Shown here one piece after another: positions 1 through 64,000 of a stretch of DNA of 64,000 bases. The DNA comes from Acidobacteriota bacterium (GTDB lineage Bacteria > Acidobacteriota > Blastocatellia > UBA7656), in contig JBFMDH010000032.1 in assembly GCA_040754075.1 (NCBI GenBank), forward strand, positions 1-64,000, in the 5' to 3' direction. The notes beneath the pieces were generated by a model, which had not been told where the DNA came from, did no database searches, and saw nothing but the letters and a program-made list of their open reading frames with translations. Both the position numbers and the translations under genes were made by a program. Each line of letters opens with the position of its first letter. Positions within the stretch are counted from its first letter, which is position 1.

Positions 1-440
1 GCAGTGCGAATGCAGGGAAGACGTTCTTAATCTTCGTGACGGGAAGTGGCGGCACGAGCCGCAACCTGACATCCGCAGTTGCCGGAGCACCGGCGGGATG
101 TGCGTTGGGTAATGAACAGGGCGTTCAAGTCACCTTCACCTGTAGAGGTGCATCGGGTGGCACGGGCACAGCTCCTGTCATTGACAGCGCAACAATTGAA
201 GGCGGCGTGTTAGTCGTCAGAGGTAGCAACTTCCAAGACACTTCGCTTGCCACCATCAATGGCACGAGAGTCAAGAAGATGAAGTTCAAGAACGCCGTAA
301 CGACGGGCTCGAACATCAGCTACAACACGTTGATTCTCAAAGGCAATGCCTGCGGCTTACTCAATGGCAACGCTGAATTGAAGATCAGCAACTCTGATGG
401 CGGCTTCGCTACGAAGCGCATCACTCAAACCTGTCAGTAG
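1..440 (+). CDS. C-terminal part of a secreted IPT/TIG-like domain protein (5' end outside window)
   Basis: The reading frame is already open at base 3 (residues SANAGKTFLIFVTG precede the first internal Met), so the gene starts upstream of the window. The visible part is about 145 residues. It is rich in Gly, Ser, Thr and Asn, and its last 85 residues have a beta-strand pattern (DSATIEGGVLVVRGSNF, then NTLILKGNA, then LKISNSDGG) like the IPT/TIG immunoglobulin-like fold of exported surface proteins. Two cysteines near the middle and two near the end suggest disulfides and hence export. No catalytic motif is visible. The gene ends 57 bases before a strong terminator. The family is a judgement from pattern only. 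Confidence 0.6.
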   Translation, partial: SANAGKTFLIFVTGSGGTSRNLTSAVAGAPAGCALGNEQGVQVTFTCRGASGGTGTAPVIDSATIEGGVLVVRGSNFQDTSLATINGTRVKKMKFKNAVTTGSNISYNTLILKGNACGLLNGNAELKISNSDGGFATKRITQTCQ

Positions 441-497
441 TTGAAACCCTAACCGTAGAGGTAGGAGATAAAATTCTGCCTCTACTTAACAAATTAA

Positions 498-527
498 AGA
501 GGAGCCGAATCTCGGCTCCTCTTTTTT
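498..527 (+). terminator. Rho-independent terminator
   Basis: A perfect 11-bp stem (AGAGGAGCCGA, 498-508, with TCGGCTCCTCT, 512-522) closes an ATC loop and is followed by five T residues. It lies after the stop of the truncated first gene and before gltX, and should separate the two transcripts. Confidence 0.92.
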
Positions 528-585
528 ATTTCTCGCAAGGCTCACCTTGCGTTTTAATAAATCGCTCGCACATAATGACAAGCTT

Positions 586-2082
586 ATGACAGAAAAGATA
601 CGAGTTAGATTTGCACCCTCACCGACCGGTTACCTGCATGTTGGCGGCGCTCGAACCGCTTTATTCAACTGGCTATTTGCTCGAAAAAATAAGGGCATTT
701 TTCTTTTGCGTATCGAAGACACAGACATACAACGCTCTTCGGAAGAGATGGTCAAGGGCATTCTTGAAGGCATGCATTGGTTAGGACTTGATGCCGATGA
801 AGGACCATTTTTTCAATCCGATTATGCCGACGAACATCGCGCGGCAGCTTACCGATTGGTTGAAGAAGGCAAGGCGTATTACGATTTCACGCCTAAAGAA
901 GAGAACGATGACCGAACCGTTAAAGAACGTAGCGCGGAGCGTGGACGCGCGCAGGTGACAACCGGAAAGGAGGCAAATCCGTATCGCGATTTGCCTATCG
1001 CAGAAGCTCAACGCCGATTGCAGGTAGGGGAACAGGCAGCCATCCGATTAAAGGTTCCGGAATCGGGGACATCGAAATTTGTTGATTTGGTTTTTGGGCA
1101 GCAAGAACGAGATTATACAGACATCGAAGATTTGGTTTTGGTGCGCTCGGACGGGCATCCGCTTTATAACCTGTCTGTGGTTGTCGATGATATTAATATG
1201 GGAATTACCCACGTCATTCGCGGTCAAGACCATTTGACCAATACCCATAAACAGGTGTTGATTTATCAGGCTCTGGGGGCGACGATTCCGGTATTTGCGC
1301 ATCTGCCGTTGATCTTTGCGCCGGGTAAAATCAAATTGTCGAAACGCAAACATGGCGAAGTGGTTTCGGTGACTACCTACCGCGATAGAGGATTTGTGCC
1401 GGATGCGCTGGTCAATTTTCTGGCATTGCTTGGCTGGTCGCCGGGCGACGAAAAAGAGATTTTATCGCGTAGCGAAATGATTGAAAAATTCAGCCTCGAA
1501 GAGGTTCATAAATCCGGCGCAATTTTTAATTTTGAAGAATCGGAAAAAGGCGACTGGACAGACCCGAAAGCGCTTTGGATGAACAGCGAATATATCAAAG
1601 CAATGGCGCTCTCCGAGCTTGCGGAAATAGTCGCCGAACAATTTAAAAAGGCGGATTTATGGCGCGACGAATATGCCAGTGATAAGCGCGAATGGTTTGC
1701 AAAAACCATTGATTTGCTGCGCGCCCGCTATCGCACCTTGACCGATTTTGTGACGCTTGGAAGACCGTATTTTGCCGATGAATTTGAGTATGAAGAAGCT
1801 GCGGTCAAAAAGAATTTGAAAGATGAACGCCTGAAAGAACTCTTGCCGGGGCTGGCTGATAAGTTGAATGAGGTCGAAGATTTTTCTCACGATGGCGCAG
1901 AATCGGCTCTCAGAGCCTATTCCGAGGAAGCCGGCGTCAAAGCCGGGTTGCTCATCAATGCATCGCGAACCGCTTTAACCGGACAAGCTGTGGGACCAGG
2001 AATGTTTGATATTATGATTACGCTTGGTCGCGAGAAAACCGTTGCCAGGTTAAAACGCGCTGTGGCAGTAGTGGCGACTTGA
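586..2082 (+). CDS. gltX: Glutamyl-tRNA synthetase
   Basis: A class I aminoacyl-tRNA synthetase that charges tRNA-Glu with glutamate in the cytoplasm. The N-terminus has the family signature PSPTGYLHVGGARTALFNW with the HIGH-equivalent motif, followed by LLRIEDTD. The KMSKS-equivalent is KLSKRKHG near residue 245. The C-terminal anticodon-binding helical region is complete and total length (498 residues) is normal. The frame extends upstream to a TTG at 547, but ATG 586 (MTEKIRVRF) matches the usual start. The ribosome-binding site is weak. The sequence does not show whether the enzyme is discriminating or also charges tRNA-Gln. Confidence 0.97.
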   Translation: MTEKIRVRFAPSPTGYLHVGGARTALFNWLFARKNKGIFLLRIEDTDIQRSSEEMVKGILEGMHWLGLDADEGPFFQSDYADEHRAAAYRLVEEGKAYYDFTPKEENDDRTVKERSAERGRAQVTTGKEANPYRDLPIAEAQRRLQVGEQAAIRLKVPESGTSKFVDLVFGQQERDYTDIEDLVLVRSDGHPLYNLSVVVDDINMGITHVIRGQDHLTNTHKQVLIYQALGATIPVFAHLPLIFAPGKIKLSKRKHGEVVSVTTYRDRGFVPDALVNFLALLGWSPGDEKEILSRSEMIEKFSLEEVHKSGAIFNFEESEKGDWTDPKALWMNSEYIKAMALSELAEIVAEQFKKADLWRDEYASDKREWFAKTIDLLRARYRTLTDFVTLGRPYFADEFEYEEAAVKKNLKDERLKELLPGLADKLNEVEDFSHDGAESALRAYSEEAGVKAGLLINASRTALTGQAVGPGMFDIMITLGREKTVARLKRAVAVVAT

Positions 2083-2216
2083 GCCATCTGAAATTATTTT
2101 TGGGATAGGTATTTGATTGAGCATTTAATAAAACAGAGATGGTGATTGGCTATTTGTCGCAGGCTTATGGTGGTTGATTCGAGTCTAAAGATGGCAAAGC
2201 GGCAGGCGCAGGAATT

Positions 2217-4541
2217 ATGAGTAGCAAACCCCCTGATTTACTACAAAGCGGAATAGAACCGGTTGATAAACTGCTGGGCGGCTTGATGAGGGGAGCCTTG
2301 TATCTGGCGCATGGAGACATTGCCGCACAATCAATCTTAGGTATCAAATTTCTCATTGAAGGATTAAAGCGGGGTGATAATGTCGCGCTGGTGACTCACC
2401 ATTCACCGCAAGATGCCATGCGCCAATTTGCGCGCCTGGGTTATGACTGTCTTGAAGATGTGCAAAAAGGCAAACTGGTTATTCTGGAATATTCGGAACA
2501 GATCATCGGGCAGGTCGCCCGCTTAACCAAACTCACACCGATTCTTCGCGAATTGGCGTGGTGGTTAAAAGAATCATCGCCTAAACGATTCGTTTTCGAT
2601 TCGGTTGCCGAACTGGTTCAAGGAAAAGTTGAAGGGCGCAAAGACCGCATTCGCGAATTTGCCGAATGGGCACAGTCATTGGACGCTACGGTCTTATTGA
2701 TTGCTGATGAAGCGCATCAGCAAGTTGTTCAGGAACTTTCGCCATATGTGAAAGAGTCGTTTCACATTCAAAGCAATTCGCTAGGGAACCGTCGAACCGG
2801 GTCATTGGCATTTGAAAAATCGACGACCCTCAAACCGCAAGCCATTGAAATCGATGCCTTCAAGGGATTGTTTCTTTTAAATGGCGCAAATCAATTCAAC
2901 CCATCCGCAACTGTAGAACCCATCACAGAAACCTCGAAACCCGTTGAACCTGCAAAAACGGAAGAGATTTTTGAAGCCTTCTCGGCAGTCGAGTTTCCTG
3001 TGGAAACCATTGCCCAGCACGATACCCATAGCGAAACGCAAGTCCACTCCGAAGATTTTCCGCATCAGGTTGAGCCAGTTGTGGAATCAACCTTTGTGCA
3101 AGCCGAAGTGGATGCGACCTCGACTCCTCAAACCACTCTTGAATCGGTGTCGGTGGTAAACCCGGCGCGACTCGATACCAGCGAGTTGGTTGAGCAGGAA
3201 GCAACCGAAGCAGGCGCGGTCATCGAAGTTCGGGATTACGATTTTTCTGATTTTGTCGAAGAGCTTGATGTTGAGATAGATGAATTTGATTTAAATAAAG
3301 TTGAAACGCATGCTCAGATTGCCGACCCGCGACGCAGAGTTGTCGAATTAAAAGACGCGAGCGCAAAAATTGAACGACTCCTGAATGATGACCTTGTCGA
3401 GTTGAAACAAAACCTGCTCGCCAGTGCCAGAGAGCAAGCGTCGCTCAGACGCTCGACCGATTTTACTTCTGAGTCAGGCACAGAGCCGGTGCTTGAACAA
3501 GAAAAACCTGCCGTCGCCCGATTAACCATTGAGGAGAAAAGCGCAGATTCACATTCGCCTAAACCTCAGATGGAATCAGCCGAATCAACGAAACGTCAGA
3601 CTTTGCAAACCGGCACTAAAAAATTTACCGTTGCGGTGATTGATTATGACCGCGCCTCCTGTGAACGCATTGCCAGAGCTTTGCAAGATTTTCACGTCGA
3701 AATTTATAATGATTCGGTAAACGGAATTGCCAGCATTCTGGCGTCGCCGCCGGATTTGGTTCTGCTTGATGTGGATGCGCCAATCGTTGACGGATTCAAA
3801 GTGTTGGCGCATATTCGCGCCAGCCTGTCGGTTCCGATTATCGTTTTGTCGAAATTTCATATTCGCGCCAGCGACCGTATTTTATCTACCGAACTGGGCG
3901 CGGATTATTTCTTAACCAAACCCTTCAGCACCAAAGAACTGAAACAGAAAGCGCGACAATTAATCGCTCGTTATCGCGGGATTAATTCCTGGATTGCGAC
4001 GCCCGTGGCGCTCAGTGAAGCCATCGCCCATCATACGGATAAAATCGCGCAGAAAGTTTTTGAGGAAGACCTCAGCGCAACCCCTGGGGCAGATTTCAGG
4101 GATAATTTACCGCGTGCCAAAAAAGATAAACTCGAACCTTACAGCCATTTCATTGTGCATGTTGAAGAACAGATAAAGATGGTGATGGAGAAAGGCAACG
4201 CCTTTTCAATCGTCGGCTATCGCCTTGAACCGCAGGCGCAAAGTATCAGAGTCAAAGTTGCCGAATTCTTTGACCTGGTGAGTTCGTCGGTTCGCAACGA
4301 TGATTTGATTTCTACAAACCCGCACAATGATTTGGTTATTTTACTTTCCGATACCGACATCAAAGGCGCAAAAGGATTTGTCAACCGCTTGCGAAAACAG
4401 ATCACCGGAGAATTGCATCAGGCATTGACCGTGTGGATTCGCAGCTTCCCAAACTTTGAAGAAAGCAGCGAAATATTGAGTGCGGATAAATCGACACCGC
4501 CTAACCAGCAAAATAATGCAAGCAATAGCGCGCGCGCCTGA
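2217..4541 (+). CDS. Degenerate KaiC-like domain, receiver domain and degenerate GGDEF-like domain
   Basis: A 774-residue cytoplasmic signalling protein. Residues 1-225 follow the KaiC/RecA-like layout (GIEPVDKLLGGLMRG, then FLIEGLKRGDNVALVTHHSP), but the Walker A position reads HGDIAAQSIL instead of GxxGxGKT, so ATP hydrolysis is unlikely; the Walker B-like strand RFVFDS remains. A Glu/Pro/Thr-rich linker of about 240 residues follows. Residues 470-590 form a response-regulator receiver with DYD, phospho-acceptor D518 in LLDVDAP, and LTKPF. The last 130 residues resemble a GGDEF domain (NDDLISTNPHNDLVILLSDTD) with NPHND where GGDEF is expected, so diguanylate cyclase activity is unlikely. 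It probably works as a phosphorylation-dependent scaffold. No kinase gene is adjacent. Confidence 0.8.
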   Translation: MSSKPPDLLQSGIEPVDKLLGGLMRGALYLAHGDIAAQSILGIKFLIEGLKRGDNVALVTHHSPQDAMRQFARLGYDCLEDVQKGKLVILEYSEQIIGQVARLTKLTPILRELAWWLKESSPKRFVFDSVAELVQGKVEGRKDRIREFAEWAQSLDATVLLIADEAHQQVVQELSPYVKESFHIQSNSLGNRRTGSLAFEKSTTLKPQAIEIDAFKGLFLLNGANQFNPSATVEPITETSKPVEPAKTEEIFEAFSAVEFPVETIAQHDTHSETQVHSEDFPHQVEPVVESTFVQAEVDATSTPQTTLESVSVVNPARLDTSELVEQEATEAGAVIEVRDYDFSDFVEELDVEIDEFDLNKVETHAQIADPRRRVVELKDASAKIERLLNDDLVELKQNLLASAREQASLRRSTDFTSESGTEPVLEQEKPAVARLTIEEKSADSHSPKPQMESAESTKRQTLQTGTKKFTVAVIDYDRASCERIARALQDFHVEIYNDSVNGIASILASPPDLVLLDVDAPIVDGFKVLAHIRASLSVPIIVLSKFHIRASDRILSTELGADYFLTKPFSTKELKQKARQLIARYRGINSWIATPVALSEAIAHHTDKIAQKVFEEDLSATPGADFRDNLPRAKKDKLEPYSHFIVHVEEQIKMVMEKGNAFSIVGYRLEPQAQSIRVKVAEFFDLVSSSVRNDDLISTNPHNDLVILLSDTDIKGAKGFVNRLRKQITGELHQALTVWIRSFPNFEESSEILSADKSTPPNQQNNASNSARA

Positions 4542-4590
4542 GAAACCTTGCCTGCTTTAAGCAAACGCACCCTGTTGACCAAGTGCGTCA

Positions 4591-5913
4591 TTATGTTTCC
4601 TCTGCGATACGTTTATAACGACGAGCTTTGAATTCATAACGCGGCAGGCTGCCGCTTGCGACCCCTTCAATACTGACGCGAATGTTGAAGCGATTGCGAA
4701 AGGCATTGGCAATGGTCTGCGAAGTTTCTTGAAAACCAGTAGCGTCCGTCGGTTCAAACTTGATTAACAAATCGTGCATTCCTGAAATCGAGCGAATCTG
4801 AACTTCGTATTCCGCGATGTTCGCGAGTCCGCCAAGCAAATCATCAATCGCGCCGGGATAAATATTGACGCCGCGCACAATCATCATATCGTCTGCTCGA
4901 CCGAGCACCCCGCCTTTGATGCGCGCGAAACTTCTGCCGCAAGCGCAGGGTTCATCGATGATTTCAACCAGATCGCCAGTGCGATACCTGAGCACAGGCA
5001 TGGCTGCGCGTCCAAGATTGGTGATTACCAACTCGCCGCGCTTGCCGGCATCAAGCAGTTCGCCGCTTTGCGGATCGATAACTTCAAAAATAAACTCGGC
5101 TTCGTTCAAATGAATGGCTGCGCGCTCTTGCGCACAGGCAAATGCCCACGCGCCAACTTCGGTTGCGCCCGCATGGTCATAGCAGGTTGCGCCCCAAGCG
5201 CTTTCAATCCGCTTGCGAATATTCGGGAGACTTGCGCCCGGTTCGCCCGCGTGAATGGTTGTGCGAATGCTGGAGTTTCGCAAATCAATTCCGAGTTCCG
5301 CGGCGCGGTCAGCCAGATGTAAAGCGTAGGTCGGCGTACAAAGCAACACGGTGCACTGGTTGTCGAGCAAGGTTTGCAACCGCTGTTCGCTGTTGAGTCC
5401 GCCGCCCGCCAGACACATTGCGCCGATATTCCAACCCCCGACAATCGCTACCCAGTGGCTGATGTAGGGACCGAAAGAGAAGGCACAAAAAATTAAATCA
5501 TCTTCACTGACGCCCGCGCCGCGAAACACATAGCCCCAACCGTCAACAAACCATTGCCAGCTTTCGGCAGTATCGAGCCACTTGAGCGGACGACCTGTAG
5601 TGCCCGAAGTTTGATGTAAATAGCGATAGCGCGAACGCGGGTAAGTCAGCAGCCTGCCAAACGGTGGGTGCTGCGCTTGTTCCGCAACAAGTTCGGATTT
5701 TGTCGTGAAAGCAAGCGCCCGCAAATCTTCAACTGTTTTAATGTCGTTAAACTCAAGCCCGCGCGCCTTGAATTTTTCCCGATAAAATTGATTGGGTTTT
5801 ATTTCTGCCAACAGATTTCGCAGTCGCTGGTTTTGCCATTCGCGTAACGAATCGCCTGTAAGAGTTTCGATTGATTTATTGAAAAAACAGTTTGAAGGGT
5901 CTACTGAAGTCAC
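4591..5913 (-). CDS. Phenylacetate-CoA ligase-like AMP-forming enzyme (PaaK family)
   Basis: A 440-residue member of the ANL adenylating superfamily, closest in layout to phenylacetate-CoA ligase and coenzyme F390 synthetase. It would activate a carboxylate as an acyl-AMP and transfer it to CoA. Visible motifs are the phosphate-binding loop HQTSGTTGRPLKW, YDHAGATEVG, the ribose-binding YRTGDLVE, and the hinge and C-terminal motif LGRADDMMIVRGVNIYP, in the right order and spacing. Length matches PaaK. No other phenylacetate-pathway gene is nearby, so the substrate is unknown. The downstream end faces the KaiC-like gene across a 49-base gap. The Yip1-like gene lies 17 bases upstream on the same strand and may be co-transcribed. 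Confidence 0.88.
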   Translation of the reverse strand: MTSVDPSNCFFNKSIETLTGDSLREWQNQRLRNLLAEIKPNQFYREKFKARGLEFNDIKTVEDLRALAFTTKSELVAEQAQHPPFGRLLTYPRSRYRYLHQTSGTTGRPLKWLDTAESWQWFVDGWGYVFRGAGVSEDDLIFCAFSFGPYISHWVAIVGGWNIGAMCLAGGGLNSEQRLQTLLDNQCTVLLCTPTYALHLADRAAELGIDLRNSSIRTTIHAGEPGASLPNIRKRIESAWGATCYDHAGATEVGAWAFACAQERAAIHLNEAEFIFEVIDPQSGELLDAGKRGELVITNLGRAAMPVLRYRTGDLVEIIDEPCACGRSFARIKGGVLGRADDMMIVRGVNIYPGAIDDLLGGLANIAEYEVQIRSISGMHDLLIKFEPTDATGFQETSQTIANAFRNRFNIRVSIEGVASGSLPRYEFKARRYKRIAEET

Positions 5914-5930
5914 GCTGCGGCTCCTCGCAA

Positions 5931-6866
5931 TTAAAGTTGGTCGCCGTGTTTAAAAAGCGCCCGCCCGATTAAAGCGGCAAGCACCATATTGGCGTAAAAA
6001 ATCGGCGGGGCAACAAACAAACCTAAACTTAAAAAGAGAACGATATTAAAACCGGCGCGTAAAAATACTGCGCTAATTAAATAAACCGCTGTAGACGCGA
6101 TTGCAACCAGAATGAGATAAAACCCAAAAAGGCGCAGAAAAGTTGCGCCAAGTTTGAGCATTGCGCTTAAACCAAAAATCGGATTGATGGTTGTCCAGAA
6201 ACTGCCGCTCAGATAAGCGACAAGTACAGCAATCGGATAATAAAAAATCGTCCAACTCAGCATGAGTAAAAAGACCGGAAAGGATTGTTCGATGAGCGGC
6301 GTTGAACTAAAGCGGAGGATTAAAATCGTCGGCAAACTGACGACCATAAATATCGCCGCAGCGATTCGCACAGAGGTCCAGAATTCGCTTAACAGATACG
6401 ATAAATCGAAAACGTCTGCGCTATCGCTGCGTCCGGTTTCAAGGCGTTTGATGATTAACCTCGCGCAGCCAATCATCATGGCATTGACCAGAAAAGCCGG
6501 AAGCAAGCCAAGGCTGCCGAGAACGCCTCCGACACCTTTCAAAGCATAAAAAGTGAGCGAGAAATAGCCCGCGCCGTAAATTGCCGAAACCCCAAGCAAG
6601 GTAAAAATTTCCTGCAACGGATAGCCGATAGCGAATTTGAAATCTTCAAACCCGAAAGCGGTTTGCCGGTCAACTTGAAGATCATGTTTTTGTTTAAGCT
6701 CAGCAAAAGGCGCACAAAGTGAACCACACAAAGTGCAAATGCAGACGGTTGAAGTATTGATGAATTTCACGCAATGGCGGCAAAAATTTGTGTGACAGGC
6801 AGTGCAGGTAAAAGCGGCGGCGAGGTGTGGATGATTATGGCAAACTTCGTTAATGGCTTGGTTCAT
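5931..6866 (-). CDS. Membrane protein with N-terminal B-box-like zinc motif and Yip1-like region
   Basis: A 311-residue protein. The first 50 residues carry a cysteine/histidine cluster (CHNHPHLAAAFTCTACHTNFC, HCV, CICTLCGSLC) like the B-box-type zinc fingers found at the N-terminus of some bacterial membrane proteins. From about residue 80 there are five hydrophobic segments with the general layout of Yip1/DUF1282-type integral membrane proteins. The start is ATG with a short N-terminal lead. The last codons lie 17 bases from the start of the CoA-ligase gene, so the two may form an operon. Molecular function is unknown; zinc binding and membrane location are inferred from sequence. Confidence 0.75.
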   Translation of the reverse strand: MNQAINEVCHNHPHLAAAFTCTACHTNFCRHCVKFINTSTVCICTLCGSLCAPFAELKQKHDLQVDRQTAFGFEDFKFAIGYPLQEIFTLLGVSAIYGAGYFSLTFYALKGVGGVLGSLGLLPAFLVNAMMIGCARLIIKRLETGRSDSADVFDLSYLLSEFWTSVRIAAAIFMVVSLPTILILRFSSTPLIEQSFPVFLLMLSWTIFYYPIAVLVAYLSGSFWTTINPIFGLSAMLKLGATFLRLFGFYLILVAIASTAVYLISAVFLRAGFNIVLFLSLGLFVAPPIFYANMVLAALIGRALFKHGDQL

Positions 6867-6944
6867 CGCGCATCATCAAACCGGTTTTTACCGCTTGAGC
6901 AAAGCGAGCGGTTAAGCTTTTACATATTTGCTCAAACGAATGTA

Positions 6945-6978
6945 TTCGGGAGTGCCGGTCACCGCCTACACTCCCGAA
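6945..6978 (-). terminator. Hairpin after the He_PIG protein gene
   Basis: A 10-bp perfect inverted repeat (TTCGGGAGTG, 6945-6954, with CACTCCCGAA, 6969-6978) with a 14-base loop lies 10 bases after the minus-strand stop at 6988. It lacks a T run, so it may be a weak terminator or an mRNA-stabilising hairpin. Confidence 0.45.
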
Positions 6979-6987
6979 CGATTTTCA

Positions 6988-9900
6988 TTAAGGCGAGATG
7001 GTGATTTGCAACGCGCTTGAAGTGGCTACGACATTGGCTGAATCGGTAATTCGCACGGTGAATGAGAAGTTGCCGGTTTGCGTTGGCGTGCCGGAAATCA
7101 CGCCCGTCGTAGTATTCAGCGTCAATCCCGGCGGCAAGGTCGAACCGGTCGGCAAAGACCAGGTCACGGGTGGCGTGCCACCTGTGAAAGTGAGTTGATG
7201 GGTGTATGCCTGATTGATTCGCCCGCCGGTTAAGGTGCCCGAACTGGTGATGACCAGCGGCGCAGGCACGATAACAATGGTCAAGGTGCCTGAGGTCACA
7301 CTGACGGGTGGTTGCTGTGAATCGCCCACCTGTACCGTGAAGGTGTAAGTGCCCGGTGTGGTTGGTGTGCCGTTAATCACGCCGGTCGTTGCATTCAATG
7401 AAAGCCCCGGCGGCAAGCTCGCGCCGCTGCTGAGTGACCAGGTCATTGGCGCTTGTCCACCAAGGAAAGTTAATTGATAAGTGTATGCGCTTCCGGCTGT
7501 GCCTTGCGTTAGGGTGCCGCTGCTCGTGATGACCAGGGGACCCGGCGTGATGGCGATGTTCAACGGCTGTGACGTAACCGTCGTTGAGGTGGCATCGGTC
7601 AGGCGAAGCGTGAAAGTGTAATTGCCCACTTGGGTTGGTTTGCCTGAAATCACCCCGCTTGATGCGCCAAGGCTAAGTCCCGGCGGCAAATTGCCGCTTG
7701 CCATGCTCCAGGTTCGCGGCGCTGTGCCACCGGCAAAGAGCAACTGATAAGCATAATCGACGCCGGTTAAACCTGCCGCCAAATCGCCGCGACTGACGAT
7801 ATTCAACGGTTCAATGTCCGGTTGAATAAACAGGATGAGCGATGCGACGGCAACCCCGCCTGCCGTATCGTTTACCCGCACACCGAAGGTGAATGAGCCT
7901 GCAACCGTCGGCGTTCCCGATATGACGCCGCTGGCGTTCATATTCAAGCCTTGCGGCAGCGCGCCCGAAGTGAGCGTCCAGGTGTAAGGCGGTCGCCCGT
8001 CTGCTGCGCCCAATTGGAAACTGTAAGATTCACCTTTTTTGCCTCTGACCAAATCTGTAGTGGTGATGGCAAGCAAACGATTTTGAACTTGAATAGTGCG
8101 TGCGCCGACGATCACGGTATTGCCCTGCGCATCGGCAAAACGAACCGCGAGCGTATGATCGCCGTTGGCGAGTTTGGTGGTATCAAGTGAGAATCTGAAC
8201 CCGGCGTTTGCGCCATTCGGGAATGAACCCCAGGCGACAGCAACATCGGGTCTGGCGATGCCGTAATCGGCTTCGGCGACTTTTTGATTATCGATTAGAA
8301 TATCAATCGCCACGACGCCCACATTATCGAGCGCCCAACCGGTGCCGGTAATCGTACCGGTCAAAGTGGCTTTGTGGTCGGGTGTTTCAAATACGCCGAA
8401 AGGTGCCAATCGGTCAGCCGGGTTGATTTTAATTGCCAACGTTCGCACCGTGGTTTGTTGCGCCGAATCGGTTACGCGCACGCCAAACACCGCGGTTCCC
8501 GGTGCGGTTGGCGTTCCTGAAATCGTGCCGCTGGCTGAAAGGTTCAAGCCTGCGCCGAGACTGCCGTTGGCGATACTCCAGGTGTAAGGCGGTACGCCAC
8601 CAGTGGCTTGCAAGCTTTGGTTGTAAGCGCGCTCGGCTGAAGTTTCCGGCAACGAAGTCGTGGTAATCGCAAGTGGCGGCGGCGGCGGAACGACGGTGAT
8701 GGAAAGCGCTTTGGTGCTTGATGTGCCAATCGCATCACGCAAACGCACGACAAAATTGGCGGTGAACACGGCGGTTGCGCGTCCCGTAATGTCGCCCGAT
8801 TCGGATAAGGTTAAGCCGTTTGGTAAACTGCCCGAATCAAGCGACCAGGCGTAAGGTGCAACTCCACCGTTGGCTTCGAGTTTGCCATTGTAAGGCAAGC
8901 CTTGAGTTGCCGCCGGTAAGCTGGTAGTGCGAATTTCAAGCGGTGGTGGTGGCGGCGCGATTTCCAATGTGAACGGTTTAGAAGCAACGCGGTCTGCCGC
9001 ATCGATAGCCAGCAAGGTGAAATTATAAGTGCCTTGAGCGGTCGGTGTTCCCGATAATATCCCTTCTTTGGAAACCGTTATGCCGTCGGGCAAGGTTCCG
9101 AATTTGGCTTTTTTCTTTTTCTTCCAGACATAGGGTTCGGTGCCTGACGTGGCTTGCAATTCAACGCGGAAAGGCACGCCAACCGCCCCTGTCTTTAAAG
9201 CGGATTGGGTCAAGATGGTAAACTCAGGTGGCGGGTCAACATCAATCTCAAATTGTTTGATGGCGCGTTGTCCACTTTGATCAATGGCTTCAATTTCAAA
9301 AGATTTTTCACCTGACGATGTCGGTGTGCCGCTGATGATGCCATTGGCTGAAAGCGTGAGACCATTGGGAAGTTCTCCCGATTTGAGCGCCCAGCGATAG
9401 GGTGAACTGCCGCCTGCGGCGATCAGGGTTTGCGAATAAGTTTCACCGACAACCCCATCCGGCAACGCGACGGTTTGAATGGTCAACAACAAAGTCGCCG
9501 GATTGATGACGAGCGAAAGGGTTGTCGTCGTTGTGGCACTGGTGGCATCCGTGAGTTTAAGCGTGAAACTCGAAGTGCCGGCGCGTTCCGGGGTGCCTTG
9601 CAGGTTGCCGGTTTGCGTGAGCGTTAAACCTTCCGGCAATGAGCCGGATTGAATTGTCCAGGTGTAAGGCGTTTGTCCGCCAGAGGCACCAAGTTGTTGA
9701 CTGTAACTTGTACCTACTGAGCCTCGCGGTAATTCTTTAGTAGTGATTGTAAGCACTGCGGCAGCTTTGACGACTAAAGAAAATGCTTTGGTAACTGAAT
9801 TGTTTGCCGTGTCGTTGACGCGCGCGACAAAATTAAAGGTTCCCGCCGATGTTGGCGTTCCTGAGAGGTCGCCAAATTGTGACAAGCTGATGCCGGGCGG

Positions 9901-11610
9901 CAATGTCCCGCTATCGACAAGCCAACGATAAGGTGGCAACCCACCCGATGCAGAGAGCGTGCGGCTGTAGGGAACATTGACCGTGGCTTCAGATAAATCC
10001 GCTGTGGAAATGCTCAGGTTGGTCGAGGTCGCAGGCGTGCGCACACTTGATTCTGAAGAATATCCCGATGCGCCCGACACATTAAAAGCGCGAACTCTGT
10101 AGGTGTAAATCGTATCGGCAGCGACCGTGTTATCGGCAAACGAAGTGAGGTTTGCGGCGGCAGTGCCGATCAAACTGAAATTCGCATCCGACCCGCCTTT
10201 GCGTTCAATCTGAAATCCCGCCTCGTTGGTTGCGGTGTCCTGCCAGTTGACTAACACCTGGGTCGGTGAAGATGCGGAAACCACGAGTCCTGCGGGCGCT
10301 GTGGGAATGTCAGGCAGCACGGTACTCGTCCAGCCGATTTGTGCTGCGGTGTAGGCGCATAAAGCGAGTTCATTGATGCGCATCATGCATTCGGTTGACA
10401 CCCCGCAACCCGATTCGCAATTGCCGTTTTTGGCTTCGGGTCTCACCTCAGGCGCGCAACTACAACTACAGGTGTGAAACCCCGGTTGGCTATATTCATC
10501 GCAGGCATAAAAAATATGCCCGGTTTCGTGCGAGATGATGCGCTTCAAATCCCAACCATAGGTGCGGAATAAAGCATTGACATGCGGGCCGCCGATATAT
10601 GCCCACGAAGCGCGTCCGTCGGCAAAGGCATTCTGCGCGGGCGCAGGATTGTAACCGATGAAAATCGAATAAGCCCAGTTGGCGCGATTTTGATCGCGAA
10701 TCACCCGATCAAAAGAAGCGACACGAATGAAGGTATCGCCGGCGTCAACGCCGAGATTGTTCATTACATTATTAACCCAGAGCGCCGACTCGCGACCTTC
10801 GTGCAAAATGGGTTCATAAGCAATCTGGCAGGCAGGGTTATTGGCGAAGTAAGGAACAATAGTAAATTGCAACGGGCGTCCGAGATTGAAAGCGCGTGAT
10901 TGCTCGACCCACCAGTTCAAGCCTTCGACGACAGCGGTGAGCGCGATGTCTTGATCAGCCTGATTCCAGGTGTGTTGATTGGGGTCGATTGCGCCGGTGC
11001 TTTCAAGCAGAAAAACCGCGACGGCGACATTACCATCCATAGTATCGGTGTTGCCCCAAAAGTTCGGCTGCACGCTGAGATTTTCTAAACTTTCCTGCGC
11101 GCCGAGCGATTGCAGATTGCGAATAAAATCCTGTTTGTTAAATGAATGCGGACGTGGAACCGCGCACTCAACCAGCGGCGGGCGGGTGACGTTAAATTCC
11201 TGTTTGTCTTCAAGGCGGTTTGATTCCAACTGGCGCGCCCGTCTGCCGCTTGCCAGGTCGTTATAGAGTCGCGCTGCCATGTGGGTTACGCGGTCGCCGT
11301 AGGGCAAAGCCTGGGTGTCAATTGCCGAATCATGCACGGCGCGAATTTTATGCTTACCAAGAATGCGCGCTTTTACCGCAGGAGTAATCCAGCCATAAAT
11401 GGTATGCGGTGGAAGAATGATGGCAATCGTGCCGCCTTGCGAAGCAATAAAATCGCGGGCGTCGGCAAGTTCTGCCGGGGTGTTGGCATCAACCAACACC
11501 ATTGAGTAGCCGCGTGAGGACGAAGCCAGCCGTTGAGCGGTGTGAGGTTTTGCTGAAGCATAAAGAGCAAAGGTTATCAACAACAGCAAGGACGATAAGA
11601 TACAACGCAT
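6988..11610 (-). CDS. Secreted putative metalloprotease with Fn3 and about ten He_PIG Ig-like repeats
   Basis: A giant exported protein of 1540 residues. ATG 11610 gives the signal peptide MRCILSSLLLLITFALYASA; a TTG one codon earlier is also possible, and AGAGG lies upstream. Residues 30-420 form the catalytic part, with the zinc-binding motif HETGH (361-365) followed by FYACDEY, a layout seen in several extracellular metallopeptidases, and a cysteine-rich loop (CSCSC, CESGC). A fibronectin type III domain follows (residues about 430-520). Then come ten He_PIG-type repeats with the recurrent pattern Y-x-L-x-A-x-GG-x-x-PY-x-W ... LPxGL ... G-x-I-SGTPT. These are interrupted by one different Ig-like domain (GTITGTGWALDNVGVV). 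The fourth repeat carries an unusual KKKKKAK insert. It likely acts at the cell surface or outside; the substrate is unknown. Confidence 0.85.
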   Translation of the reverse strand: MRCILSSLLLLITFALYASAKPHTAQRLASSSRGYSMVLVDANTPAELADARDFIASQGGTIAIILPPHTIYGWITPAVKARILGKHKIRAVHDSAIDTQALPYGDRVTHMAARLYNDLASGRRARQLESNRLEDKQEFNVTRPPLVECAVPRPHSFNKQDFIRNLQSLGAQESLENLSVQPNFWGNTDTMDGNVAVAVFLLESTGAIDPNQHTWNQADQDIALTAVVEGLNWWVEQSRAFNLGRPLQFTIVPYFANNPACQIAYEPILHEGRESALWVNNVMNNLGVDAGDTFIRVASFDRVIRDQNRANWAYSIFIGYNPAPAQNAFADGRASWAYIGGPHVNALFRTYGWDLKRIISHETGHIFYACDEYSQPGFHTCSCSCAPEVRPEAKNGNCESGCGVSTECMMRINELALCAYTAAQIGWTSTVLPDIPTAPAGLVVSASSPTQVLVNWQDTATNEAGFQIERKGGSDANFSLIGTAAANLTSFADNTVAADTIYTYRVRAFNVSGASGYSSESSVRTPATSTNLSISTADLSEATVNVPYSRTLSASGGLPPYRWLVDSGTLPPGISLSQFGDLSGTPTSAGTFNFVARVNDTANNSVTKAFSLVVKAAAVLTITTKELPRGSVGTSYSQQLGASGGQTPYTWTIQSGSLPEGLTLTQTGNLQGTPERAGTSSFTLKLTDATSATTTTTLSLVINPATLLLTIQTVALPDGVVGETYSQTLIAAGGSSPYRWALKSGELPNGLTLSANGIISGTPTSSGEKSFEIEAIDQSGQRAIKQFEIDVDPPPEFTILTQSALKTGAVGVPFRVELQATSGTEPYVWKKKKKAKFGTLPDGITVSKEGILSGTPTAQGTYNFTLLAIDAADRVASKPFTLEIAPPPPPLEIRTTSLPAATQGLPYNGKLEANGGVAPYAWSLDSGSLPNGLTLSESGDITGRATAVFTANFVVRLRDAIGTSSTKALSITVVPPPPPLAITTTSLPETSAERAYNQSLQATGGVPPYTWSIANGSLGAGLNLSASGTISGTPTAPGTAVFGVRVTDSAQQTTVRTLAIKINPADRLAPFGVFETPDHKATLTGTITGTGWALDNVGVVAIDILIDNQKVAEADYGIARPDVAVAWGSFPNGANAGFRFSLDTTKLANGDHTLAVRFADAQGNTVIVGARTIQVQNRLLAITTTDLVRGKKGESYSFQLGAADGRPPYTWTLTSGALPQGLNMNASGVISGTPTVAGSFTFGVRVNDTAGGVAVASLILFIQPDIEPLNIVSRGDLAAGLTGVDYAYQLLFAGGTAPRTWSMASGNLPPGLSLGASSGVISGKPTQVGNYTFTLRLTDATSTTVTSQPLNIAITPGPLVITSSGTLTQGTAGSAYTYQLTFLGGQAPMTWSLSSGASLPPGLSLNATTGVINGTPTTPGTYTFTVQVGDSQQPPVSVTSGTLTIVIVPAPLVITSSGTLTGGRINQAYTHQLTFTGGTPPVTWSLPTGSTLPPGLTLNTTTGVISGTPTQTGNFSFTVRITDSANVVATSSALQITISP

Positions 11611-12194
11611 CAATATGAACCTCTTCTTATTTCCTGCACAAACTTCTAATTTATTAAATGAACCAAAACATCCCCGATAAAAATGTTTTGCCTAATGACA
11701 TTTGGAAAAACAGGGAGAACATTTGACCAACGGTGAACCCACTTTAATTTTGGGCAACCGAGTATATCGCAGCCCTTCAAGTCGATGCAAGCAAAGCTGC
11801 CAGTAGTTTTTTGTCTCGCAGACGATAAAAACAAAATGACTAAATAATGCCTGTTTCCCATGGTTCAAAGAAAGAAACGGTTAAAAATTATTGATGAAAA
11901 AGCGGCTTGCCCAACTCCTTGACGATGTATGGTACAAGGGTGTAGAGTTGTGGCTTGCCTCATAGAGATGTATGGAGCGAGAGCAAATCAAGCACGGTTT
12001 TCAATGTCCTGCCACGCGCTCTCCCGAAGGAGAGACATTCGTAGCATCAGCGACATAGGTCATCTGAGATTGTTTGGCTTCGCCTTCATCTCTGAATAAA
12101 AAGATGAAGCATAGCTATGAGGAACGCTTACGCCAATTTTCATAATTGGTTTTTGATGAAATTTCAAAGGCACTCGAGGAGGCATAGCAGTTAA
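11611..12194. other. 584-bp gap holding the rpsA leader
   Basis: Divergent region between the He_PIG protein gene and rpsA. I find no convincing gene; the longest minus-strand frame (71 codons, 11646-11861) has no family resemblance. A short stable hairpin, CTCTCC-CGAA-GGAGAG at 12019-12034, lies about 160 bases before the rpsA start and could belong to the rpsA leader. The rpsA ribosome-binding site GAGGAGG is at 12176-12182. Confidence 0.4.
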
Positions 12195-14075
12195 ATGGCG
12201 ATAGATGAGGTAAACCCGTCCGGCGCAAGCATGGCAGCAGATAGCGCCAACGATAATGCTGCCAATAGCAGTCAGAGCGCAGGCACAGACGGCAAGTCTG
12301 AAGAGGCTGCCCCTGTAGCAACCGCACCCACACCGGAAAACAGCAACGATAGTTCCAATGCGAACGACAACCCCGAAAATCCCAATGCTGAACCGGAAAC
12401 CGAATCCATGGGCGACTTCAGCGCGTTGCTCGAAAACTACGAGAAAGAGAGCGCCGCATCCAAACAGGAAGGCGAAATTATCCGCGGTGTGGTGGTTGGC
12501 ATAACCGAGCAATACGTTCTGATTGACATCGGCTATAAGTCTGAAGGCGTCGTGGCGCGCGAAGAATTTCTCGACCGCAGCGGCAATGTTACGGTTGGGC
12601 GTGGCGATGAAGTGGATGTCCTGCTCAAGAGTTTGGAAAATCAGGATGGTTACGCCGTACTCTCACGCGCTGACGCCGTCAAGATTTTATCCTGGGATAA
12701 ACTCCGTCAGGCGCATCAGTCTCAAGAAACCGTAACCGGTCATATCACCAAACGCATCAAAGGCGGACTCGCCGTCGATTTGTACGGCGTCGAAGCTTTC
12801 CTGCCCGGTTCACAGGTGGATACCCGCCCGGTGCGCAACCTTGAAGCCTACATCAATCAAGACATTGATGTGCGCGTCATCAAACTCAACAAAAAACGCG
12901 GCAATGTCGTGGTTTCGCGCAAAGCGATTCTCGAAGAAGAATCTGCCAAGAAGAAAACCGAAACCCTTGCCAACCTCGACGAAGGCTACATTGTTGACGG
13001 CATTGTGAAAAGCATCACCGATTATGGCGCGTTCATTGATCTGGGCGGCATTGACGGTCTGCTTCACATCATCGATATGAGTTGGGGACGCATTCAATCG
13101 CCGAACGAAATGTTTAAAGTCGGCGATGCCATTCAAGTCAAGATTCTGAAATTTGACCGCGAAAAGGAACGCATCTCGCTCGGCTATAAGCAACTACAGC
13201 CAGACCCCTGGCAAAGTGTCGCCGAACGTTTCCCCATCAGTTCAAAGGTCAAAGGCAAAGTCGTGAGCCTTACCGATTACGGCGCGTTCATTGAAATCGA
13301 ACCCGGCGTTGAAGGTCTTGTGCATGTAAGCGAGATGACCTGGTCGAAACGTTTGAAACATCCCTCGAAATTGCTTTCGATGGGACAGGAAGTTGAAGCC
13401 GTTGTACTTGAAGTCGATTCGCACAATCGCCGCATCAGCCTCGGCATCAAACAGGCATTGCCCGACCCGTGGTCGACCTTGATGGAACGCTATCACGTCG
13501 GTCAGCGAGTTTCCGGCAAAGTGCGTTCGCTTACCGAATTCGGCGCTTTTATTGAAATCGAAGAGGGCATTGACGGACTGGTTCACGTTTCCGATATTTC
13601 CTGGACCAAACGCATCAAACATCCATCTGATGTCTTGAAAAAAGGTCAACCGGTCGATGCCATCATCACCAACATCGAAATGGAAAATCGCCGTTTGAGT
13701 TTGTCTATCAAAGACCTTGAACCCAATGCCTGGGATAAATTCTTTGATACGCATAAAGTCGGCGATGTGATTAGCGGCAAGATTGTCCGCTTTGCCAATT
13801 TCGGTGCCTTCGTTGAAATCGAAGAGGGCATCGAAGGGCTTTGCCATATTTCGGAACTGAGCGACGAACGAGTTGAAAAACCCGAAGAAGTTTTCAAAGC
13901 CGGTCAAGCTATGCCGTTCAAGATTTTGAAACTTGATCGCGAACAGAAAAAGATTGGCTTGTCGGCGCGCGCCGTCGGCAAAGAGAACGACCCCGGAGAC
14001 ATTCGTAGTTATCAGGACACCGGTATGGCGACGCTCGGCGACCTGTTCAATCAGGTGACCAAGAACGAAGAGTAA
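12195..14075 (+). CDS. rpsA: 30S ribosomal protein S1
   Basis: RNA-binding protein of the small ribosomal subunit that helps load mRNA. It has 626 residues. An Ala/Ser/Asn/Glu-rich N-terminal extension of about 75 residues is followed by six S1 (OB-fold) domains, each recognisable by a strand pair such as GIVKSITDYGAFIDLGGIDGLLHI, GKVVSLTDYGAFIEIEPG or GKVRSLTEFGAFIEIEEG. Domains 3-6 are the closely related canonical copies, and domains 1-2 are the divergent ribosome-binding pair. The acidic, low-complexity N-terminal tail is longer than in E. coli S1. The ribosome-binding site GAGGAGG lies 12 bases before the ATG. A strong terminator follows, so the gene is probably monocistronic. Confidence 0.96.
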   Translation: MAIDEVNPSGASMAADSANDNAANSSQSAGTDGKSEEAAPVATAPTPENSNDSSNANDNPENPNAEPETESMGDFSALLENYEKESAASKQEGEIIRGVVVGITEQYVLIDIGYKSEGVVAREEFLDRSGNVTVGRGDEVDVLLKSLENQDGYAVLSRADAVKILSWDKLRQAHQSQETVTGHITKRIKGGLAVDLYGVEAFLPGSQVDTRPVRNLEAYINQDIDVRVIKLNKKRGNVVVSRKAILEEESAKKKTETLANLDEGYIVDGIVKSITDYGAFIDLGGIDGLLHIIDMSWGRIQSPNEMFKVGDAIQVKILKFDREKERISLGYKQLQPDPWQSVAERFPISSKVKGKVVSLTDYGAFIEIEPGVEGLVHVSEMTWSKRLKHPSKLLSMGQEVEAVVLEVDSHNRRISLGIKQALPDPWSTLMERYHVGQRVSGKVRSLTEFGAFIEIEEGIDGLVHVSDISWTKRIKHPSDVLKKGQPVDAIITNIEMENRRLSLSIKDLEPNAWDKFFDTHKVGDVISGKIVRFANFGAFVEIEEGIEGLCHISELSDERVEKPEEVFKAGQAMPFKILKLDREQKKIGLSARAVGKENDPGDIRSYQDTGMATLGDLFNQVTKNEE

Positions 14076-14097
14076 TTTAAGTTTTGGTTAATCAACT

Positions 14098-14160
14098 GAG
14101 CCGGAGGCTGGCGGTTAAATGTTTGCAACAAGCGTTTAACCACTAGCCTCCGGCTCTTTC
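14098..14160 (+). terminator. Long terminator hairpin after rpsA
   Basis: GAGCCGGAGGCT (14098-14109) pairs perfectly with AGCCTCCGGCTC (14145-14156), and inside it GCGGTTAAA and TTTAACC pair as well. A TTTC tract follows. It lies 23 bases after the rpsA stop and fits a factor-independent terminator. Confidence 0.8.
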
Positions 14161-14294
14161 TGTTTGTAGAATGCTTGCCGTTTATTTAAAAACAAATGGC
14201 AATATGACTTTTACTGTTGAGAGGCGGTCTTTGACCGCCGCAATGGCAACTTGTTGACTTAACGCTTTCGCCAAATTTTCAGGAGTTATGAAGC

Positions 14295-15140
14295 GTGAAA
14301 AAAATTGTTATATCAGCCGCTCTGATTTTACTTTCGTTCAGCTTTTTTGCTGATTTGCCTTTCAATTCACAGGCGCAAATTATTGCTCGCAGTAAACCCT
14401 TAATCATCGCCCATCGCGGCGGCGCGCGTGAATCGACGGAAAACACCATCGAAGCCTTTCAGCGCGCCGCGCGCATCGGCGCTGATGGTATCGAAACCGA
14501 TTTGCGATTGACCCGCGATGGCGTGGTGGTCATCTATCACGATGAAATTTTCGGGCGCGTCGAAGGCTTGCCGAAACCGCAACAGACGCGCCCGGTCGCC
14601 GATATGACTTACCCGGAACTGCGCGCCAGTCCGCTCACCCCCGTAGGTGATGATGCGGGCAATCGTCATGTGCCGACGCTTGAAGATGTACTCGCGAAAA
14701 TTAAAACCGGACTGCTGAACATCGAACTCAAGCGCGGCGCGAATTTCGACAAACTGGTTGATAAGACTATCGAGATTTTGCGCGCAACGCCTGCGCGCGA
14801 CCGCGTCGTACTTGAGCCGCCCGATCTGCGCACCGCTGAAAAATTGCGTAAAGCTTTGGGCGCGGATTTAAAACTTCACATCAATCCGGCATACGATACG
14901 ACCGTCAGTTTTCAGGAATCTTTAGAGAAAGTGTTGAAGTTCAAACCGCATTCTATCTCAGTCAATTTTCGCAAAGTTTCTTTAGAAGTCATCGAAAAGG
15001 CGCATCAATCGGGCGTAGAAGTCTGGGCTTGGACACTCGATTCGCCGGAAATTGCGGGCGCTTTATGGACGCTCAAAGTTGATGCCATCAAAACCGACAG
15101 ACCAACGGCTCTTCTGGATGCGTTCAGAAGAGCGCGATGA
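14295..15140 (+). CDS. Exported glycerophosphodiester phosphodiesterase
   Basis: A 281-residue GDPD-family enzyme that would hydrolyse glycerophosphodiesters, released from phospholipids, to glycerol-3-phosphate and an alcohol. A signal peptide (MKKIVISAALILLSFSFFA) implies action outside the cytoplasm. Family motifs are IAHRGGARESTENTIEAF (catalytic His and E-N), GADGIETDLRLTRDGVVVIYHDE (metal-binding E and D, second catalytic His), LNIELKRG and the closing WAWTLDSPE. The start is GTG 14295, nine bases after AGGAG; an ATG at 14288 is in another frame. Length is typical. The metal ligands and the two histidines are all present. Confidence 0.92.
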   Translation: MKKIVISAALILLSFSFFADLPFNSQAQIIARSKPLIIAHRGGARESTENTIEAFQRAARIGADGIETDLRLTRDGVVVIYHDEIFGRVEGLPKPQQTRPVADMTYPELRASPLTPVGDDAGNRHVPTLEDVLAKIKTGLLNIELKRGANFDKLVDKTIEILRATPARDRVVLEPPDLRTAEKLRKALGADLKLHINPAYDTTVSFQESLEKVLKFKPHSISVNFRKVSLEVIEKAHQSGVEVWAWTLDSPEIAGALWTLKVDAIKTDRPTALLDAFRRAR

Positions 15141-15493
15141 GATACAGGTAAATGACATAAATAGCCTGTAAATCAAGGTATTCGCGCATCTGAAAATGGA
15201 CAAAGGTGAGAGTAGAAAATTTCTATCACAAATGACGCAAAAAACTTTACCGGCATTCGGTCTTCCAAGCGAGAAGAATGAGGTTTTCAAATTCTTGTAA
15301 CAAATTTGCAACCATTTATTCAGAAAATAGTTCTTGAAATTTGCGGTTTAACTTTCATATACTGAACCCGTTTCAAAGCAGAGCAAGTTTTCGGTTTTTT
15401 CCCCGGCTTAACATTTTTGTTAAGTGAACTGTTCGATATTTCCCGTACCTCACTTCGTCATAGAACCAAATTAAATTTTTAGAGGATGATGTT
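15141..15493. other. 353-bp gap with the RHS promoter region
   Basis: No gene is visible. The region is AT-rich and holds a sigma70-like promoter (listed separately), a leader of about 120 bases and the ribosome-binding site AGAGGA at 15481-15486, seven bases before the ATG at 15494. Confidence 0.5.
15334..15363 (+). promoter_or_regulatory. Sigma70-like promoter upstream of the RHS gene
   Basis: TTGAAA (15334-15339) and TATACT (15358-15363) are separated by 18 bases. Both match the sigma70 consensus well and lie about 130 bases before the RHS leader start. Assigned from sequence only. Confidence 0.55.
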
Positions 15494-15577
15494 ATGCAAC
15501 CCAGCCTGTCAGTTCGTTTTTCTTCGCTCATTTCTCAATCACTCAAACCGGTTGTGCGCTTTACGAAAAGCATTTAG
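15494..15577 (+). pseudogene. N-terminal leader fragment of the RHS protein, separated by a -1 frame change
   Basis: ATG 15494 has a good ribosome-binding site (AGAGGA, seven bases away) and encodes a basic N-terminus (MQPSLSVRFSSLISQSL, then KPVVRFTK) before a TAG at 15575-15577. The frame of the large RHS gene, read at the same place, continues as KHLGRKLICLALILSLLML, the hydrophobic core of a signal peptide. The RHS frame itself has no ATG or GTG before that core. Losing one A in the run at 15566-15569 explains both fragments. So this is the true start of the RHS protein, broken by a deletion or by a sequencing error. Confidence 0.65.
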
Positions 15578-15600
15578 GAAGAAAACTGATCTGTCTGGCA

Positions 15601-18600
15601 TTGATCTTGAGTTTGTTGATGCTGCCTTCACACGGCTCATTCATTGAAGGAGCGCAGGTCTTGGCATCTACTACGTTCAATGCAACCACCCATGTGGTGA
15701 CTGCGCCGATGAGCAGCGTCACCTCGTTTTTCAGGTGGTTGTTCGGAGGCAAACCCGCGCAACGTCACCGCGAGACGTTGAACGAACGCCTTACCAGAGT
15801 GGCTTCACTGCAAATCTCTCCTGCCAAATTTGTCGGCTATCAGGGACAAAGTGTTGTGTTTAGTGCCTTGCCTTTGGATAACAACGGACAAACCGTGCAA
15901 GGAGCGCGGCTCTCCTGGTCATCTTCCGATGCTGAAAAATTAATTGTTGATGACAGTGGAACGGCAACTTTATTGCAACCCGGACAGGCGCAGATCACTT
16001 GTCGCGCCGGGGTTGCCGAACAATCCATTCCGGTGCTGATTCGTCCGGGCAATCGCCCAACTCAAACCGACGCCGATTGGGACGCCGACCAACGTTCGCT
16101 CACCGATTCCGGGGTTCGCATTGGCAGCCTCGCGCCTCTCGACAAGCTGATGGATAAATTCATGCCAACCGTCAACGCGCAGAATAATTATTGTCCGACC
16201 ATCGGTGACAGTTCCGATTTTGGTTATGATGAACTCTACAGCGAATCGCGCAATCTGGTTGGCAATCCGCGCTATCGCGCTCTGGAGCCAACCCTCCTTG
16301 GCAATGTGCAACCCGAAGGCAGCAATTTCAATATGGCGATGCCGCTCTATGGTCTGAGCGGCAGAGGCTTGGGCGCAAGCCTGACGCTGTTTTATAACTC
16401 TCGCATCTGGTCGCGGCACGGCAGCGCCATCACCTTTAACGCCGTGAATAGCTCGCCCTCGCCGGGCTTTTCTTTGAACTTCGGGCGCATTCTGACTTAT
16501 GGCTCAGGGGCGAGCGCCAAGTATGTGTTGATTGACCCGGACGGCACCCGTCATTATCTGGGCACCGGCAGCGACACCACTTCGACGACTTATCAAACTA
16601 CCGATGGCACACACATTACGTTTGTCGGCAGTAAATCGGCGGGCGGCAAACTCTATTTCAATAATGGCACCGCCGTGACCATCAGCGTCACCAACAATCG
16701 TTTATTACCGACCAAGATCAAAGATGCCAACGGCAATTATGTGTCTATCGGTTATAAAACCTACAACGGCTCGGCTCCGAATCAATTTCTCTGGCGGCAG
16801 GCGATTGATTACCTCACCGACTCGATGGGCAGATACTTGCAGTTCAACTATGACACCAACATGAATCTGTCGTCGATCACTGCGCCGAATTTCAGTACGG
16901 GAACACGAACGGTGGCGCAGTTCGATTACGAATGCCGTTCGATCAGCGCGAGTTTCAGCGGACTGACGGTGGAGAACGCGCCTAGCGGCAATATTCCGGT
17001 CTTAAAGCACGTCTATTTTCCCGCGACCAACACCGGTTACAAGTTCGATTATTCGGTCTATGGCATGGTTTACAAGGTGACCGGTCGCAAGGATATGAGC
17101 ATCGATGCCAACCTGGTGATTGCTGACGGCACGGAAAAGAACTCAGTAGAATTTAACTATCCAACGACTGCTTCGTCGCTTACGGATGCGCCGTCATTTA
17201 GTCAACGCGCGGAAAGCGCGACCAGCGCCCCGACTGCCACTTATACTTATTCGTCAAGCGCCGGAAGCGGCACGGCGACCTACACCATCACGCGCCCCGA
17301 TTCCTCAAAGTTATTGTTGACGCGCTCAACTACCGGTTCCAATGATGGCTTGATGACGGAAACCCAGATTCAGAATGCCTCAAGCGCGACGATGGCAAAG
17401 ACCGAGTTCACTTATACGACCGATGGCGGCAGCAACAAACAGGTGCAGACGGTGACCAGCTCTGATGACGCCACGCCAACCGCCAATCAAATTAAGGTGG
17501 ATTTCGATTACGATAGCTATGGCAACGTCACCAACACGCGCGAGTATGGTTATAAAATCAGTGGGGTGTTTCAAGTCCGCAGACGAACCCATGTGGTTTA
17601 TAAAACCGACACTTCCTATCTCAATGCTTATCTGAGAAGTCTGGTGATTGAGACCGATGTTTATGATGCCTTGGAAAACACCAACGACAACGATGATTCG
17701 CTGTTGGCAAAGGCGACGTTTACTTACGATGATTATGCCTCAATGGGCGGCATGGAGGTTTATAGCGGACAAAGCGAAGCCCCCAATCACGATGCAACTT
17801 ATGATGCGACCAAGACGGTGAGGGGCAATGTCACCGGCGTGACCCGTTACAAAGATGTGGGGGCGGGAACCAGCATCACCCGCAAGACCAAGTATGATAA
17901 ATACGGCAATGTGGTGAAGCAGGAATTGGGTTGTTGCAATGAACAGACCTCGACGCTTGATGGCACCAATGCTTACACCGCGCCGGTATCGGTGACCAAA
18001 GGCACGGGCACAGGGGCGTTGACTTCGACGATGGAAGATGATTTCAACACCGGCTTGGTGATTAGCGCGACCGATCCGCGCGGCGAACAAACCACCGTCA
18101 CTTATGATGCGGCATTAAGACCGGATGTGGCGACCTATCCGACGACCGCAACCAGCGACAATAGTTTCGATGACGCGAATTTGACGGCAAGCCAGACGGT
18201 CACCTATGACGAAGGCGCGAATACCAAAACGGTGACGACAAGCTATAGCTATGATGGTTGGGGCAGGGTTATCACCCAAACCCCGCCAGGCGTTGGAGCA
18301 GTAACCACGACCTATGATGCGATGGGACGAGTGTGGAAACGCAGCAATCCGTATCAAGCAGGCGTGAGTCCGACGCCGGAGACCGTCAATAGCTTCGATG
18401 CTCTGGGGCGAGCCACGCAAGTGAGCTTGCCGGGCGGCAACACCGTGCAGACCAGTTACAGCGGCGCGACGGTGACGGTGACCGATCAAGTGAACCGGCA
18501 GATGAAACGCGAGTTGGATGGGCTAGGCAGACTCATCAAAGTGACCGAGCAGGATGTGTCAAGCGGTTCACTCAATCAGGAGACCAGCTATTCGTATGAT

Positions 18601-20943
18601 TTGCTCGACAATCTCAAAGAGGTCAATCAAGGCAGTCAATATCGCAAGTTCAAATACGATTCGCTCTCCCGAATGCTCTATGAAAAAATCCCCGAACAGA
18701 CTGCCAGCATCAATGACGGCACGGGAACCTATTGGACAACGAAATACACCTACACGGATTTTGACGCGGTTGACACGAAGACCGATGCGCGCGGGGTGAT
18801 TACCACATACTCCTATGACACGATGAATCGCTTAACCGGCATCAGCTACAACGTCGGGTCAAGCGGGGTTCCGGCAACGCCGAGTGTCAGCTACACCTTC
18901 GATAACGGAGCATCGAGTTCTACGATAGGCTTGTTGCTGTCGGTGAGTCTCAGCGGACAATCATCCGAGAGTTACAGCTATGATAGTTTTGGCAGATTAT
19001 CGGGAATGACCGCGACCATCGGCGCGAAGAGTTACACCACGAGTTACAGTTTGAATGAAGCCGGACAAGCGACGCAGATGACTTATCCTTCGACTCGCGC
19101 CCTCAACCTCAGTCACGACGCTTACGGCAGGTTATTGAGCATCGTCAACAACTCAGACTCCACGAATTATTTATCGAGTGTGAGCTACACGGGCGCGGGA
19201 CAGGTGTCGGGTTGGACGCTCGGCTCGAACATTAATGAGTCATTCGGCTATGACAGCAACCGCTTGCAACTGACCTCTCAGACCGTGACCCAAAACGGCT
19301 TCACGCGCCTGAGTTTGACCTACAGCTATGCGGCAAGTTCAGGACAAAACGGCAACGGGTCAACGGCTGGCAACAGCGGGCAGTTGATGAGCATCAGTGG
19401 CAGCATCAACGGAGCGACTGAATCGGCGAGTTACACTTATGACAATCTCGGCAGGCTTGTGACCTCCAATCAAACGACCAACTCAGTGTCGGCACAGCGG
19501 CGGTTTGTCTATGACCGTTGGGGCAACCGAACCAGTGTGTACGATGCGACGAGCGGCGGCACTCAAATTCAATCCATCTCACTGACGCAATCAGGCGGTG
19601 TGCCGACCAATCAAATCAGCAGTGTGACGACGAATGGCGGCAGCCCGGTGAGTTACACCTATGATGCCAATGGCAATGTCACCAATGATGGCTCGCACAC
19701 CTATCAATACGACGCCGAGAATCGGGTGGTGAGTGTCGATAGCGGCGCGACGGCGACCTATGCTTACGATCATCAAAACCAACGTATCAAAAAAGTGGTC
19801 GGCTCGACGACGACACATTATGTCTGGCAAGGTGGGCAATGCATCGCCGAACATAATGGTTCAACCGGTACAGTGGTGACGGATTACATTTTCAGCGGGT
19901 CGCGAATGATTGCCAGAGAAAGCAGCGGCAGTCGCTTGTTCTTTTTGTACGACCGGTTGAGTGTTCGGGCGACGATTACGGATGGACAAGGCTCAATTCA
20001 AGGACGGCAAGCACACTTACCATTCGGCGAAGAGTTGAACACCAGCGGCACGACGGATAAACATAAGATGAACAGCTATGAGCGAGATACGGAGACCGGG
20101 AATGATTACGCGGTCAATCGCGACTATTCGGCGAATATTGGCAGATTTAATCAATCTGACCCTTATGAAGCCAGCGGCTATCTCATCAACCCGCAGAGTT
20201 GGAATCGCTATGCTTATGTGGAGAACAGTCCAGTGGATTGGATTGACCCTGAAGGCTTAAAAAAGAAGGGTGGAGGAGAGCCTAGGCAACCCTCTGTGTT
20301 AGCGGAATTTGAAGCATACAATCCCGGACTCGGTTTATCCTATGGGGATAGTGAATTTTCCGATGCCCCCACCTCTAGTGGTGAAGCGGCTGAACCAAAA
20401 GCAGATGATAGCCCAGAATTTAAAAATTTAATGGAGTTTTTAGAACAGGCGTCGGAAAATTGTAAAAAATGGGCAATTGATTTGGGTCTGTGGCAATTTC
20501 TTGAGGACTTCAAGAAAACAGGCAAGGTAGTTGATGCAAAATCTGCGTATGCTAGGACAACCCAGATGCCTGGAGCCCCCCGCGATACTACCTACTATAG
20601 GTTTTGGATGGATAACTACTTTGATTATGCAACAGGAAGGGATTATGCAGTTGCTGCGGCCCCAGGTTCGACAAATGGTTCTCCTTATGGGGGATTAATT
20701 TTACTTGGTAATAGTTATTATTACCCACAATTCGATAGTATGAAGTATCCATCAAGACAGTATCTACAAGATGCTGGTAATAACCTTGAGTTTTATCAAG
20801 CGATGGTTATGCTTCATGAATTAATGCATGTGAAAACTGCAAAAGGTCATGATCCTAATAAATCACCTGATGATTATAAGAAAGAAACGGGCTTTAATAA
20901 TCCGGGAGAACTGATAAACTTTTTTAAAAATGATTGCAAATAA
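15601..20943 (+). CDS. RHS/YD-repeat toxin with an N-terminal Ig-like domain and a putative zinc-metallopeptidase tip
   Basis: A polymorphic-toxin-type protein of 1780 residues counted from TTG 15601; the real start is probably ATG 15494 (see the leader fragment). After the signal peptide, residues about 60-145 form a bacterial Ig-like (Big_2) domain. From about 215 to 1500 there are RHS/YD repeats (many YDxxGR and TYDANGNV copies) that would form the encapsulating shell. The RHS core ends with GRFNQSDPYEASGYLINPQ and WIDPEGL near residue 1553. The last 225 residues are unlike the rest: base composition drops, repeats stop, and HELMH occurs at 1739-1743, followed by H1750, suggesting a zinc-dependent peptidase toxin. 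A possible immunity gene follows after a MITE-like insertion. The toxin activity is inference. Confidence 0.88.
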   Translation: MILSLLMLPSHGSFIEGAQVLASTTFNATTHVVTAPMSSVTSFFRWLFGGKPAQRHRETLNERLTRVASLQISPAKFVGYQGQSVVFSALPLDNNGQTVQGARLSWSSSDAEKLIVDDSGTATLLQPGQAQITCRAGVAEQSIPVLIRPGNRPTQTDADWDADQRSLTDSGVRIGSLAPLDKLMDKFMPTVNAQNNYCPTIGDSSDFGYDELYSESRNLVGNPRYRALEPTLLGNVQPEGSNFNMAMPLYGLSGRGLGASLTLFYNSRIWSRHGSAITFNAVNSSPSPGFSLNFGRILTYGSGASAKYVLIDPDGTRHYLGTGSDTTSTTYQTTDGTHITFVGSKSAGGKLYFNNGTAVTISVTNNRLLPTKIKDANGNYVSIGYKTYNGSAPNQFLWRQAIDYLTDSMGRYLQFNYDTNMNLSSITAPNFSTGTRTVAQFDYECRSISASFSGLTVENAPSGNIPVLKHVYFPATNTGYKFDYSVYGMVYKVTGRKDMSIDANLVIADGTEKNSVEFNYPTTASSLTDAPSFSQRAESATSAPTATYTYSSSAGSGTATYTITRPDSSKLLLTRSTTGSNDGLMTETQIQNASSATMAKTEFTYTTDGGSNKQVQTVTSSDDATPTANQIKVDFDYDSYGNVTNTREYGYKISGVFQVRRRTHVVYKTDTSYLNAYLRSLVIETDVYDALENTNDNDDSLLAKATFTYDDYASMGGMEVYSGQSEAPNHDATYDATKTVRGNVTGVTRYKDVGAGTSITRKTKYDKYGNVVKQELGCCNEQTSTLDGTNAYTAPVSVTKGTGTGALTSTMEDDFNTGLVISATDPRGEQTTVTYDAALRPDVATYPTTATSDNSFDDANLTASQTVTYDEGANTKTVTTSYSYDGWGRVITQTPPGVGAVTTTYDAMGRVWKRSNPYQAGVSPTPETVNSFDALGRATQVSLPGGNTVQTSYSGATVTVTDQVNRQMKRELDGLGRLIKVTEQDVSSGSLNQETSYSYDLLDNLKEVNQGSQYRKFKYDSLSRMLYEKIPEQTASINDGTGTYWTTKYTYTDFDAVDTKTDARGVITTYSYDTMNRLTGISYNVGSSGVPATPSVSYTFDNGASSSTIGLLLSVSLSGQSSESYSYDSFGRLSGMTATIGAKSYTTSYSLNEAGQATQMTYPSTRALNLSHDAYGRLLSIVNNSDSTNYLSSVSYTGAGQVSGWTLGSNINESFGYDSNRLQLTSQTVTQNGFTRLSLTYSYAASSGQNGNGSTAGNSGQLMSISGSINGATESASYTYDNLGRLVTSNQTTNSVSAQRRFVYDRWGNRTSVYDATSGGTQIQSISLTQSGGVPTNQISSVTTNGGSPVSYTYDANGNVTNDGSHTYQYDAENRVVSVDSGATATYAYDHQNQRIKKVVGSTTTHYVWQGGQCIAEHNGSTGTVVTDYIFSGSRMIARESSGSRLFFLYDRLSVRATITDGQGSIQGRQAHLPFGEELNTSGTTDKHKMNSYERDTETGNDYAVNRDYSANIGRFNQSDPYEASGYLINPQSWNRYAYVENSPVDWIDPEGLKKKGGGEPRQPSVLAEFEAYNPGLGLSYGDSEFSDAPTSSGEAAEPKADDSPEFKNLMEFLEQASENCKKWAIDLGLWQFLEDFKKTGKVVDAKSAYARTTQMPGAPRDTTYYRFWMDNYFDYATGRDYAVAAAPGSTNGSPYGGLILLGNSYYYPQFDSMKYPSRQYLQDAGNNLEFYQAMVMLHELMHVKTAKGHDPNKSPDDYKKETGFNNPGELINFFKNDCK

Positions 20944-21051
20944 AGTTACTAACAAAAATATTATAATCAATTTGCCGCAGATAGGAGTGTTTCACTCATG
21001 AATTACTTACTAATTCATAGAGTGGGAGAGTGTTTTACGCATTAAAGTTCA

Positions 21052-21210
21052 TATTGTTGAGCTCAATGTGCGACTCTTTTGGTTTGATGCTTCATAAGCC
21101 CTTTATTTTCAATGCTGGTGTTTTCGATTTTTTGGCACTGACCGGAAATCACAACCACAAACGGCTGAAAACAAAGCACGAAAAAAGAGTCGCACATTAG
21201 GTATTGTTGA
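21052..21210. mobile_element. MITE-like element with terminal inverted repeats and a 9-bp duplication
   Basis: A 16-bp perfect terminal inverted repeat (AATGTGCGACTCTTTT at 21065-21080; its complement at 21183-21198) encloses about 100 bp with no coding capacity. The direct repeat TATTGTTGA flanks it at 21052-21060 and 21202-21210, consistent with a target-site duplication. The element itself is about 141 bp. No transposase lies in the window, so it would be non-autonomous. It sits between the RHS toxin gene and the following gene. Confidence 0.7.
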
Positions 21211-21239
21211 ATTAGCTGTCGCATAAAGTTGAGGTGAAG

Positions 21240-22229
21240 ATGATCTACAAGGCTGTATTAGGTATTTTTTTAATTGTATTAATTATTGTGGGATTAAAGA
21301 TGACTATTCCTATCGACTCACACAAGCAACAGGACATGAAATTAGATTTTCCTTTCGAGTTGGTTTGGGAGAAAAGCTTCAAGAGGCTAAGCACGGTAAT
21401 TGTGAGAACAGGAATATTGATCTCCACGGAAGATTATTCTCAGGAAAAACTCCGCCGTCTCTTTACCAGCTATTCACGGAAACAATCAGATGTGAGTAAG
21501 ATTTTAGATGTCTATGTTTATACTGATCGAGATAAAGCCAAGCGCGGGATGGAGCTGTTCTTTCCGAAAGTAGAACCTAAAAATGAAGAAGAGCCGATAG
21601 ATTATCTTTATGATGCCAATTTTTGTAGGGATGGTGATGGCGGTTCATTGGGGTATCGAAACGAATGGTTCATCTACAAACAAGATATAAATGATTGGCA
21701 ATCGAGGAAGACGGTTGTGCTCAAAGGCGATCCGAGAAATACCGGGCCTTTATTAAGCTCATCCAGGGATAAAGAAAAAACTTTAGAAATTTGGGAGACT
21801 GAAAACACGCCTTTCAAAATTAGTGTAACTGTCTTTGAAAGGGACGATCTTGAACCGCCACAAGTCTATTATAATTTTGAAGCGATAGATAAAAAATTCT
21901 TCTCTGGTGCCAATAGGGTAATAACCTTTATTTCTCCAAACAAAGTTGAAATTCCAAAGAATCAAATTCGCTTTGTAAACGACAAGGTAGGTTATTTTTA
22001 TATGGGATGGCTTTATGCCGTTACCCTAGATGCTGGAACAACCTGGTCGGCTTGGGATGCTGAATTGGATTTAGAGAATTGGCAGTGTTGTGACGCGCAA
22101 TTGATTGAAGAGGTCACCCTAGCTTTAGATGGAACAGGCAAAATGAAAATCAAACCCATAAAGCAGGGTTCCGGCTATATCTCGGAACTTTATACCGATG
22201 ATTATGGAAAACATTGGAAAGTTAAGTGA
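21240..22229 (+). CDS. Membrane-anchored protein of unknown function; candidate immunity protein for the RHS tip
   Basis: A 329-residue protein with one N-terminal hydrophobic segment (MIYKAVLGIFLIVLIIVGLK), then a soluble, probably periplasmic, region. ATG 21240 is preferred over GTG 21234 because GAGG at 21231-21234 is correctly placed for the ATG. The last third contains NDKVGYFYMGWLYAVTLDAG followed by TTWSAW, resembling a BNR/Asp-box or photosystem-II-stability-like propeller blade, and ends with YTDDYGKHWKVK, another such box. Proteins of this type include some toxin-immunity proteins, but I cannot name a family. Base composition is low and matches the RHS tip just upstream, which supports acquisition together. 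The immunity role is inferred from position only. Confidence 0.6.
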   Translation: MIYKAVLGIFLIVLIIVGLKMTIPIDSHKQQDMKLDFPFELVWEKSFKRLSTVIVRTGILISTEDYSQEKLRRLFTSYSRKQSDVSKILDVYVYTDRDKAKRGMELFFPKVEPKNEEEPIDYLYDANFCRDGDGGSLGYRNEWFIYKQDINDWQSRKTVVLKGDPRNTGPLLSSSRDKEKTLEIWETENTPFKISVTVFERDDLEPPQVYYNFEAIDKKFFSGANRVITFISPNKVEIPKNQIRFVNDKVGYFYMGWLYAVTLDAGTTWSAWDAELDLENWQCCDAQLIEEVTLALDGTGKMKIKPIKQGSGYISELYTDDYGKHWKVK

Positions 22230-22577
22230 ATAATTAATTAAACCTCCTTGTGGATCATGGAAAAAGTTTCTGCTTTTGCAGCAAGTTGCAAGGATATCAA
22301 GAATGGATTCACGCCATTATACGAGAAACTGAAAATCAAAAATCAATTCGGCAACAGTATCACTATAATTTTTGGACAGTGAAAGTTGGACTACAAAAGA
22401 TCGCAGCAATTTGATTTTTTCACCGGTGAAAATTTGCAGGGTTTTTGGACACCCTGCAATTCCCTTCCCCTGCCGGAAAACCACATAAATTTTGCTTTGT
22501 AAAAAATCTATTGAATCAGTCCTTGAGCCTCGTTAAAACTCATTTAGAACTGATTACCGAAAGCGAGACAGCAACCG
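22230..22577. other. 348-bp AT-rich gap with two palindromes
   Basis: Contains the 12-bp palindrome TTCACCGGTGAA (22419-22430) and a 9-bp hairpin TTGCAGGGT/ACCCTGCAA (22434-22442, 22451-22459), which may end transcription of the upstream gene although no T run follows. A 41-codon frame at 22257-22382 has no convincing ribosome-binding site and no recognisable product. Confidence 0.4.
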
Positions 22578-24443
22578 TTGAACGGCGTTTATGAAGAGTT
22601 TGAACAGGAGCTTGAACTCTGGCGCGTAAAATATGCCAGCGCGCCGCGTCGTGAAATTTTGAAACTCTTTCTGCTTGCGCTCGAACGCGAAGAGATTGTC
22701 TCCATCGGCTATCGCGAAGAAGCCATTTTAAAACGCCTGCGGCAAATGCCGATTACCGAAGACGCGCGCGACCTCGTGCATCACGCGCTGCTCTGGTCAT
22801 GGAAAGATGAACAGATGCACGCGATTTATATGCGCGGCGCGATTTTGAAATACGGCAGCCCCAGGCTTCGCCTGCTGGCATTCGCAAGTCAAATGGCGGG
22901 CGTCATCGGCGGTTGGGCAACCTCTGTGCGTCAACATGTGCGCTGGTCGCAAGCGCCGCTCTCAAGGCTCTGGGCAACCTGGATTACCTGGCTGGGATTT
23001 TTTGCAGGGAAAATTCCCGGACAGGTTCGCCGTCATCTCGATTACCGTTCATTTCGCGAATTCTGTCTATTCAACATCGATGCTGAACGCACCGCCTGGC
23101 TCTGTTTCAAACGCCTCGTCGAAATTCTCGAAAAACAAAACGAATTTGATACCAAAGTTATTGATGATTTTCGGCGCACGATGGAAGATGAAGACCGCCA
23201 CAAACGTATCTTTGAAATTCTCGCCGCCGCCTTTGATGAAAACGATGAACTCGTAAACTCGGAAACCGCCGATACCCTTGCGCAAAAAATCGCCGAAGTC
23301 GGTGAAATTTTTTTACCACGCGCGCATCGCAAAAATTTCATTGCGCGCAGCCCGCTCGGAAGCGGCGGTGCGGTTTGCGTTTTGCAAGGCACAACCGCCG
23401 AAGAAAAAATCCCCCTCTTTCATCATCTGCTTGGTGAAGCAAAACTCAAACAAGCCCTTGAAGATCGCGCCACCCAACTTGGCAAAACGATTAACCAATT
23501 GCGAGTGACTATCAAACCCAATTTCATGCTCGGTTATTCGCAAAAAGACCAATCGGTCATCACCGACCCGGCGCTCATTGAACAACTCGCCCTCTATCTT
23601 CGCTCGCTTGGTTGCCGCGACATCACGGTTATCGAAGCGCGCAATCTGTATGACTTCTTCTATCAAAACCGTTCGGTCGAAACCGTCGCCCGCTATTTCA
23701 ACATCACATCCAATAATTTCAAACTGGTTGATGCGTCCGCAGAACAAATCGCGCACGATTACCCGCGCGGTTTGGGGCAACGTACAGTGAGTCACACCTG
23801 GAAGGAATCCGATTTTCGCATCTCATTTGCGAAGCTATGCAGCCATCCCGTCGATATTGTTTTTCTCACCTTAAACAACGTGGAAACCCTGGGTGAGCCT
23901 TGCGATAAATTTATCTTCGTTGAGCGACAAGCGCACAAAGACACGGCGGTGATGATGTTGCTCGATCAGTTCCCGCCGCATTTCGCGTTGATTGATGCTT
24001 ATGATACGGCGGCTGACGGATTGTTGGGAATGATCAGTTGCCCGCGTCCGAAACGACCTTGGCGATTTTACGCGGGACACGATGCGCTGGCGGTTGATAT
24101 GGTGGCGTCGCGTCATATGGGCATTAAAGAAGTCCGTAACGTCGGCTTGATGCAAACTTCGCGGCACTGGTTCGGCGACCCGTCAAAACGAATTGAAGTC
24201 GTAGGCTCAGACGAACCGCTTGCCGATTGGCGCAGCCCGTATCACAACGAATGGACGACGATGCTCAGTATGCTGGCGTTTCCGGTTTACGAATTCGGTA
24301 GCGGACGCGGCGCATCGTTTGTTCCTGAAATGGATGAAACTGCTTTTCCGCAGATTGGTCGCGAAAGTTTATTTTTGAAATTACGCCGCCGCAGCCTGCA
24401 ACGCTTTTTAGGCATTCGCCACCCAAAGAGCCTGGAACGATAA
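22578..24443 (+). CDS. Ferritin-like diiron domain fused to a DUF362 domain
   Basis: A 621-residue protein. The N-terminal 240 residues are helical and carry the four ligand motifs of a ferritin-like diiron site in order: Glu in LLALEREEIVSIGYREE, ExxH in DEQMH, Glu in NIDAERTAW, and ExxH in EDRHKRI. The C-terminal 370 residues match DUF362 (LRVTIKPNFMLGY, ITDPALIEQLALYLRSLGCRDITVIEARN, then DALAVDMVASRHMGIKEV). DUF362 proteins are often linked to iron-sulfur or redox chemistry, but no CxxCxxC cluster is seen here. The frame opens only 24 bases before TTG 22578, and no ATG or GTG precedes the conserved N-terminus, so TTG is the likely start. The reaction is unknown. Confidence 0.78.
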   Translation: MNGVYEEFEQELELWRVKYASAPRREILKLFLLALEREEIVSIGYREEAILKRLRQMPITEDARDLVHHALLWSWKDEQMHAIYMRGAILKYGSPRLRLLAFASQMAGVIGGWATSVRQHVRWSQAPLSRLWATWITWLGFFAGKIPGQVRRHLDYRSFREFCLFNIDAERTAWLCFKRLVEILEKQNEFDTKVIDDFRRTMEDEDRHKRIFEILAAAFDENDELVNSETADTLAQKIAEVGEIFLPRAHRKNFIARSPLGSGGAVCVLQGTTAEEKIPLFHHLLGEAKLKQALEDRATQLGKTINQLRVTIKPNFMLGYSQKDQSVITDPALIEQLALYLRSLGCRDITVIEARNLYDFFYQNRSVETVARYFNITSNNFKLVDASAEQIAHDYPRGLGQRTVSHTWKESDFRISFAKLCSHPVDIVFLTLNNVETLGEPCDKFIFVERQAHKDTAVMMLLDQFPPHFALIDAYDTAADGLLGMISCPRPKRPWRFYAGHDALAVDMVASRHMGIKEVRNVGLMQTSRHWFGDPSKRIEVVGSDEPLADWRSPYHNEWTTMLSMLAFPVYEFGSGRGASFVPEMDETAFPQIGRESLFLKLRRRSLQRFLGIRHPKSLER

Positions 24444-24460
24444 TCTACCCTGTGAAAAAT

Positions 24461-24928
24461 TTATTCTGCGAGGTCATAACGAAAGACCAGTAAATCGCGT
24501 GTGCGGATACCGTTTTCAAATACCGGCGAAGCGTGATACCAGAAATAATCTTTGCGCACGCTGTCCATACGAAAGCCACATTTCTGATAGAAGACAATAT
24601 TGCCGATGCCGGAATTGGCGGTGCCGACAAAAAGTTGCGCTTTGCCACGATGGCGAGCTTCGGCAATGAGATAATCAATCATTTGTCTTCCGAGTCCCTG
24701 CCCGTGATGGTTTCCGGCAATCGCCAGTTCAATGATTTCGACAGGCGCTTTGCGCCATCGCATCGTTGCTGCGCCGACAAGTTTATCATCTTCATCCATG
24801 CGGTAAATGGTGTCGCTCAAATTGTCCAGGCTCCAACGCAAAGCGCTTTCAGACGGTTCTGCCTGCAACAGTAAAGGAATTAATTCATCGCGTTCGTTCG
24901 TTTGTGCTTCTCGAATGATGATTGCCAT
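24461..24928 (-). CDS. GNAT-family N-acetyltransferase
   Basis: A 155-residue acyltransferase that moves an acetyl group from acetyl-CoA to an amine. The acetyl-CoA-binding motif is clear: IIELAIAGNHHGQGLGRQMIDYL contains the V/I-x-x-x-x-Q/R-x-x-G-x-G/A pattern (HHGQGLG), followed by NIVFYQKCGF, typical of the C-terminal strand and helix. ATG 24928 is chosen over the upstream ATG 24952 because a GGAG lies about ten bases before it and the family begins at IIIREA. It is convergent with the DUF362 gene, 17 bases away. The acceptor is unknown. Confidence 0.9.
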   Translation of the reverse strand: MAIIIREAQTNERDELIPLLLQAEPSESALRWSLDNLSDTIYRMDEDDKLVGAATMRWRKAPVEIIELAIAGNHHGQGLGRQMIDYLIAEARHRGKAQLFVGTANSGIGNIVFYQKCGFRMDSVRKDYFWYHASPVFENGIRTRDLLVFRYDLAE

Positions 24929-25012
24929 ATAAAACTGACTCCGTTCAATCATTTGAATTATATCGCAACCGGGTGAAGAAATCGGTTAACAAGAAATGCT
25001 AAAACCAGGGTG

Positions 25013-26026
25013 TCAGTTCATGATTTCCGAAGCGGCGCGGCGCAGTCTGTCCATGACCGCAGCGCCTTCGCCCGCTTCGCTGATGCCTTCGATAAGAATG
25101 ACCTGCGGTTGACGTTCATCGAGGTCTCTGAGCGCCGCATAAATTCTTCGCGCATAATCTTCGGCGCTGTCCGTGAGTTGAACCGCAAATAAATTTGCGT
25201 CGGTGATTGCAAGCGGGGTGTGATGCAGCAAGCCGACCCGACCTTGCTGCAATAATTCTTCACAACGATTTTTCAATTCATCTGCGGTTGCCTGTTCAAT
25301 TAACACCACGCGGGCGCGCGGGCTGTAGTGACGATAGCGCGTGCCGGGCGAGCGTTTGAGTTCGTCTTCGGACACCGCTTGTTCAACGTCGCCAATGACG
25401 TCGGCAATCGCTTCGCGGGTAATCCAACCGGGGCGCAAAATCATCGGCACACTGCCTGTCATATCAATCACCGTTGATTCGATGCCGATATGGGTTGCGC
25501 CGCCATCCAAAATCATCTCGATGCGTCCGTCTAAATCTTCGAGAACGTGCGCCGCAGTGGTCGGGCTTGGTCTTCCCGAACGGTTGGCGCTTGGCGCGGC
25601 AATGGGGGTGTCGGCTTTTTTAATCAATGCCAGGGCAATGGGGTTGGCGGGCATTCGCGCAGCAATCGTTGGCAAGTTGCAAGAGACCGTCGGCGCAACC
25701 TCAGCGCATTTTTTCAAAACCAGGGTGAGCGGGCCGGGCCAGAACTTTTTTATTAACTGCTCAGCCTTTTCACTGACATCGGTTGCCACACGCGAAAGCA
25801 TTTCTCGTGAACTGACATGGACGATGAGCGGGTTGTCGGCGGGGCGACCCTTGGCTTGAAATATTTTTTGCACGGCGGTTTCATTCAACGCATCTGCGCC
25901 AAGTCCATAAACCGTTTCGGTCGGGAAAGCCACCAATCCTCCCCCACGAATGATCGTCGCCGCCTGCTCAATCATTTCTTCCTGTGGATGCGCGACATTG
26001 ATTTTTAACAAATGGGTTATGGACAT
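25013..26026 (-). CDS. L-threonylcarbamoyladenylate synthase, two-domain Sua5 type
   Basis: Makes threonylcarbamoyl-AMP from threonine, bicarbonate and ATP, the first step of t6A37 modification of ANN-decoding tRNAs. The N-terminal YrdC domain is complete (IIRGGGLVAFPTETVYGLGADA, IFQAKGRPADNPLIVHV, KFWPGPLTLVLKK, APSANRSGRPSPT). The last 120 residues form the Sua5 extension (SPGTRYRHYSPRARVVLIE), which gives 337 residues, the length of Sua5 rather than of TsaC. ATG 26026 starts the usual MSITHLLKIN; a GTG frame extends to 26083 but lacks a ribosome-binding site. The gene stands alone between divergently placed neighbours. Confidence 0.94.
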   Translation of the reverse strand: MSITHLLKINVAHPQEEMIEQAATIIRGGGLVAFPTETVYGLGADALNETAVQKIFQAKGRPADNPLIVHVSSREMLSRVATDVSEKAEQLIKKFWPGPLTLVLKKCAEVAPTVSCNLPTIAARMPANPIALALIKKADTPIAAPSANRSGRPSPTTAAHVLEDLDGRIEMILDGGATHIGIESTVIDMTGSVPMILRPGWITREAIADVIGDVEQAVSEDELKRSPGTRYRHYSPRARVVLIEQATADELKNRCEELLQQGRVGLLHHTPLAITDANLFAVQLTDSAEDYARRIYAALRDLDERQPQVILIEGISEAGEGAAVMDRLRRAASEIMN

Positions 26027-26083
26027 GGGTAAGTAGTTTACTTGCTTTATCGGTAAGTCGCGAGGGTTGTCGCTTTTAATCAC

Positions 26084-26450
26084 AATTAAAGCGAAATTAA
26101 ACCCTTTTAAAAGCTTTTAAACCGCTTTTATTCGATACTGCTTGCCGTCAAGGGTGCCAATAATAAGGGAAAAGCAAAGGCACCCACAGATTTCAAATGA
26201 TACCCAGCCAAACATAGGCTCGTTGTGAGAGCCGTCTTGCCGATAACTCAAATCGTGCAATCGAAAAACGTGATAGGCAATGCTCGAATTGCCCTTCATC
26301 GCCACAGTTCAGACAAACGTGTAAATCATTTCTACAGGATATGCAAGAACGGAGATTTTACCCGGCATCTCCGAACAATCGAATTGAGGCTGATGATCTC
26401 ACCCGTGCAGGTCTTAGCAATCAAATCAAAAAATAGCTCAAGAGGATTTT
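26084..26450. other. 367-bp gap upstream of the TonB-dependent receptor gene
   Basis: Divergent promoter region of the Sua5-type gene and the receptor gene. A minus-strand frame of 62 codons (26117-26305) ends with an ordered-looking segment (CFSLIIGTLDGKQYRIKAV) but has no family match that I recognise, and I do not call it. The receptor's ribosome-binding site AGAGGA ends five bases before its ATG. Confidence 0.35.
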
Positions 26451-29400
26451 ATGAGAAAAGCATTACCATTCCGCAAATTTTGCAGTGTTCTTTTGTTGCT
26501 GGCTCTGGCATTGATGCCGGTCAGCACATCGCTTGCTGCGCTACAGGAAAATACCGGACGCATTCAAGGAACCGTCAAAGACAGTTCCGGCGCAGTGGTC
26601 GCCAATGCCAAAGTGACAGCGACCAGTCCGACAGCCGTGCGTCCCTTTGAAACCACCACGGACAGCAGCGGCTTTTACGTTTTTCAAAGACTACCCATCG
26701 GCACCTATACCATCACTGCCAGTCAGCAAGGGTTCAAGACCGTCAACAAAGAGCAAATCGTTCTTGAACTCGGCAAAGAATTATCGCTCGAAATTGAACT
26801 ACCCACCGGACAAGTTTCTGAAAGCGTGACGGTCACGGCAACCAGCGAAGCCATCGATGTGACCTCAAGCAAAACCGCGACCAACATCAGCGAAAAATTT
26901 ATTGAGAATACGCCCAAAGGCACCAATTTCCATTCGATTTTACAGGTTGCGCCCGGTGTGCGCCCTGAACCGAAAGCCGGAGCCGCAGGCGTTCCCGGCG
27001 CGCTCGGCGGGGTCGGCGGGTTTCAAGTGGATGGCGCATCAGGTTCCGAAAATGTCTTTGTCATCGACGGGGTTGACGTGTCCAACGTTCGCAGTGGCAC
27101 TTTGTCGGCGCAAAATTCGCTGCCGTTTGAATTCGTGAAAGAAGTCCAAGTGAAGAGCGGCGGCTTTGAAGCCGAATTTGGCGGCGCAACCGGCGGCGTG
27201 GTCAACGTCGTGACCAAGAGCGGCTCGAATGATTTTCATGGCGAAGCCGGTCTTGAACTCAACAGCGCCGCGCTTGATGCCAGCCCGCGCGGGTACTGGC
27301 GGTTGAATCCGACGGATGTGACGCAATCCAGTTTCTTTTCGCCAAGAGAAGATGAATTCCGCACCTTCTTCCCAGCATTCTCGTTGGGTGGTCCAATCGT
27401 TAAAGACCGCCTGCATTTCTTCACCAGCTATGCGCCGCAACTCAATCGCACAGAGCGCACCATTGACCATGTGTCGGGCGGCACACGCGCTTATACGCAA
27501 CGCATCGTGCAGCAATTCGGATTGGCGAGACTTGATTATGCGCCATCGCAAAAATTGCAGGTCAACAGTTCGTTCACCTGGTCGCCCAACAAAATTACCG
27601 GTGTGCTTCCGGGACTCGCTTCGCCCGCGCCGTTTGCCGGAACGGTTTATGGTGACCCGTTAATCTCGCCGCCCGCAAACAATGTCGCAATCGGCGGCGG
27701 TTATGTGCCTGCATCAACTTACTCAGCGGCAGTCACCTATTTGCCGACCAGCAAACTCATCATCACCGGTCGCTACGGTTATAACTATTTCAATGCCAAA
27801 GGCAATTCTTATGGCAAATCGGGTCTGCCGTTTATTCAATACGGCACCAATTCCACCAAGCAGACCAACCCGGCGGTTCCGGCAGAATTTGTCGGCAACT
27901 CAGGGTTCACCAATGTGACCACGACGTTCGCCATTCTCAAAGACGTCACTACACGTCACAACATCTATCTCGACGGCGCCTATGTCGGACGTTTTCTCGG
28001 ACAACAACACACCTTGAAAGGCGGTTATCAATTGAACCGCATTGCCAATCAGGTGCAGGACGATTTCACCAACGGCTTCTTCCAGGTCTTCTGGGGTGAT
28101 GCGTTCAATCGCGGCAGCATCGCCGGGGCGCGTGGTACTTATGGCTACTACATCTGGCAAGATGGTGTGCGTCACGATACGGGCGTCAACAGCCGCAATC
28201 AAGGCTTCTTCATTCAGGATGCCTGGCAGGTGACTCCGCACATCACCGTCAATGCCGGTATGCGTATTGAAAATGAATTCCTGCCGCCGTATCGCAAAGA
28301 GGTCAACGGCGTTCCGCAAAACAATCCCATCAGCTTCGGCTGGGGCGATAAAGTTGCGCCGCGTCTTGGCGTGGCGTGGGATGTGTTAGGCAACGGCAAG
28401 TGGAAACTGAGCGCCAGCTATGGTCATTTCTTCGACACCATGAAACTGGAACTGGCGCGCGGTTCGTTCGGCGGCGATTACTGGGTCAGCCATGTCTATC
28501 GATTGGATAGTCCCAATCTGAATCTGCTCGGCAAAGCCAACCCCGGCGCGCTCGGCGCGACGATTACCGAATTCGACAATCGTCTGGTTGAAGTCGATGC
28601 CAACGGGCAGATTGCAGGCATTGACCCGGCAATCAAACCCTATCAACAGAGAGAATTCACCGTAACATCGGAACATCAGCTTAACGAAAACATGATTTTC
28701 TCGGCGCGTTACACCCGCAAGCGTTTGATTCGCGCCATCGAAGATATTGGTATTCTCGATGCCGAGGAAAATGAAAAATACACCATCGGCAACCCCGGCG
28801 AAGGCTTGACCGACGAAAGCATCGTTACCACGCTTGGTGTGCCGCTGGTTCCGAAAGCCAAACGCGAATATGATGGCGTCGAGTTTCGTCTGGATGGTCG
28901 TCGCACCACAGGCTTTTTGCGCAATCTCGGTTACTCGGCTTCTTACACCTGGAGCCGGCTCTACGGCAACTATGCGGGTCTGGCGAATTCGGATGAGAAT
29001 GGTCGTTCACAACCCAACGTCAGCCGCGCCTTTGACCTGCCGTTCGGCAATTTCGATTCGCACGGTCAAAACGTGTACGGACGCCTGGCAACCGACCGCC
29101 CGCACACCTTCAAATTCTTCGGCAACTACACCCTCAATACCGGCATCGGCGCGACCACTTTCTCGCTGACGCAGTTGGCTTATAGTGGCACACCGCTTAC
29201 GTCACAAGTGACCTTCATCGTGCCGGTCTATTACAACGGTCGCGGTGATTTGGGGCGCACACCTGCCTTGACGCAAACCGACGTTCTGGTGGCGCACACT
29301 TATGGACTGACGGAACACACCAAAGTGAAATTCGACTTCAACGTGTTGAACGTCTTCAATCAGGCAGCAGTGCTCAACATCGGGCAACAGTTGAATCGCA

Positions 29401-29576
29401 ACGGTAATTTGAATGCCTTTGTCAGCGTCGCGGATTTCTATGCGCATGGCTTCGATGCCGAATCTCTGGTTAATCCCGCAAATGGCGCGTCGCCTGCGCG
29501 TAGCGCGATTTACGGATTGCCGACAGCTTATCAAGGAAACCGCACGGTGCGCCTGGGCTTCCATTTCATTTTCTAA
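26451..29576 (+). CDS. TonB-dependent outer-membrane receptor with an N-terminal carboxypeptidase-regulatory domain
   Basis: A 1041-residue outer-membrane transporter of the type expanded in Acidobacteriota. The signal peptide runs to about residue 28 (SVLLLLALALMPVSTSLAA). A carboxypeptidase-regulatory-like beta-sandwich follows (RIQGTVKDSSGAVVANAKVT ... FYVFQRLPIGTYTITASQQGF). Next come the plug (IENTPKGTNFHSILQVAPGV, VFVIDGVDVSN, FVKEVQVKSGGFEAEFGGATGG, VVNVVTKSGSNDFHG) and a long beta-barrel that ends in aromatic residues (TVRLGFHFIF). The terminal Phe suits BAM-mediated insertion. It would import a large substrate, perhaps a saccharide or peptide, using TonB energy. The TPR protein after the terminator may be functionally linked. 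The substrate cannot be told from sequence. Confidence 0.93.
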   Translation: MRKALPFRKFCSVLLLLALALMPVSTSLAALQENTGRIQGTVKDSSGAVVANAKVTATSPTAVRPFETTTDSSGFYVFQRLPIGTYTITASQQGFKTVNKEQIVLELGKELSLEIELPTGQVSESVTVTATSEAIDVTSSKTATNISEKFIENTPKGTNFHSILQVAPGVRPEPKAGAAGVPGALGGVGGFQVDGASGSENVFVIDGVDVSNVRSGTLSAQNSLPFEFVKEVQVKSGGFEAEFGGATGGVVNVVTKSGSNDFHGEAGLELNSAALDASPRGYWRLNPTDVTQSSFFSPREDEFRTFFPAFSLGGPIVKDRLHFFTSYAPQLNRTERTIDHVSGGTRAYTQRIVQQFGLARLDYAPSQKLQVNSSFTWSPNKITGVLPGLASPAPFAGTVYGDPLISPPANNVAIGGGYVPASTYSAAVTYLPTSKLIITGRYGYNYFNAKGNSYGKSGLPFIQYGTNSTKQTNPAVPAEFVGNSGFTNVTTTFAILKDVTTRHNIYLDGAYVGRFLGQQHTLKGGYQLNRIANQVQDDFTNGFFQVFWGDAFNRGSIAGARGTYGYYIWQDGVRHDTGVNSRNQGFFIQDAWQVTPHITVNAGMRIENEFLPPYRKEVNGVPQNNPISFGWGDKVAPRLGVAWDVLGNGKWKLSASYGHFFDTMKLELARGSFGGDYWVSHVYRLDSPNLNLLGKANPGALGATITEFDNRLVEVDANGQIAGIDPAIKPYQQREFTVTSEHQLNENMIFSARYTRKRLIRAIEDIGILDAEENEKYTIGNPGEGLTDESIVTTLGVPLVPKAKREYDGVEFRLDGRRTTGFLRNLGYSASYTWSRLYGNYAGLANSDENGRSQPNVSRAFDLPFGNFDSHGQNVYGRLATDRPHTFKFFGNYTLNTGIGATTFSLTQLAYSGTPLTSQVTFIVPVYYNGRGDLGRTPALTQTDVLVAHTYGLTEHTKVKFDFNVLNVFNQAAVLNIGQQLNRNGNLNAFVSVADFYAHGFDAESLVNPANGASPARSAIYGLPTAYQGNRTVRLGFHFIF

Positions 29577-29617
29577 GCTTGAACCATTGCCTTAGGGTTC
29601 CTGCTTAGATAATCGCG

Positions 29618-29658
29618 GTCGGGTTGCTTATACTTACCGATAAGCAACCCGACTTTTT
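29618..29658 (+). terminator. Strong rho-independent terminator after the TonB-dependent receptor
   Basis: A perfect 13-bp stem (GTCGGGTTGCTTA, 29618-29630, with TAAGCAACCCGAC, 29641-29653) is followed by five T residues. It lies 42 bases after the receptor stop. Confidence 0.93.
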
Positions 29659-29703
29659 GTTCTTTGGGCGATGAATGATGTTTTGAAAATGGAGGCAGCG
29701 GTT

Positions 29704-30681
29704 ATGCTCATACTCATTCTATTTTTCAGTTTTCTCGTAAACCCTTTTGCTTTGCAATCCGAAGCCCGCTTTGCTTTGAGAGGTTATGTGAGAACCGCTT
29801 CCGGGCAGGCACTCGGCAACGTTCGTGTCTCTCTGCTTGATGAAAACCGTCAAACGCTTAAAACCATTTTTTCCGACAGCACCGGCAAATACGAATTTCG
29901 CACGATTAGTAGAGGCGTCTATTTTCTGCGTGTCGATATGATGAACACCAATTATGAAAATGTCGAACAACGCATCGAACTTGTGCCGCTGTCGGTTACG
30001 CGAAGCGAAGAACCGGTGATGATTGACCTCACCGTCAAGCCGAAAAAAAACGCTGCCCAGGGTGCGCCACCGGCAATTAATTTTTCTCAATCGGTTCCCG
30101 ATGCCGCGCAAAAAGAGTACAAACGCGGGATGGATAATTTGAGAGCCAGGCTCGTCGAACAGGGCGTCGTTGCTTTGAAAAAAGCCATTGAGATTTTCCC
30201 GGATTATTACGACGCGCTTGAACAACTGGGCAACTTTTATGTTGAACAGCGCGATTATCAAAACGCGCAGCCGTTATTGCTTCGGGCTGTCGAAGTGAAT
30301 AGAGACGGTTGGCGGGCGCATTATGGACTCGGCATCGCGCAGTTCAATTTGCATCAACGCGAGCAGGCAGTGAATTCATTGCGGCGGGCGGTTGAATTGA
30401 ATGCCGGTTCAGTAAACGCTTATATGTGGTTGGGCATTGTGCTCGCGCAACAAAGCGACACGCGAATGGACGCGATTCAGGCTTTTGAACGGGTCGTGCA
30501 GATGGCGAAAGACGACGTGCCGGATGCCTATTTTTATCTGGGTTCGCTTTACAGTCGCAACAATCAATACAAAGAAGCCGCCGATGCGCTCGAACATTTT
30601 TTACGCATCGCGCCACAGGTGAACGATAAAGAGAAAATCAAAAAACTCATCGAACAACTCAGACAGAAAGCTAAATCGTAG
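29704..30681 (+). CDS. Exported carboxypeptidase-regulatory/TPR protein
   Basis: A 325-residue exported protein. ATG 29704 is chosen because GGAGG lies eight bases upstream and it starts a clean signal peptide (MLILILFFSFLVNPFALQSEA); ATG 29671 is in frame but lacks such a site. Residues 25-110 form a carboxypeptidase-regulatory-like beta-sandwich (LRGYVRTASGQALGNVRVSL ... YEFRTISRGVYFLRVD). Residues 150-320 hold about four tetratricopeptide repeats, a protein-interaction scaffold. The same architecture occurs at 58782-59795. It probably acts in the periplasm; partners are unknown, although the TonB-dependent receptor with a similar N-terminal domain is directly upstream. Confidence 0.85.
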   Translation: MLILILFFSFLVNPFALQSEARFALRGYVRTASGQALGNVRVSLLDENRQTLKTIFSDSTGKYEFRTISRGVYFLRVDMMNTNYENVEQRIELVPLSVTRSEEPVMIDLTVKPKKNAAQGAPPAINFSQSVPDAAQKEYKRGMDNLRARLVEQGVVALKKAIEIFPDYYDALEQLGNFYVEQRDYQNAQPLLLRAVEVNRDGWRAHYGLGIAQFNLHQREQAVNSLRRAVELNAGSVNAYMWLGIVLAQQSDTRMDAIQAFERVVQMAKDDVPDAYFYLGSLYSRNNQYKEAADALEHFLRIAPQVNDKEKIKKLIEQLRQKAKS

Positions 30682-30897
30682 CGAGGGAGAAAGGGGATGG
30701 GGAGAAGGGGAGAAGGGGAGATAGGGAGATAGGGAGAAGGGGAGAAAGGGGGATAGGGAGATAAATAACCTCATTCACACTCAAATGTCTTTTACAATAT
30801 TTGCTGTAATTTTTGGGACTATAATCGGGTGATACTATTTAAACAAATAATCACCCCCTTCTCCCTTTCTCCCCTTCTCCCTTTCTCCCCTTCTTTC
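30682..30897. repeat. Inverted purine/pyrimidine tracts between convergent genes
   Basis: A purine-only or nearly purine-only tract (30684-30762), made of variants of GGGAGAAG and GGGAGATA, is mirrored by a pyrimidine tract (30853-30897) made of CCCTTTCT and CCCCTTCT. The two are largely complementary with about 90 AT-rich bases between them. They lie in the 3' gap of two convergent genes and could form a long imperfect hairpin acting on both transcripts. Confidence 0.75.
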
Positions 30898-33220
30898 ATT
30901 TTTCCTGCGTGTCATTCATTAACACGACATCACTGATGGTAACGCCTCTATCGAGCGCCAGGGTTTTTCCATCGCGTGACCAGGCAAAGCGAAAAATACT
31001 GTCGCACTTGAAACGGGTAATCGGTGTTGAAATTCCGCCATCAATCGGTTGGCTCCAGATATTCGCCACACCGTCACTGATTTTGATGTAATGCAAAGCG
31101 CGACCATCGGGCGACCAGCGCAACAGCAGATGTTCGGGTATCGGCATTTCATTAAAAGTTTTGCTGACTTCGCCGCCCGCAAACGGCATCAACGCCACCA
31201 CCATACGCTTGTGCGACGCATCCATTTTAATAAATGCGATGTGTTTGCCGTCAGAGGAAATCTGCGGACGAATCGACCATTCGTGGGTGAGTTGTTCAAC
31301 GGCGCTGCCATCAATGGAAACCTTATTTAAAGCCATCACCCCGCCAACGAAAGCGTTATACACAACCCATTTGCCATCGGGTGAAATCGCGGGGTCTTGT
31401 TCGCCTTTGCCATCAGTTAATTGGATAGGGTTTTCGCCGTTGCTGTCCATGCGCCAAAGGTGCGGTGGACCTGCGCCTTTGGCAACATAAACGATATAAC
31501 GTCCATCGGGAGAAACCACCGGTGCGGTTTCCTGACTATCGGTGAAAGTTAATTGGCGTTGATTAGTGCCGTCGGCATTCATCATCCAAATGTCGGCGTT
31601 TCTGCCGCCGTGCGAACCGTAAACCAATTGTCCGTCAGGCGTCCAACTCATCCCAAACAATTCGCTGCGATTATCGCCCATTACCGAAATGATTTGCTTT
31701 GCAGTTTCCGAATCGCCTTGATTGAGTATCCAGATTCGCGACACCCGCTCCATCGTTGAGGTGACCAGACGATGCGAACGATTTGCAAGGCTGACGCCTT
31801 CATAGCTGATTAAATCGTCCGTGAGCTTGATGACTTCACCCTTCGGGTAAGCAATGCGCCAGAGTTGCGAACCGTAAAGCGGTTCTTCCTGACGAAAGGC
31901 GCTCACCAGAATGCCGCTGTTATCGTCGAGCCAGGCGATTTGTCCAACGTCTGCCCATTCGTTCGGACCCAGAGGCGATTCCTGCTTATCGGCTAAATGA
32001 TAAATCATTACCTGCATATGACAGGCAGGCAAATTCATTCGGCGCACGACACAAGCAATCAATTTACCATCGGGCGACCAGGCGACGCCGCCCCAGTTTG
32101 ATACCAGTTCGGGTTTCTGCCGCGTCATCAACACGCGCGGTTCGCTGCCATCGGCGTTTGCCACCATCAATGCGGTTCGACCTTTGGCAAGGTCAGAGGT
32201 GACATAGGCGAGTTGTTTACCGTCAGGCGAAATGGCGATGTGGCTATCGACATCAACGAGAATTTTTCTCGGCGTGCCGCCAAGTATGGGAATTTGATAA
32301 AGCGCGCTTTGATACTGTTTGTCGGTGGTGTCGAAGTAGAGGAATTTGCCATCGGGCGAAAAAGTCACGCTATCGTAAATAACTTCTGTCGGAGCGATGA
32401 CCTGCACACAACTTTTGGTTTCCACCTGCATAACCCAAAGCGATTGTTTGCCCGCATCATCGAGCACATAGGCGACATATTCGCCATCAGGCGCAAGCGT
32501 CGGCAACAGATTTTTGCCATGCGCCGTGAGTTTTTGTTTGCTGATTTTTTGAAAAGGTGTCGCAGATGTCGGGAAAAAATCTCGTCGTTTCAGATAGAGA
32601 AAAGCGATGAAAATGACCGCTGCGAAGATGACCATCGCGAAAATGCTCAAAGGCTTTTTTTCTAACCACCAATGCGGTTTAGTCAGTTTTTGAATGTGGC
32701 GCGCTTGATTGATTGGCTGTTCAATCGGCTCATCACCACCAGTTTGAATCTGAGCCGCGCTTACCTGCGCAATTGTAGGCAGCAGTTCATTCGAGGGTGA
32801 CAACAATGGTTGAACGTCAGCCGTGAGCGATTCCTGATGAATCGGGATTGCCTGAACAGTTGCTGAAAACCGGTAGCCTCTTTTCGGCAGGGTTTCGATG
32901 TACTGATGATGCGCGGCGCTTTCACCGAGAGCTTTTCTCAAATAGGAAATATGAACATTGAGATTAATCTCTTCGACAAAGGTTTCCGGCCACAAACGAT
33001 TGAGCAGGTCATTTTTTTCCAATACCTGTCCGTTATGTTCAACCAGTACGAGCAGCAACTCAAAAGCTTTGGTGGTCAGCGACACCGCCTGACCGTTACG
33101 CTTGAACAGGCGATTTTGCGGGTCAACGATAAATTCATCGAAGGCATACAGCACAGCCTCGCGATTGGTCAGGGACATAGAGCGATTTTGAGCAACATCT
33201 TTTTTGTAAAATCTTTGCAT
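30896..33220 (-). CDS. ToxR/CadC-like winged-helix protein with a periplasmic TolB-type propeller
   Basis: A 774-residue membrane-spanning one-component regulator. Residues about 25-125 are an OmpR/PhoB-type winged helix (YAFDEFIVDPQNRLFKRNGQ, LTTKAFELLLVLVEHNGQVL, INLNVHISYLRKALGE, IETLPKRGYRF). One transmembrane helix follows near residue 190-212 (LSIFAMVIFAAVIFIAFLYL). The rest is a beta-propeller of TolB/PD40 repeats, each with xxSPDGxxIAY (TLAPDGEYVAYV, TFSPDGKFLYFD, AISPDGKQLAYV, SPDGRYIVYVAKG). It would sense in the periplasm and bind DNA inside. The start may be ATG 33220 or ATG 33178; neither has a clear ribosome-binding site. Target genes are unknown. Confidence 0.88.
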   Translation of the reverse strand: MQRFYKKDVAQNRSMSLTNREAVLYAFDEFIVDPQNRLFKRNGQAVSLTTKAFELLLVLVEHNGQVLEKNDLLNRLWPETFVEEINLNVHISYLRKALGESAAHHQYIETLPKRGYRFSATVQAIPIHQESLTADVQPLLSPSNELLPTIAQVSAAQIQTGGDEPIEQPINQARHIQKLTKPHWWLEKKPLSIFAMVIFAAVIFIAFLYLKRRDFFPTSATPFQKISKQKLTAHGKNLLPTLAPDGEYVAYVLDDAGKQSLWVMQVETKSCVQVIAPTEVIYDSVTFSPDGKFLYFDTTDKQYQSALYQIPILGGTPRKILVDVDSHIAISPDGKQLAYVTSDLAKGRTALMVANADGSEPRVLMTRQKPELVSNWGGVAWSPDGKLIACVVRRMNLPACHMQVMIYHLADKQESPLGPNEWADVGQIAWLDDNSGILVSAFRQEEPLYGSQLWRIAYPKGEVIKLTDDLISYEGVSLANRSHRLVTSTMERVSRIWILNQGDSETAKQIISVMGDNRSELFGMSWTPDGQLVYGSHGGRNADIWMMNADGTNQRQLTFTDSQETAPVVSPDGRYIVYVAKGAGPPHLWRMDSNGENPIQLTDGKGEQDPAISPDGKWVVYNAFVGGVMALNKVSIDGSAVEQLTHEWSIRPQISSDGKHIAFIKMDASHKRMVVALMPFAGGEVSKTFNEMPIPEHLLLRWSPDGRALHYIKISDGVANIWSQPIDGGISTPITRFKCDSIFRFAWSRDGKTLALDRGVTISDVVLMNDTQEK

Positions 33221-33655
33221 ATCGGCGAACGGAAAATGGTAATTTATTTTGCACGGTAGAAAGTTTATCGGAGCCTTGGCTCACGTTCTGGTTTTTATTT
33301 TTATTGATTGAATATACGGCTGGATATTAGAGAAGCGCTCTCAGGCTAACAGCATCGCGCTCAAATCGTCAAGATTTAATTCAATTGATTCAGGGGAGCA
33401 GGGCAAGCGACGCAGCAATCCTTTTATTCATCTTCATCAAATCAATCTTATCAACGAAAGCTGAAATTGCTCTTGGGATTGAACGGATAATAGCATCCGC
33501 ATCCGCCTGGTCTTCGGATAAGGTGTTCTCGTTTAAAAGCGATAACCGAAAGGCGCGAAAAATTTGTTGCGAATAGGCGGGGTTAAAGAAAAGAGCAGTC
33601 GAAAGCGACAAAGGCTTGAAGCATCTGGTTATCCATCAAGCCCTGCCGCTTTGAA
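33221..33655. other. 435-bp gap, no supported gene
   Basis: Two overlapping opposite frames (33385-33576 plus, 33390-33611 minus) show no recognisable domain or ribosome-binding site, and I do not call either. I see no hairpin terminator or repeat of note. Confidence 0.3.
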
Positions 33656-34561
33656 TTATTTGAGGAGCGCATTCATTAACCCTGTGACCTTCTGATGTAA
33701 ATCGGGCGGCGCGCCGAAAAAGACATTGGCAGTTTTGCCGGTGCGGTCAAAAACATACATCGTCGGCACACTGGTAATGTCGCCAAAATTTTTAATGATT
33801 GCGTCATTCACGAACACTTTATGAATCATCGGATTTAAGGTTGCGGTCATCTGTCGCACCTCTTTTTCAGGCGATTCAACGGCAACCGCGATGAGTTCGA
33901 CGCGCTCACCATAACGCTGCTTGATTTCATTAAACCATTTGAGCGTCGCGCGACAAGGTACACACCAGGTTGCCCAGAATTCGACGATGAGCACTTTGCC
34001 GTTGAGCGCCGCAAAGTCAATTTGCTTTCCATCCATATCGTGCGCAGTAAAAGTTGGCAAAGCGGCAGGTCCCAGGGCTTCAAGGCGGGCGGCAGGTTTT
34101 TCGGCTGCGGCTTTATGACCGCTCAAAATCAGGTCAATCATTTTGCTGAGGTCGTTTTTAAATTTCGCGTGATTGGCGGCATCGCGCCACGGTGTGTATT
34201 TGCCTTTTGCCCCGTACCAGCCGAAATCATCCGGTTGCGCAATGAGCAGGTCATCGACAAAAACTACAGGGTAGCGGGTGATACCATAGTAATCCGCAAG
34301 TTTTGATTCCCCCCAATTTTCACTGACGAATTTCACTTTTGCGCCGTATTTCTGAGCGATCTCTTTAATCAGCAAACTTGCCGGGTCTGAAAGGCTTCAG
34401 GTGTAGGGCCAGCGCACCAGCGTCACCGTCACCGGTTGGTTTGAGGGTGCAACCCCGGCGCGTTTTTGAATTTTTTTCTTTACCGATGGTGATACGGCAA
34501 ACCCCTGTGCGCTTGATAAGATGAGCGCACAACAAATCAAAACAACATTCACTCGCTTCAT
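33656..34561 (-). CDS. Exported double-thioredoxin protein with an in-frame TGA at the first active site (candidate selenoprotein)
   Basis: Read from ATG 34561, the frame has a signal peptide (MKRVNVVLICCALILSSAQG), then VTVTLVRWPYT, an in-frame TGA at codon 55 (34399-34397), then SLSDPASLLIKEIAQKYG and an unbroken frame to 33656. The segment around the TGA has the thioredoxin fold order: strand, active-site turn, helix, strand (VKFVSENWG), helix, and the cis-Pro loop TRYPVVFVDD. The TGA falls where the nucleophilic Cys of CxxC/CxxS belongs, giving Sec-Ser-Leu-Ser. A second, canonical TlpA/ResA-like thioredoxin domain follows with WCVPC (residues 199-203). Without recoding, only a TTG-started fragment lacking a signal peptide would be made. 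ATG 34561 overlaps the stop of the upstream gene (TGATG), implying coupling. A nonsense mutation is the main alternative. Confidence 0.75.
34370..34399 (-). promoter_or_regulatory. TGA codon with a possible bacterial SECIS hairpin
   Basis: After the TGA (34399-34397), the mRNA can form a 5-bp stem, CGGCA with UGCUG (one G-U pair), closing the loop AGUU at 34378-34375. The loop starts 18 bases after the UGA and has G in its second position. This meets the loose spacing and loop rules used for bacterial SECIS elements, but such short hairpins also arise by chance. Confidence 0.35.
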
Positions 34562-35574
34562 CAGTTGATCTCTCCAAGATATTTGAAATAGCGCGGCAGT
34601 AGCTTATCCGAAATGATTGCCGCGCGTTTGAGCATTTCGGCATCGTTTTGCTGAAGCGCATACTCGACCAGTTGCCAGTAAAACCAGCCGATGCTTTGAT
34701 CGGTTTTTGCCGCCAGCAAACGTTTGTGCACAGCGGCGTTTTGAGTTTTTAAACGGGCTACGGTTTCATCATTAACCGCCGCCGCCGTAATTAAATTGAG
34801 CGCCAGACAGGTGTTGAGATATTGCAAAAGCGCGCCTTGAAATTTTTTCGCGGCGTTCAATTCCTGAGCGATTTTCAACGAGGCATTCACCGGTAAATAT
34901 CTTGTCTGATCGTTTGTCCCTTCGGCTTTGGCAAAACCGGCGATGATTTCGGTTTCTAAAGTTTGCAACTCGCTATCGAGGGCACGCAACGTTACTGCCG
35001 GTTGTGCGGGCGGAAAATTGAGTTGCGCACAAAAGCGTAGGAAATCGCTATGCGCCACAGCCAATCCTAAATAGTAGAGTCCGTTTTCAACTGTGGTGTT
35101 GATGCCGTAAAGACGCCCCGATTTGTAATAGGGTTGAATCTGGCTTTGCGAAATTTCCGTCAATGCCTGCACCATGCCTGGCGTTTTTCGAGCAGGCAAG
35201 GGTTTCTCTTTAGCAAACAATTGTGTGCCTAACGTTTGCCAGGTTTTTTCAAAGGTTTCGCGAGTGGTAATGCCAGCACGCTTTTGCGAACGTTGATAAG
35301 CCAGAGGTTCCAACCCCATACGCAATTGCTGCAAGCGGTACAAACTCAGATAGAGATAGCCCGACGTCAGCGCGGTTTCTGCCTGTTTAAACGGATAAAT
35401 ATTTTCGTTGGCTTTTTCTTCAAGCGAAACCTGAAGCTTTTTGAGCCGAGCGATTTCCGTTGTCAGTTGTTCACTTGGCGCAGGCGCTTGCGCGGCAAAT
35501 CCGGTAAACGGCATCAGCCCTGAAAGCAAACACAAGATAATGCGACTGGCTTGGTAGAGATGTTTAGTATCCAT
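34561..35574 (-). CDS. Exported helical protein of unknown function, translationally coupled to the thioredoxin gene
   Basis: A 337-residue protein. ATG 35574 begins a signal peptide (MDTKHLYQASRIILCLLSGLMPFTGFAAQ); an earlier in-frame start at 35625 would place extra residues before it. The mature part is mainly alpha-helical, with regularly spaced Leu and Ala (LTTEIARLKKLQVSLEEKANE, TALTSGYLYLSLYRLQQL, EYALQQNDAEMLKRAAIISDKLL), like a solenoid or helical bundle. I do not recognise a family. Its TGA stop overlaps the ATG of the candidate selenoprotein by one base, so the two are probably made together, and a shared periplasmic redox role is plausible. No cysteine pair or catalytic motif is evident. 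Confidence 0.7.
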   Translation of the reverse strand: MDTKHLYQASRIILCLLSGLMPFTGFAAQAPAPSEQLTTEIARLKKLQVSLEEKANENIYPFKQAETALTSGYLYLSLYRLQQLRMGLEPLAYQRSQKRAGITTRETFEKTWQTLGTQLFAKEKPLPARKTPGMVQALTEISQSQIQPYYKSGRLYGINTTVENGLYYLGLAVAHSDFLRFCAQLNFPPAQPAVTLRALDSELQTLETEIIAGFAKAEGTNDQTRYLPVNASLKIAQELNAAKKFQGALLQYLNTCLALNLITAAAVNDETVARLKTQNAAVHKRLLAAKTDQSIGWFYWQLVEYALQQNDAEMLKRAAIISDKLLPRYFKYLGEIN

Positions 35575-35833
35575 CGTTAATTTTCCAGGCGTTAATTTTC
35601 CAGGTTTGGCAAACACCTGCCACAAAGTTTTATTTTCATCCCAAGATGAATTTAAAAGCTTTTATGAAAAGTTTATTTTGTTTAATTTTGCTTTAAGCTC
35701 TGGGTTTAATATTGGGCTGGATAATTCGGAAAGGATTTTAGCAGATACCAACCGCATCCTGAAAATTGCAGAAAATATTAATCAGTGTTTCGGGCATTCA
35801 TATATCAAGCCGTCCGTTTACAGTCATCAGGTT
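35575..35833. other. 259-bp AT-rich gap, nothing recognised
   Basis: Lies between the M1-like peptidase gene and the coupled pair. It presumably carries the promoter for the pair, but I cannot pick out a confident -35/-10. Confidence 0.3.
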
Positions 35834-37477
35834 TTAGTGCTCATTCGTTCTTGCCATTTTCAAACTGCGAAATTCCTTATTGCGATGCAGGATTAAAAAA
35901 CGCGGGTCAACGCTTACCTCGCGCGCCTGAAAATTCACCGGTATGCGAAATTCGGTTCGCGCGCCGCGAAACTCAACTTCTCGCGCGAGTTGTTGTCTGC
36001 CATCGCCTTTAATGACGATTTCAACCATGACCCGATAATAAGGCTCTGTCTGGGTGATGATGCCGCGCACCGAACGAGCGTCCGGTTGCCAGGTCAACTC
36101 CCATGTCGGTACGCCTGTGCGTTCCAACCATTGCTCGAAAAACCAATGAAGGTTTCGCTTTGAGGTTGATTCAATGGCTGTCTGTAAATCTTTCCAGGAA
36201 GCCATGCCATCGGCGTTTTGCAGCAGAAATTTTCTCAAGCTGTCAGCGAGGTTTTTTCTTCCCAATAAACGCGAAAGCATATCCAATACGATGAACCCTT
36301 TCGAGTTTGCCAATCGGTGCATCAATAAAATCTCGTCCTGATTTTGAGGGATGTGCGCTGCGAGAGGCAAATCCGTGCCTTTCGCGATGAGGTCAAAATA
36401 TCCGGCGGCGGATTGATTTTTGTTGTAGCCTTGATAACCATATCGGCGAAATTGCTCGGCGGCTTTCTCGCCTTCAATATTTTCTATGGCAAGCAGCGCG
36501 CCGAATTGCGCCAGCCCTTCGGTGAGCATCGTTTGTCCAGGCGTTTTCGGCGCAGCCTTTATCAAATTGCCCCACCACTGATGCCCGAATTCATGCGCCC
36601 AATAAGCCAGATTAACATCTTTGTCGAACTGTGAGTCATCGGCAAAAATAAATCCGTATTCGCTGGTTCCTGAAACCGCCGAGCGAAAATCAACTTCGAC
36701 CAATGAAAAAGTTTGATAGGGAAATTCTCCAAAAAACGAAGTGAGAAAATTTAAAGCTTTCGCGCAACCATCGAATATCTTTTGCGAATTTTCTCTGGGA
36801 TGCAGCAGGTACAATGCGAAAGGGATTTTGCCCGCGTGACTGAGAACCGTGTATTTCCCGCATGCAAAAGCGAACTTCGACGGCTTGCTTACCTGGAAAA
36901 TAAATTCGCCTTTTGCCTGTTGGTCTTTGGCGCTTTTCAGAATGCCGTTGGCAATTACCGTCTCGCCCATCGGCGCTGAAAAATGCAAAGTGCCGATTTC
37001 CCGATTGCTGAAAGCAGCTTGCGGATACCACAACTCGCCGCCGCCGCCCGCAAACGACCCTTCGGGGCTGATGTTGAATTGCGGCGCTGGCGCAGGTTCC
37101 GAAACATAAGAAAAATCAAGCGAGACGGTTTGCCCCGACGGTATAGGGTGATTGAGTTTGATAGTCCACCTGGTATCTCCTCCGGCGTCTTTGCCGGTGA
37201 GCGAAAAAGAGGAAGCGGATATTTCCGGCTTTTGAAAATTGACCTTCAGGTTTTGCATTTTTGGAGAAAGATAAAATTCGATGGTGTCGGTCGCGGCTTT
37301 GAGCGCGGGAAGTTCCCACGTTCCCTTGACTTCTATTTGACGCGCGGTTGGTAAAATGCCAATGAACAGATTGTACCTTGACATATTGTTGATGATTTTT
37401 TTTGCCTGTGGTGTTTGAGCGGAACCATCAACCAATGCATAAACCAACAAAAGTAGAATCAAAACAAGCTTTTTCAT
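35834..37477 (-). CDS. Exported M1-family (gluzincin) peptidase-like protein
   Basis: A 547-residue zinc peptidase of the aminopeptidase N superfamily, exported through the signal peptide MKKLVLILLLLVYALVDGSA. The catalytic signature is WAHEFGHQWWGNL (HExxH at 295-299), with the third ligand Glu in TEGLAQF about 20 residues later. The usual GAMEN exopeptidase motif is replaced by GTSEYGF. An N-terminal beta-rich domain (residues 25-215) precedes the catalytic domain, and the C-terminal helical domain is shorter than in classical M1 aminopeptidases. The GAMEN change makes its specificity uncertain. The next gene downstream begins 260 bases away. Confidence 0.87.
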   Translation of the reverse strand: MKKLVLILLLLVYALVDGSAQTPQAKKIINNMSRYNLFIGILPTARQIEVKGTWELPALKAATDTIEFYLSPKMQNLKVNFQKPEISASSFSLTGKDAGGDTRWTIKLNHPIPSGQTVSLDFSYVSEPAPAPQFNISPEGSFAGGGGELWYPQAAFSNREIGTLHFSAPMGETVIANGILKSAKDQQAKGEFIFQVSKPSKFAFACGKYTVLSHAGKIPFALYLLHPRENSQKIFDGCAKALNFLTSFFGEFPYQTFSLVEVDFRSAVSGTSEYGFIFADDSQFDKDVNLAYWAHEFGHQWWGNLIKAAPKTPGQTMLTEGLAQFGALLAIENIEGEKAAEQFRRYGYQGYNKNQSAAGYFDLIAKGTDLPLAAHIPQNQDEILLMHRLANSKGFIVLDMLSRLLGRKNLADSLRKFLLQNADGMASWKDLQTAIESTSKRNLHWFFEQWLERTGVPTWELTWQPDARSVRGIITQTEPYYRVMVEIVIKGDGRQQLAREVEFRGARTEFRIPVNFQAREVSVDPRFLILHRNKEFRSLKMARTNEH

Positions 37478-37540
37478 ATTTGAAAAGCTATCAGAAATCG
37501 TCGGCGGGGTATTGGACAGGTTGAGCGCGATGGCATCAGG

Positions 37541-38347
37541 TTAGCGGAAACTCGCCCGGTAATGTTGTGGCGTGTTGCCGGTGTATTGTTTGAACGTTCT
37601 GGTGAAATGGCTTTGGTCAAAGAATCCCGCCGCTAAAGCGATTTCGCTGAGAGGCGCATCCGATTTAGCGAGTTTTTCGCAAGCGAACTCGATTCTCAAC
37701 CGGCGCACATAATCGCCAACCGTGCAATGATAAAATCTGCGAAACTCGCGCGCCAAATGAACCGGATGAACGCCGACAACTTCTGCTTGCTCACGAAGCG
37801 ATAAATGCTCTGTGAAATGTTCGTGGAGCAGATCGCGCGCTTCACTCAGCCAAGGCGGCGGAACCTCACTGAATTTTTTGATGGAGTTGCGACCGGCTTC
37901 GCCCATCATTTCGAGCGCAATGCCTTCAACAATCAACGACGATAATTCATCGGCTTGGCGAAATTCCTGGTAAAGGCGCATCGCCAGATGCGGCAGCAAT
38001 CCGCCCTGAAAATTTTGGGGTTCATTAAGCTCAAGCGGATAGGGGCGCATGCGCGCGACCCAGCCTTCATTCATCTGAATGTTGAAGCAATGCGAAAGGC
38101 TATGAAAGTGGTCGGCGTGGGGTTCGTCTGCGGGATGGAAAACCAGTGTAGCACGCTTACAGATGCGCGATTTTCTGCCATAGCTTTCGGTGTATGAGCC
38201 TTTCAAAACCAGACAAAAGTAGGCTTGCTCATGCGAGTGATGGGGCAATTTAAGATTCGAGTTGTACACGGTTTCGGTGAGCGTCAGTCCTCCAACGCTA
38301 TCTGTACTGAGGGTATTGCCGTACCAGATTCCTGAATGCAATCTCAT
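37541..38347 (-). CDS. AraC-family transcriptional regulator with a cupin sensor domain
   Basis: A 268-residue regulator. The N-terminal half has a cupin pattern (LPHHSHEQAYFCLVLKGSYTES, then LVFHPADEPHADHFH), a small-molecule or metal-binding barrel. The C-terminal 100 residues carry the double helix-turn-helix of AraC/XylS proteins (LSLREQAEVVGVHPVHLAREFRR, then LSEIALAAGFFDQSHFTRTFKQY, followed by GNTPQHYR). ATG 38347 is the only early start. It lies upstream of the M1-like peptidase gene on the same strand with a 63-base gap, so that gene is a possible target. The effector is unknown. Confidence 0.92.
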   Translation of the reverse strand: MRLHSGIWYGNTLSTDSVGGLTLTETVYNSNLKLPHHSHEQAYFCLVLKGSYTESYGRKSRICKRATLVFHPADEPHADHFHSLSHCFNIQMNEGWVARMRPYPLELNEPQNFQGGLLPHLAMRLYQEFRQADELSSLIVEGIALEMMGEAGRNSIKKFSEVPPPWLSEARDLLHEHFTEHLSLREQAEVVGVHPVHLAREFRRFYHCTVGDYVRRLRIEFACEKLAKSDAPLSEIALAAGFFDQSHFTRTFKQYTGNTPQHYRASFR

Positions 38348-38432
38348 GTCATTACTCCCTTGAACGCCCAGTGATTTGAATGTTATGTAAGTGTAACAGA
38401 AAAGCCAAAAGTTGCAGGCGCTCTATAAATAA

Positions 38433-38457
38433 GAGCGTAGAGACCTTCTCTACGCTC
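38433..38457 (-). terminator. Terminator hairpin after thrS
   Basis: A perfect 11-bp stem (GAGCGTAGAGA, 38433-38443, with TCTCTACGCTC, 38447-38457) has a 3-base loop. On the minus strand a TTATTTAT tract follows, fitting factor-independent termination of thrS. Confidence 0.78.
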
Positions 38458-38486
38458 TCAAGATGAATGATGATTGAGTCGGTTTT

Positions 38487-40289
38487 CTAAAACTCGAATG
38501 CGGTTTCTTGTTTGATGCGCGCCACGAATTCTTCGAACGGCACAGCGCCTTCGTCGCCTTTTACACGCGAGCGCACCGCGACCGCCTGATTTTCGGCTTC
38601 TTTTGCGCCGACCACCAACATATAAGAGACTTTTTCCAACTGCGCATCGCGAATCTTGGCGCCGATTTTGTCATCGCGAATATCGAGTTCAACGCGGATG
38701 TCTGCGTCGAATAATCGCTCGTAAACTTTTTCCGCATATTCTTTGGTCTTTTCGGAAATCGACAAAACTTTAACCTGCACCGGCGCCAGCCACACCGGAA
38801 AAGCGCCCGCGTAATGTTCAATCAAAATCGCGATGAAGCGTTCAAACGAACCATAAATCGCCCGGTGAATCACTACAGGGCGCTCTTCGGTATTGTGTTC
38901 GCTGACATAGGTCAACCCGAAATTCAACGGTTGTTGAAAGTCGAGTTGAATGGTGCCGAGTTGATGTTCGCGTTTGAGAGAATCCTGCACCAGTTGGTCA
39001 ATCTTCGGTCCGTAAAACGCCGCGTCGCCTTTGGCGACTTTGTATTCGAGGTGGTTTTGCTCAAGCACCTCTTTGAGTTTGGCTTCGGCGGCATTCCAAA
39101 CCGCTACGTCACCCATGAATTTTTCTTCGTTGCGCGTCGAGAGCACAAAGCGGAAAGACATATCAAAGGCTTTGTAAACGCGCGCCACCAGATTGATCAA
39201 GCGATTCACTTCATCACCGATTTGCTCTTCGGTGACGAAAATGTGGGCGTCGTCCTGGGCAAATTGACGCACGCGCGTGAGTCCCGAAAGCGCCCCTGCG
39301 CGTTCATTGCGATGCAGGACGCTCTGTTCAGCAAGCCTCAGCGGCAGTTCTCTATAGCTGCGTTTTTTTGCGCCGAAAATCAACATCGCTTCCGGGCAGT
39401 TCATCGGCTTGAGAGCAAACTCGGCATTCTCTTTATGCTGCTGCTGGGCTTCTTCATCAGGGACGACGAACATATCCTCTTTGTAATGTTGCCAGTGACC
39501 TGAGGTTTTAAAGAGTTGTTCGTTTGCTAAGAGCGGCGCTTTGACTTCGTGATAGCCGTTTTTTACCAGAAGCCTGCGCATCTTTGCCTGCAAGGTGTTA
39601 TAGACAATCGTGCCCTTCGGTAGCCAGAAGGTCGCGCCCGGCGCCCATTCATGCAGCATGAATAAATCAAGCTCGCGACCGAGTTTTCTGTGGTCGCGTT
39701 TTTTCGCTTCTTCGATGTTGTGCAAATATTCTTCGAGTTGTTCTTTCGTTTGCCACACCGTGCCGTAGATGCGTTGCAACATCGGATTTTTTTCGTTGCC
39801 GCGCCAGTAAGCGCCTGCCACCGAAGTCAATTTAAAATGTTTGCATTCACTGGTGCGGCGAACATGCGGGCCTGCGCAGAGATCGGTGAATTCGCCGATT
39901 TTGTAGGTCGAAACGGTGTCGTCTTTAATACCGTTAATGAGTTCGAGTTTAAAATCTTGATGTTTATCGCCGAAAAATTTGAGGGCGCTTTCTTTATCGA
40001 GATTGCTGCGCTCGAACGGATAGCCCTCTTTGACAATCTGTTTCATGCGACGCTCGATCTCTTCAAGGTCTTCGGGCGTCAGCGGTCGCGGCAAATCCAT
40101 GTCGTAATAGAAGCCGTTTTTAATGGGCGGGCCGATGCCGAATTTGACTTCGGGAAAAATCTGTTGCACCGCATACGCCATAATGTGCGACGTTGAATGC
40201 CGCAGGCAATGCAGGCGATACTCTTCCTCGGACTCGAAATCCTCCGCGCCCAAGGCAAAATCACTATCACTTTGAAATTCGTCAGCCAT
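38487..40289 (-). CDS. thrS: Threonyl-tRNA synthetase lacking the N-terminal TGS domain
   Basis: A class II synthetase that charges tRNA-Thr and edits mischarged serine. The 600-residue protein starts with a short acidic lead (MADEFQSDSDFALGAEDFES) and goes directly into the editing domain, with HSTSHIMAYAVQ (HxxxH) and the zinc-like CAGPH motif. The catalytic core has motif 2 (LHRNERAGALSGLTRVRQFAQDDAHIF) and motif 3 (RAIYGSFERFIAILIEHYAG), followed by the anticodon-binding domain (APVQVKVLSIS). The ubiquitin-like TGS domain of about 60 residues that normally precedes the editing domain is missing. The ATG start is followed immediately by conserved sequence, and the upstream bases do not encode a TGS domain. 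Confidence 0.95.
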   Translation of the reverse strand: MADEFQSDSDFALGAEDFESEEEYRLHCLRHSTSHIMAYAVQQIFPEVKFGIGPPIKNGFYYDMDLPRPLTPEDLEEIERRMKQIVKEGYPFERSNLDKESALKFFGDKHQDFKLELINGIKDDTVSTYKIGEFTDLCAGPHVRRTSECKHFKLTSVAGAYWRGNEKNPMLQRIYGTVWQTKEQLEEYLHNIEEAKKRDHRKLGRELDLFMLHEWAPGATFWLPKGTIVYNTLQAKMRRLLVKNGYHEVKAPLLANEQLFKTSGHWQHYKEDMFVVPDEEAQQQHKENAEFALKPMNCPEAMLIFGAKKRSYRELPLRLAEQSVLHRNERAGALSGLTRVRQFAQDDAHIFVTEEQIGDEVNRLINLVARVYKAFDMSFRFVLSTRNEEKFMGDVAVWNAAEAKLKEVLEQNHLEYKVAKGDAAFYGPKIDQLVQDSLKREHQLGTIQLDFQQPLNFGLTYVSEHNTEERPVVIHRAIYGSFERFIAILIEHYAGAFPVWLAPVQVKVLSISEKTKEYAEKVYERLFDADIRVELDIRDDKIGAKIRDAQLEKVSYMLVVGAKEAENQAVAVRSRVKGDEGAVPFEEFVARIKQETAFEF

Positions 40290-40425
40290 AAGTTTCCTCT
40301 GAAAATTTGAGATGTATAAGTCAGGGCGAAAAAGCTCTAAGCTATAAAGCGTTTATGTTACATCAAGAACGTCTATGGCTGAAAGAAGGTTTCGTGTTGT
40401 TGATTTAGTACAAGTCGGAAAGGGT

Positions 40426-40881
40426 TTATATCTCGTTGTCAGAGGTGAAAAAATTGGCGAAAAAGTGGGTAGATACAAACGGCGCGCCGAAAATACAGGC
40501 AAAGGCAATAAGATTGACGATACCTGTCCAAAGTGTCGCTTCATCACGCGACTGCAAAACCAGTGGATTAATCAGCCAGATTGCAAGCGGGACAATTGCC
40601 GACACAATTCCTATAAAAAATTCTGCGGATAGGGTTTGCCTCAGAATTAGGTGATGAAATACATTTCGCTGTAATATGACCGCGACGACGTGCGCGAAAA
40701 AAGCCAGCGGCAAACATACCAATAGGACAAAATAAAGTGTCAGGTAAAAGCTTTCTGCTGCCTCAAAATTTGTTTGGCGTTCAGATAAATAAATAATAAG
40801 GAGAAAAGCCACCCAGCCAATCAGATAAACCAGAGGAAAGATGCAAAAGACTAACAAAAATGTGGAAAGCCGGGTTGACAT
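40426..40881 (-). CDS. Four-helix integral membrane protein of unknown function
   Basis: A 151-residue protein with four strongly hydrophobic segments (FLLVFCIFPLVYLIGWVAFLL, FYLTLYFVLLVCLPLAFFAHV, FFIGIVSAIVPLAIWLI, TGIVNLIAFACIFGAPFV). ATG 40881 has an ideal AGGAG six bases upstream, which rules out the longer frame to 40929. The opposite-strand frame at 40375-40632 is rejected because it lacks such a site. I do not recognise a family. It lies upstream of thrS on the same strand with 136 bases between them. The function is unknown. Confidence 0.75.
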   Translation of the reverse strand: MSTRLSTFLLVFCIFPLVYLIGWVAFLLIIYLSERQTNFEAAESFYLTLYFVLLVCLPLAFFAHVVAVILQRNVFHHLILRQTLSAEFFIGIVSAIVPLAIWLINPLVLQSRDEATLWTGIVNLIAFACIFGAPFVSTHFFANFFTSDNEI

Positions 40882-40997
40882 ATGTACTCCTTTTAAATGC
40901 CGCAAGTTTATCATAACTCGTTGCATCAAATGTCAATCAATGATGATGGCGCTTTTAAGATGAAGATCGTCATTGACCGGCTATCGGTAACAGGGTT

Positions 40998-41271
40998 GAT
41001 TATTTAATCCACGTTGCCAGTTCAATTGACTGCGCCGGAGGCGTAGCGGAGATTAGCCAGCGGTGCAGCCGCTGGAAAATGCCGGTCGTCATTGCAACCG
41101 CGCCCTGAAGGGGCGCAGGAAGTTCATGGCGACCTGCGCCCCTTCAGAGCGCGGGAACTTTGCCTGGCGCAATGACCTGTGGCTGCACCACAGGCTAATT
41201 TCCTTTGCCCCGAAGGGGCAATATCGTTTCTTTATGGAGCTATGAGTAACTGGCAACTTGGATTATTTAAT
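40998..41271. mobile_element. MITE-like element with internal hairpins and an 11-bp target duplication
   Basis: The direct repeat GATTATTTAAT occurs at 40998-41008 and 41261-41271. Just inside it are inverted ends, CCACGTTGCCAGTT (41009-41022) and AACTGGCAACTTGG (41248-41261), with one mismatch. Inside are four hairpins: CCAGCGG/CCGCTGG (41057-41075), a 19-bp arm pair built on CGCCCTGAAGGGGCGCAGG with one mismatch (41101-41119, 41133-41151), CCTGTGG/CCACAGG, and TTGCCCC/GGGGCAA (41205-41221). No transposase is encoded. Confidence 0.7.
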
Positions 41272-41293
41272 TGCAGACAAGCGAAAGCCTGGT

Positions 41294-41632
41294 TCACTTA
41301 ATCCAGATAATTACCTTTTTTTCGTCGCCCTGTTCAGTTGCATATTTCAACAATTCGGCTTTTGCAATCGATAATTCTTTGTCGGTGATAAATTCTTTCA
41401 AGCGGTCATCATTTCCGGCAGTGCCTTCTTTTTTGCTCGGATTGTAGAAAATCGTATCGCCTTCGATGCGGGTGATTTTATCGGCATAAAACCACGATTT
41501 GCCGTCTTTTTGAAAACGATAAACCAACACATCGCCGGCTTTCACCTGTTCAAGTTGCTCTTTGGTTACAGAATTGACGCCACAGGCTATTGGCAACAGG
41601 CAAATCAGTATCAGAATAATTTTTCGACGCAT
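41294..41632 (-). CDS. Small lipoprotein of unknown function
   Basis: A 112-residue protein with a lipoprotein signal peptide (MRRKIILILICLLPIACG; lipobox around Cys17). ATG 41632 has GAGGAG nine bases upstream. The mature part has a compact alpha/beta pattern (VKAGDVLVYRFQKDGKSWFYADKIT, IEGDTIFYNPSKKEG, ELLKYATEQGDEKKVIIWIK). I do not recognise the family. It is the last of a same-strand series that begins with the sigma-factor gene at 51679 and may be co-transcribed with the 160-residue gene upstream (135-base gap). Confidence 0.75.
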   Translation of the reverse strand: MRRKIILILICLLPIACGVNSVTKEQLEQVKAGDVLVYRFQKDGKSWFYADKITRIEGDTIFYNPSKKEGTAGNDDRLKEFITDKELSIAKAELLKYATEQGDEKKVIIWIK

Positions 41633-41767
41633 TGCAATTTCTCCTCAAACAACAGGTAAATGTTTTTGTGAGGATGGGATTTGAATGTTAACGGGAAAAC
41701 GGGAACGCCTTGCTGGAATGGAGATAGCTGCACAAAATTAACCTCGTGCGAAAATTTTTTCAGGTCG

Positions 41768-42250
41768 CTATTCATCCAGACCAATAAAATCGGCATCTTT
41801 ATCACCTTCCCCATAACCGATTTCTGCTTTGCCCAGCGAAACTTCAATCATCAGCAGACCTTCAGCGACGATTTGTGGAGGTTTTTTTAATGTAGCACCC
41901 CAGTCCATCAGTCTGAACATGGCGATGCGTTTACCGTTGGTAAATTTTTCGATGTTCAAATTTAAAATCATAAGGTTGTTCTTCGCAGCATTTTCACTCA
42001 ATTGCAGGGCGACCTGCATATCGTCGCCACCCTGAGTCGGCGGCATAAACAAGGTGATGTTTTTATATTGGCGCGCCTGTTCAAACTCGGTCGAAATACT
42101 GAAATCACTGGTCGCCTTCAAATTGATGGTTCTTTTTGAACCGCCAACCACTGAAAACGAGCTGATTGCTACGAAAGGGCCGCCTACATATTTATTATCC
42201 TTTCGACTAAAGGTTATGTAAGAAAGCTCTCCCTTATAAGTCATCGCCAT
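41768..42250 (-). CDS. 160-residue protein of unknown function, beta-rich
   Basis: ATG 42250 has AGGAG seven bases upstream. No signal peptide is visible. The sequence is mostly strands (ELSYITFSRKDNKYVGGPFVAI, KRTINLKATSDFSISTEFEQA, KNITLFMPPTQG, MLIEVSLGKAEIGYG in outline). The pattern of a beta-barrel with a single helix, and the phrase KATSDFSISTEFEQARQYKNITLF, recall Hcp-like tube proteins, but this is weak and no type VI secretion gene is present. It follows the exported 379-residue protein by 62 bases and is probably in the same transcript, under the conserved promoter at 43512-43545. Confidence 0.65.
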   Translation of the reverse strand: MAMTYKGELSYITFSRKDNKYVGGPFVAISSFSVVGGSKRTINLKATSDFSISTEFEQARQYKNITLFMPPTQGGDDMQVALQLSENAAKNNLMILNLNIEKFTNGKRIAMFRLMDWGATLKKPPQIVAEGLLMIEVSLGKAEIGYGEGDKDADFIGLDE

Positions 42251-42312
42251 CTTCTGTCTCCTTGTATTCGGGACGGGTTCTCGAAGCAGCCATAGTTTTC
42301 CACGCTCAATGA

Positions 42313-43452
42313 TTATTGAATTGCGAATCCATTCAGGGGATTGCCGTAAAAAGCCTCAGTTTTCCAGGCTATCGCATTCACTTTTTCAGTTGTGCCGATA
42401 ACTTTTACCGGCACAATGATGCGGTGATAAGGCAGAAATATCTGACCGGTATAAGCGGGCGCAACAAATTTTCCGTCTGCGCCGACGGTGAAATTCATTT
42501 CGCGAATCTGCGCGCCGTTGCGATAAATTTTAACTGTATAATCGCCGGGATTTTTATCTGCGTAATGGGCGTTCGGATAGTAATCGGGGTTATACCTGCC
42601 ACGATTATCAATACGAAATTTATCCCACTGAAACAGCCAGCGTTTCCAAATCTGATGGGGCACGAAAGCCGCCACATAATCGGCTGCTCGTTCATCATAA
42701 TCGCTCACGATGCCGCCTTTTTCTTTCGTCGAGGCAATCTGCGCGCCTTTGTAAAACAGGCGGGCTTCCAATTCATTGGCATCAATCAAACCATTGAGCC
42801 AGACACTGACTTCGGGCATGATGCCGCCGATTTCAATATCGCTATGGTGAAAGCCAATCATGCCAAACGGCAGCAACCAGTCGTGCTCGACATAAAAACT
42901 CATTTTATTTTTTTCCTGCGGGCGATAGGCGCGGCTGAATTTGCCGACTTTGAATTTACCTTGATAGAGCACTTTCTGGGTGTCCTGGTCGGTGATTTTG
43001 AATGAATAGATGCCTATCCCGTTTGTTGATTTTTTATCGAAGACGCCGTTATAAGGACTCGGACTTTGATACATCACCGTGCGGTCAGCGGCGCTAATCC
43101 CGGATTCCAGCTTTTCGCTGTACCACAACGAACCGTCCGGGTTGAAATAATCCACCGTGTAATTCAATTGTCGTTCATTGTTGTAAAACTGTTTGAAGCG
43201 AATGAGGGGAACCCAACTCGAATAATCGCGTTCGTTGGGGTATTTCCAGTATGAATCCTGAGTTTTCGCTTGAACATAAATTGAGCTTTTCAGCAATACC
43301 GGAATCGGCGTCGGAAATTGATTCTCGTAAATATGCTTCGCGGCGGATTGTATCGGCAGGGGTTGATTGGTCGATAATCGCGCCTGTCCGTTAGTGATTA
43401 CCATTGCCAGTATGAGGCAGGCGAAAACGACCCGGGCTTTCCTTATTCTCAT
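42313..43452 (-). CDS. Exported protein of unknown function, under the conserved ECF-type promoter
   Basis: A 379-residue protein with a signal peptide (MRIRKARVVFACLILAMVITNGQA). ATG 43452 is chosen because AGAGGA is nine bases upstream; the ATG at 43461 would touch that site. The mature part is rich in Tyr, Trp, Lys and Asp, with beta strands typical of surface or cell-wall-associated proteins (YNNERQLNYTVDYFNPDGSLWYSEK, GIYSFKITDQDTQKVLYQGKFKVGKF, NPGDYTVKIYRNGAQIREMNFTV). The last example resembles small Ig-like beta-sandwich domains found in exported ligand-binding proteins. No family is recognised. Its leader is nearly identical to that of the glycine-rich protein at 49773. Confidence 0.75.
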   Translation of the reverse strand: MRIRKARVVFACLILAMVITNGQARLSTNQPLPIQSAAKHIYENQFPTPIPVLLKSSIYVQAKTQDSYWKYPNERDYSSWVPLIRFKQFYNNERQLNYTVDYFNPDGSLWYSEKLESGISAADRTVMYQSPSPYNGVFDKKSTNGIGIYSFKITDQDTQKVLYQGKFKVGKFSRAYRPQEKNKMSFYVEHDWLLPFGMIGFHHSDIEIGGIMPEVSVWLNGLIDANELEARLFYKGAQIASTKEKGGIVSDYDERAADYVAAFVPHQIWKRWLFQWDKFRIDNRGRYNPDYYPNAHYADKNPGDYTVKIYRNGAQIREMNFTVGADGKFVAPAYTGQIFLPYHRIIVPVKVIGTTEKVNAIAWKTEAFYGNPLNGFAIQ

Positions 43453-43511
43453 GCTAACCATTCCTCTCAGTCGAGTTCATAAAGGGAGAGCTAAAATTTT
43501 CTTCACATTCT

Positions 43512-43545
43512 CTAGTGGCAAGCAGAAGAAAATCATGTCGCGGAA
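43512..43545 (-). promoter_or_regulatory. Conserved bipartite promoter-like motif, copy B
   Basis: On the minus strand it reads TTCCGCGACATGA, 11 bases, TTGCCACTAG, about 60 bases before ATG 43452. Two other copies with identical spacing are at 49841-49874 and 51045-51076. Downstream, the leader also shares GCTCTCCCT with copy A. Probably recognised by the ECF sigma factor at 51101-51679; this is inference. Confidence 0.7.
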
Positions 43546-43599
43546 ATTTTCGGAAGCCTTTCAAGTGAAGCTTCAATCATCAGGAAGCCATCGTCGGGT

Positions 43600-44499
43600 T
43601 TATTGATAGCGACGGTAAACCGTCTGCACCGCCATGCCGCCGATGGATTCCTGCAATTCCAACCGGTTCGCATCGAGCGCAATGATGCGGGCTTCACGTC
43701 TGTAAGCTTGCGGCGCTTGCGCGACTTCGATGACGGTAGTGAAAAAATCGCCGTCCTGCACGCCCCATTGACCTGTGAGGTGCGGCGTTTGAAATACCCC
43801 GTTGCCCCAGTAAATCATATCTTCGGGACCGTTTTGACCGGACTCTCTGAGCCAGCGACCTTGCAACCATCGCCAGGCAATTTGTGCATCAACGAATTTG
43901 AAAAACACATACGCGGCATTTTGCACGACGGGTTTTGAGGAAAGCGTATCGCCTTCCGCAGTTGATTCGATGGCAAAAAGAAAGGTGATGGGTTTATCGG
44001 CTGCGTGGTCAAGCGAGATGACTACATAAGCGCCCTGTGCGGTCTGTAACGAATGACAGATGCCGACGGCTTTCGCTTGTCCTGAGCGGGCGATTTCGAT
44101 TAATTTGCGATGCAGACGTTTGCGAAAATCAAAAGCGGGTTCATTCTCTAGCGGTGGCAGGTATTCAAAGGTGACGGCTCCTTGAAGACTTAAAGATGCG
44201 CCGAGCGGTTGAAACATCTTTTCGGCAACCATCTTTTGCGCCAGGCGATGGAGCACATTCAATAATTCATAAATTTGATCCTGCGGCGTTTTGGGTTTTT
44301 GCTCCGGCAATAACTCGACGGCGCAGCAAACCTGTTTGTGAGCAGCGCAGGTCGTGCAATAAAACGCGCCGCATTGCGAGCAATTGACATATTCGGTTGC
44401 CCAATGTTCCGGGTCGTTTTGCGCGACCGGATTACCGCCCGGAATGGTTGAAACTGAAATCAACCGTTGACACGCGCCTGCGCAATAATAGACCGGCAT
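43600..44499 (-). CDS. Zinc-ribbon-containing protein of unknown function
   Basis: A 299-residue cytoplasmic protein. ATG 44499 has GGAG eight bases upstream; the longer frame to 44625 has no such site. The N-terminus has a cysteine-rich metal-binding region (YYCAGACQRLI, then NCSQCGAFYCTTCAAHKQVCC), like a double zinc ribbon or RING-like knuckle. The central part is helical (YELLNVLHRLAQKMVAEKMF), followed by an alpha/beta region with YVVISLDHAADKP. No catalytic motif or family is recognised. It lies between the CHAT gene and the exported protein gene on the same strand. Confidence 0.7.
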   Translation of the reverse strand: MPVYYCAGACQRLISVSTIPGGNPVAQNDPEHWATEYVNCSQCGAFYCTTCAAHKQVCCAVELLPEQKPKTPQDQIYELLNVLHRLAQKMVAEKMFQPLGASLSLQGAVTFEYLPPLENEPAFDFRKRLHRKLIEIARSGQAKAVGICHSLQTAQGAYVVISLDHAADKPITFLFAIESTAEGDTLSSKPVVQNAAYVFFKFVDAQIAWRWLQGRWLRESGQNGPEDMIYWGNGVFQTPHLTGQWGVQDGDFFTTVIEVAQAPQAYRREARIIALDANRLELQESIGGMAVQTVYRRYQ

Positions 44500-44664
44500 A
44501 AAATAATCTCCGTAGGCAGAAAGCAATGGGCAATAGTAAATATCAAACGATTTTGTCCGGCTGCCGCTTTTCGGATAATCGGCAGAATAGCCCACACTTT
44601 GAAAATTCGTTCGCCGCTTTCTCAAAAACGGAAAGCTTCAACTCTATAAGAAAAATTCAAGAAA

Positions 44665-47600
44665 TTATTTCCAATCGCCCTGGATGGTAAAAGCTGCCCA
44701 GTAATAGGGCGACGACCAGGGTTTCTGTTTGAACATCGCCAGTTGCGCCAACCGCAAAGCCTCACTCGGTCGTTTGCCATCTTTCAACATGGCGCGATAA
44801 AAATTTTTCATCAGTTCAGCGGTCGCCAGGTCATCAACTTGCCAGAGACTCGCTACGACGCGCTCAGTGCCGGCATACATAAACCCGCGCGTCAGTCCCA
44901 CCAACCCTTCGCCTTTGATCTGTTTGCCGAGCGCCGTCTGACAAGCGCTTAAAACGACGAGGCTAGCCGGGAGATTCAGGTTGTAGATTTCGTGCATACG
45001 CAAAAAACCGTTTTGCGGCTTGCCCTGTTCATCAACCAGAGAAAGCACCAGCCCGGAAAGTTCCGGGTGCTCGCTGTTGAGTAAACCGTGAGTGGCAAAA
45101 TGCAGGATGCGAAAATGCGAGAGTTCGCCGCTTACGACATTTGCCCGATTGGCTTGAAAGTCTGTGGCTTTCAAGGAAGCGTTTTTAGCCGTCAGTGAGG
45201 TGATTGCCTCAGCCTCATCGCGTGAGAAAGGCAGACGGGAAAATCCGCCGCGTTCATTGATGAGAGTGAAACTTCTCATTGAATTCAGCAATTCGGCAGG
45301 TTGTGGCGCAGTCGATAACCGTTGATTTTCGACAGGCATTGGCGCTTCATCGCCTGAACGCACCCTGACAGTGAGCGGCTTATTTGAAGCTCTCTTTCCG
45401 GCGCTAAGTACACGCGGGTCGCTCGCTTCAAAGACCGGGTCGGCGATGACCGCAAGGGTTTTTTCAGCGGGCTTTCTGCCAGCGGTTTCGCGACGAATGG
45501 CTGCCAGCACTGAGGCTGATGGCAGATTGATGATTTCGCGTTCGGCAATCAGCGGTCGGTAGCCGATAGTCCGGGGTTGGCTATGAATTACCGGCTGTTG
45601 ATTGGCAGCAGACCGGTCACCTGCTGTTTGCTCACTGACGACCGTCGACGGGCTACCGACCACTGGCACGGGCAAAGCCGAGAAGGGAATATATTCAAGC
45701 GCGCCGGAAGCGACGATAGCCAGTCGTTTGCCTTTCCACTCATTTTGAAATTTGGCGGCAAGTTGCCCGAAAAGCAGTTGACTAAGCGATGAGGAAGCGG
45801 TTTGCCATTGGGCATCGGCTTGATTGACGCGGGATCGATACTGCGTCGCGTTTTCACCTTTTCGTGGCTGTCGGGCGATGAGCAATTCATAGACCTTGCG
45901 CGCGGCGGATTCGATTTCACGGCTGTTTGATAATTGATAACTGTCGATGGTTGTGCGCGTGACCGCCCACAGCCAGCTCTGGTTTTCGCCAAGCGCAAAC
46001 TCCAGCAGCACGGTCTGGTCATCAAGTTGTTGTTGAATCTCGGTTGCTGAAAGCGGTTGAGGTTGGGTGAGCGCCGCATAGCGTGGACTGTTTCGGCGAA
46101 TTTGCGCCTGCACTTCCTGATAGCTGATCAAGATGTCGTTCGAGGCTTTTTCGGCGGCGGCTTTTTGTTCCTGAGTGGGGTTGCTGCCGAGCAGTTGGGT
46201 CAATTTTTCCGAACTGGCGTTGAGCGATTTTTGCAAGGCGCGCTCACGTTCGAGCAACGCCAGATCAACCCCTTGGCGAATATCAGCGCGGGCTTCCGCG
46301 AGCAATTCCAGCAGAACGCGGGCGCGAATGCGTTCACTGGTATCGAGCGCCATTGCATTATAACCGGAAGACGGGTTTTGTTGATGCATCAACATCAACA
46401 GGGAAACATAGAATTCGTAGGTCTCCTGCATACGCGCAACATAAGTGGCGCGCAACCCGGCATCAGCGATGTTTGCCCGCAAGGATTCAATGATCGAAAG
46501 CGCCGCCTGGCTCTGGGTTCTGGATTCGGCTAATTGTCCACGGTCGCGTTCAACCCGCGCAATATTTAATAAGTTTTCAGCTTCGCCGAGCGGGTCGTTC
46601 AATTGTTTGCGAATTTCCAGAGAGCGCCGCAGGCAATCGAGGGCTTTTTCTGCGTTGCCGAGTTTATGCCAGGCGCGACCCGCTTGGTTGAAAGCTGAAG
46701 CTTCGCCCCGGCGGTCGCCCAGGGCGACGCGAATCTGGCGGGATTGTTCGTGATAATCCAGCGCCTTCTGAGGGTCTTCCAACTGGTAATAAATGGCTCC
46801 GATATTGTTGAGCGCCATCGCTTCACCGCCGCGCATTTTGAGGCGACGAAAAAGCGGCAGCGCCTGATTATAGTATTCCAGCGCCTTAGGATTATTACCT
46901 TCCGCCCGATGCACGTTGCCGATATTGTTGAGCAACTGCGCTTCTGCAACCACATTGTCGAGACGGCGACTGATGTTGAGCGACTGTTGATACGAATCGA
47001 GCGCTTTGGGGTAATCGCCCAGGTCTTTATAAATGATTCCCATATTATTAAAGACCATCAGTTCAAGCACTGCATCTTTGACCGCCTGACTGTTCAGTAA
47101 TGCCTGCTGGTAGTTTTCCAAGGCATTTTGAAAATCTCCCAAATCCCGGTATGTCAAAGCCAGACCGTTATAAATTGAGGCTTCACCCGGACGATCCCCG
47201 ATAGCTTTAAAAGCAGCCAGGGCTTGTTCATAACAATTCAGCGCTTCCTGTTGATTTCCCAGTTCGATTAAGGCGTGCCCCTTAACTTGCAAAGCGTTGG
47301 CTTTTCCTTTGAGATTGCCGATGGCTTCATGGATTTTTAAGGATTGGTCAAAGTATGAAATCGCTTCCTGTGCGCCTTCAACGATAAGGTACGTTCGACC
47401 GAGTTCCCTTAGCGCCTGGGCTTCACGCAATTGATTGCCCTCGGCGCGCGCCAGTGACAAGGCTTGATTGATATATTCGCGGGCTGTCTGCATTTTTTCG
47501 TTCAACGACAGGTAAGCTTGCGCGACCAATAAAAGCGCGTAAGCTTCAAGCGAAGGTTGCCGGGCTTCACGAGACAAGGACACTGCGGTTTGGAATTTCT

Positions 47601-48150
47601 CAATCGCTTCGCGGATAGAAGCCGTCTTGGCTTTTGCAAAGAGCGGTGTTCCTTCACTGATATTTCGTTCGGCTAGGGCACGGGCTTTAGCCTGCGCGGT
47701 GGCTGCCTGTATCGGCGTGATATGGATTTCGTACCGGCTGGCGGGCGCAGAGTTGTGTTTTGCGCGAATCTGTACCTGATACTTGCCCGAGGTTTCGGCA
47801 AGCAGGGAAACCTCGTCATTGGTGGTTTCCGCCAGCTTCTGCATATCGGGAGCCATAATCGTCATCACCAATTCAAGGCGGCGCTGCTGTTTGATGGAGA
47901 TTACCGTAAACTGCCCTGCTTCAATCGTGAGCGTATAGGTATGGGTTTGGCCGCCTTGCAGTTCGCGTTCGACGGCTTTGGTGGGCGAAAGTTCCTCTAC
48001 GGATTCTGCTTGTTGTAGAGGCAGGTGGTGTGCGGCGCGAGAGACCGGAACCCCCAAAGCAAGCCCAAGCCACAAGATCAGCAAACTCCAGAGCAACCAT
48101 TTGATTTGTCTGAGTAATGTCGGTCGGGGAAAGAATATTGATTGAGTCAC
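44665..48150 (-). CDS. Exported TPR-CHAT caspase-like protein
   Basis: A 1161-residue protein. A signal anchor (IKWLLWSLLILWLGLALGVPVS) is followed by a beta-rich domain (residues 50-160; GGQTHTYTLTIEAGQFTVISI). Next come about ten tetratricopeptide repeats (residues 170-600; repeated ALxxYxQALxLxRxxGD and NNIGxxY). The C-terminal 330 residues are a CHAT domain, a clan CD (caspase-like) peptidase fold, with the catalytic pair H1021 in LHFATHG and C1070 in LSACQTALG, then GLTRGFMYAGTERVVASLWQVDD. The dyad is intact, so activity is plausible. TPRs would recognise the substrate. It lies just downstream of the glycine-rich protein gene and the sigma/anti-sigma pair. Confidence 0.92.
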   Translation of the reverse strand: MTQSIFFPRPTLLRQIKWLLWSLLILWLGLALGVPVSRAAHHLPLQQAESVEELSPTKAVERELQGGQTHTYTLTIEAGQFTVISIKQQRRLELVMTIMAPDMQKLAETTNDEVSLLAETSGKYQVQIRAKHNSAPASRYEIHITPIQAATAQAKARALAERNISEGTPLFAKAKTASIREAIEKFQTAVSLSREARQPSLEAYALLLVAQAYLSLNEKMQTAREYINQALSLARAEGNQLREAQALRELGRTYLIVEGAQEAISYFDQSLKIHEAIGNLKGKANALQVKGHALIELGNQQEALNCYEQALAAFKAIGDRPGEASIYNGLALTYRDLGDFQNALENYQQALLNSQAVKDAVLELMVFNNMGIIYKDLGDYPKALDSYQQSLNISRRLDNVVAEAQLLNNIGNVHRAEGNNPKALEYYNQALPLFRRLKMRGGEAMALNNIGAIYYQLEDPQKALDYHEQSRQIRVALGDRRGEASAFNQAGRAWHKLGNAEKALDCLRRSLEIRKQLNDPLGEAENLLNIARVERDRGQLAESRTQSQAALSIIESLRANIADAGLRATYVARMQETYEFYVSLLMLMHQQNPSSGYNAMALDTSERIRARVLLELLAEARADIRQGVDLALLERERALQKSLNASSEKLTQLLGSNPTQEQKAAAEKASNDILISYQEVQAQIRRNSPRYAALTQPQPLSATEIQQQLDDQTVLLEFALGENQSWLWAVTRTTIDSYQLSNSREIESAARKVYELLIARQPRKGENATQYRSRVNQADAQWQTASSSLSQLLFGQLAAKFQNEWKGKRLAIVASGALEYIPFSALPVPVVGSPSTVVSEQTAGDRSAANQQPVIHSQPRTIGYRPLIAEREIINLPSASVLAAIRRETAGRKPAEKTLAVIADPVFEASDPRVLSAGKRASNKPLTVRVRSGDEAPMPVENQRLSTAPQPAELLNSMRSFTLINERGGFSRLPFSRDEAEAITSLTAKNASLKATDFQANRANVVSGELSHFRILHFATHGLLNSEHPELSGLVLSLVDEQGKPQNGFLRMHEIYNLNLPASLVVLSACQTALGKQIKGEGLVGLTRGFMYAGTERVVASLWQVDDLATAELMKNFYRAMLKDGKRPSEALRLAQLAMFKQKPWSSPYYWAAFTIQGDWK

Positions 48151-48281
48151 GATATACCTCCTTACAAACCTCGAAATCTTTCGTAAGGCAATACGGTTGA
48201 TGGTGAGGAAACGAATTGCTTGATTTTAATAAGTGTTCACATAGATTGCACGGAGCGAATATTTTCCGATTAATAAGCTAG

Positions 48282-48339
48282 CACTCAAAGAAATCTTGCG
48301 CCAGACACACGATAAATTGGCGCAAGATTTCTTTGAGTG
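48282..48339. repeat. 22-bp perfect inverted repeat between the glycine-rich and CHAT genes
   Basis: The arms are 48282-48303 and 48318-48339, fully complementary, with a 14-base loop. No T run follows on either strand. It lies 43 bases beyond the stop of the glycine-rich gene and about 130 bases before the CHAT start, so it may reduce read-through, stabilise the upstream mRNA, or be a dispersed repeat. Confidence 0.8.
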
Positions 48340-48381
48340 ATCAAGCTGCCGGGTTTCCAACGACCAAACAGTATAACCCGA

Positions 48382-49773
48382 TTAATTTCGTATTCGCGAA
48401 GCTTTCTGTTGTTGTTTGAGTTGCTCGCGTTGCTCTTTCACACGCTGCATCATTTCGGGATTGCGCGCGAAATTGATGCTGCGTTCCTCAGGCTGATTGA
48501 AGGCATCCGCATGGAGATAGTAGCCGCGTTCGCGCTCGCGCTTGGCTTCTTCAACCGGAATGCGGTGTTTGTTGGCGTAAGCATCCTGACGAACGCCTGT
48601 GACTTGCCAACTGACTTCAACATTCGGCGCGTTGGTTTTGATGCGGAAGAAATTGCCTTTAATTTTTTCGGCAACGATGGCTTGCGCAAAGGTGCCGATG
48701 ACCGTGAGTTGATAACGGAAATCGCGATTTAAGGCTTCAAAATAATCGGGCATCTGAACGATTGCTTCGCCGGTTGCGTCGGTAATGATATTGCCGTTGT
48801 AAATGTTCATCATCTCGGGCGATTCAACGAATGAGTGATAGAGGTATTTATTTTCCGGGTCGAGCGGGTGATCGATTTTGAAGGAGCCGCCGCCTTTGGC
48901 GAGATTACCTGAGACTTCAACATCGCCAAGAAATTCACCTGCAAGTCCGGCGGTTGCGCCGCCTGCGCCGCCGCCGGGAATCGCCACAATACCTCTGCCG
49001 CCCTTTTTGCCCATGCCTACGCCGAGTGCGCCAACCGCGAAGAGTCCATCGCCACCGTTCCCGGCAGTGCTCACGCCACCAATCAAACTGCCACCGGTGC
49101 CGCCCGAACCGTTGGAAGCGGAACCCCCAAAGCCAACCACTCCGACGCCACCGGGAGAAGTAGCGCCGCCAGTGCCGCCGGTGCCGCCAAGCGCTAATAA
49201 CCCTGATCCACCGCCAATCATTGCATTGGCATTGCCACCAACAGCGAATAATGACGGACCGCCAGCCGCCGTGTTGGTTACTGTGATGACTCCGTTGCCG
49301 TTAGAAACATCGCCGGTAAGGATTAGCGGGATAGCCACGCCGAGCGGCGAACCGTCGGTGCCATTGCCCTGAAGCGATGTATCATGCGCCACCGAAAACA
49401 GCGCCGCGGCAGCCGAGGTTGTCTGTACACTGCCGTCAGGGAATTTATAGCCGCCAAGCGTGGTTTCAATCATTCCTTGAACTGTTAGTGGTGAAGTGGG
49501 CGCGCTGGTGCCAATTCCGATCTTGCCGAATTTGTCTTCAAAGATGTTTGAATCGCTGATAACAAAAGTGGTTGAACTTGATGTCCCGACCCATTTTGAG
49601 AGTCGCCCCGGGGTGCCGCTACCGGTTACCGGACTGCTGGTTGCCGCCAACAGGGAGGGTTGCGCCTTCTTCCTCATTTCAGGTTTAGGTTGGATAACGT
49701 TTTGAGCGAGGCTAATGTTAAGCGCCAATACAACCATCACAGTGAGCAAAACTAAGCTCTTTAATCGTTTCAT
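48382..49773 (-). CDS. Exported glycine-rich collar-like protein
   Basis: A 463-residue exported protein with signal peptide MKRLKSLVLLTVMVVLALNISLA. Residues 80-125 resemble phage-tail-fibre and surface-fibre collar repeats (KIGIGTSAPTSPLTVQGMIE, then GGYKFPDGSVQTTSA). A middle section of about 130 residues is dominated by Gly, Ala, Val and Ser (GGTGGTGGATSPGGVGVVGFGG). The C-terminal 150 residues have a defined beta fold (FKIDHPLDPENKYLYHSFVE, IVQMPDYFEALNRDFRYQLT) and end in a charged helix (QRVKEQREQLKQQQKASR). It probably forms an extracellular fibre or matrix component. The start is ATG 49773. Copy A of the conserved promoter lies 68 bases upstream, next to the sigma/anti-sigma genes. 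Confidence 0.82.
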   Translation of the reverse strand: MKRLKSLVLLTVMVVLALNISLAQNVIQPKPEMRKKAQPSLLAATSSPVTGSGTPGRLSKWVGTSSSTTFVISDSNIFEDKFGKIGIGTSAPTSPLTVQGMIETTLGGYKFPDGSVQTTSAAAALFSVAHDTSLQGNGTDGSPLGVAIPLILTGDVSNGNGVITVTNTAAGGPSLFAVGGNANAMIGGGSGLLALGGTGGTGGATSPGGVGVVGFGGSASNGSGGTGGSLIGGVSTAGNGGDGLFAVGALGVGMGKKGGRGIVAIPGGGAGGATAGLAGEFLGDVEVSGNLAKGGGSFKIDHPLDPENKYLYHSFVESPEMMNIYNGNIITDATGEAIVQMPDYFEALNRDFRYQLTVIGTFAQAIVAEKIKGNFFRIKTNAPNVEVSWQVTGVRQDAYANKHRIPVEEAKRERERGYYLHADAFNQPEERSINFARNPEMMQRVKEQREQLKQQQKASRIRN

Positions 49774-49840
49774 AAATTGTTACCGTTCCTTTCAGGGTCT
49801 AATGGGTTATTTAGGGAGAGCGAAGATTCATCCACATTTT

Positions 49841-49874
49841 CTAGTGGCAAGTGGGCGACAATCATGTCGCGGAA
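49841..49874 (-). promoter_or_regulatory. Conserved bipartite promoter-like motif, copy A
   Basis: On the minus strand it reads TTCCGCGACATGA, 11 bases, TTGCCACTAG, ending 68 bases before ATG 49773. Apart from the 11-base spacer it matches copy B closely, and the downstream leader also shares GCTCTCCCT with copy B. The rest of the 266-bp gap holds nothing I can name. Confidence 0.72.
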
Positions 49875-50039
49875 TAGCTGCGGCAGGTTAAAAATTTCTT
49901 CTCTAGCGGAAAGCGCAATCAGCTAAAACCAGGATGGTCTTGCTACACCTTGATGGAAAGCAATTCGCGGAATTTTTTTTGCGGGAATCAAGCGACACGA
50001 TGTTCTTAATCGGGCGGCATTAACCCTGCCCATCAAAAT

Positions 50040-51002
50040 TTATTGCCGGATGATTCGGAAAAAATAACGGTTGAGTTCTTCTGCCCCCTGCGTCGCGGTT
50101 GTCGAGGAAAGCGACAAAATATAATCAGCGGTTGCCAGTTTATCGGCTGGGATACGAACTGCAACCATCGCCCGGTTTTTGATAACGCCACTGCTGAAAA
50201 CCTGTAAGCCTTCGACGGTTCTTAACGAGACTTGAAATTGTCGCGCCGCGGTTTCTTCAACCGGGATTTTTAAAAGAACGGCGCTGGCGTTTTTCGGAAG
50301 CTTCAACACCTGCGGTTCGCCGCCGCCGCGCGTCAGCATTTTCGGAGTCAGCAAAAATGAAACCACCAGAGGCGCTTCAGTAGGTTTCGCTGGAAGCGGT
50401 TCATTTTTATCCGGCGATGGCGGCGCGGCGCGCAAACGTTCGAGTTCAGCCGCCAGTTTGTCATTTTGTTGGCGCTCGCTGGCAATCGCTTTTTCAAGCT
50501 CTTCGGCGCGTTGTTGCTCAAGGGTTTTTGCCTGATCGAGTTGATGGATTTGTTCACTGAGTCGCGCCCGTTCGTAAACCAACCAACTGCCGGCGGCAAT
50601 CAACAAAAGCATTGCTGTTGCCATTGCCCAACCCCATCGAGGAGTTCTAAGCATTGCCAGCAATGCAGACCACCACGACAGGCGATGCCCGGAAATCGTT
50701 GAGGTTTTGTTATCGATGGTATCAACCGCCTGCGCCAGCGTTCTGGCAAATGCCACACGCTCGCGATGCACCGGCGATGCCAGATAATTTTTCTCAAACA
50801 AAGTTTTCTCTTCGGCTCGCAGTTGGTTGCGCACATAAGCATCAACCAGTTGATTTTCAATCGCCCAGACCTGCTCAAAGGTTTCGCTGTCGGCGAAAAA
50901 CCTGTCTTCGAGCGATTGCATCTCGTTTTCAGGCAAATCACCAAGCAGATAACGACTGATCAAATTTTCCTGAATGGTTGTTTTCATTACCCGTTTGCTC
51001 AT
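50040..51002 (-). CDS. Anti-sigma-like single-pass membrane protein
   Basis: A 320-residue protein next to the ECF sigma gene. Residues 10-90 are helical and acidic, in the style of anti-sigma N-terminal domains (LISRYLLGDLPENEMQSLEDRFFADSE, then LVDAYVRNQLRAEEK), but without the zinc-binding HxxxCxxC motif. One transmembrane helix follows (WGWAMATAMLLLIAAGSWLVY). Then comes a coiled coil of about 50 residues (QIHQLDQAKTLEQQRAEELEK) and a C-terminal periplasmic beta domain. It probably holds the sigma factor at the membrane and releases it on a periplasmic signal. The start may be ATG 51002 or ATG 50987; neither has a strong ribosome-binding site. Copy C of the promoter motif lies 43-58 bases upstream, suggesting autoregulation. 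Confidence 0.82.
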   Translation of the reverse strand: MSKRVMKTTIQENLISRYLLGDLPENEMQSLEDRFFADSETFEQVWAIENQLVDAYVRNQLRAEEKTLFEKNYLASPVHRERVAFARTLAQAVDTIDNKTSTISGHRLSWWSALLAMLRTPRWGWAMATAMLLLIAAGSWLVYERARLSEQIHQLDQAKTLEQQRAEELEKAIASERQQNDKLAAELERLRAAPPSPDKNEPLPAKPTEAPLVVSFLLTPKMLTRGGGEPQVLKLPKNASAVLLKIPVEETAARQFQVSLRTVEGLQVFSSGVIKNRAMVAVRIPADKLATADYILSLSSTTATQGAEELNRYFFRIIRQ

Positions 51003-51044
51003 TCGCCGGGAAACCCGAACGAATGAAACCCCTCTTTCTACTGA

Positions 51045-51076
51045 CTACTGGCAAAACCTGCGAATTCATGTCGGAA
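51045..51076 (-). promoter_or_regulatory. Conserved bipartite promoter-like motif, copy C
   Basis: On the minus strand it reads TTCCGACATGA, 11 bases, TTGCCAGTAG, before the anti-sigma-like gene and just after the sigma-factor gene. The ACATGA and TTGCCA blocks and the 11-base spacing match the other two copies exactly. It is more diverged outside the blocks. Confidence 0.6.
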
Positions 51077-51100
51077 GAAATAAATATTTTCGCGCAACCC

Positions 51101-51679
51101 TCATTTCATACATCGCTTGACGCAATTTTCAAGTTTATTGCGCACCCGTTGGGCGCGGCTTCGTAACGCATTGAGCGGAATGCCGAGCCGTTCGGCAAGC
51201 GCCAGACGATTATCAATTTTGTCGCGTTTTTCATCCCGATAATATTCAAGAATCAACTGTCGGCTCTCAACCGGCAATTGATTCAGGCAGTGTTCAAAAC
51301 ATTCGCGTTGCCGGTCGGCATCGGCATTTTCAGTAAGGTTTTCGGCGGCATGTTGTAACTCATCGAGACTGACTGAACGCTGGTCAGGATGTTTCAAGGT
51401 TTCCAGAAAAAGCAGCCGCGCCACCCCTCGGCAATAGGTGGCAATGTCGCGAATCTCTTCTCCCGCTTCGATTTTTTTGATGACACGATTGAAGGTTTCA
51501 TCGGCGCACTCTTCGGGAAAATGTGCGCCCCGCCAGTCGAAAAATTTCACCAGCATCAAGCGGAGCGTTTCATATTTTTCTCCGGCGCGGTCCTGGTTGG
51601 CGTCCAGATAGGCGAGAAATCCGGCAAAGGCATCCGCCGTCAGCGTCCATTCGGACTTGGAAACTGAAGGGCTATCCAT
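51101..51679 (-). CDS. ECF-type RNA polymerase sigma factor
   Basis: A 192-residue sigma factor. A region 2-like segment (DETFNRVIKKIEAGEEIRDIATYCRGVARLLFLE) is followed by a short linker (SVSLDELQHAAENL). Region 4 is clear: CLNQLPVESRQLILEYYRDEKRD, then RLALAERLGIPLNALRSRAQRVRNKLENCVKRCM, with the recognition helix LPLNALRSRAQRV-like. Region 3 is absent, as expected for the ECF class. ATG 51679 has AAGGAG about five bases upstream. The anti-sigma-like gene follows on the same strand after 98 bases with its own promoter-like motif. It is the best candidate to read the three conserved motifs in this neighbourhood. Confidence 0.9.
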   Translation of the reverse strand: MDSPSVSKSEWTLTADAFAGFLAYLDANQDRAGEKYETLRLMLVKFFDWRGAHFPEECADETFNRVIKKIEAGEEIRDIATYCRGVARLLFLETLKHPDQRSVSLDELQHAAENLTENADADRQRECFEHCLNQLPVESRQLILEYYRDEKRDKIDNRLALAERLGIPLNALRSRAQRVRNKLENCVKRCMK

Positions 51680-51717
51680 GAATCTCCTTTACCAGATAAA
51701 TGATCATTGTGTGCTGC

Positions 51718-52398
51718 TCAAATTCCGGCAGCCTTTCGCTTTCGATGTTCAGCAGCTTTGAGGATGTATTGCCCGGCATCCGGAGTTTTGCAATTGGTAT
51801 CGCCATGATCGACTTCAACTTTACCGATTTTTTTGGCTACTGCGAGCGCCCGTTTCTGCAACTTATCGCGCAGACCGATGGCAATCAGAGCATTGTTCAT
51901 TGAATGGCGCACACGATTTTTGCGCGAATGAATGTCGCGTTCGATAGTTTCAAGAAATGGTTCAAAATAACTATCAGGCAAAGCCTTATTCGCGGCAGTC
52001 ACCGCCAGCATCAGCCAGCCGGTTTGTCCTAAACATTCGCTTTTTGCGTCGCGCCATTTCTCCGACAATTTTTGGGCAAGCGGGGACGCCGCCGCCAGTT
52101 TGGCAAAGGCATCGCTAATCACATTGTTATTTAAATCTTTTGCCCAGCTTTCAAATTCTTTGGCGGTAAATTGCCTGGGGTCGGCTATCAGAGTAGCCAA
52201 GACCTGCGCGTCGTGATTTCCCGTAGCCCAAAGTTTTTTGGCGAGGTCTTGATTGATCTTAATCTTTTTCTGAAGCGCATAGAGCGCGGCGTAACTCACG
52301 CCGAACATTTCATTGGTTACGCCATGACGCCGGTAAGTTTTTCTGGTCTGCTCACTGCCTGCGGCTTCCAGTTGTTGCATCACTTCCTGAACATCCAT
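51718..52398 (-). CDS. AlkD-like DNA alkylation repair protein
   Basis: A 226-residue HEAT-repeat-type protein of the AlkC/AlkD DNA glycosylase group, which removes alkylated bases. The pattern begins VQEVMQQLEAAGSEQTRKTYRRHGVTNEMFGVSYAALYALQKK and continues with paired helices (DLAKKLWATGNHDAQVLATLIADP, WAKDLNNNVISDAFAKLAA). ATG 52398 is chosen over an earlier in-frame start because AGGA lies eight bases before it and the family begins there. The active-site Trp/Asp residues of AlkD cannot be assigned by eye. It is separate from the sigma-factor gene (38-base gap) but on the same strand. Confidence 0.82.
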   Translation of the reverse strand: MDVQEVMQQLEAAGSEQTRKTYRRHGVTNEMFGVSYAALYALQKKIKINQDLAKKLWATGNHDAQVLATLIADPRQFTAKEFESWAKDLNNNVISDAFAKLAAASPLAQKLSEKWRDAKSECLGQTGWLMLAVTAANKALPDSYFEPFLETIERDIHSRKNRVRHSMNNALIAIGLRDKLQKRALAVAKKIGKVEVDHGDTNCKTPDAGQYILKAAEHRKRKAAGI

Positions 52399-52503
52399 AG
52401 AAGTTTCCTCGTGGTTTAAATAAATGGGGTACGGGTAAACCAATTTAAAATAATAGCCTGAATCATTACATAACGGATTTTTGCGAGCGCCTGCAAAGAG
52501 GCG

Positions 52504-53070
52504 CTAATCCAAATCCACAAATATATCTGCAACTTTGCAAGAAAAGTTTTTCAAAACCGATGACCGAAATGACTCTTTTTCTTTGAGTTTTGCCGTAAGC
52601 ATTAAAACTTTTTCGTTGAGATGATAAATTTCAACGGTGCGAGCTTTGGGGTCAACGATCCAATATTCCTGAACGCCATACTTGCCATACAGATGGCGTT
52701 TGGCAACGCGGTCGCGCCGACGATTTTCCGCGCCCGGCGAAATGATTTCGCCGACGAGTTCCGGCGCGGCTTTCAACTTGCCGCCAACTAAAATCTTTTC
52801 TTTAGTTTCATGGGTTACGAATACGAGGTCAGGAATCACGCCGCTATACCTGCTGAAAATAACTCCTGCGCCGGTAGCGAGAATTCCTATGGGATTTTTA
52901 TCAAGGTATAGATTTATCAGATGACCCAATTTCATAATGACAACCTGGTGTGCAAAATCCGGCGCTTTAGACACAAGCAGTTCTTCTTCTATGAGTTCAT
53001 AGCGATTACCGTCATCGGGCATCAATTCCAATTCGTCTATGGTGATAAATCGTTCGATTCGCGCTGCCAT
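52504..53070 (-). CDS. Uma2-family (DUF820) putative restriction-fold nuclease
   Basis: A 188-residue protein with the PD-(D/E)xK fold of the Uma2 family. Landmarks are YELIEEELLV (motif E), VIPDLVFVT (PDxxF), PELVGEIISPGAENRRRDRVAKRHLYGKYGVQEYWIVDP (E...SP...RRRD...K..LY...GVxEYWIVDP) and VEIYHL. All metal-binding residues are present (D in PDLVF, E in VGEI). Uma2 genes are common in Cyanobacteria and Acidobacteriota; their DNA target is unknown. The start is ATG 53070. It stands alone with short gaps on both sides. Confidence 0.92.
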   Translation of the reverse strand: MAARIERFITIDELELMPDDGNRYELIEEELLVSKAPDFAHQVVIMKLGHLINLYLDKNPIGILATGAGVIFSRYSGVIPDLVFVTHETKEKILVGGKLKAAPELVGEIISPGAENRRRDRVAKRHLYGKYGVQEYWIVDPKARTVEIYHLNEKVLMLTAKLKEKESFRSSVLKNFSCKVADIFVDLD

Positions 53071-53121
53071 TTTGACCTCTTATTTTGTCGCTATTGTAAC
53101 ACGTTCGGTTCACGCGCTTCA

Positions 53122-53472
53122 TCAAGCATTGCCAAGCGCCTCGCGCGCTATCGCATCATCAACCTCGATTTCCATACGCAGCAATGCTGCGCTGTAGGTT
53201 TTACCCTGCGCATCGGTCTTCAAAGAAATCGTGCCACCGCCATCCAGGCTATTGTGCAAAAGAAAATTCAATGCTTCGAGATTCGGCACCTCAAAGCGTT
53301 CGACTTCGCCGAAACAAATTTCTTTGAAATGTTCTTTGACGCGCCCGGCGGTCACTTGTTCAACCAGTATCGGATAATAGTTGCTTTTGAGCGCAATCAA
53401 TCCGACGTTTGCCGTATCGCCTTTATCTCCCGAACGCGCATGCGCTAAATGAACTAATTTTATTTTTGCCAT
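53122..53472 (-). CDS. AtuA C-terminal-domain-like protein
   Basis: A 116-residue protein corresponding to the C-terminal domain of AtuA, a protein of acyclic terpene catabolism (KLVHLAHARSGDKGDTANVGLIAL, KSNYYPILVEQVTAGRVKEHF, then PNLEALNFLLHNSLDGGGTISLK). ATG 53472 begins at the conserved MAKIKLVHLAHARSG; AAGGAT lies upstream. The matching N-terminal domain is encoded by a separate gene at 53865-55232, and a small unrelated gene lies between them. In many species both halves are one protein. The reaction is unknown, but carboxylation-related terpene or leucine metabolism is known for the family. Confidence 0.85.
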   Translation of the reverse strand: MAKIKLVHLAHARSGDKGDTANVGLIALKSNYYPILVEQVTAGRVKEHFKEICFGEVERFEVPNLEALNFLLHNSLDGGGTISLKTDAQGKTYSAALLRMEIEVDDAIAREALGNA

Positions 53473-53482
53473 ATCCTTACCT

Positions 53483-53854
53483 TTAATCTTTGTTCCACCG
53501 CAAGCGAGTATCCATTGCCTTTGTGGAGTAAAAATATTCGAGGGCGTTTTTGCCGGTTTCGTATGAAGTCGTCCAACTGGAAGGATAAAAATCCACCTGA
53601 CCATTTGATAAAACAAACTTCATCAACTCACTTTCACTCGTTCTTTGGTTACGAATTGTAAAGCCTGAATCACCCTCAAATCTCAAATACATCAAAAAAC
53701 ATTTATGCTTATTTTTAAGACAACAGAGCGACATGCCTTCAGGTGCCGTAATCCATATCTCGCAAAATTCTTCATCGCTCATTAGTGAAAGTGAGCGATG
53801 AAGAAATTCACGAGACACATCTTTGTACTGTTTACCATTTAAAGAAAGCATCAT
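53483..53854 (-). CDS. Small Imm1-like protein inserted between the AtuA halves
   Basis: A 123-residue protein. ATG 53854 is chosen over the TTG at 53875, which would overlap the upstream gene. The sequence (SLCCLKNKHKCFLMYLRFEG, then FVLSNGQVDFYPSSW, then ALEYFYSTK) has the layout I associate with the Imm1 family of immunity proteins in polymorphic-toxin systems, where LMYLRxEGDxGF and LSNGQxDxYPxxW recur. This is from memory and needs a profile search. No signal peptide is present, so it would act in the cytoplasm. No cognate toxin is adjacent; the RHS gene is 33 kb away. Confidence 0.55.
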   Translation of the reverse strand: MMLSLNGKQYKDVSREFLHRSLSLMSDEEFCEIWITAPEGMSLCCLKNKHKCFLMYLRFEGDSGFTIRNQRTSESELMKFVLSNGQVDFYPSSWTTSYETGKNALEYFYSTKAMDTRLRWNKD

Positions 53855-53864
53855 CTCTATTCGG

Positions 53865-55232
53865 TTATCCCTCAACCACCGAAATTTCCGGTGTCACCTC
53901 GGATTTCGGAATCAGCGCGGGCCAGTAAGCGATAATCTCTTCGGTTTTTGGACGCCCGCCCGCAAAGCCTGTAACCGTCGGGGGTCCATTTAGCACCAGC
54001 GGCGCAATCTCGCGGCTGAATCGTTCAATCGCCGTTTTATCCTGACCTCTGACGCCAACGCGAAATTGCACTTCGGGAATGTCGCTTGACGGCGTACCCG
54101 AAAGCGCCAATCCGTGACAGGCATCGACGCCGACAAATTCGGTCATCACCGTATCAAATTTGAGTCCGAGCCGGTCTAACCGCTCACGTAAAATCCGGTC
54201 TGCCGCCTGCGCTTTTAAATAGGCATCAGGCCAACCGTAAACCAGTGAGCCGACCGCTTTCCAACCGGCGCTATAGCTGATACTGACCTTATAAAATTCG
54301 GTCGCGGGTTTGCCTTTGATGCCTGAAAAGCGCACACGATTTTCGCCCGCCTGTTCCAGATGAATAGTCGTGAAATCGGCAATGCCATCGGGCGTGATAT
54401 AAGCCGTTGGGTCGCCCATCTCGTAAAGCAATTGCTCTTTGATGGATTGAATGGTGATGCGTCCGCCGGTGCCTTCATGTTTGGTAATCACAAAAGCGCC
54501 GTCGCCCGAAGTTTCAATAATCGGATAGCCAATGTCGGCTAAATGAGGAATGGTTTGCCAGTCATAAAAACAGTTGCCGCCGGTGCATTGCGCGCCGCAT
54601 TCGACGGTGTGCCCGGCGATGGTTCCCATTGCCAGATTATTCCAATCGTCTGCTGCCCAACCGAATTCATGAATGAGCGGGCCAAGCGCCAGTCCGGTAT
54701 CGGTGACGCGACCGCAGACGACGATTTGTGCGCCTTGATTTAAAGCTTCGGCAACCGGACGCCCGCCGAAATAGACATTGGCGCTTTGCACGCGCGAACG
54801 AATCTCAGAGAGCGGTTCGCCGGTTTCCATATTCCTGAGTTCGACGCCGCGCGCCAGATAATCATCGAGTTTATGCATGATGTCATCGCCATCAACGATG
54901 CCAATGTTGATGCGACCGGTAAATCCTGTGCGCCGCGCCACCTCAATCAACGCATCACGACACGCGGGATTATTGACGCCTCCGGCATTGGCGACGACTT
55001 TGATTTTATGTTCAACCAGGTCTGGAAGGATGTGCTCAATCATCGCCACGAAATCGCGCGCATAACCGCTTTTCGGGTCGCGTGCGCGTTGTTTCTGCAT
55101 GATTGACATGGTGATTTCAGCCAGATAATCGAGGGTTAAATAATCAACGTGCCCACGCCGCACCTGTTCGACCGGCGCTTCCAGCGAATCACCCCAGAAC
55201 CCTTGTCCGTTTGCTATTCTTATGGTTTTCAT
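53865..55232 (-). CDS. AtuA N-terminal (DUF1446) domain protein
   Basis: A 455-residue protein of the DUF1446/AtuA family ([88 protein letters not shown], then [20 protein letters not shown]). It is cytoplasmic and probably binds an acyl-CoA or terpenoid substrate. The C-terminal domain that is usually fused to it is encoded separately at 53122-53472. ATG 55232 starts at the conserved [10 protein letters not shown]. Its 3' end overlaps the long version of the small Imm1-like frame. I saw no biotin carboxylase or dehydrogenase partner genes of the terpene pathway nearby. Confidence 0.88.
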
Positions 55233-55242
55233 TTCTCATCCC

Positions 55243-55358
55243 GAAGGCAAAAGGCGAAAGGCAATCGCAAAAGGCAAAAGTTTTTCGCCTTTAACTTCTA
55301 CCTTTCAGCTTTTACCCAATTGATTTCATTTTACTTTTTGCCTTTTGCCTTTTGCCTT
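55243..55358. repeat. Inverted AAAAGGC heptamer tracts
   Basis: Repeats of AAAAGGC and GAAAGGC (55243-55280) are followed about 55 bases later by the complementary run of GCCTTTT units (55336-55358). They lie between the CDGSH gene and the AtuA-type gene. A shorter relative of the purine tract follows the S9 peptidase gene (57846-57878). Confidence 0.65.
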
Positions 55359-55361
55359 GTA

Positions 55362-55598
55362 TTAAGCCTGCGGTTTTGGCGGCAAATCGCGCGCTTCGAT
55401 GGCTGAATCAAATCCGACTCTGCCGTGAGTGCCGTCGCAAAACGGTTTATTATTCGAGTGTCCGCAACGGCAAAGCCCGACAACCGTGCGTCCGCCAAGT
55501 CCGAAAGTATTACCCGCTGCGTCTTTGATAACGATATTTTCGCCACTGATAACCAAAGGCCCGTTATTTTTACAGGTGATTTCCGTGTTATCACTCAT
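55362..55598 (-). CDS. CDGSH iron-sulfur domain protein
   Basis: A 78-residue protein that binds a redox-active 2Fe-2S cluster through three Cys and one His. The signature is complete: LCRCGHSNNKPFCDGTHGRVGF (C-x-C ... C-D-G-T-H). ATG 55598 has AGGAGA about nine bases upstream. Such small single-domain proteins are common in bacteria and are linked to electron transfer or iron-sulfur homeostasis. It is divergent from the S9 peptidase gene (170-base gap). Confidence 0.93.
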   Translation of the reverse strand: MSDNTEITCKNNGPLVISGENIVIKDAAGNTFGLGGRTVVGLCRCGHSNNKPFCDGTHGRVGFDSAIEARDLPPKPQA

Positions 55599-55768
55599 TC
55601 AATCTGCTCTCCTTGATGATGATTTCAACCGCACCATAGCGCGGAGGCTGATTTTAACTCACGCGCTGGCATTGTCGAAAGCGGTTGTGCTAAAACTGGT
55701 CTTCAAGTTCGGATAGCCAAAATTCGATTGCAGTTTTCCAACTTCACTCAGCCTTTCAAGGAGACTCT

Positions 55769-57844
55769 ATGAAGCGCGTGATTATCAGCTTGCTCATTAT
55801 CGCGTTGACCGCTGTTGCTGCCGTCACCGCCCAGACGTCAACCGATTACAAACCGTTTACGATTAACCAACTCATCAACATCCGTCGCGTTGCTGACCCG
55901 CAACTGTCGCCCGACGGCAACTGGATTGCCTATACCATCACCGACACGGACAAAACCGCCAATCGCCGCGCCACCAGGATGTATCTGATTTCGATAAAAG
56001 GCGGCGAATCACCAACCCTGTTAAACGGTGAAACGGCAAGTCAACCGCGCTGGTCGCCCGATGGCTCCAAACTCGCTTTCATTTCCACAAAGAGCGGCGC
56101 GCCACAAATCTGGACGCTCGATATGGCGACCAAAAAAGCCACACAGGTTTCCAACATCGCGCTTGGCGCAGACAACCCGATCTGGTCGCCCGATGGCAAA
56201 ATGCTTGCCTTCACATCTGATGTCTACCCGGATTGCGCCGACAATGATTGCAATGCCAAACGCGATGAAGCCGCATCCAAGAGCAAGGTCAAAGCCAAGA
56301 TTGCCGACAAACTTTTATTTCGTCACTGGACTTTCTGGAAAGAAGGCAAACGCGCGCATATTTTCATCGTCGCCAGCGAAGGCGGCGCGGCGCGCGATAT
56401 GACGCCGGGCGATTTCGATGCGCCGCCGTTCAGTTTGGGCGGTCCCACAGACTATGCCTTTTCGCCCGATTCCAAAGAGTTGGTGTTTGCCCGCAACACC
56501 GATAAAGACGAGGCGCTTTCGACCAACAGCGATTTATTCATCGTGCCGGTTGAAGGCGGCGAAGCCAAACGCCTCACCGGCGCGAACCTTGGCGCAGACC
56601 TTTCGCCGCAGTATTCACCCGACGGCAAATACATCGCCTATCGTTCGCAGGCGCGCGCGACTTTTGAAGCAGACCGCTGGCGGTTAGTGCTCTATGAACG
56701 CGAAACCGGCAGGAGCCGCGCCATCTCGAGTTCGATTGATAATTCCGTCGAGAGTTTTGCTTTTTCACCCGACAGCAAAAAAATCTACGCCGTGGTGCTC
56801 GAACGCGGCGGGCAGCCGGTTTACGAACTCTCGCCCGATAATGTCTCTGTGAAAAAAATCATTCCGCAGGGAATGAATGATGATTTGAAAGTCAGCGCCG
56901 ATGGCAAGATGGTTGTTTTCACGCGCAACAGCGCGACGCGCCCCGTAGAAATTTTTCGCGCCAATGCCGATGGCACAAGCCCTGTGCAAGTCACCCGCAT
57001 CAACGAAGAAACCATGTCGCAATACGGTTTGCGCGCTGCGGAAGAAATCAGTTGGGAAGGCGCGAATAAAGCCAAGGTCTATGGCTATATCGTCAAGCCT
57101 GCAAATTTCGACCCCGCGAAAAAATATCCGCTCGTCGTCTTGATTCACGGCGGACCACAAGGCGCATGGAATAACGCCTGGAGTTATCGCTGGAATCCGC
57201 AGGTGTTTGCCTCGGCGGGTTATGTGGTGTTTATGCCGAATCCGCGCGGTTCGACAGGTTACGGACAAAACTTTACCGATGAAATTTCCGGCGACTGGGG
57301 CGGCAAAGTATTTACAGACTTAACCAACGGCGTCGCCAGCGTGACGCTTGCGCCTTACATTGACAAAGAGCGTATCGGCGCGGCGGGCGGCAGTTATGGC
57401 GGTTATATGGTCAACTGGATTTTGGGACACAATGACGACCCGCGCTTTAAATTCAAAGCCCTGGTTTCGCACGCAGGGGTTTTCAACTTAACCAGTATGT
57501 ACGGCGCAACCGAAGAGTTGTGGTTCACGGATTGGGAATTCAAAGGTCGCCCGTGGACCAACCCGCAGATGTATGACAAATGGTCGCCGCATAAATTCGC
57601 CGCGAAATTCAACACCCCGACGCTCGTGGTTCACGGTGAATTGGATTACCGCGTGCCGGTCACCGAAGGCTTGCAGTTATTTACCGCTTTGCAACTGCAA
57701 AACGTGCCGTCGCGGTTGTTGTACTACCCGGACGAAGGTCATTGGATTTTGAAACCACAAAACTCCGAGCTTTGGTATGACACGGTCTTAGGGTGGTTCG
57801 AGACTTATTTGAAAGCCCCGGCTCAGGAAAAAGCCGGACAATAG
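55769..57844 (+). CDS. Exported S9-family serine peptidase (acylaminoacyl/dipeptidyl-peptidase type)
   Basis: A 691-residue exopeptidase with signal peptide MKRVIISLLIIALTAVAAVTA. Residues 40-420 form a beta-propeller of TolB/WD40-like repeats (LSPDGNWIAYTI, WSPDGSKLAFIS, WSPDGKMLAFTS, FSPDSKELVFAR). The C-terminal alpha/beta-hydrolase domain has the nucleophile in GGSYGGYMVNW, Asp in HGELDYRVPV and His in YPDEGHWI, a full catalytic triad. The oxyanion motif HGGPQG is also present. The propeller would restrict access to short peptides. Length and order fit the S9C group. It is the first of three exported peptidases in the last 8 kb, suggesting a peptide-scavenging lifestyle. Confidence 0.94.
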   Translation: MKRVIISLLIIALTAVAAVTAQTSTDYKPFTINQLINIRRVADPQLSPDGNWIAYTITDTDKTANRRATRMYLISIKGGESPTLLNGETASQPRWSPDGSKLAFISTKSGAPQIWTLDMATKKATQVSNIALGADNPIWSPDGKMLAFTSDVYPDCADNDCNAKRDEAASKSKVKAKIADKLLFRHWTFWKEGKRAHIFIVASEGGAARDMTPGDFDAPPFSLGGPTDYAFSPDSKELVFARNTDKDEALSTNSDLFIVPVEGGEAKRLTGANLGADLSPQYSPDGKYIAYRSQARATFEADRWRLVLYERETGRSRAISSSIDNSVESFAFSPDSKKIYAVVLERGGQPVYELSPDNVSVKKIIPQGMNDDLKVSADGKMVVFTRNSATRPVEIFRANADGTSPVQVTRINEETMSQYGLRAAEEISWEGANKAKVYGYIVKPANFDPAKKYPLVVLIHGGPQGAWNNAWSYRWNPQVFASAGYVVFMPNPRGSTGYGQNFTDEISGDWGGKVFTDLTNGVASVTLAPYIDKERIGAAGGSYGGYMVNWILGHNDDPRFKFKALVSHAGVFNLTSMYGATEELWFTDWEFKGRPWTNPQMYDKWSPHKFAAKFNTPTLVVHGELDYRVPVTEGLQLFTALQLQNVPSRLLYYPDEGHWILKPQNSELWYDTVLGWFETYLKAPAQEKAGQ

Positions 57845-57991
57845 AAAAGTTAAAAGGTAAAAGTAAAAAGGCAAAACCGGAGCGCAAGCATTTACCTGCG
57901 ATGAAGCCGTTTTTAGAAAAGAAATCCTTGAAACTAAAAACCGCTTCATCCACAATCAAACTCGCACAGAGATTTTTAAAGCGAGGTTGTT

Positions 57992-58270
57992 ATGATTGGT
58001 GTAAAAGAAGCCGTAAGTATTGCCTTAGATAACTTGTCAGATTTTTATAGCACCGCTAAAGATCAGTTCAAAGATATTTTACTTGAGGAAGTCGAATTAT
58101 CGGATGACAAAAAATATTGGCGTATAACGATAGGATTCACGCGTCCTGTTGAAGCAGCCAACATCTTAGATGTTGCGCTTCGTTCTAAAAGTTATGAGAG
58201 GGACTATAAGACGTTTGAGATTGAGGCTGATAGCGGAACCGTTCGTTCGATGAAAATAAGGAAGGTATGA
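57992..58270 (+). CDS. Small protein, probable antitoxin-like partner of the PIN gene
   Basis: A 92-residue protein with an alpha/beta pattern resembling a PepSY-like unit (KEAVSIALDNLSDFYSTAKD, YWRITIGFTRPV, RDYKTFEIEADSGTVRSMKIRKV). No family is certain. Its stop overlaps the start of the PIN-domain gene by four bases (ATGA), a strong sign of coupled translation. GAGG precedes the ATG. Base composition is lower than in the neighbouring peptidase gene, and the pair sits in an otherwise metabolic region, consistent with a small mobile module. An antitoxin role is inferred from this position only. Confidence 0.72.
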   Translation: MIGVKEAVSIALDNLSDFYSTAKDQFKDILLEEVELSDDKKYWRITIGFTRPVEAANILDVALRSKSYERDYKTFEIEADSGTVRSMKIRKV

Positions 58271-58767
58271 TTGAGTGGATTAAAAATTTGATTTCTCGCT
58301 ATGTTGAGAAAGGAATTTTAATTGATACCAATGTTCTTTTACTCTATTTCATCGGACGCTGCGACCCTAATCAGATTTCTAAATTTAAACGTACCCGCCA
58401 ATTTGTAATCGAGGACTATGAACTCTTAATAGACTTACTTCACTCCTTCAAAAAAATTATTACTACGCCAAATATTTTGACTGAAGTTAGCAATCTTTCA
58501 GGACAACTCGGCGAGCCTTTCAAAACTGAATTCTTCACTCATTTCGTGAGCGAGATTTCAACTCTTGAGGAGCACTACGTTGCCAGCCAGGAAGCGATTA
58601 AAATCGAGGAATTCGTCAAAGTAGGTCTCACCGATTCCTGCATATTCGATTTGTCGAAAGATAAATACCTTGTCCTGACTGATGATTTCAAGCTATCGCA
58701 ATACCTACAAAAGAAAAGTATAGATGTGATTAACTTCAACCACATTCGTCCGCTTGGTTGGACATGA
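58267..58767 (+). CDS. PIN-domain protein, VapC-like putative ribonuclease
   Basis: A 166-residue protein with the PIN fold of Mg-dependent ribonucleases. Acidic residues appear in order: D20 in LIDTNVLLLYF, a Glu in TTPNILTEVSNL, an Asp in LTDSCIFDLSKDKYLV, and Asp in LTDDFKL. That is the usual D-E-D-D arrangement, so cleavage activity is plausible. It is slightly longer than typical VapC (about 130) and has an insertion between the first and second acidic residues. Its start overlaps the upstream 92-residue gene. I infer a toxin-antitoxin-like pair, not yet assigned to a named family. Confidence 0.82.
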   Translation: MIEWIKNLISRYVEKGILIDTNVLLLYFIGRCDPNQISKFKRTRQFVIEDYELLIDLLHSFKKIITTPNILTEVSNLSGQLGEPFKTEFFTHFVSEISTLEEHYVASQEAIKIEEFVKVGLTDSCIFDLSKDKYLVLTDDFKLSQYLQKKSIDVINFNHIRPLGWT

Positions 58768-58781
58768 TTTTGCTTTTACCT

Positions 58782-59795
58782 TTATCCTTCGCTTAAAACT
58801 TTCAATAATTCTTTGGCGCGGGCGGTTTCTTCACTTGCTGGCGTACTCTCAATGAAAATTTTCAATTCATTGATTGCGCCTTCGCGGTCAGCGTTTTTCA
58901 TATGCACCTGCGCCAGGTAAAAATGACCGATGGAAAATTCTTTGCCGCCCATTGACATTGCCAGGTTCAACTCGCGCCCGGCGGTTTCCAGTTCATCGGT
59001 TTCAACGGCGGCTATGCCTAAATATAAATGCACGGCTGCCGAACTGCTATCAATCGTGAGCGCCTGTTGCAGGTGGTCTATCGCAATCAGATATTTTTTC
59101 TGTTTGATGAGCGCGATGCCTAAATTCAATTGCGGGTTGAAGGCTTTCGGGTTGAGTTCAATCGCCGCTTCAAACTGTTCAATGGCTTCATCAATTTTTT
59201 TCAATTTCAAATACTGTGAACCCAAATCATTGCGCGCGGTAAGGTATGCCGGATAAATGGCAATGGCTTTTTGGTAATGTTCGACAGCCCCTTCGAGATT
59301 GCCTTGGGTAACCAGTTTGGTTGCAGCGTTATATTCTTTGCGCGCCGCTTCGGGAATGTTGACATCAACTTCGGCTGCGGAAATAACTTTGCCTTTCGAG
59401 GCGTTGGCATTGACTTTTTCGCGCAAATGCACAACCACCATAGCGCGCATGCCGCGCAACAACAACACCTGTTCAACTGCCGGTTCATAAAGCTTGTTGT
59501 CGCCGATGGCTTCGATGGTGTAATTGCCGGGCGCAAGATTCGGAAAGACAAAATTCCCACTATTATCGGTAAACAAATCCATGCCTTCATCGCGCAGATT
59601 CGATAGCCGAATGCGAACGCTGTTGCTAACCGGATGCCCCGAAGGCAAAACCACTCTGCCGGTAATCGCCCCTGTGCCACCTCCTGAGCGTCCAGTGTTG
59701 GTGATAGGAACGGTGGTTTCAGGAGATTGCGCCTGAACGATTGAACTCAAACACAGAAGCAAACCGAGAGCAAAAAATCGAGAAGCAGTTTTCAT
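58782..59795 (-). CDS. Exported carboxypeptidase-regulatory/TPR protein, second copy
   Basis: A 337-residue exported protein with the same architecture as the one at 29704-30681: signal peptide (MKTASRFFALGLLLCLSSIVQA), a carboxypeptidase-regulatory-like beta-sandwich (GAITGRVVLPSGHPVSNSVRIRL ... GNFVFPNLAPGNYTIEAIG), then about four TPRs (ARKEYNAATKLVTQGNLEGAVEHYQKAI, ARNDLGSQYLKLKKIDEAIEQF). ATG 59795 has GAGGT six bases upstream; an earlier in-frame start at 59807 lies before the signal peptide. It is convergent with the PIN gene (14-base gap). It likely acts in the periplasm as an interaction scaffold. Confidence 0.86.
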   Translation of the reverse strand: MKTASRFFALGLLLCLSSIVQAQSPETTVPITNTGRSGGGTGAITGRVVLPSGHPVSNSVRIRLSNLRDEGMDLFTDNSGNFVFPNLAPGNYTIEAIGDNKLYEPAVEQVLLLRGMRAMVVVHLREKVNANASKGKVISAAEVDVNIPEAARKEYNAATKLVTQGNLEGAVEHYQKAIAIYPAYLTARNDLGSQYLKLKKIDEAIEQFEAAIELNPKAFNPQLNLGIALIKQKKYLIAIDHLQQALTIDSSSAAVHLYLGIAAVETDELETAGRELNLAMSMGGKEFSIGHFYLAQVHMKNADREGAINELKIFIESTPASEETARAKELLKVLSEG

Positions 59796-59969
59796 ACAGC
59801 ACCTCATTTCAATGAAGAAGTAGTGCGGTCAATATACCACCACTGGGCTTTCCTATAAAACCAGACCGCAAGGGTTGGCAGGCGTGCGCCCTTTCACAAG
59901 GATTGGCAGGCGACGTTGCGCCCTTTCACACCCGCCCGATATACTTGCCGTCCACATCAGGAGGAAATC

Positions 59970-62165
59970 ATGCGCCAATTATCGAATAAAAAAATCACCA
60001 ACGGGTTTTTCGTTATTATTCTTGTCATCAACTTCATCTTACCCGCTGTTTCAGCACAACAAAGCGGGAAAACCCTGCGCGGCTTTACCGCTGAAAACGC
60101 CAAAGCGCAGACGAACTGGGAAGAAAAAATGCGCGCCATTCCGAAACCGGAAACCTTGCGCGACAACATGAAACGGCTTTCCGCCGAACCGCATCACATC
60201 GGCTCGGCTTATGGCAAACAAAACGCCGAATGGATGCGCGACCAGTTTCGTTCGTGGGGATTCAAAGCCGAACTCGAAGAATTCGATGTGCTCTTTCCCA
60301 CGCCAGTTGAGCGCGTTCTGGAAATGGTTGCGCCCACAAAATTCACCGCCCAACTGAAAGAGCCGGTTTTAGCCGAAGACCCCGATTCGTCGGACGCCAA
60401 TCAATTGCCAACCTACAATGCCTATTCCGCAGACGGCGATGTCACCGGCGAATTGGTTTACGTTAATTATGGCGTGCCCGCAGACTATGACGAACTGGCG
60501 AAGATGGGCGTTGATGTCAAAGGCAAAATCGTCATTGCGCGATATGGGGCAAGCTGGCGCGGCATCAAACCGAAAGTTGCTTATGAACACGGCGCAATCG
60601 GTTGTTTGATTTATTCAGACCCGAAGGACGATGGTTATTATCAAGGCGATGTTTATCCGCAAGGTCCATATCGCCCTGATGTCGGTGTGCAACGCGGTTC
60701 GGTGATGGATATGCCGATTCATCCGGGCGACCCGCTCACCCCAAACATCGGCGCGACCAAAAATGCCGAACGTTTAAAACGCGAAGACGCCGAAGTGATT
60801 ATGAAAATTCCAGTGCTGCCGATTTCTTACGGCGATGCGCTGCCGCTACTGAAATCGCTTGCGGGACGAGTCGCTCCTGAAAGTTGGCGCGGCGCGTTGC
60901 CGATTACTTATCACGTCGGACCCGGCGCAACCAAAATTCATTTGAAACTCAAATTTGACTGGTCAATCAAAACGCTTTATAACGTGGTCGCAAAAATCGA
61001 AGGCAACGCTTACCCGGACGAATGGATTGTTTACGGCAATCATCACGATGCCTGGGTGAATGGCGCGGACGACCCGGTGAGTGGCATGTCAACCGTGCTT
61101 GAAGTCGGGCGGTCATTCGGCGAATTGCTCAAGCAAGGGTGGCGACCGAAACGCACAATTATTATTTGCGGATGGGACGGCGAAGAACCTGCTCTGCTTG
61201 GTTCAACCGAGTGGGTCGAGCATCATGCCGCGGAACTCGCGCAAAAGTGTGTTGCCTATTTGAATTCCGACAGCACCAGCAAAGGCACGCTCGGCGCGGG
61301 CGGTTCGCATACGCTTGAACGTTTGATTAATGAAGTGGCGCGCGATGTCACGCAACCGCGTGCGAGTAAAAGCGTATTGGAAGCGATGCGCGAGCAACGT
61401 TCACGAATGGCGCGCAACGATGACGACCGAAAAGAATTGAGCAGCCGTCAGGATTTGCGTATCAGCGCGCTCGGTTCGGGTTCCGATTACACGCCGTTCA
61501 TTCAACATCTGGGCATCGCGTCGATGAATACGGGATTTGGCGGCGAAGCGGGCGGCGGCATCTATCATTCGATTTACGATACCTTCACCTGGTATACGCG
61601 ATTTTCCGATGGCACGTTTGAATATGGACGGGGGTTGGCGCAATTTAATGGCACGTTGCTTATGCGGCTTGCCAGCGCCGATGTCTTGCCGTTTGAGTTT
61701 ACCAATCTGGCAGATACCGTCACCCGTTACGCGAATGAATTAGAAACCCTGGCGGCGAGAACGAGTGCCACGAAGCCTGTGAATTTTGCGCCGCTCAAAT
61801 CGGCAATCGCCAACCTCACGGAAAAAGCCAAAGCTTACGAAGCGGCTTTGCAGAAAGCCAGCGCCGCAAATTTCGCTGCGGTCAAAGATGCCAGAGCGTT
61901 AAATCAATTGCTCTATCAATCGGAAAGGAAACTAACCAATGAGCAGGGGTTGCCGCGTCGCCCGTGGTTCCGGCATCAGTTGTACGCGCCGGGCTTTTAT
62001 ACGGGCTACGGTGTGAAAACCATTCCCGGCGTGCGCGAAGCTCTGGAAGAGAAAAAGTGGAACGAAATCGAACCGCAAATGAAAAATGTCAGCGCCGCGT
62101 TGCAATGGCTGACTGCACAGTTGGACGCGGCGACCAAATTGCTCGAAGGCAAGGAGCGACCGTAA
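59970..62165 (+). CDS. Exported M28-family zinc peptidase (glutamate-carboxypeptidase II-like)
   Basis: A 731-residue protein with signal anchor NGFFVIILVINFILPAVSA. ATG 59970 has a perfect AGGAGG five bases upstream, ruling out the longer frame. A PA (protease-associated) domain lies near residues 130-260. The M28 catalytic domain carries the two-zinc ligands in order: His and Asp in GNHHDAWVNGADDP, Glu-Glu in GWDGEEPALLGSTEW, Asp in YLNSDST, and His in YHSIYDTFTW. The C-terminal third resembles the transferrin-receptor-like dimerisation domain. This is the PSMA/glutamate carboxypeptidase II layout. It would remove C-terminal acidic residues or act on peptides outside the cell. Confidence 0.93.
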   Translation: MRQLSNKKITNGFFVIILVINFILPAVSAQQSGKTLRGFTAENAKAQTNWEEKMRAIPKPETLRDNMKRLSAEPHHIGSAYGKQNAEWMRDQFRSWGFKAELEEFDVLFPTPVERVLEMVAPTKFTAQLKEPVLAEDPDSSDANQLPTYNAYSADGDVTGELVYVNYGVPADYDELAKMGVDVKGKIVIARYGASWRGIKPKVAYEHGAIGCLIYSDPKDDGYYQGDVYPQGPYRPDVGVQRGSVMDMPIHPGDPLTPNIGATKNAERLKREDAEVIMKIPVLPISYGDALPLLKSLAGRVAPESWRGALPITYHVGPGATKIHLKLKFDWSIKTLYNVVAKIEGNAYPDEWIVYGNHHDAWVNGADDPVSGMSTVLEVGRSFGELLKQGWRPKRTIIICGWDGEEPALLGSTEWVEHHAAELAQKCVAYLNSDSTSKGTLGAGGSHTLERLINEVARDVTQPRASKSVLEAMREQRSRMARNDDDRKELSSRQDLRISALGSGSDYTPFIQHLGIASMNTGFGGEAGGGIYHSIYDTFTWYTRFSDGTFEYGRGLAQFNGTLLMRLASADVLPFEFTNLADTVTRYANELETLAARTSATKPVNFAPLKSAIANLTEKAKAYEAALQKASAANFAAVKDARALNQLLYQSERKLTNEQGLPRRPWFRHQLYAPGFYTGYGVKTIPGVREALEEKKWNEIEPQMKNVSAALQWLTAQLDAATKLLEGKERP

Positions 62166-62207
62166 GCGTCGTTTTCAAAATTAAACTGAAAAGAAATCCA
62201 GCATGAA

Positions 62208-62232
62208 AACCGCAGAGAAATCCTCTGCGGTT
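62208..62232 (+). terminator. Hairpin between the M28 and S9A peptidase genes
   Basis: AACCGCAGAG (62208-62217) pairs with CTCTGCGGTT (62223-62232) around a 5-base loop. No T run follows, so it may reduce read-through only partly, or stabilise the upstream mRNA. Confidence 0.5.
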
Positions 62233-62268
62233 CAAAAGCCTTGAGAAAATTTCAAAGGAGGCAACACT

Positions 62269-64000
62269 ATGCGAAATAGATTTTTACATTTCATCACCCT
62301 CGTTTTGCTCTGTTTGATGTTACAGATGAGTTTTATCGCCACTGCACAGGAACACAAAATGTACCCGAAGACTCGTGTTGATAATGTCACGGAAACCATT
62401 CACGGCGTCACCCTCACAGACCCTTATCGCTGGCTCGAAGACCAGGACGCGCCGGAAACCCGCGCCTGGCTCAACGAGCAAATCGCTTACACCAATTCGC
62501 TGCTGAATGCCCGACCCGAACGCGAAGCCATCAAAGCGCGTCTCGAAAAACTTTTTAAAATCGATACTCAGGGGGTGCCGACCGAAAGAGGCGGACGTTA
62601 CTTTTTCTCGAAACGTCGCGCCGACCAGAATCAATCGGTCATCTATATGCGCAAAGGGCAGACGGGCAAAGATGAAGTTCTGCTTGACCCCAACGGCGCA
62701 AGCGCCGATAACACCATCTCCTATTCGCTGCTCGATATTTCCGAAGACGGCAAACTGATGATCTATGGCATACGTCAGGGCGGCAAAGACGAAGTGACCG
62801 TAAAGGTCATGGATGTCGATACCCGCAAGGATTTGTCCGATATGCTTGAAGAGAGCCGTTATTTCGGGGTTTCGATGAAACCCGATAAGAGCGGATTCTA
62901 TTATTCGCAGTTCGGCAAAAAAGGTCCAAGGGTTTTTTATCACCGGATGGGAACCGACAGTAAACAGGATACAAAAATTTTCGGCGATGGTTATGATCAA
63001 GGTTACATCATCGGCGCGGGGCTTTCCGAAGACGGACGCTACTTGCTCATCAATGTCTTTTACGGTTCGGCGGCTGACAAAGTCGAAGTCTGGGTGCAAA
63101 ACCTTGCCGAAGGCGGCGAAATCAAACCCATTATCAAAGATATGAAAGGCAGTTTTGCGCCGACTATTGCCGGTGACAAGATGTATGTGCAAACCAACTG
63201 GAAAGCGCCGAATTATCGCTTGCTTGAAATTGATTTGCACAAGCCCGATAGAGACAACTGGAAAGTCGTCATTACCGAACAGCCATTTGTAATGAACGGG
63301 TTTTCGATGGTCGGCGGAAAATTGTTCGTCAATTATTTGGAGAATGTTTCTTCGCGTTTGAAAGTCTATGAGCCGACGGGAAAATTCATCAAAGAGATTC
63401 GCTTTCCGGCTATCGGCTCATCCAGCGGCATGATTGGTGATTGGGCGAAATCGGAAGCCTTTTATACCTTCAATTCATTCGCGCAACCGACAACGATTTA
63501 TCGCTATGATGTGAAAACCGGAAGACAAACGGTGTTTGCGAAAATCAAAGTGCCGGTCAACAGCGCGATGATTGCTGTCAAACAGGTGTGGTATGCCTCA
63601 AAAGACGGCACACGGGTTCCGATGTTTTTGATTTACAAAAAAGGCTTGCAACTCGATGGCAACCGTCCGGTTTATTTGACCGGATATGGCGGATTCAATG
63701 TCAGCCTCAGCCCAAGTTTTTCGGCGCTGGCGGCTTATTGGGCAGAGATGGGCGGCGTATACGCGGTTCCCAATTTGCGCGGCGGCAGTGAATTTGGCGA
63801 GAAGTGGCACAAAGCCGGAATGCTCGAAAATAAACAAAACGTCTTTGACGATTTTATCGCGGCGGCTGAATGGTTGATTCAAAACAAATATACCAATTCA
63901 TCGAAGCTGGCGATTTCGGGCGGTTCAAATGGCGGACTACTGGTCGGCGCGGCGATGACCCAACGACCCGATTTGTATCAAGCGGTGATTTGCGCGGTGC
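62269..64000 (+). CDS. Prolyl oligopeptidase family protein (S9A), 3' end outside window
   Basis: The first 577 residues are visible. ATG 62269 has AAAGGAGG seven bases upstream and starts a signal peptide (MRNRFLHFITLVLLCLMLQMSFIATA). The N-terminal part has the family opening YPKTRVDNVTETIHGVTLTDPYRWLEDQDAPE, then the propeller (SYSLLDISEDGKLMIYGIRQGG). The start of the hydrolase domain carries the nucleophile loop AISGGSNGGLLVGA close to the window end. The Asp and His of the triad lie beyond it. It would cleave prolyl peptides outside the cytoplasm. It follows the M28 gene after 103 bases. Confidence 0.92.
   Translation, partial: MRNRFLHFITLVLLCLMLQMSFIATAQEHKMYPKTRVDNVTETIHGVTLTDPYRWLEDQDAPETRAWLNEQIAYTNSLLNARPEREAIKARLEKLFKIDTQGVPTERGGRYFFSKRRADQNQSVIYMRKGQTGKDEVLLDPNGASADNTISYSLLDISEDGKLMIYGIRQGGKDEVTVKVMDVDTRKDLSDMLEESRYFGVSMKPDKSGFYYSQFGKKGPRVFYHRMGTDSKQDTKIFGDGYDQGYIIGAGLSEDGRYLLINVFYGSAADKVEVWVQNLAEGGEIKPIIKDMKGSFAPTIAGDKMYVQTNWKAPNYRLLEIDLHKPDRDNWKVVITEQPFVMNGFSMVGGKLFVNYLENVSSRLKVYEPTGKFIKEIRFPAIGSSSGMIGDWAKSEAFYTFNSFAQPTTIYRYDVKTGRQTVFAKIKVPVNSAMIAVKQVWYASKDGTRVPMFLIYKKGLQLDGNRPVYLTGYGGFNVSLSPSFSALAAYWAEMGGVYAVPNLRGGSEFGEKWHKAGMLENKQNVFDDFIAAAEWLIQNKYTNSSKLAISGGSNGGLLVGAAMTQRPDLYQAVICAV

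Follow-up and report, generated by a model that had tools for sequence, protein, structure and literature searches.

The gene at 33656..34561 on the minus strand of the window (the whole 64,000-nucleotide stretch of Acidobacteriota DNA analysed here) almost certainly encodes a selenoprotein, with the UGA at its codon 55 (34397..34399, minus strand) decoded as selenocysteine (Sec). The Sec machinery of the genome, a SECIS hairpin and homologues with TGA or TGC at the same codon all agree with the original prediction, which had read this TGA as Sec. It is also very probable that the explanation as a whole holds, namely a true Sec gene with an in-frame SECIS, whose product would be an exported, two-domain UxxS and CxxC redox protein acting as a relay together with a partner. 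What the original prediction had overlooked is the wide spread of the family, the likeness of its SECIS to that of fdhF, and a co-conserved upstream partner, which is fused in most lineages.

The gene has 301 codons with a single in-frame UGA, followed by the stop. Read directly on the reverse strand, the frame opens at ATG 34561 with MKRVNVVLICCALILSSAQGFA...VTVTLVRWPYT, reaches the TGA at 34399-34397 and continues for 246 codons to a stop ending at 33656, with a second in-frame stop being absent from the whole frame. The elements that had been noticed in the letters, including a signal peptide and WPYT before the TGA, the motifs Sec-x-x-Ser, TRYP and WCVPC, and the unbroken 246-codon continuation, could all be seen in this frame; TRYP forms residues 95-98 and WCVPC residues 199-203 of the translation, and the UGA lies at the position of the active-site nucleophile (U-x-x-S). 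A Sec-type signal peptide is predicted from the sequence at residues ~1-22 (34496..34561, minus strand), a region that the AF2 structure of the whole protein gives at low confidence, and the product is probably exported.

Among the matches listed, with duplicates removed, at least 31 distinct genes carry TGA at codon 55 and two carry TGC (Cys). Codons other than these two were not found at the site among the 33 family genes listed, and the number with an unrelated residue was zero; the term "same codon" is used here for homologues whose site codon was read out. Two full-length relatives (53% and 48% identity), each with one in-frame TGA at the same codon, were found in 58 related genomes. Searching with the Sec-containing domain 1 gave positives in 5 of the 162 genomes of the window's class, the four others all having TGA, and in 15 of 396 sampled genomes of its phylum, again all with TGA. 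The same search was positive in 1 of 291 genomes from L054's phylum (labelled Armatimonadetes) and in 5 of 392 from L052's (labelled Planctomycetota). At least 13 of the 80 loci listed in a genome-contig scan are true members, 12 of these 13 with TGA and a sole exception with TGC, and the remaining loci match the TlpA part only. The TGA-bearing homologues come from Acidobacteriota and Planctomycetota, while the two TGC relatives are L054, in an Armatimonadota MAG, and L149, a paralogue in a genome of L052's phylum; these taxon names are MAG record labels, some of which are possibly wrong. For the window's own phylum, proteins of two genomes belonging to it, G430 (L131) and G373 (L133), match L055 and L047, which both have the label Acidobacteria.

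The aligned TGA genes are 37-53% identical to the window gene. Their alignment is gap-free around the site, with coding conservation on both sides of the in-frame TGA, and Sec is paired with Cys (L054 and L149) at one aligned position. The motif is UxxS in 30 of the 31 TGA genes, and L043 has UxxC, reading U-H-L-C. It could be argued that the TGA is a nonsense mutation or a sequencing error in a Cys gene, leaving a broken gene, as a single substitution from TGC to TGA would suffice and both Cys relatives have TGC. However, the recurrence of TGA at one codon in 31 distinct genes, at the identities given above, excludes sequencing error or chance; the downstream frames are also intact, residues are conserved on both sides of the TGA, and a hairpin has been selected at silent sites. 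The random nonsense mutation that the original prediction had set aside as unlikely can therefore be given a negligible probability.

The core of this hairpin, CCGGCAAGUUUGCUGA, is located at 34369..34384 on the minus strand, which corresponds to nt 16-31 when the U of UGA is counted as 1. In the window, the loop is G23 U24 and the closing pair A22-U25. The pattern CCRGCA(AGTT|GGTC)TGCTGR was present at nt 16-31 in 31 of 31 TGA genes and in neither of the two Cys genes. The closing pair 22/25 covaries, being A-U in 21 and G-C in 10 of the TGA genes with no mixed pairs, and the pair 18/29 is either G-U or A-U. Across 17 sequences, the named pairs of the hairpin are intact in 97.5% of cells, and in 50% or less once they are slid.

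The hairpin is also constrained at synonymous sites. In codons +6 to +9 the wobble base showed no variation in 31 of 31 genes, an invariance that carries no formal P value due to shared ancestry, whereas elsewhere in the aligned segment the wobble varies and silent sites are scrambled at 37-53% protein identity. Of the 32 invariant-residue columns after Sec in 17 genes (Met and Trp left out), just two are encoded by the same codon in every gene (GCA for one, CTG for the other), and these two lie within the hairpin; downstream in the same genes, GCA accounts for 9% of the codons for Ala and AGT for 8% of those for Ser. The hairpin is lost in both Cys relatives, even though they retain DPAS: L054 keeps the residues DPASLL with the codons GCG AGC CTG CTT, and L149 has GCC AGC ATC CTG. 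Hairpin, synonymous-site constraint, covariation and loss in the Cys relatives are what would be expected if the UGA is read as Sec.

The minimum free energy (MFE) of the 50-nt SECIS region in the window is -8.5, no better than that of shuffles (z 0.16), with the 20-nt core reaching z -2.3, and the case for a SECIS therefore rests on the comparative evidence. A conserved outer stem was not found among the SECIS alignments of the TGA genes. The Rfam model SECIS_1 (RF00031) had no match in the window's own genome and none in the control genomes either, which makes this result uninformative, and an Rfam scan of 34300-34450 gave chance snoRNA/miRNA matches only, on the other strand, and no SECIS model. 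The published constraints on bacterial SECIS elements are an upper stem of 4-16 bp, a distance from UGA to loop of 16-37 nt and an MFE of -7.5 kcal/mol or lower (PMC13188914). The elements described here, with a loop AGUU or GGUC, a stem of 5-6 bp, a spacing of 18 nt and, in the window, the MFE given above, fall within them.

The SECIS of E. coli fdhF has the same distance from the UGA, the same codons GCA-GGT-CTG at nt 19-27 and the same G23/U24 loop. Its 10-nt core GCAGGTCTGC at nt 19-28 is identical in the GGTC subclass (10 of 31 members), while the other 21 members, including the window gene, have the covarying variant GCAAGTTTGC. The fdhF fragment, which is annotated as such, is carried by 5368 of the 5426 E. 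coli genomes in the collection. The family differs from fdhF in having no conserved outer stem and in its host protein, which is unrelated to FDH. As the SECIS is E. coli-like, tests of expression and Sec insertion in E. coli are realistic.

The spacing of the SECIS also bears on whether the TGA could be a genuine stop, with a short secreted peptide in front of it and a TlpA protein re-initiated downstream, for example at TTG 34375. Standard gene calling does produce a 239-aa ORF (33656..34375) with this TTG start. However, the protein is conserved through the TGA without indels, the Cys relatives have a plainly continuous frame, re-initiation would cut off the first strand and the active site of domain 1, and the SECIS is present at fdhF spacing, which leaves a genuine stop highly improbable.

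The complete set of genes for Sec incorporation, which would be required for the predicted decoding, was detected in the window's own genome: selA, selB, selD and a tRNA-Sec (selC) with anticodon UCA. Among the genomes of 17 relatives, 16 had a selB above the cut-off, including the Cys-bearing one; in G165, a MAG with a TGA member, selB had no score above the cut-off. As selA is near-ubiquitous in the class (above the cut-off in 143 of 158 genomes), its co-occurrence is necessary and not discriminating. UGA readthrough occurs in some bacteria, and the codon could in principle be read as an ordinary amino acid, by Trp or other suppression. This would be at odds with the adjoining partner gene, in which TGA (34563-34561) is a normal stop, with the alternatives seen at the site, which are Cys only and never Trp, and with the complete Sec machinery and the SECIS in the genome, and we regard it as scarcely credible.

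Two further observations were made on Sec use. The genome's own selD (L040, G000:C29:72690-73613) is a second selenoprotein gene here, as its catalytic site reads MVSCAGUAAK with the U encoded by an in-frame TGA. Sec use looks nearly universal in the class, yet the selenoprotein family is present in only 5 of 162 genomes.

Domain 1, the Sec domain, is a divergent thioredoxin fold covering residues 44-146 (34124..34432, minus strand), with Sec55, Ser58 and a cis-Pro-type loop, TRYP. Modelled in full with AF2 (pLDDT 84.7), the protein has two thioredoxin-like units. Because Foldseek with the full model was swamped by domain 2, domain 1 was modelled separately (pLDDT 86.9), and its matches were then overwhelmingly thioredoxins or thioredoxin-containing entries (TM ~0.4-0.5, E 1e-3 to 1e-2). 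The model has the beta-alpha-beta-alpha-beta-beta-alpha order, the active-site turn before a long helix, and the cis-Pro loop. Of the four profile alignments to solved thioredoxins that were displayed, three match Sec with the nucleophilic Cys and the subsequent Ser with the resolving one, and the fourth (3tco) shifts Sec to the second Cys of the CxxC. When domain 1 was aligned with domain 2, W51-P-Y-T-U55 fell on W196-A-T-W-C200, with weak probability and in the same register. The thioredoxin order with Sec-x-x-Ser at the nucleophile, proposed from the letters, is thus upheld by the Foldseek matches and by three of the four profile alignments.

Domain 1 had no significant match to any Pfam or NCBIfam model and, with UxxS in 30 of 31 genes, it is not a classical thioredoxin (PF00085). 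It shares with the thioredoxin UxxC selenoproteins the fold and Sec at the nucleophile position. It differs from them in its UxxS motif (with one UxxC), its predicted export, its tandem arrangement with a TlpA domain and a partner, and the lack of a significant Pfam thioredoxin match.

Domain 2 is a ResA/TlpA-like thioredoxin domain at residues 166-300 (33662..34066, minus strand), and contains the WCVPC that the original prediction had placed in a second domain after the Sec domain. Its CVPC motif (33953..33964, minus strand) holds Cys200 and Cys203, the sole cysteines after Sec55. Domain 2 scored above the Pfam cut-off, was recognised as ResA by Foldseek, and has WAxWCxxC in all scanned members, which makes it a Redoxin/AhpC-TSA-type domain with WCxxC as in ResA/TlpA. 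With ResA, TlpA and CcmG (PDB 1su9, 4nmu; PF08534/PF00578) it shares the fold (TM-score by target ~0.85), the WCxxC and export, which is predicted here; unlike in these proteins, the domain is in tandem behind a Sec domain, and the selenoprotein did not reach the NCBIfam cut-offs for ResA/TlpA. Among the 29 scanned loci with TGA, 28 have no cysteine after Sec other than the pair in domain 2, the exception being L043 with its UxxC.

As domain 1 has no resolving Cys, we propose that the domain-2 CxxC acts as the resolver, and since nearly all TGA genes have no further cysteines after Sec, domain 2 would supply the resolving thiol most economically. Sec55 could attack an oxidised periplasmic substrate, either a disulfide or a peroxide, and the selenenylsulfide or selenenic acid thus formed could then be resolved by the domain-2 CxxC. 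Re-reduction of the CxxC may fall to a thiol donor in the membrane, for instance one of the CcdA/DsbD type, and the partner protein might, as a guess, be a scaffold or a substrate-docking module. We give this relay from Sec to CxxC in the periplasm roughly an even chance.

The partner gene (34561..35574, minus strand, with the start taken as 35574) encodes a probable secreted protein with no Pfam or NCBIfam match and no conserved Cys. Its stop overlaps the start of the selenoprotein gene in a TGATG (34559..34563, minus strand), an arrangement that suggests translational coupling. In 18 of 18 members checked, the partner either adjoins or is fused in frame with the Sec domain. When the sequences were read by eye, the partner was found fused at the C-terminal end in L148, and fused directly to a Cys domain 1 in L149, where the TlpA domain is absent. 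Fusion on either side is strong evidence of a functional link, and in the tree split and fused forms were grouped with few changes.

L149 (G1196:C131:17426-17746) is ~4.7 kb from the Sec gene L148 (G1196:C131:22161-22490) in the same genome. Besides the partner, no genes were conserved around the locus across 14 loci. An M1 peptidase upstream in the window does not belong to the unit. Downstream of the gene, at 30896-33220, there is a winged-helix regulator fused to a PD40/WD40-type propeller; L050 has a similar ORF, but the regulator is not conserved with the family.

The arrangement in L149, a Cys domain 1 with the partner and without TlpA, suggests that the domain is viable without a CxxC partner. 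This would fit another possibility, in which Sec is inserted but the protein is no disulfide or peroxide oxidoreductase. Its Sec site would instead bind or hand over a metal(loid) or a reduced sulfur or selenium species, and domain 2 would serve for docking or release. UxxS is also found in arsenate reductase and rhodanese selenoproteins (PMC13188914), and domain 1 is distant from all named families. However, domain 1 has a thioredoxin fold with Sec or Cys at the catalytic position, the tandem TlpA CxxC domain is present in every Sec member read, and conserved metal-resistance genes are absent nearby. A binding or transfer function is therefore considered unlikely compared with redox catalysis.

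By present catalogues, the family is quite likely to be new, on comparison with open-access literature and table text. A review from 2026 counts 119 prokaryotic selenoprotein families and subfamilies (PMC13188914), and its Table 1, the text of which, not the representative sequences, was compared, has no entry in which a thioredoxin domain with UxxS stands in tandem with TlpA. In NCBIfam 20.0, no model was above the cut-off for the whole protein and none was significant for domain 1. The known TlpA-type selenoproteins (the UGC-containing TlpA family, the thiol-disulfide isomerase-like UxxC proteins of cd02966, and NF041054) also have a TlpA-like domain, and the Sec motif is listed for that domain itself (PMC13188914). 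In the proteins described here, by contrast, the TlpA domain is all-Cys and Sec is in an added N-terminal domain; against NF041054 (WAxxUGC_long), the window protein scored 33 bits where the cut-off is 300.

The redox reading could be taken further, as a tentative view to which we give somewhat less than even odds. The proteins would be exported redox enzymes and form a nearly Sec-only family that is missing from the catalogues. Their Sec domain, which lacks a resolving residue, would be recycled by the tandem TlpA domain and docked by the dedicated secreted partner, and they may have an activity that is not known from other selenoproteins. As part of the same tentative view, the family could have been overlooked because discovery pipelines require more than one Cys homologue and gene callers place the start past the UGA. 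For example, the deep-Sep filter asks for a known Sec homologue, or for no fewer than two Cys homologues within the top ten (PMC12013277). As Cys relatives are rare (2 versus 31 among those listed), filters of this type could miss the family, and further Sec-only families may hide likewise.

This apparent new family would be an addition to the bacterial selenoproteome, in acidobacteria, which are abundant in soil, and in some Planctomycetota. The evidence for it is unusually clean, as selection on the SECIS at silent sites is gone in both Cys relatives. Two other loci, L150 (G003:C160:6000-10500) and L151 (G009:C161:17000-21600), contain fusions of TPR repeats with TlpA, the active site reading FWATWUGPC and FWASWUGPC, respectively, with TGA as U. 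The class thus probably has a further selenoprotein of the UxxC type, in which helical repeats and TlpA are laid out in a parallel manner.
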